Positions 1 through 11,144 of a stretch of DNA of 11,144 nucleotides are shown piece after piece. Each line of letters opens with the position of its first letter. The first letter of the stretch is position 1. The notes under the pieces were generated by a model. The model was not told the DNA's origin. It was given only the letters and a program-made list of their open reading frames with translations, and made no database searches. The stretch covers positions 1-11,144 of the forward strand of contig CAMOZD010000012.1 of the NCBI GenBank assembly GCA_946630645.1, in the 5' to 3' direction. The stretch is from an uncultured Lachnospiraceae bacterium. GTDB lineage: Bacteria; Bacillota; Clostridia; Lachnospirales; Lachnospiraceae. Position numbers and translations under genes: made by a program.

Positions 1-115
1 AAAAAATAATATAGCATAAATGGATGCAAAATGCAAGAAGATTTTCCCCTGCCGCCGGATTTCCGGACCAGAAAAGTCTGCCGTAAGCGGGGAATCAGAA
101 AAAAGAGGATCATGG

Positions 116-1897
116 ATGAAATACCTGCTTTGTGCCGTCAATGCAAAATATATACACACCAACCTGGCTGTTTACTGCCTGGAGGCCTACGCAAAAGCAC
201 ATGGGTCGGACGCCTGTTCCTGTGCGGAAATAGAGGTTTGTGAATATACCATTAACCACCATATGGACCAGCTGATCCAGGCTCTCTTCCAGGCCCGGCC
301 TGACGTCCTGGTCTTTTCCTGTTATATCTGGAATATTTCCATTATAAAAGAACTGGCTGGGGAGATGAAAAAGATCCTGCCCGGTCTGCGGATCTGGGCC
401 GGCGGCCCTGAGGTATCCTATGACGGAGCCATTTTCCTTCGGGATAATCCCCAGGTAGACCTGGTCATGCAGGGCGAGGGGGAAGTTCTTTTCACCAGTC
501 TCCTGCAGCTCTATGAAGAAGCCGGGGACCAGGCAGACCTTGGGGGCCTGCAGGGCCTCGTCTACAGAAAAGAGGGAAAGATTATTGACCAGGGTATGGC
601 CCCCTTTGTAGACCTGGACCAGGTTCCCTTTGTCTATAAAGATTTCGGTCTTTTTAAAAATAAGATCCTTTACTATGAGACCAGCAGGGGCTGCCCTTTC
701 TGCTGCAGCTACTGCCTGTCTTCAGTAGATGAGAAGGTCCGCTTCCGGTCCCTTAAGCTGGTGGAAAAAGAACTGGAGGCTTTCCTGGAGGCAGGGGTGC
801 CCCAGGTAAAGTTTGTGGACAGGACCTTTAACTGCAATAAAAACCATGCCATGGCCATCTGGACTTATATAAAGGACCATGACAGGGGACTGACTAATTT
901 TCATTTTGAGATTGGCGGAGACCTGCTGGATGAGGACAGCCTTGCCCTTTTTGAGCAGATGAGACCCGGTTTGATCCAGCTGGAGATCGGCGTCCAGTCC
1001 ACCAATCCGGAGACGCTGACAGCCATCCGGCGGCGGATGGACCTCGGGCAGATTTTTTCCCATGTGGACAGAATCCACAACATGGGAAATATCCACCAGC
1101 ACCTGGACCTGATCGCAGGTCTGCCCTATGAGGACTATGACCGGTTCGGTAAATCCTTTGATGATCTCTATGCCCACAAGCCTGACCAGCTGCAGCTGGG
1201 TTTTTTAAAGGTTCTCAAGGGGACCTATATGAAGGAGAAGGTTCAGGACTATGGTCTCCTTTACCGGGACGGTGCTCCCTATGAGGTTCTTGCCAGCCGC
1301 TGGATGTCCTATGAGGATATCCTCAGGCTGAAGGGGGTGGAGGAACTGACGGAGGACTACTATAACAGTGGTCAGTTCCATTGTACCCTGGCCTATGTCA
1401 TCCCTGCCTTTTCCGGACCCTTTGCCTTTTTTCAGGCCTTTTCTCTCTACTACAGGGGCCGGGGCTGTCACCTGCGCAGTCACAGCCGGCTGGCAAAATA
1501 TGAGATTCTGAGAGATTTTCTGGGTGAGACCGGCCTGGACCTGCCCTGGCTTGACCAGTTCCTGGTCATGGACCTTTATCTGAGAGAGAAGGCCAAGGCC
1601 AGACCGGCCTGGGCCACCGGCCAGGAGGACCACCGGGCCTTTTTTAAGAGTATGTACCGGGATCATGGGGACCTGCTCTTTCCCGGACTCACTGCAGCGG
1701 GAAACTACGATTCTAAAAAGATGGCGGGCAGGAGCCATATGGAACTTTTTGACATCGATGTTAAAGGCTTTCTGGAGACAGGAAAAATCAGACAGGGAAG
1801 CTTCTGCTGCCTGTTTGACTACCAGGACAGGGACCCCTTAAGCTATAATGCAAGGCTGGTCTGTCTTGACCTGGGGACACTGACATTTAATACTTGA
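116..1897 (+). CDS. B12-binding radical SAM protein, DUF4080 type
   Basis: This 593-residue protein is a cobalamin-binding-domain radical SAM enzyme whose substrate is unknown. Residues about 1-140 look like the Rossmann-like B12-binding fold (start MKYLLCAVNAKYIHTNLAV, later WAGGPEVSYD and QGEGE), but I do not see the DxHxxG cobalt-ligand motif of methyltransferases. The radical SAM core follows, with the Cx3Cx2C iron-sulfur triad at Cys193, Cys197 and Cys200 inside CPFCCSYC, which also contains an extra Cys196. The C-terminal ~200 residues correspond to the region called DUF4080 in similar Firmicute proteins. The reading frame is open from position 20, but the ATG at 116 is preferred: AGAGGA lies 6 nt upstream and the family N-terminus begins there. 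It is a cytosolic enzyme. The TGA stop is the first codon of a 6-bp tandem duplication. Family assignment is firm; the reaction is not known. Confidence 0.9.
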   Translation: MKYLLCAVNAKYIHTNLAVYCLEAYAKAHGSDACSCAEIEVCEYTINHHMDQLIQALFQARPDVLVFSCYIWNISIIKELAGEMKKILPGLRIWAGGPEVSYDGAIFLRDNPQVDLVMQGEGEVLFTSLLQLYEEAGDQADLGGLQGLVYRKEGKIIDQGMAPFVDLDQVPFVYKDFGLFKNKILYYETSRGCPFCCSYCLSSVDEKVRFRSLKLVEKELEAFLEAGVPQVKFVDRTFNCNKNHAMAIWTYIKDHDRGLTNFHFEIGGDLLDEDSLALFEQMRPGLIQLEIGVQSTNPETLTAIRRRMDLGQIFSHVDRIHNMGNIHQHLDLIAGLPYEDYDRFGKSFDDLYAHKPDQLQLGFLKVLKGTYMKEKVQDYGLLYRDGAPYEVLASRWMSYEDILRLKGVEELTEDYYNSGQFHCTLAYVIPAFSGPFAFFQAFSLYYRGRGCHLRSHSRLAKYEILRDFLGETGLDLPWLDQFLVMDLYLREKAKARPAWATGQEDHRAFFKSMYRDHGDLLFPGLTAAGNYDSKKMAGRSHMELFDIDVKGFLETGKIRQGSFCCLFDYQDRDPLSYNARLVCLDLGTLTFNT

Positions 1898-1922
1898 ATG
1901 TGAATGGAAAATGCCTTAAAAT
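1894..1922 (+). promoter_or_regulatory. Candidate sigma-A promoter for small peptide and vanW
   Basis: TTGAAT (1894-1899, 4 of 6 matches to the -35 consensus) and TAAAAT (1917-1922, 5 of 6 to the -10 consensus) are separated by exactly 17 nt. The site lies just after the radical SAM stop codon and upstream of the small peptide and VanW genes. The -35 element overlaps the 6-bp duplication. No extended -10 TGn is present, so strength is uncertain. Confidence 0.4.
1895..1906. repeat. 6-bp tandem duplication at radical SAM stop codon
   Basis: TGAATG occurs twice back to back (1895-1900, 1901-1906). The first copy starts with the TGA stop of the radical SAM gene, and the second puts another TGA in the same frame. 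This could be chance for so short a unit, but it matches the longer stop-codon duplications elsewhere in the window. Confidence 0.6.
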
Positions 1923-1980
1923 AGGAGAAGTATTGTATTTTTTAATAGATTATATGAATAGAAAGAAGGTTGGATGTAGC

Positions 1981-2079
1981 ATGAGGTCAAAAAAGCATCA
2001 GAAGATTGCGGCAATCGTAATTGTGGTCGTTATACTGGCCATGGTAGTAACATCAATTGTGCCTGCGATATTAATGTAA
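1981..2079 (+). CDS. Small single-pass membrane peptide (32 aa)
   Basis: This short ORF encodes MRSKKHQKIAAIVIVVVILA followed by MVVTSIVPAILM. It has a basic N-terminus (R, K, K, H, K) and then one hydrophobic helix of about 22 residues, the layout of a small inner-membrane peptide with its N-terminus inside. The frame is open from 1894, but the ATG at 1981 is chosen because AAGAAGG lies about 11 nt upstream and the basic-then-hydrophobic pattern starts there. It lies 33 nt before the VanW gene, so the two are probably co-transcribed. Short basic/hydrophobic proteins of this kind are common in Firmicutes, but I cannot tie this one to a named family and assign no function. Its last four codons, including the TAA stop, are perfectly duplicated. 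Confidence 0.6.
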   Translation: MRSKKHQKIAAIVIVVVILAMVVTSIVPAILM

Positions 2080-2094
2080 ATATTAATGTAAATA
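2068..2094. repeat. 12-bp perfect tandem duplication spanning a stop codon
   Basis: ATATTAATGTAA is present at 2068-2079 and 2080-2091, followed by a further ATA. The first copy is the final Ile-Leu-Met-stop of the small membrane peptide. Because 12 is a multiple of three, the second copy would again read Ile-Leu-Met-stop in the same frame. The second copy ends just before the VanW ribosome-binding site. Confidence 0.9.
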
Positions 2095-2112
2095 AGGAAT
2101 TTAGGAGCACTT

Positions 2113-3564
2113 ATGTATAAAAAAATTGCAATAGCCATACTGGTTCTTCTTCTGGCCGCAGTGGCTGGCCTGGCCGGTTATGTGGGCTACTATTATAATA
2201 AGTATGTGGATATAGATACCATTTATCCCGGTGTATATATCCAGGGCATGGACGTCAGCGGCATGTCCCTGCAGGAAGCCCAGAAGAAGATTGATGACTA
2301 CTCTGCTGAGGCAGGAAAGCACACGATTACCCTCCAGGTCGGAGAGAGGGAATGCAGCTTTTCCCTTGGAGAGGTAGGGCTCCACTGCACCAGTGCCGAT
2401 GCGGCCAGCAGGGCCTACAGCATGGGCAGGAGCGGCAACATTATTGACCGGATTCTTGACGTTCACCAGCTGGAGTCCTCCAAGGTTGATTTCCCTCTGA
2501 CCTATGCGGTGGATGAGAATCAGGTAAGAATGGGAGTTAGTGTACTGGCCAGACAGTTCCTGGCTACAAAGAAGGACGCGACCATCAGGAGAAAAAAGGG
2601 CAAGTTCCTTGTCACCGATGAGGTAGTGGGTATTGACATAGACTTCAACCAGAACGCAGACAAGCTGATTTCTCTATTGAAGGCAGAGAACTGGGAACCC
2701 CAGTCGATTACTTTCCCTATGGATTACAAGGAGGATAAGCCGGCCCACACCAAAGCAGAACTGGATACGATCCAGGACGTTCTTGGAACTTTTACCACTT
2801 CCTATGCCGGGTCTGCTGAGGGACGCTGTGCCAATGTGGAGAACGGAGCCTCCCTCATTAATGGGACGGTGCTTTATCCGGGGGAAGAGTTCTCAGTCTA
2901 TAAGGCGGTATCTCCTTTCAGCAAGGAGAACGGCTATCAGCTGGCCGGCTCTTATGAGAACGGATCCACGATCCAGACCTATGGCGGAGGAATCTGCCAG
3001 GTGTCCACAACCCTTTATAATGCGGTTCTCAGGGCTGAGCTGAAGATTGTGGAAAGACAGAATCATTCCATGACCGTCCACTATGTGGAACTGTCTGAGG
3101 ATGCGGCCATCGCCGGAACCCAGAAGGATTTTAAGTTTAAGAACAGTCTGGATACCCCCATCTATATTCTGGGAAAGACGGAAGATAAGCAGATTAAGTT
3201 TACCATATATGGAAAAGAGTACCGGGATAAAGACCGGTCCATAGAATTTGTTTCTAAAACCAAAAGCTCGATTGCACCCAAGGAGGAGATCATCAAGGAT
3301 GACACTCTGAAGAAGGGTAAGAAAGTGGTGGAGAAACAGGGAAAGACCGGCTACAAGGCCGAGCTTTGGAAGGTGATCCATCAGAAGGGCAAGGAGGACG
3401 AATTGGTCCAGGTCAACTCCAGCTATTATATCAGCACGCCTTCAGTGATTCGTGTGGGGACCAAGGAAGAGAAGAAAGAGACGAAAAAGAAAGATGGGAC
3501 TGATGTCAATACTCCCGGCAATGAGGGAGAGATTGTGACGGAATCCCTGGATACAAATAACTGA
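2113..3564 (+). CDS. VanW family membrane-anchored cell-envelope protein with G5 domain
   Basis: This 483-residue protein begins with a short basic stretch and a hydrophobic helix at about residues 5-27, a signal anchor that would place the rest outside the membrane. Residues about 35-210 resemble the putative peptidoglycan-binding region often found before VanW (YPGVYIQGMDVSG, then a second related segment with GKFLVTDEVVGIDID). The VanW domain spans roughly 214-357 and contains the signature YGGGICQVSTTLYNAV with Cys295. A G5-like domain follows at about 370-445, then a Lys/Glu-rich tail. ATG 2113 has AGGAG 5 nt upstream. VanW was named from vancomycin-resistance clusters, but its biochemical role is unknown and nothing here suggests a resistance locus. 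The domain set points to wall binding. The TGA stop opens a 14-bp tandem duplication. Confidence 0.9.
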   Translation: MYKKIAIAILVLLLAAVAGLAGYVGYYYNKYVDIDTIYPGVYIQGMDVSGMSLQEAQKKIDDYSAEAGKHTITLQVGERECSFSLGEVGLHCTSADAASRAYSMGRSGNIIDRILDVHQLESSKVDFPLTYAVDENQVRMGVSVLARQFLATKKDATIRRKKGKFLVTDEVVGIDIDFNQNADKLISLLKAENWEPQSITFPMDYKEDKPAHTKAELDTIQDVLGTFTTSYAGSAEGRCANVENGASLINGTVLYPGEEFSVYKAVSPFSKENGYQLAGSYENGSTIQTYGGGICQVSTTLYNAVLRAELKIVERQNHSMTVHYVELSEDAAIAGTQKDFKFKNSLDTPIYILGKTEDKQIKFTIYGKEYRDKDRSIEFVSKTKSSIAPKEEIIKDDTLKKGKKVVEKQGKTGYKAELWKVIHQKGKEDELVQVNSSYYISTPSVIRVGTKEEKKETKKKDGTDVNTPGNEGEIVTESLDTNN

Positions 3565-3589
3565 CAGAAACAAAATGACAGAAACAAAA
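3562..3589. repeat. 14-bp perfect tandem duplication starting at vanW stop
   Basis: TGACAGAAACAAAA is repeated exactly and adjacently at 3562-3575 and 3576-3589. The first three bases are the stop codon of the VanW gene. The unit length is not a multiple of three, so the second TGA falls in another frame. No stem-loop terminator is visible in 3565-3643. Confidence 0.92.
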
Positions 3590-3643
3590 GAATAGTAGAC
3601 ACAGACGACAAATAGAAAGAAATGCGGTGATCTTTGTTCTGTT

Positions 3644-4666
3644 ATGAGACTGGGTAAACTCAAAGAGAGTGTATGGCAGCGCTCTGTGGAAAAACAATTG
3701 CATAAGAATCTGAACAGATATAAGACGGCATCACTTGGTGATGCCTTAGTCTTATCACCGGAAGCCGGCTCCGGAAGGACGGCCTGGCTCACGGCGGCTG
3801 TAGCGCCTGTCCGTGGCTGGATCCTGGCTCCGGAACGTCTGGTCGCCAGAGCTCTTGCCTCGGCGGCTGCCTGCAGAATGGGAAGCGGGCCTGATCTGAG
3901 GACTTATCCTCAGCTGCATATCAGTGCCATACTGCCGCCGGAGACGGAGGAGCAGCCTTTTAAAAAGCTGGTCCGGGACCTGGACCGGCTGGCCTGGGAC
4001 CAGAACATGTTCCTCTTTGTGGACCGGGCGGAGGTCAGTCCGGCGGTTACAAGCCTCTTGCTTTATGGCTGGCTTCAGGGACCTGCGGGGCCTGCTGCCC
4101 CGGGAGCCGGAGCCCCGGAAAAGGGGAGGCCGGATTATAGCGGCTGGGATATCTGCATGGCCGGCGACCTGGCGGCGGAAGGGACAGCCCTGATCGCTGC
4201 CGAAAAGAGGCCAGAGCTGGAACAAAGATACACAAGGGACTATATTGATGCGGCCGGTACTACACTGGACCGGCAGGCCTTGAAAAGAATGCAGGATATT
4301 CTGGCCAAGCATTTTCCAGGTCCGGTTCTTGACCTGGGCCAGGGAGGCGTCTTCGGAGGCCTCTGGGAACTGGCTGTCGCGGCCAGGGTGGGACTTAGTG
4401 TTGAACTCAAAAGGATTCCGGTCCGCCAGCATACCATTGAGTTGTGTGAATACTACCGGCTGAATCCCTACAAGCTCCACTCCGGCGGAAATCTTCTGAT
4501 TCTCTGTGAGGACGGGCCAGGTCTTGTGGACCGGGCCGGTCAGGCAGGAGTGCGGGCCGCCGTCATCGGCCGGGCTGAGACCGGCAATGACAGAACGGTC
4601 AGCTATGACGATGAAGTCCGATACTTAGAACCACCTGATATGGATGAGATCTATAAAATAGTTTAA
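3644..4666 (+). CDS. Divergent AIR-synthase-like (PurM/HypE superfamily) protein
   Basis: The 340-residue product resembles the AIR-synthase-related proteins of Clostridia: start MRLGKLKESVWQRSVEKQL, a middle segment ending AEGTALIAAEKRPELEQRY, and a C-terminal half DLGQGGVFGGLWELA, IPVRQHTIELCEYY and LNPYKLHSGGNLL. In this superfamily (PurM, HypE, ThiL, SelD) an N-terminal GxGxDxA-like loop and a C-terminal HDxTxGG motif support ATP binding. Here the first is reduced to SLGDA (Asp33) and the second reads LDLGQGG (Asp230), lacking the His and Thr, and the middle carries a Pro/Gly/Ala-rich stretch (about 146-160). The enzyme may therefore be altered or inactive. ATG 3644 matches the family N-terminus; the GGTGATC upstream pairs well with the 16S tail but is distant. 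The gene ends in a 9-bp stop duplication. The superfamily is likely; the substrate is unknown. Confidence 0.75.
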   Translation: MRLGKLKESVWQRSVEKQLHKNLNRYKTASLGDALVLSPEAGSGRTAWLTAAVAPVRGWILAPERLVARALASAAACRMGSGPDLRTYPQLHISAILPPETEEQPFKKLVRDLDRLAWDQNMFLFVDRAEVSPAVTSLLLYGWLQGPAGPAAPGAGAPEKGRPDYSGWDICMAGDLAAEGTALIAAEKRPELEQRYTRDYIDAAGTTLDRQALKRMQDILAKHFPGPVLDLGQGGVFGGLWELAVAARVGLSVELKRIPVRQHTIELCEYYRLNPYKLHSGGNLLILCEDGPGLVDRAGQAGVRAAVIGRAETGNDRTVSYDDEVRYLEPPDMDEIYKIV

Positions 4667-4675
4667 ATAGTTTAA
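4658..4675. repeat. 9-bp perfect tandem duplication spanning a stop codon
   Basis: ATAGTTTAA occurs at 4658-4666 and 4667-4675. The first copy is the last two codons and TAA stop of the AIR-synthase-like gene. The 9-bp unit keeps the frame, so the second copy repeats Ile-Val-stop. Confidence 0.85.
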
Positions 4676-4695
4676 TCAGATTAATGGAGGCAGAG

Positions 4696-5178
4696 ATGCG
4701 CAAAGAAATATTAAAGATGCTGGAGAATAACAGCAGGATTGATTTACATGACCTGGCAATAATGATGGGAACAGACGAGACCAGGGTTTACCAGGAGATT
4801 GAAAAGATGGAGAAGGAAGGGATTATCTGTGGATATCCTACTCTGATCAACTGGGATAAGACCGGTGAGGAGAAGGTGACGGCCCTCATCGAGGTCCGGG
4901 TTACCCCCCAGAGGGGCCAGGGCTTTGAAAAACTGGCAGAAAGAATCACCAACTACCCGGAGGTCAGATCAGTCTACCTTATGTCAGGAGCCTTTGATTT
5001 TGCCGTATTCCTGGAAGGAAAGACCCTGAAAGAGGTTTCTATGTTTGTGACAAGCAAGCTGTCTACCCTCGATGCCATTACCAGTACATCCACTCATTTC
5101 GTACTGAAGAAATATAAAGATTACGGCATTATTATGCTGGATAAGCCTAAGAGCAGCAGAATGAAGGTGACACTATGA
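4696..5178 (+). CDS. Lrp/AsnC family transcriptional regulator
   Basis: This 160-residue DNA-binding regulator has an N-terminal winged helix-turn-helix (about residues 8-50, IDLHDLAIMMGTDETRVYQE) and a C-terminal RAM/ligand-binding domain (about 63-140, including VTALIEVRV, YLMSGAFDFAVF and THFVLKKYK), the standard Lrp/AsnC order and length. Such proteins form dimers or octamers and often sense amino acids. An in-frame ATG exists at 4684, but GGAGG at 4686-4690 overlaps that codon and sits 5 nt before the ATG at 4696, so 4696 is chosen. The TGA stop overlaps the ATG of the aminotransferase gene (ATGA, 4 nt shared), which implies translational coupling and suggests the regulator controls, or responds to the product of, that enzyme. 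Autoregulation is typical of the family, but no operator could be defined here. Confidence 0.92.
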   Translation: MRKEILKMLENNSRIDLHDLAIMMGTDETRVYQEIEKMEKEGIICGYPTLINWDKTGEEKVTALIEVRVTPQRGQGFEKLAERITNYPEVRSVYLMSGAFDFAVFLEGKTLKEVSMFVTSKLSTLDAITSTSTHFVLKKYKDYGIIMLDKPKSSRMKVTL

Positions 5179-6347
5179 GGAATCCCTTATCTGATACGGT
5201 GGTTCAACTGAAACCATCGGGCATACGTAAATTTTTTGATGTGGTCCAGGAGATGCCGGATGCCATTTCTCTGGGTGTGGGCGAACCGGATTTCGATACG
5301 CCCTGGCATATCCGGGAGGAAGGTATCTATTCCTTAGAGCGGGGAAGGACCTTCTATACATCTAATGCCGGTCTCATGGAACTGAGACAGGCCATAGCCC
5401 GGTATACTTACAGGAAATGCAACATTTCCTATGATCCTAAAAAGGAGATCCTGGTTACGGTGGGCGGCAGTGAGGGAATTGATGTGGCCCTGCGGGCCAT
5501 GCTTAATCCCGGCGATGAAGTGATTATTCCGGAGCCCTCCTATGTATCCTATGTGCCCTGTGTGGCCCTGACCGGAGGTGTGCCGGTGACCATTCCCCTT
5601 CAGGAGAAAAACCGGTTTAAGCTGACTGAGGAGGAACTGCTGGGAGCCATCACAGACAAGACCAAGATTCTTGTGCTTACCTTCCCCAACAATCCCACAG
5701 GGGCCATTATGACCAAAGAAGACCTGGAGCCTATTGCCAGGATTGTACGGGAGAAGGACCTCTATGTGATTTCCGATGAAATCTACGCCGAGCTGACCTA
5801 TGGTGTGGACCACTGCTCCATCGCCACTTTCCCGGGCCTGCGGGAGAGGACTATTGTAATCAATGGTTTCAGTAAAGCTTTCGCCATGACCGGCTGGAGA
5901 CTGGGCTATGCCATGGGTCCGGAAGTGATCCTTAAGCAGATGACCAAGATTCACCAGTATTGTATTATGGCTGCGCCCACCACCAGCCAGTATGCCGCCG
6001 TGGAGGCCATGAATAACGGAGAGGAAGATGTGCAGGAGATGAGAAATGCCTACAATCACCGCCGCCGTTATCTGGTGGAGCGCTTTAAGCAGATCGGACT
6101 TAAATGTTTTGAGCCGGAAGGAGCATTCTATATCTTTCCCAGTATCCAGGAATTCGGCATGACTTCCGAAGAGTTTGCTACCCGTTTTCTCAGAGAGGAG
6201 AAGGTAGCGGTCGTACCGGGAACAGCTTTCGGGGAATGTGGTGAGGGCTTTTTACGTGTGTCCTATGCCTACTCCTTAGATGAGCTTAAGATTGCCCTTG
6301 GACGGCTGGAGCGGTTTATCGACAGGCTCAGGTCCGAAAAGTTTTAA
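5175..6347 (+). CDS. Class I/II PLP-dependent aminotransferase
   Basis: The 390-residue protein is a fold-type I aminotransferase that transfers amino groups between an amino acid and a 2-oxo acid. Visible active-site signatures are NNPTG (Asn173), SDEIYAEL (Asp201 for the pyridine nitrogen, Tyr204), the PLP-binding lysine in GFSKAFAMTGWRLGY (Lys234), and RVSYAYS (Arg361, substrate carboxylate). The length and the start SGIRKFFDVVQEMPDAISLGVGEPDFDTP fit the family often annotated as aspartate, alanine or aromatic (PatA-like) aminotransferase, but substrate preference cannot be read from sequence. ATG 5175 overlaps the TGA of the Lrp/AsnC gene by ATGA. The neighbouring regulator suggests amino-acid-responsive expression. 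The stop lies 10 nt before the trmL start, so these genes are probably one transcript. Confidence 0.93.
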   Translation: MRNPLSDTVVQLKPSGIRKFFDVVQEMPDAISLGVGEPDFDTPWHIREEGIYSLERGRTFYTSNAGLMELRQAIARYTYRKCNISYDPKKEILVTVGGSEGIDVALRAMLNPGDEVIIPEPSYVSYVPCVALTGGVPVTIPLQEKNRFKLTEEELLGAITDKTKILVLTFPNNPTGAIMTKEDLEPIARIVREKDLYVISDEIYAELTYGVDHCSIATFPGLRERTIVINGFSKAFAMTGWRLGYAMGPEVILKQMTKIHQYCIMAAPTTSQYAAVEAMNNGEEDVQEMRNAYNHRRRYLVERFKQIGLKCFEPEGAFYIFPSIQEFGMTSEEFATRFLREEKVAVVPGTAFGECGEGFLRVSYAYSLDELKIALGRLERFIDRLRSEKF

Positions 6348-6357
6348 GGGATGCGGC

Positions 6358-6849
6358 ATGGTTAATATTGTATTACATGAGCCGGAGATTCCGGCCAATA
6401 CCGGTAATATAGGCCGTACTTGTGTGGCGACCCACAGTGTCCTCCACCTGATTGAGCCCCTGGGCTTCCGGATTAATGACAAAATGTTAAAAAGGGCCGG
6501 CCTGGATTACTGGGATAAGCTGGATGTGAGAGTCTATGAGGACTTCGAAGATTTCCTCAGTAAGAACCCCGGGGCCAGGATTTATATGGCCACCACCAAG
6601 TCCCGGCAGACCTATGCCGATGTGACTTATGAGGATGGCTGCTATATTATGTTTGGCAAGGAAAGTGCCGGCATCCCGGAGGAGATTCTCCTTGATTACA
6701 AGGACACGGCAGTGAGGATTCCCATGTTTGGGGATATCCGGTCCCTGAACCTGTCCAATTCGGTCTCCGTTATCCTTTATGAAGCCTTGAGACAGCAGGG
6801 CTTTAAGGAACTGGAACTGGAGGGGCAGCTTCATCACTACCAGTGGTAA
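6358..6849 (+). CDS. trmL: tRNA (cytidine(34)-2'-O)-methyltransferase, SPOUT family
   Basis: This 163-residue SPOUT methyltransferase is expected to 2'-O-methylate the wobble nucleotide of certain leucine tRNAs using S-adenosylmethionine. It has the family's N-terminal block NIVLHEPEIPANTGNIGRTC (residues 3-22), the FGKESAGIP loop (99-107) and the knot segment IPMFGDIRSLNLSNSVSV (121-138) followed by ILYEALRQ. The size matches minimal TrmL (YibK/CspR), with no extra RNA-binding domain. The frame is open from 6280, inside the aminotransferase gene, but ATG 6358 is preferred because AAGGGA lies 6 nt upstream and the family sequence begins there. Gap to the previous stop is 10 nt. The TAA is followed by a TAAG repeat. 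Position 34 specificity is inferred from family membership. Confidence 0.93.
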   Translation: MVNIVLHEPEIPANTGNIGRTCVATHSVLHLIEPLGFRINDKMLKRAGLDYWDKLDVRVYEDFEDFLSKNPGARIYMATTKSRQTYADVTYEDGCYIMFGKESAGIPEEILLDYKDTAVRIPMFGDIRSLNLSNSVSVILYEALRQQGFKELELEGQLHHYQW

Positions 6850-6854
6850 GTAAG
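6847..6854. repeat. 4-bp tandem TAAG at trmL stop
   Basis: TAAG TAAG begins with the TAA stop of trmL; the second TAA is shifted by one frame. It is short enough to be chance and is listed only because longer stop-codon duplications occur at other genes here. Confidence 0.35.
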
Positions 6855-6873
6855 CTCCATAGTTTACTGGCAT

Positions 6874-6995
6874 GGCAGGGGAAAGTAAGCCCATGAATGA
6901 CCACTATGGCAGTGATAATCAAGCTTATGGTATGGTACAGTCGCTAAGGCAGGGGATGATAAGCCCTATGGCACGGCCGTTATGGCAAAGATGAT
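6874..6995. repeat. Degenerate ~75-bp direct repeat rich in TATGG
   Basis: GGCAGGGGA...TAAGCCC...ATG appears at 6874-6895 and again, with small differences, at 6948-6970. Downstream, TATGGCAGTGATAAT (6905) resembles TATGGCAAAGATGAT (6981). The spacing is 74-76 nt in both pairs. TATGG occurs six times between 6905 and 7006 (6905, 6926, 6931, 6967, 6981, 7002). Indels make the two copies unequal, so this appears to be an old duplication. Confidence 0.5.
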
Positions 6996-7089
6996 GTGTT
7001 TTATGGCCTGGCTGTTTGACCGGACTGGTAAGAAAAGACTTGCGGGGCAGACCAGAGAGAAGAAGAAAATGAAGGCCGGTCCTGGATGA
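6893..7089 (+). pseudogene. Possible small ORF broken by a 5-bp duplication
   Basis: ATG 6893, preceded by AGGGGAAAG with about 7 nt spacing, opens a frame reading MNDHYGSDNQAYG and then runs to TGA at 6992-6994. At 6926-6935 TATGG is present twice in tandem. Removing one copy joins this frame to the downstream open frame, giving AYGTVAKAGDDKPYGTAV, MAKMMCFMAWLFDRTGKKR and a Lys-rich end before TGA at 7087-7089, about 62 residues in total. As it stands the gene would be truncated to 33 residues, unless the downstream part is read from ATG 6982, which lacks a ribosome site. No family is recognised. It could instead be non-coding repeat DNA whose frames happen to be open. Confidence 0.35.
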
Positions 7090-7107
7090 TGACAGGAGCG
7101 GACATAA

Positions 7108-7137
7108 ATGAATTTAGAAAGTGTATTTTATGAATAG
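7108..7137 (+). other. Possible 9-codon upstream ORF overlapping thioesterase start
   Basis: ATG 7108 has AGGAG at 7094-7098, a better ribosome site than that of the next gene, and reads MNLESVFYE before TAG at 7135-7137. The stop overlaps the proposed thioesterase ATG at 7130. It could be a leader ORF used for translational coupling, a remnant of a longer N-terminus, or chance. Confidence 0.25.
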
Positions 7138-7732
7138 TGATATGATGAGTAAGAAGAGGGAACCCGTAGACAAGCGCCTGGAGACCAAGCCTGAGGGCAG
7201 CGGCCAGACCTGGGCTTCTGACTATGACCCGGAATTCGGACCGGATATTAAGTTCCGGCAGGGAGATGACCGCCATTATCTTCTGCCTGAAGAAGGAGAC
7301 CGTAAGATCAGTCTGGAAGATATTGAGAGGATTCTCCACTTCCGTCTCAGTGTGGACGGGGCCATTGGCCAGCTGGGGATCAAGGTGACAGACCTGGAAG
7401 TGGGCTGGGCCAGGGCAGAGATGGAATATAACTCTTCCCACAGGAACCCCAACGGGTCAGTCCATGGGGGAATGATCTTCTCTCTTGCCGATTCGGTGGC
7501 AGGAACGGCAGCCTGTACCCACGGCAGCATGGTAACCACTTCCACAGGCAGTATCTATTTTCTTCATGCGGCCTTCCGGCCCAAAAAGCTGATCGCCGAG
7601 GCCATGGAGCTGAAGGCGGGCCGTAATTTGATGACCTATGACGTTAAAGTTAAGACCGACACCGGCAAGCTGGTAGCCAAGGCAACCATGGAATATTTTA
7701 ATCTGAATATGCCGATTCCGAGAGTGAGATAG
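7130..7732 (+). CDS. PaaI/hotdog-fold acyl-CoA thioesterase with N-terminal extension
   Basis: The C-terminal ~140 residues (about 62-195) form a hotdog-fold thioesterase of the PaaI/YdiI type, expected to hydrolyse acyl- or aryl-CoA thioesters in the cytosol. The active-site block is HRNPNGSVHGGMIFSLADS with HGG at 112-114 and the likely catalytic Asp121, followed by the strand segment STGSIYFLHAA. The 200-residue product is longer than the usual 130-150 because of about 60 charged, low-complexity N-terminal residues (DYDPEFGPDIKFRQGDDRHY) of unknown role. The start is uncertain: ATG 7130 has AGAAAG about 8 nt upstream; GTG 7121 and ATGs at 7142 and 7145 are in the same frame. It is the last rightward gene before the 7850-7892 hairpin. 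The physiological substrate is unknown. Confidence 0.85.
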   Translation: MNSDMMSKKREPVDKRLETKPEGSGQTWASDYDPEFGPDIKFRQGDDRHYLLPEEGDRKISLEDIERILHFRLSVDGAIGQLGIKVTDLEVGWARAEMEYNSSHRNPNGSVHGGMIFSLADSVAGTAACTHGSMVTTSTGSIYFLHAAFRPKKLIAEAMELKAGRNLMTYDVKVKTDTGKLVAKATMEYFNLNMPIPRVR

Positions 7733-7793
7733 TGGTCAGACTCATAAAGACAGGACCTGATACGAGCTGAGACCTATTGGCGTCAATGAGAAT

Positions 7794-7824
7794 ATAAGGC
7801 AGCATATAGATAAGCAGCATATAA
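7794..7824. repeat. Imperfect ~15-bp tandem duplication
   Basis: ATAAGGCAGCATATAG (7794-7809) is followed at once by ATAAGCAGCATATAA (7810-7824). The copies share GCAGCATATA and differ by a one-base indel and the final base. It lies between the thioesterase stop and the hairpin. The rest of 7733-7849 shows nothing coding. Confidence 0.65.
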
Positions 7825-7849
7825 ATAATAACACTGAAAGAATAATAAT

Positions 7850-7901
7850 CCGGGCCCCGGGATGGCCTTGTCTGAGCCATCCCGGGGCCCGGTTGTTTTT
7901 T
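7850..7901. terminator. Bidirectional intrinsic terminator between convergent genes
   Basis: The arms CCGGGCCCCGGGATGGC (7850-7866) and its exact complement (7876-7892) form a perfect 17-bp stem with a 9-nt loop. On the plus strand it is followed by TTGTTTTTTA, a good U-tract, so it should end the rightward transcript through the thioesterase gene. On the minus strand it is followed by ATTATTATT, a weaker U-rich tail, about 36 nt after the mutS2 stop, so it probably also terminates the leftward transcript. Confidence 0.93.
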
Positions 7902-7909
7902 ACCTAAGC

Positions 7910-7947
7910 TTAGCGGAAGATGACGACATTAGCGGAAGGTGACGACA
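7910..7947. repeat. 19-bp tandem duplication spanning mutS2 stop
   Basis: TTAGCGGAAGATGACGACA (7910-7928) and TTAGCGGAAGGTGACGACA (7929-7947) are directly adjacent with one mismatch (A/G at unit position 10). The inner copy encodes the last codons of mutS2 (Val-Val-Thr-Phe-Arg-stop read leftward). The outer copy lies beyond the stop and, being 19 bp, places its TAA one frame away. Confidence 0.93.
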
Positions 7948-10340
7948 GTAACACCTGCATCGCCCTCGCCAAATTCTGCCAGCTTGTAGGACTTGATAAA
8001 TTTCTGCCGGCGGAGGTACTCATGGATCCCCTTCCTGAGGGCTCCTGTCCCCTTGCCGTGGACCACCCGGACTGATTCCAGGCCGGCAATCATGGCGTCG
8101 TCCAGGTACTTCTCCAGCCGCATGACAGCCTCGTCCACAGTGGAGCCTAAAAGATTGATCTCCGGCTTGATGGTCGCCGACTTGTTGATGCTGTAGCGGT
8201 CACTGCTGAAGTTGCCGCCCGGCTGCCTCTTTCCGTTGCCGGCCCTGCCGCTGGTCTCCTTTTCTTTCTTTTTATCCAGAGGCTCCAGGTCCTTGTAATT
8301 GATGGTGGAGCTTAAAAAGCCCATTTGGACGACGATATCTCCATTTTTGTTGGCTTCTTTCTTTACGGTACCTTCCAGGGAAAGGCTGGTTACATAAACA
8401 GGGTCGCCCACCTTGAAATCCTGGGGTGAGTTCTGTCCGCTGGCCTTTCTGCCCTGGTAGGCCAGCTGGCTTCCCAGCTTGGAGACCCTCTTGCCCAGGT
8501 CACTTCTGCGGGCTTCCATCTTGCGGGTGTTATCCTGTTTAGGATGCTGCTTCCAGGCATTGTACTTGCGGATGGAGTCATCAGCCACCTCTTTGGCTTC
8601 GGAGAGGATCTGGTAGGCTTCCTCCCGGGCCTCCCGGAGCATGGCATTTCTCTTTTCCTTTATATCGTCCTGGCGCTCCTTAAGACCAAGCTTCATCTGG
8701 TCGATCTCTTCCCTGGTCCGGTAGAGGTCTGCCCGCTCCTTCTCGATTTCGGCCTTGTCCTGCTCCAGAGAGCTTAGCATGGATTCAAAATCGATAGCTG
8801 AGGCGTCAATCTGGGACCGGGCCTGGTCGATAATATAGTCGGGAAGACCCAGTCTCTGGGAGATGGCAAAGGCATTACTCTTGCCGGGGATACCGATGAG
8901 CAGCCGGTAGGTGGGGGTCAGGGTATCCAGGTCAAACTCACAGCAGCCGTTCTCTACGCCTTCCCGGTCCATGGCATACATTTTAAGTTCCGCGTAATGG
9001 GTGGTGGCGATAGTCCGGATCTGGCCGGCGTGGAGGTCATCCAGGATGGATATGGCCAGGGCCGCTCCCTCCGTAGGGTCCGTACCACCGCAAAGCTCAT
9101 CCAAGAGGACCAGGGAGTCCGGCTGGGCTTCCTTGATGATCTGGACTATATTGGTCATGTGGGAAGAGAAGGTGGAGAGATTCATCTCAATACTCTGCTC
9201 ATCCCCTATATCAGCGAATATATCGGAAAATACAGCCAGCCTGGATCCCTGGAAGGCAGGGATATGAAGGCCTGCCTGGCCCATGAGCTGGAAGAGTCCC
9301 ACGGTCTTTAAGGAGACTGTCTTACCGCCGGTGTTGGGGCCGGTCAGCAGGAGCATGGTGAAGCTGTCCCCCAGATAAATGTGGATAGGGACTACTTTTT
9401 TTGGGTCCAGCAGGGGATGCCTGGCCTGTTTCAGGTCGATGATGCCGTCTGTGTTAAACTCCGGCTCGGTCCCCTGATAGTCCCTGGCGTATTTGGCCTT
9501 GGCAAAAATAAAATCCAGGTCTGTCAGTATATTCTGGTTGTCCAGAAGCTCCCGGGAACAGGTGAAGGCCTGGCTGGAAAGCAGCTGCAGGATTTTCTCG
9601 ATTTCTGCCTGCTCCTTGATGGCCAGCTCCTTCAGGTCGTTATTCATCTCCACGATCCGTTGGGGCTCGATGAAGAGGGTGGCTCCCGATCCTGACTGGT
9701 CGTGGATCATACCGGGAAAGACATTGCGGTACTCCGCCTTGACCGGCACGCAGTAACGGCCGTTCCTCACCGTGATCAGGGAGTCCTGGAGTTTGTTTTT
9801 GTTGTCGAGGGAATTGATGATGGCAGACAGACGGTTATGGATGGCGATGTTGGTCTGCTTAATCTGCCGGCGGATGTCCCTGAGAGCCGCAGAGGCGTCG
9901 TCACTGATCTCGTCCTCAGAGAGGATACAGAGGGTGATGCGCTGGTGGAGAAACTCCAGGGGATCGAGGGCCTCAAAGCTTGGCTGGAGACTGTCAAAGG
10001 ACAGGACCTCATCCTCCGTCTGGCCGTACTCCTTGACGCTGGCAGTGAGGGCCAGAAGCCTGGCTATATCCAGCAGTTCCCTGCTGCTTAGACTGGAGCC
10101 GATCTCCAAAAGCTTCAGGTGGGGGCGGATATCCGTCAGCCCCTGGAAGGAGAGCCAGCCCATCTTGTAGAGCCGGGCCAGGGCGTCCCTGGTCCCGTCC
10201 TGGCGGGCCAGAATCTCCTCATAATCAGAGGAGGGCAGCAGGTCCATACAAAGCTTCCTTCCCATCTCTGAGGAAGCGTAGGTAGACAGCTGCCGGATGA
10301 TTTTATCATATTCCAGTGTTTTTAATGCTTTAGTATTCAT
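7929..10340 (-). CDS. mutS2: MutS2 ATPase with KOW and Smr domains
   Basis: The 803-residue protein has the full MutS2 architecture: N-terminal helical/clamp region (about 1-300), MutS ATPase core with Walker A GPNTGGKT (334-341), STFSSHMTNI (389-398), Walker B-type VLLDEL (411-416), a helical arm (about 510-600), a KOW-like segment (about 640-688) and a C-terminal Smr domain (about 728-803, HGKGTGALRKGI). MutS2 is linked to suppression of recombination and, in Bacillus subtilis, to recognition and splitting of collided ribosomes. Two motif changes stand out: DELCGGTDP replaces the usual DELGAGTDP, and INLLG stands where many Smr domains have LDLRG. AAAAGGA lies 10 nt before the ATG. The gene is 125 nt downstream of the acylphosphatase gene with no clear promoter between, so co-transcription is likely. 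Confidence 0.96.
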   Translation of the reverse strand: MNTKALKTLEYDKIIRQLSTYASSEMGRKLCMDLLPSSDYEEILARQDGTRDALARLYKMGWLSFQGLTDIRPHLKLLEIGSSLSSRELLDIARLLALTASVKEYGQTEDEVLSFDSLQPSFEALDPLEFLHQRITLCILSEDEISDDASAALRDIRRQIKQTNIAIHNRLSAIINSLDNKNKLQDSLITVRNGRYCVPVKAEYRNVFPGMIHDQSGSGATLFIEPQRIVEMNNDLKELAIKEQAEIEKILQLLSSQAFTCSRELLDNQNILTDLDFIFAKAKYARDYQGTEPEFNTDGIIDLKQARHPLLDPKKVVPIHIYLGDSFTMLLLTGPNTGGKTVSLKTVGLFQLMGQAGLHIPAFQGSRLAVFSDIFADIGDEQSIEMNLSTFSSHMTNIVQIIKEAQPDSLVLLDELCGGTDPTEGAALAISILDDLHAGQIRTIATTHYAELKMYAMDREGVENGCCEFDLDTLTPTYRLLIGIPGKSNAFAISQRLGLPDYIIDQARSQIDASAIDFESMLSSLEQDKAEIEKERADLYRTREEIDQMKLGLKERQDDIKEKRNAMLREAREEAYQILSEAKEVADDSIRKYNAWKQHPKQDNTRKMEARRSDLGKRVSKLGSQLAYQGRKASGQNSPQDFKVGDPVYVTSLSLEGTVKKEANKNGDIVVQMGFLSSTINYKDLEPLDKKKEKETSGRAGNGKRQPGGNFSSDRYSINKSATIKPEINLLGSTVDEAVMRLEKYLDDAMIAGLESVRVVHGKGTGALRKGIHEYLRRQKFIKSYKLAEFGEGDAGVTVVTFR

Positions 10341-10420
10341 TTTACGTGTATCCTTTTAAATATTGCAGAAAGCGGGAAGAATCCCGGAAACAGGGCTTTC
10401 CCTTGCGTTATCACAGATAC

Positions 10421-10468
10421 CTGGTCAGATCTGGTCGACCGGATATGGTCAGACCCGGGGTCAGATCA
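10421..10468. repeat. Degenerate GGTCAGA repeats after acylphosphatase stop
   Basis: GGTCAGA occurs at 10423-10429, 10447-10453 and 10459-10465, with a related GGTCGAC at 10433-10439. On the minus strand this reads as copies of TCTGACC just after the TGA stop of the acylphosphatase gene. No stable terminator is seen in 10341-10465; a 5-bp stem around CGGGA/TCCCG (10373-10386) is too weak. Confidence 0.45.
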
Positions 10469-10759
10469 GTAGGATTTAGGAATGAAGCCTTTTTCTCTGG
10501 CTACATTTACCAGGGGAATCTCTTTCACGTCCAGATGCTCGATCCGGATCCAGCGGTTTCCTCCCGGCTTGCCTGAGTTCAACTCCTGGAGGAACATATC
10601 CACACGGTGGTCGGCACCCTGGACTTCCATTTCCACAGAGCCGTCATAATTATTCTTAACCCAGCCGGTCAGACTGCATTTCTGGGCCATACCCATGGCA
10701 GTGTAGCGAAAGCCCACTCCCTGGACCCGGCCCCGGACCTTGATGTGTTTTCTGATCAT
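10466..10759 (-). CDS. acyP: Acylphosphatase
   Basis: This 97-residue enzyme hydrolyses carboxyl-phosphate bonds in acyl phosphates. The acylphosphatase signature is intact: KVRGRVQGVGFRY with the phosphate-binding Arg18, and GWVKNNYDGSVEMEVQG with the catalytic Asn36. The usual length is about 90 residues; the extra residues are near the C-terminus (NSGKPGGNRWIRIEHL). The frame is open upstream to 10861, but the ATG at 10759 is preferred: GAGGAGGAGG precedes it with 8 nt spacing, the family starts there, and the likely promoter (10806-10834) lies inside the longer frame. It is the first gene of a leftward pair with mutS2 and is transcribed divergently from the YhaM-type gene. Confidence 0.93.
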   Translation of the reverse strand: MIRKHIKVRGRVQGVGFRYTAMGMAQKCSLTGWVKNNYDGSVEMEVQGADHRVDMFLQELNSGKPGGNRWIRIEHLDVKEIPLVNVAREKGFIPKSY

Positions 10760-10805
10760 ATTTTGTGCCTCCTCCTCTTCTGAATAATCTTTAATGTATC
10801 TAATG

Positions 10806-10834
10806 ATTTTGTCATGAATCAGGACTTTTGTCAA
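10806..10834 (-). promoter_or_regulatory. Sigma-A promoter for acyP-mutS2
   Basis: Read leftward, a perfect -35 TTGACA (10834-10829) is followed by a 17-nt spacer and CAAAAT (10811-10806, 4 of 6 to consensus). The spacer ends in TGA, giving an extended -10 TGn element. The expected start of transcription near 10799 leaves a leader of about 40 nt carrying the strong ribosome site of acyP. Confidence 0.7.
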
Positions 10835-10851
10835 TCGAGGAAGGGGAAATG

Positions 10852-10872
10852 AACCGCCCAAAGAGGGTGGTT
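10852..10872. promoter_or_regulatory. Dyad between divergent promoters, possible operator
   Basis: AACCGCCC (10852-10859) and GGGTGGTT (10865-10872) form an inverted repeat with a 5-nt centre and one G-T position. It sits between the leftward -35 (10829-10834) and the rightward -35 (10878-10883), where a regulator could affect both. No U-tract follows, so a terminator is unlikely. Confidence 0.35.
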
Positions 10873-10877
10873 TCAGC

Positions 10878-10906
10878 TTGTCAGCCCCTCCTATTCAGTG
10901 TATAAT
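10878..10906 (+). promoter_or_regulatory. Sigma-A promoter for YhaM-type gene
   Basis: TTGTCA (10878-10883, 5 of 6) and a perfect TATAAT (10901-10906) are spaced by exactly 17 nt. Transcription should start near 10913, giving a leader of about 90 nt before the ATG at 11004. The leader contains the GC-rich segment 10920-10951, including GGCCGGCC, that can fold on itself. Confidence 0.8.
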
Positions 10907-11003
10907 ATTTTCGTCAGTTGCCGGAAAGCGGGCAGGCCGGCCGCCGGTCCGCAAATCAAGAGGGATATAATCCGTGGACTGGCTTAGAAAGGAAGCATTT
11001 TTT

Positions 11004-11144
11004 ATGCGCTATATTAATGAATTAAGAGAAGGAGATAACGTTGCGGGAATCTATCTCTGCAAGCAGAAGACAGTGCAGAAGACCAAGGCCGGGAAGACCT
11101 ATTATTCCCTGATTCTGCAGGACAAGACCGGTGTGATCGACACC
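11004..11144 (+). CDS. YhaM-type 3'-5' exoribonuclease, N-terminal part
   Basis: Only the first 47 codons lie in the window; the gene runs past its right edge. They encode MRYINELREGDNVAGIYLCK followed by a stretch ending SLILQDKTGVIDT, the start of the OB-fold nucleic-acid-binding domain that precedes the HD phosphohydrolase domain in YhaM-family 3'-5' exoribonucleases, which trim RNA and act on single-stranded DNA. The HD domain, which would confirm the enzyme, is outside the window. AAAGGA at 10988-10993 lies 10 nt before ATG 11004, and a strong promoter is present upstream (10878-10906). Other OB-fold proteins are possible but the KxGKxYxxLxLQDKTGxIDx pattern is typical of YhaM. Confidence 0.8.
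   Translation, partial: MRYINELREGDNVAGIYLCKQKTVQKTKAGKTYYSLILQDKTGVIDT

Follow-up and report, generated by a model that had tools for sequence, protein, structure and literature searches.

Short tandem arrays in the 3' flanks of genes of an uncultured Lachnospiraceae bacterium

In the mycobacteria, the MIRU elements form one dispersed family of tandem repeats that lie between genes and overlap, at their ends, the stop codon of one neighbour and the start codon of the other. Satellites have been surveyed across 142 archaea and 119 bacteria, with four regular copies as the minimum (Subirana and Messeguer 2019; PMC6749651); in the part of that survey drawn on here, most species are satellite-poor, 18 bacteria exceed 4 per Mb, and many satellites lie inside genes. 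Small segments that vary from strain to strain have also been catalogued in E. coli and other species, with minisatellites accounting for 2-4% of the variable E. coli loci in the portion of that report used here (PMC2884548). Among the titles and abstract openings returned by a literature search, none dealt with tandem repeats at bacterial stop codons.

The arrays described here, from the genome of an uncultured Lachnospiraceae bacterium (G000), are like the MIRUs in being tandem and in overlapping stops, but their units are unrelated between loci and range from 8 to 60 bp, and no homologous unit recurs at many loci as in a dispersed family of that kind. They have the properties of bacterial minisatellites, in which a unit of some 8-100 bp is present in two or more head-to-tail copies above chance. 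With the satellites of the above survey, as far as the part consulted describes them, they share the head-to-tail arrangement, units of tens of bp, locus specificity and, probably, a slippage-type origin, whereas they differ in being largely non-coding, short, worn and 3'-sided, often including last codons and a stop; the two sets of densities are not directly comparable because the criteria differ (PMC6749651). Like the variable segments of the second report, in the portion used, they are short insertions or minisatellites that distinguish related genomes (PMC2884548).

The window, the whole 11,144-nt stretch analysed, is positions 1 to 11,144 of contig CAMOZD010000012.1. The first-pass annotation had listed five genes in it ending in adjacent duplications that contain the stop codon, with a 4-bp case at trmL. 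Its letters and coordinates were correct, including TGAATG twice at 1895-1906, and four of the five are true tandem duplications (12, 14, 9 and 19 bp). The 6-bp one is instead the -35 box and spacer of a promoter-like element conserved in the genus, and the 4-bp repeat at trmL turns out to be the first of four copies in a worn array with a unit of about 35 bp. The features are as follows.

1895..1906, + strand: apparent 6-bp repeat (TGAATGTGAATG), made up of the radical-SAM gene end, a -35 box and the start of a 17-bp spacer
1981..2079, + strand: gene for a 32-aa small membrane-like protein, found in at least six congeners; its 3' end bears the 12-bp duplication
2068-2091, + strand: in-frame 12-bp tandem duplication (ATATTAATGTAA twice) spanning the stop of the small-protein gene; a match run of 15 gives 2068..2094
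3463-3491, within the VanW gene: worn 9-bp array (TRF)
3562..3589, + strand: out-of-frame 14-bp tandem duplication (TGACAGAAACAAAA twice) that begins at the VanW/G5 stop codon
4658-4675, + strand: 9-bp tandem duplication (ATAGTTTAA twice) over the stop of gene 3644-4666, in frame; a match run of 11 gives 4656..4675
6807-6821, within trmL: 6-bp array (TRF)
6841..6987, + strand: decayed array of about four copies of ~35 bp (starts at 6841, 6876, 6910 and 6946), with the trmL stop inside the first copy
7799..7828, unstranded: 15-bp tandem pair with one mismatch in the thioesterase-mutS2 spacer, touching no stop codon
7910..7947, - strand: 19-bp tandem duplication with one mismatch over the mutS2 stop codon

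The reading of 1895-1906 as a duplication was rejected, as seven of the eight congeners read keep the length of this stretch and letter the second 'copy' differently; the stretch is likewise equal in length and different in letters in the near relative UBA7026, and no 6-bp array is picked up by the gapped detector, whose best score there is 10.8 at offset 55. Read against the promoter consensus, an element TTGAAT-17 nt-TAAAAT/TAGAAT/TACAAT stands at the radical-SAM gene end in seven of eight congeners inspected by eye (G001, G002, G003, G005, G007, G009 and G010; not evident in G004), and in the window this element lies upstream of the small gene at 1981-2079, whose 32-aa protein has no match in Pfam.

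The remaining window repeats were sought at the same gene ends in congeners. The 12-bp pair was not seen in G001, G005, G007, G008, G009 or G010 (read by eye), the 14-bp pair was not found at the VanW end in nine congeners, and nine congeners have no array at the end of gene 3644-4666. At the mutS2 end the 19-bp pair is absent from 16 congeners; among the 14 with flank enough for scoring, 13 fall below 12, while G004 reaches 12.4 at offset 9 in a different sequence. The coding copy of this pair (7929-7947) encodes the ending common to the congeners, and the downstream copy has drifted. The trmL array scores 14.4 at offset 35. As a separate observation, G009 carries a 7-bp A-rich repeat over its VanW stop.

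TRF returns seven rows for the window, including arrays without a stop codon; all three exact tandem repeats with a period of at least 9 contain one, as does the near-exact 19-bp repeat. With the short gene 1981-2079 added by hand, 5/10 gene ends lie within arrays at a score of at least 12, versus 3/564 shuffled ends, which bears out the claim that these repeats exceed chance; gene ends at junctions of 10 nt or less, said to have no repeats, indeed score at background (5.0 and 4.0). Set against the genome background of about 54/554, the window gives a binomial P of 0.0015, having been flagged for looking so. Its array density is high for its genome, yet not alien.

The G000 assembly comprises 325 contigs and is 75.6% complete; the sample analysed covered 713 kb, or 44% of the genome, in 81 contigs. 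Genes were called with a simple script of our own that misses short genes such as 1981-2079; the 12-bp array is therefore not among the 59 array-bearing ends given below, and some 'non-coding' arrays may lie in missed genes (28 of the 57 strict intergenic arrays have a period divisible by 3). Of the 573 genes called, 564 had the 150 nt behind the stop required by the gapped detector, which was used with thresholds of 12 and, more strictly, 16, and 553 had the 250 nt required for the positional profile.

In this sample, stops are not targeted; the arrays occupy the 3' flanks and reach the last codons. The annotation had singled out the stop codon as the notable site and had named a frequency equal to that at other intergenic positions as the outcome counting against it, and this equality is what G000 displays: 11 strict arrays lie over stops where 10.3-11.1 are expected under random non-coding placement. 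Over starts there is one, against 9.3-9.4 expected (binomial P 0.0006), and 42/45 strict coding arrays have a period divisible by 3. At score 12 the gapped detector finds arrays at 68/427 positions at +40 and 62/376 at +80, compared with 15/560 coding and 3/564 shuffled positions, and where the gap is at least 70 nt, 52/427 stops are in arrays versus 68/427 positions at +40. The array fraction, 0.036 at -60, climbs across the stop, with 0.105 at 0 and values of 0.11-0.13 between +10 and +50. Into the coding end, arrays extend by no more than some tens of bases, and per-base density inside genes is far lower. Unit lengths or offsets span 8-60 bp, and copy number reaches three or more in several arrays.

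The near relative UBA7026 has both the window arrays and the array-rich trait, with arrays at 9/60 stops in four stretches, of which the window's contig supplied two and the contig with the L069 match a third; a larger count of 14/77 includes loci fetched owing to the window or to arrays. Both copies of the 12-bp pair are present there with two additional nucleotides separating them, the 14-bp pair is identical and sits at the left edge of a near-identical block, the 9-bp pair at 4656..4675 is identical, and the 19-bp pair carries one more change within the downstream copy. None of the four differs in copy number, and their occurrence in UBA7026 shows that they are not strain-specific, a point that the annotation had wished to see checked. 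Behind trmL, UBA7026 has a scaffold gap of N with the same 12-mer on either side, and the locus is probably a longer array. The two genomes show a mosaic of identity, from 84 to 100% over the compared loci, and the presence of the window arrays in UBA7026 is accordingly weak evidence of age; the 9-, 14- and 19-bp pairs lie in stretches at least 98% identical, which may have been exchanged recently.

The G000-UBA7026 comparison took in 28 gene ends, nine of them from the window. As in minisatellites, number or make-up differs between these related genomes at three loci: L069 has 3.6 copies versus one between G000 and UBA7026, UBA7026 has an additional repeat of about 80 nt between alignable flanks at L064, and the L016 arrays differ in number and letters. 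The weak arrays of L064 at 7428 and L101 at 864 are unchanged in number, and the L010 array has no match in UBA7026. Two points bear on loss of mismatch repair as a possible cause of the arrays: a 927-aa open frame of UBA7026, presumably MutS, gives a MutS-like match (27% over MutS2 residues 256-509), and slips of 8-60 bp exceed what mismatch repair handles.

Among the 18 congeners listed, seven (G002, G003, G004, G007, G008, G009 and G010) were sampled for 400 kb in total, and these have fewer and mostly weaker arrays than G000. At score 16, 36/564 stops in G000 lie in arrays versus 2/304 in the seven congeners (P 1.7e-5); at score 12 the G000 excess is only twofold (P 0.016). Non-coding TRF arrays number 161 per Mb in G000 against 58 in the congeners, and arrays of at least 3.5 copies, coding ones included, number 42 per Mb in G000 (30 in 0.713 Mb), 27 in UBA7026 (2 arrays in 75 kb), 15 in G005 and 5 in the seven congeners. 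In E. coli K-12, 0/94 gene ends tested reach the threshold. At score 12 the seven congeners have arrays at 17/304 stops, 10/291 starts, 8/186 positions at +40 and 4/304 shuffled positions, and their divergent gaps (0.069) are not poorer than their co-directional ones (0.038). G005 has 20/239 stops and 14/226 starts, a divergent value of 0.118 from 5 gaps, and 4-5 strict arrays over stops against 1.7 expected; on these small counts it may have a mild stop preference. A clear 3' over 5' bias is thus confined to G000 among the genomes sampled. This counts against the selective filter proposed below, which, if universal, should yield a 3' bias in the congeners too, although background may mask it there, where arrays are few.

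We consider it likely that these arrays reflect slippage-type tandem duplication, with selection sparing those events that leave the gene end intact in the first copy. The annotation had offered much the same reading, a lineage-specific slippage or repair process that is tolerated if the protein is preserved by the first copy; the dense 3'-flank arrays of G000 and UBA7026, the fewer and weaker ones of the sampled congeners and the avoidance of starts in G000 support it. Young and decaying minisatellites would arise through slippage-type duplication of 8-60 bp. A duplication starting in the last codons should be harmless because the first copy still provides the protein end and stop. Selection would purge a duplication that covers a start codon or that lies within a gene and breaks its frame. 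Such a filter would place array edges at stops without a stop-directed process. The mechanism is an ordinary one, and it is the density in the lineage of G000 that is unusual. Head-to-tail copying apparently persists at gene ends as copies behind the stop do no harm. Candidate reasons for the higher duplication or retention in this clade would be differences in polymerase, single-strand exonuclease or fork restart, or weak selection against extra DNA.

A process that itself targets gene ends, such as replication-transcription conflicts or template switching at termination sites, would concentrate mutation on the 3' side, and we give it a small but real share of probability. Consistent with it, G000 has arrays at 59/564 stops versus 9/502 starts, and convergent gaps (0.176 of positions in arrays) exceed co-directional (0.132) and divergent (0.067) ones, an asymmetry absent in the sampled congeners; several units consist of last codons plus a stop. 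Selection against promoter or start damage would, however, leave a like asymmetry, inseparable by sequence alone, and array coverage is broad, with its maximum at about +40 to +160 and no single feature. Selection for RNA structure or transcript stability, with arrays as raw material, could draw on the position of the arrays in presumptive 3' UTRs and on the richness of convergent gaps, but 50 3' ends with arrays fold like 332 without (mean z -0.75 versus -0.79, P 0.81) and the units are unrelated in sequence from locus to locus, so that this idea, raised in the annotation, appears improbable. Slightly more doubtful is its companion proposal of selected backup stops, by which an in-frame second copy would catch read-through ribosomes. 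The 12- and 9-bp window units do supply a second in-frame stop, but those of 14 and 19 bp fail to do so. Among stop-covering arrays, periods divisible by 3 occur at chance level (20/58 and, in a second set, 18/50; P 0.48 and 0.40), with no excess of in-frame second stops over one third, and arrays are equally common at +40 and +80, where no stop would be added to the gene.

Assembly error, which the annotation had wished to exclude, could be suspected of a bin as fragmentary as G000. It is most improbable, given that the separate assembly UBA7026 carries the window repeats with differences in sequence, and that in most of the listed arrays the copies have diverged from one another, a pattern not produced by misassembly. 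Footprints of mobile elements or a dispersed repeat family have next to no probability: paired adjacent copies do look like target-site duplications, and the two nucleotides between the 12-bp copies in UBA7026 fit that picture, but lengths vary from 8 to 60 rather than being fixed, and arrays of three or more copies occur. Units were not shared between loci (E 1e-4) among the 59 array ends, save for one convergent spacer counted from both genes, and gave 0 hits against other contigs of the 81-contig sample.

About a tenth of stops in this clade lie in worn arrays, and the sampled congeners are nearly without strong ones. The contrast offers a natural way to learn what governs the tandem duplication of 10-60 bp units, and to gauge how far bacterial spacers are shaped by mutations being tolerated unequally on the 5' and 3' sides. 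In short-read bins of such species, gene ends may be points of breakage or collapse, the UBA7026 trmL gap being one case. Should a mutational process of this clade, concentrated at transcribed gene ends, instead keep adding copies of each gene's final codons and stop to the spacer that follows, which we regard as a minority possibility, about one gene in ten would trail decaying copies of its own end, and the process would be a continuing source of spacer DNA and, via stop loss, of C-terminal extensions.

The genome that holds the window as its contig C12 comprises 1.63 Mb in 325 contigs (75.6% complete), of which 81 contigs (713 kb) were analyzed with genes called by a simple codon-usage script. 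Strict arrays, which are near exact and have a period of 7-60, number 118, with 45 coding, 57 intergenic, 11 over stops, one over a start and four at edges; the period is divisible by 3 in 42, 28 and 3 of the coding, intergenic and stop arrays, respectively. If arrays were placed at random in sequence that touches non-coding DNA, 10.3 would be expected to cover stops and 9.4 starts; looser gene calls give 11 observed against 11.1 expected at stops and 1 against 9.3 at starts. A gapped detector, which takes the best self-alignment passing through a given base, picks up many more, worn arrays (score ≥12 for an array, ≥16 for a strong array). At ≥12, arrays are found at 59/564 stops and 3/564 shuffled ends, 15/560 coding positions and 9/502 starts, with a strong difference between stops and starts (P 2e-9). 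Among stops with a gap of at least 70 nt, 52/427 score, as do 68/427 of the +40 positions (no significant difference, P 0.14) and 62/376 at +80. The array fraction is 0.036 at -60, 0.105 at the stop and 0.11-0.13 at +10 to +50. The stop codon, singled out by the first-pass annotation, is thus not a special place in this genome, given the match to expectation and an equally array-rich +40; stops are the shoulder of a 3'-flank plateau, with no peak.

Strong arrays lie at 36/564 stops in this genome and at 2/304 in seven congeners, which bears out the earlier suggestion of a lineage effect. At ≥12 the excess over the congeners (17/304) is merely twofold (P 0.016). The congener G005, tallied apart, has 6/239 at ≥16 (own shuffled control 3/239) and 20/239 at ≥12 (shuffled 5/239). 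TRF arrays, counting those in non-coding sequence or over a stop or start, amount to 161 per Mb here, 58 in the seven congeners and 105 in G005. Lachnospiraceae bacterium UBA7026, the sole relative recovered when named genomes were scanned with the VanW protein, has 9/60 stops in arrays, and E. coli K-12, for comparison, 0/94; at ≥12, UBA7026 scores at 2/70 starts and 14/77 stops, some loci having been chosen for their arrays. In the seven congeners, stops (17/304) and starts (10/291) are alike and divergent gaps are no poorer in arrays than co-directional gaps; a bias to 3' over 5' flanks characterizes the window's genome. Striking arrays outside the window whose units, by eye, contain the last codons and stop of a gene include:
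L105, 32-bp unit, about five copies
L069, 29-bp unit
L016, 40-bp unit
L108, 48-bp unit
L057, 30/60-bp unit

Within the window, the genes are, in order:
Gene 1, B12-binding/radical-SAM DUF4080 protein
Gene 2, 1981-2079, plus strand, 32-aa small protein, membrane-like, no Pfam match
Gene 3, VanW/G5-domain protein
Gene 4, 3644-4666, plus strand, 340-aa protein, weak AIRS_C match only
Gene 5, Lrp/AsnC-type regulator
Gene 6, aminotransferase
Gene 7, trmL, SpoU family (name from the initial sequence-only reading)
Gene 8, thioesterase
Gene 9, mutS2, minus strand
Gene 10, acylphosphatase, minus strand

The small protein has 31-34 aa versions in at least six congeners, sited between the radical-SAM and VanW genes, and a conserved promoter-like element there overlaps the upstream stop codon or lies directly behind it. 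The 340-aa protein is fast-evolving (40-43% identity to full-length matches in the genus).

All five repeats first described at gene ends are present, and most are real. Those of 12 bp (2068-2091), 14 bp (3562-3589), 9 bp (4658-4675) and 19 bp (7910-7947) are duplications, as orthologous junctions of the congeners examined lack the second copy: six at the small-gene end, nine at the VanW end, nine at the end of the 3644-4666 gene and 16 (14 scorable) at the mutS2 end. The VanW end of G009 carries an unrelated 7-bp A-rich repeat spanning the stop, and the mutS2 end of G004 reaches a score of 12.4 with a sequence that differs from the 19-bp unit. UBA7026 has both copies of each pair. In the mutS2 pair the coding copy encodes the C-terminal ending common to congeners and the mismatch sits in the downstream copy, where UBA7026 has a further one; hence it is the copy beyond the stop that is free to vary. 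The 6-bp TGAATG repeat (1895-1906), 3' of the radical-SAM gene, is ruled out as a tandem duplication. By eye, 7/8 congeners read have a stretch of the same length (TTGAAT, 17 nt, TAAAAT/TAGAAT/TACAAT) with different letters at the second TGAATG, so the two words agree by chance; UBA7026 reads TGAATGTGGATG. The 4-bp case at trmL exists and was understated, as the tail is a worn four-copy array with a unit of about 35 bp. Behind trmL, UBA7026 (L092) has a scaffold gap of N's with an identical 12-mer on either side, probably an unassembled longer tandem array.

Turnover was followed at 28 gene ends paired with UBA7026, nine of them from the window, whose tandem pairs keep their copy number; four ends outside it score ≥12 in either genome. 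One of the four, L069, chosen for its array, has 3.6 copies against one in UBA7026. The L064 gene at 6589 is followed in UBA7026 by about 80 nt of additional repeat, between flanks about 90% identical, and the weaker arrays of L064 at 7428 and L101 at 864 are kept, with no indels of ≥5 nt. The L016 arrays, from a locus likewise chosen for its array, differ in number and letters. Copies at one gene end in two genomes (L016 5643-5765 and L216 1390-1640) are, by eye, closer within than between genomes, an apparent concerted evolution that includes the coding copy and reaches into the C-terminus. Identity to UBA7026 varies as a mosaic, from 84 to 100% over the loci compared, and near-identical stretches with the 9-, 14- and 19-bp pairs are therefore of little use for dating; the 12-bp pair, in a stretch about 87-91% identical, is probably older. 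A block at 3540-6950, ~99.6% identical to L092 beside ~85-90% sequence and with an edge near the 14-bp repeat, suggests recent recombination.

Selection for backup stops or for structure at 3' ends, both proposed earlier, is unsupported. Array units are multiples of 3 in 20/58 cases, which shows no drive toward backup stops in frame, and folding z-scores are the same at 50 array ends as at 332 others. Units of different loci are unrelated, and none of frame count, folding and unit comparison pointed to a function. The simplest account, which we infer from the pattern, is that slippage-type duplication would generate arrays, while selection would purge out-of-frame duplications within genes and those at starts and would tolerate duplications whose first copy keeps the gene end intact. 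The tolerance proposed at the outset agrees with the strict arrays (one over starts against 9.3-9.4 expected; 42/45 coding arrays in frame). A mutational bias toward gene ends is a possible alternative on these sequences. The arrays belong to the minisatellites, a known kind; their density in one clade and their position at 3' ends there, for which a limited open-access literature search returned no description, constitute a variant of it.
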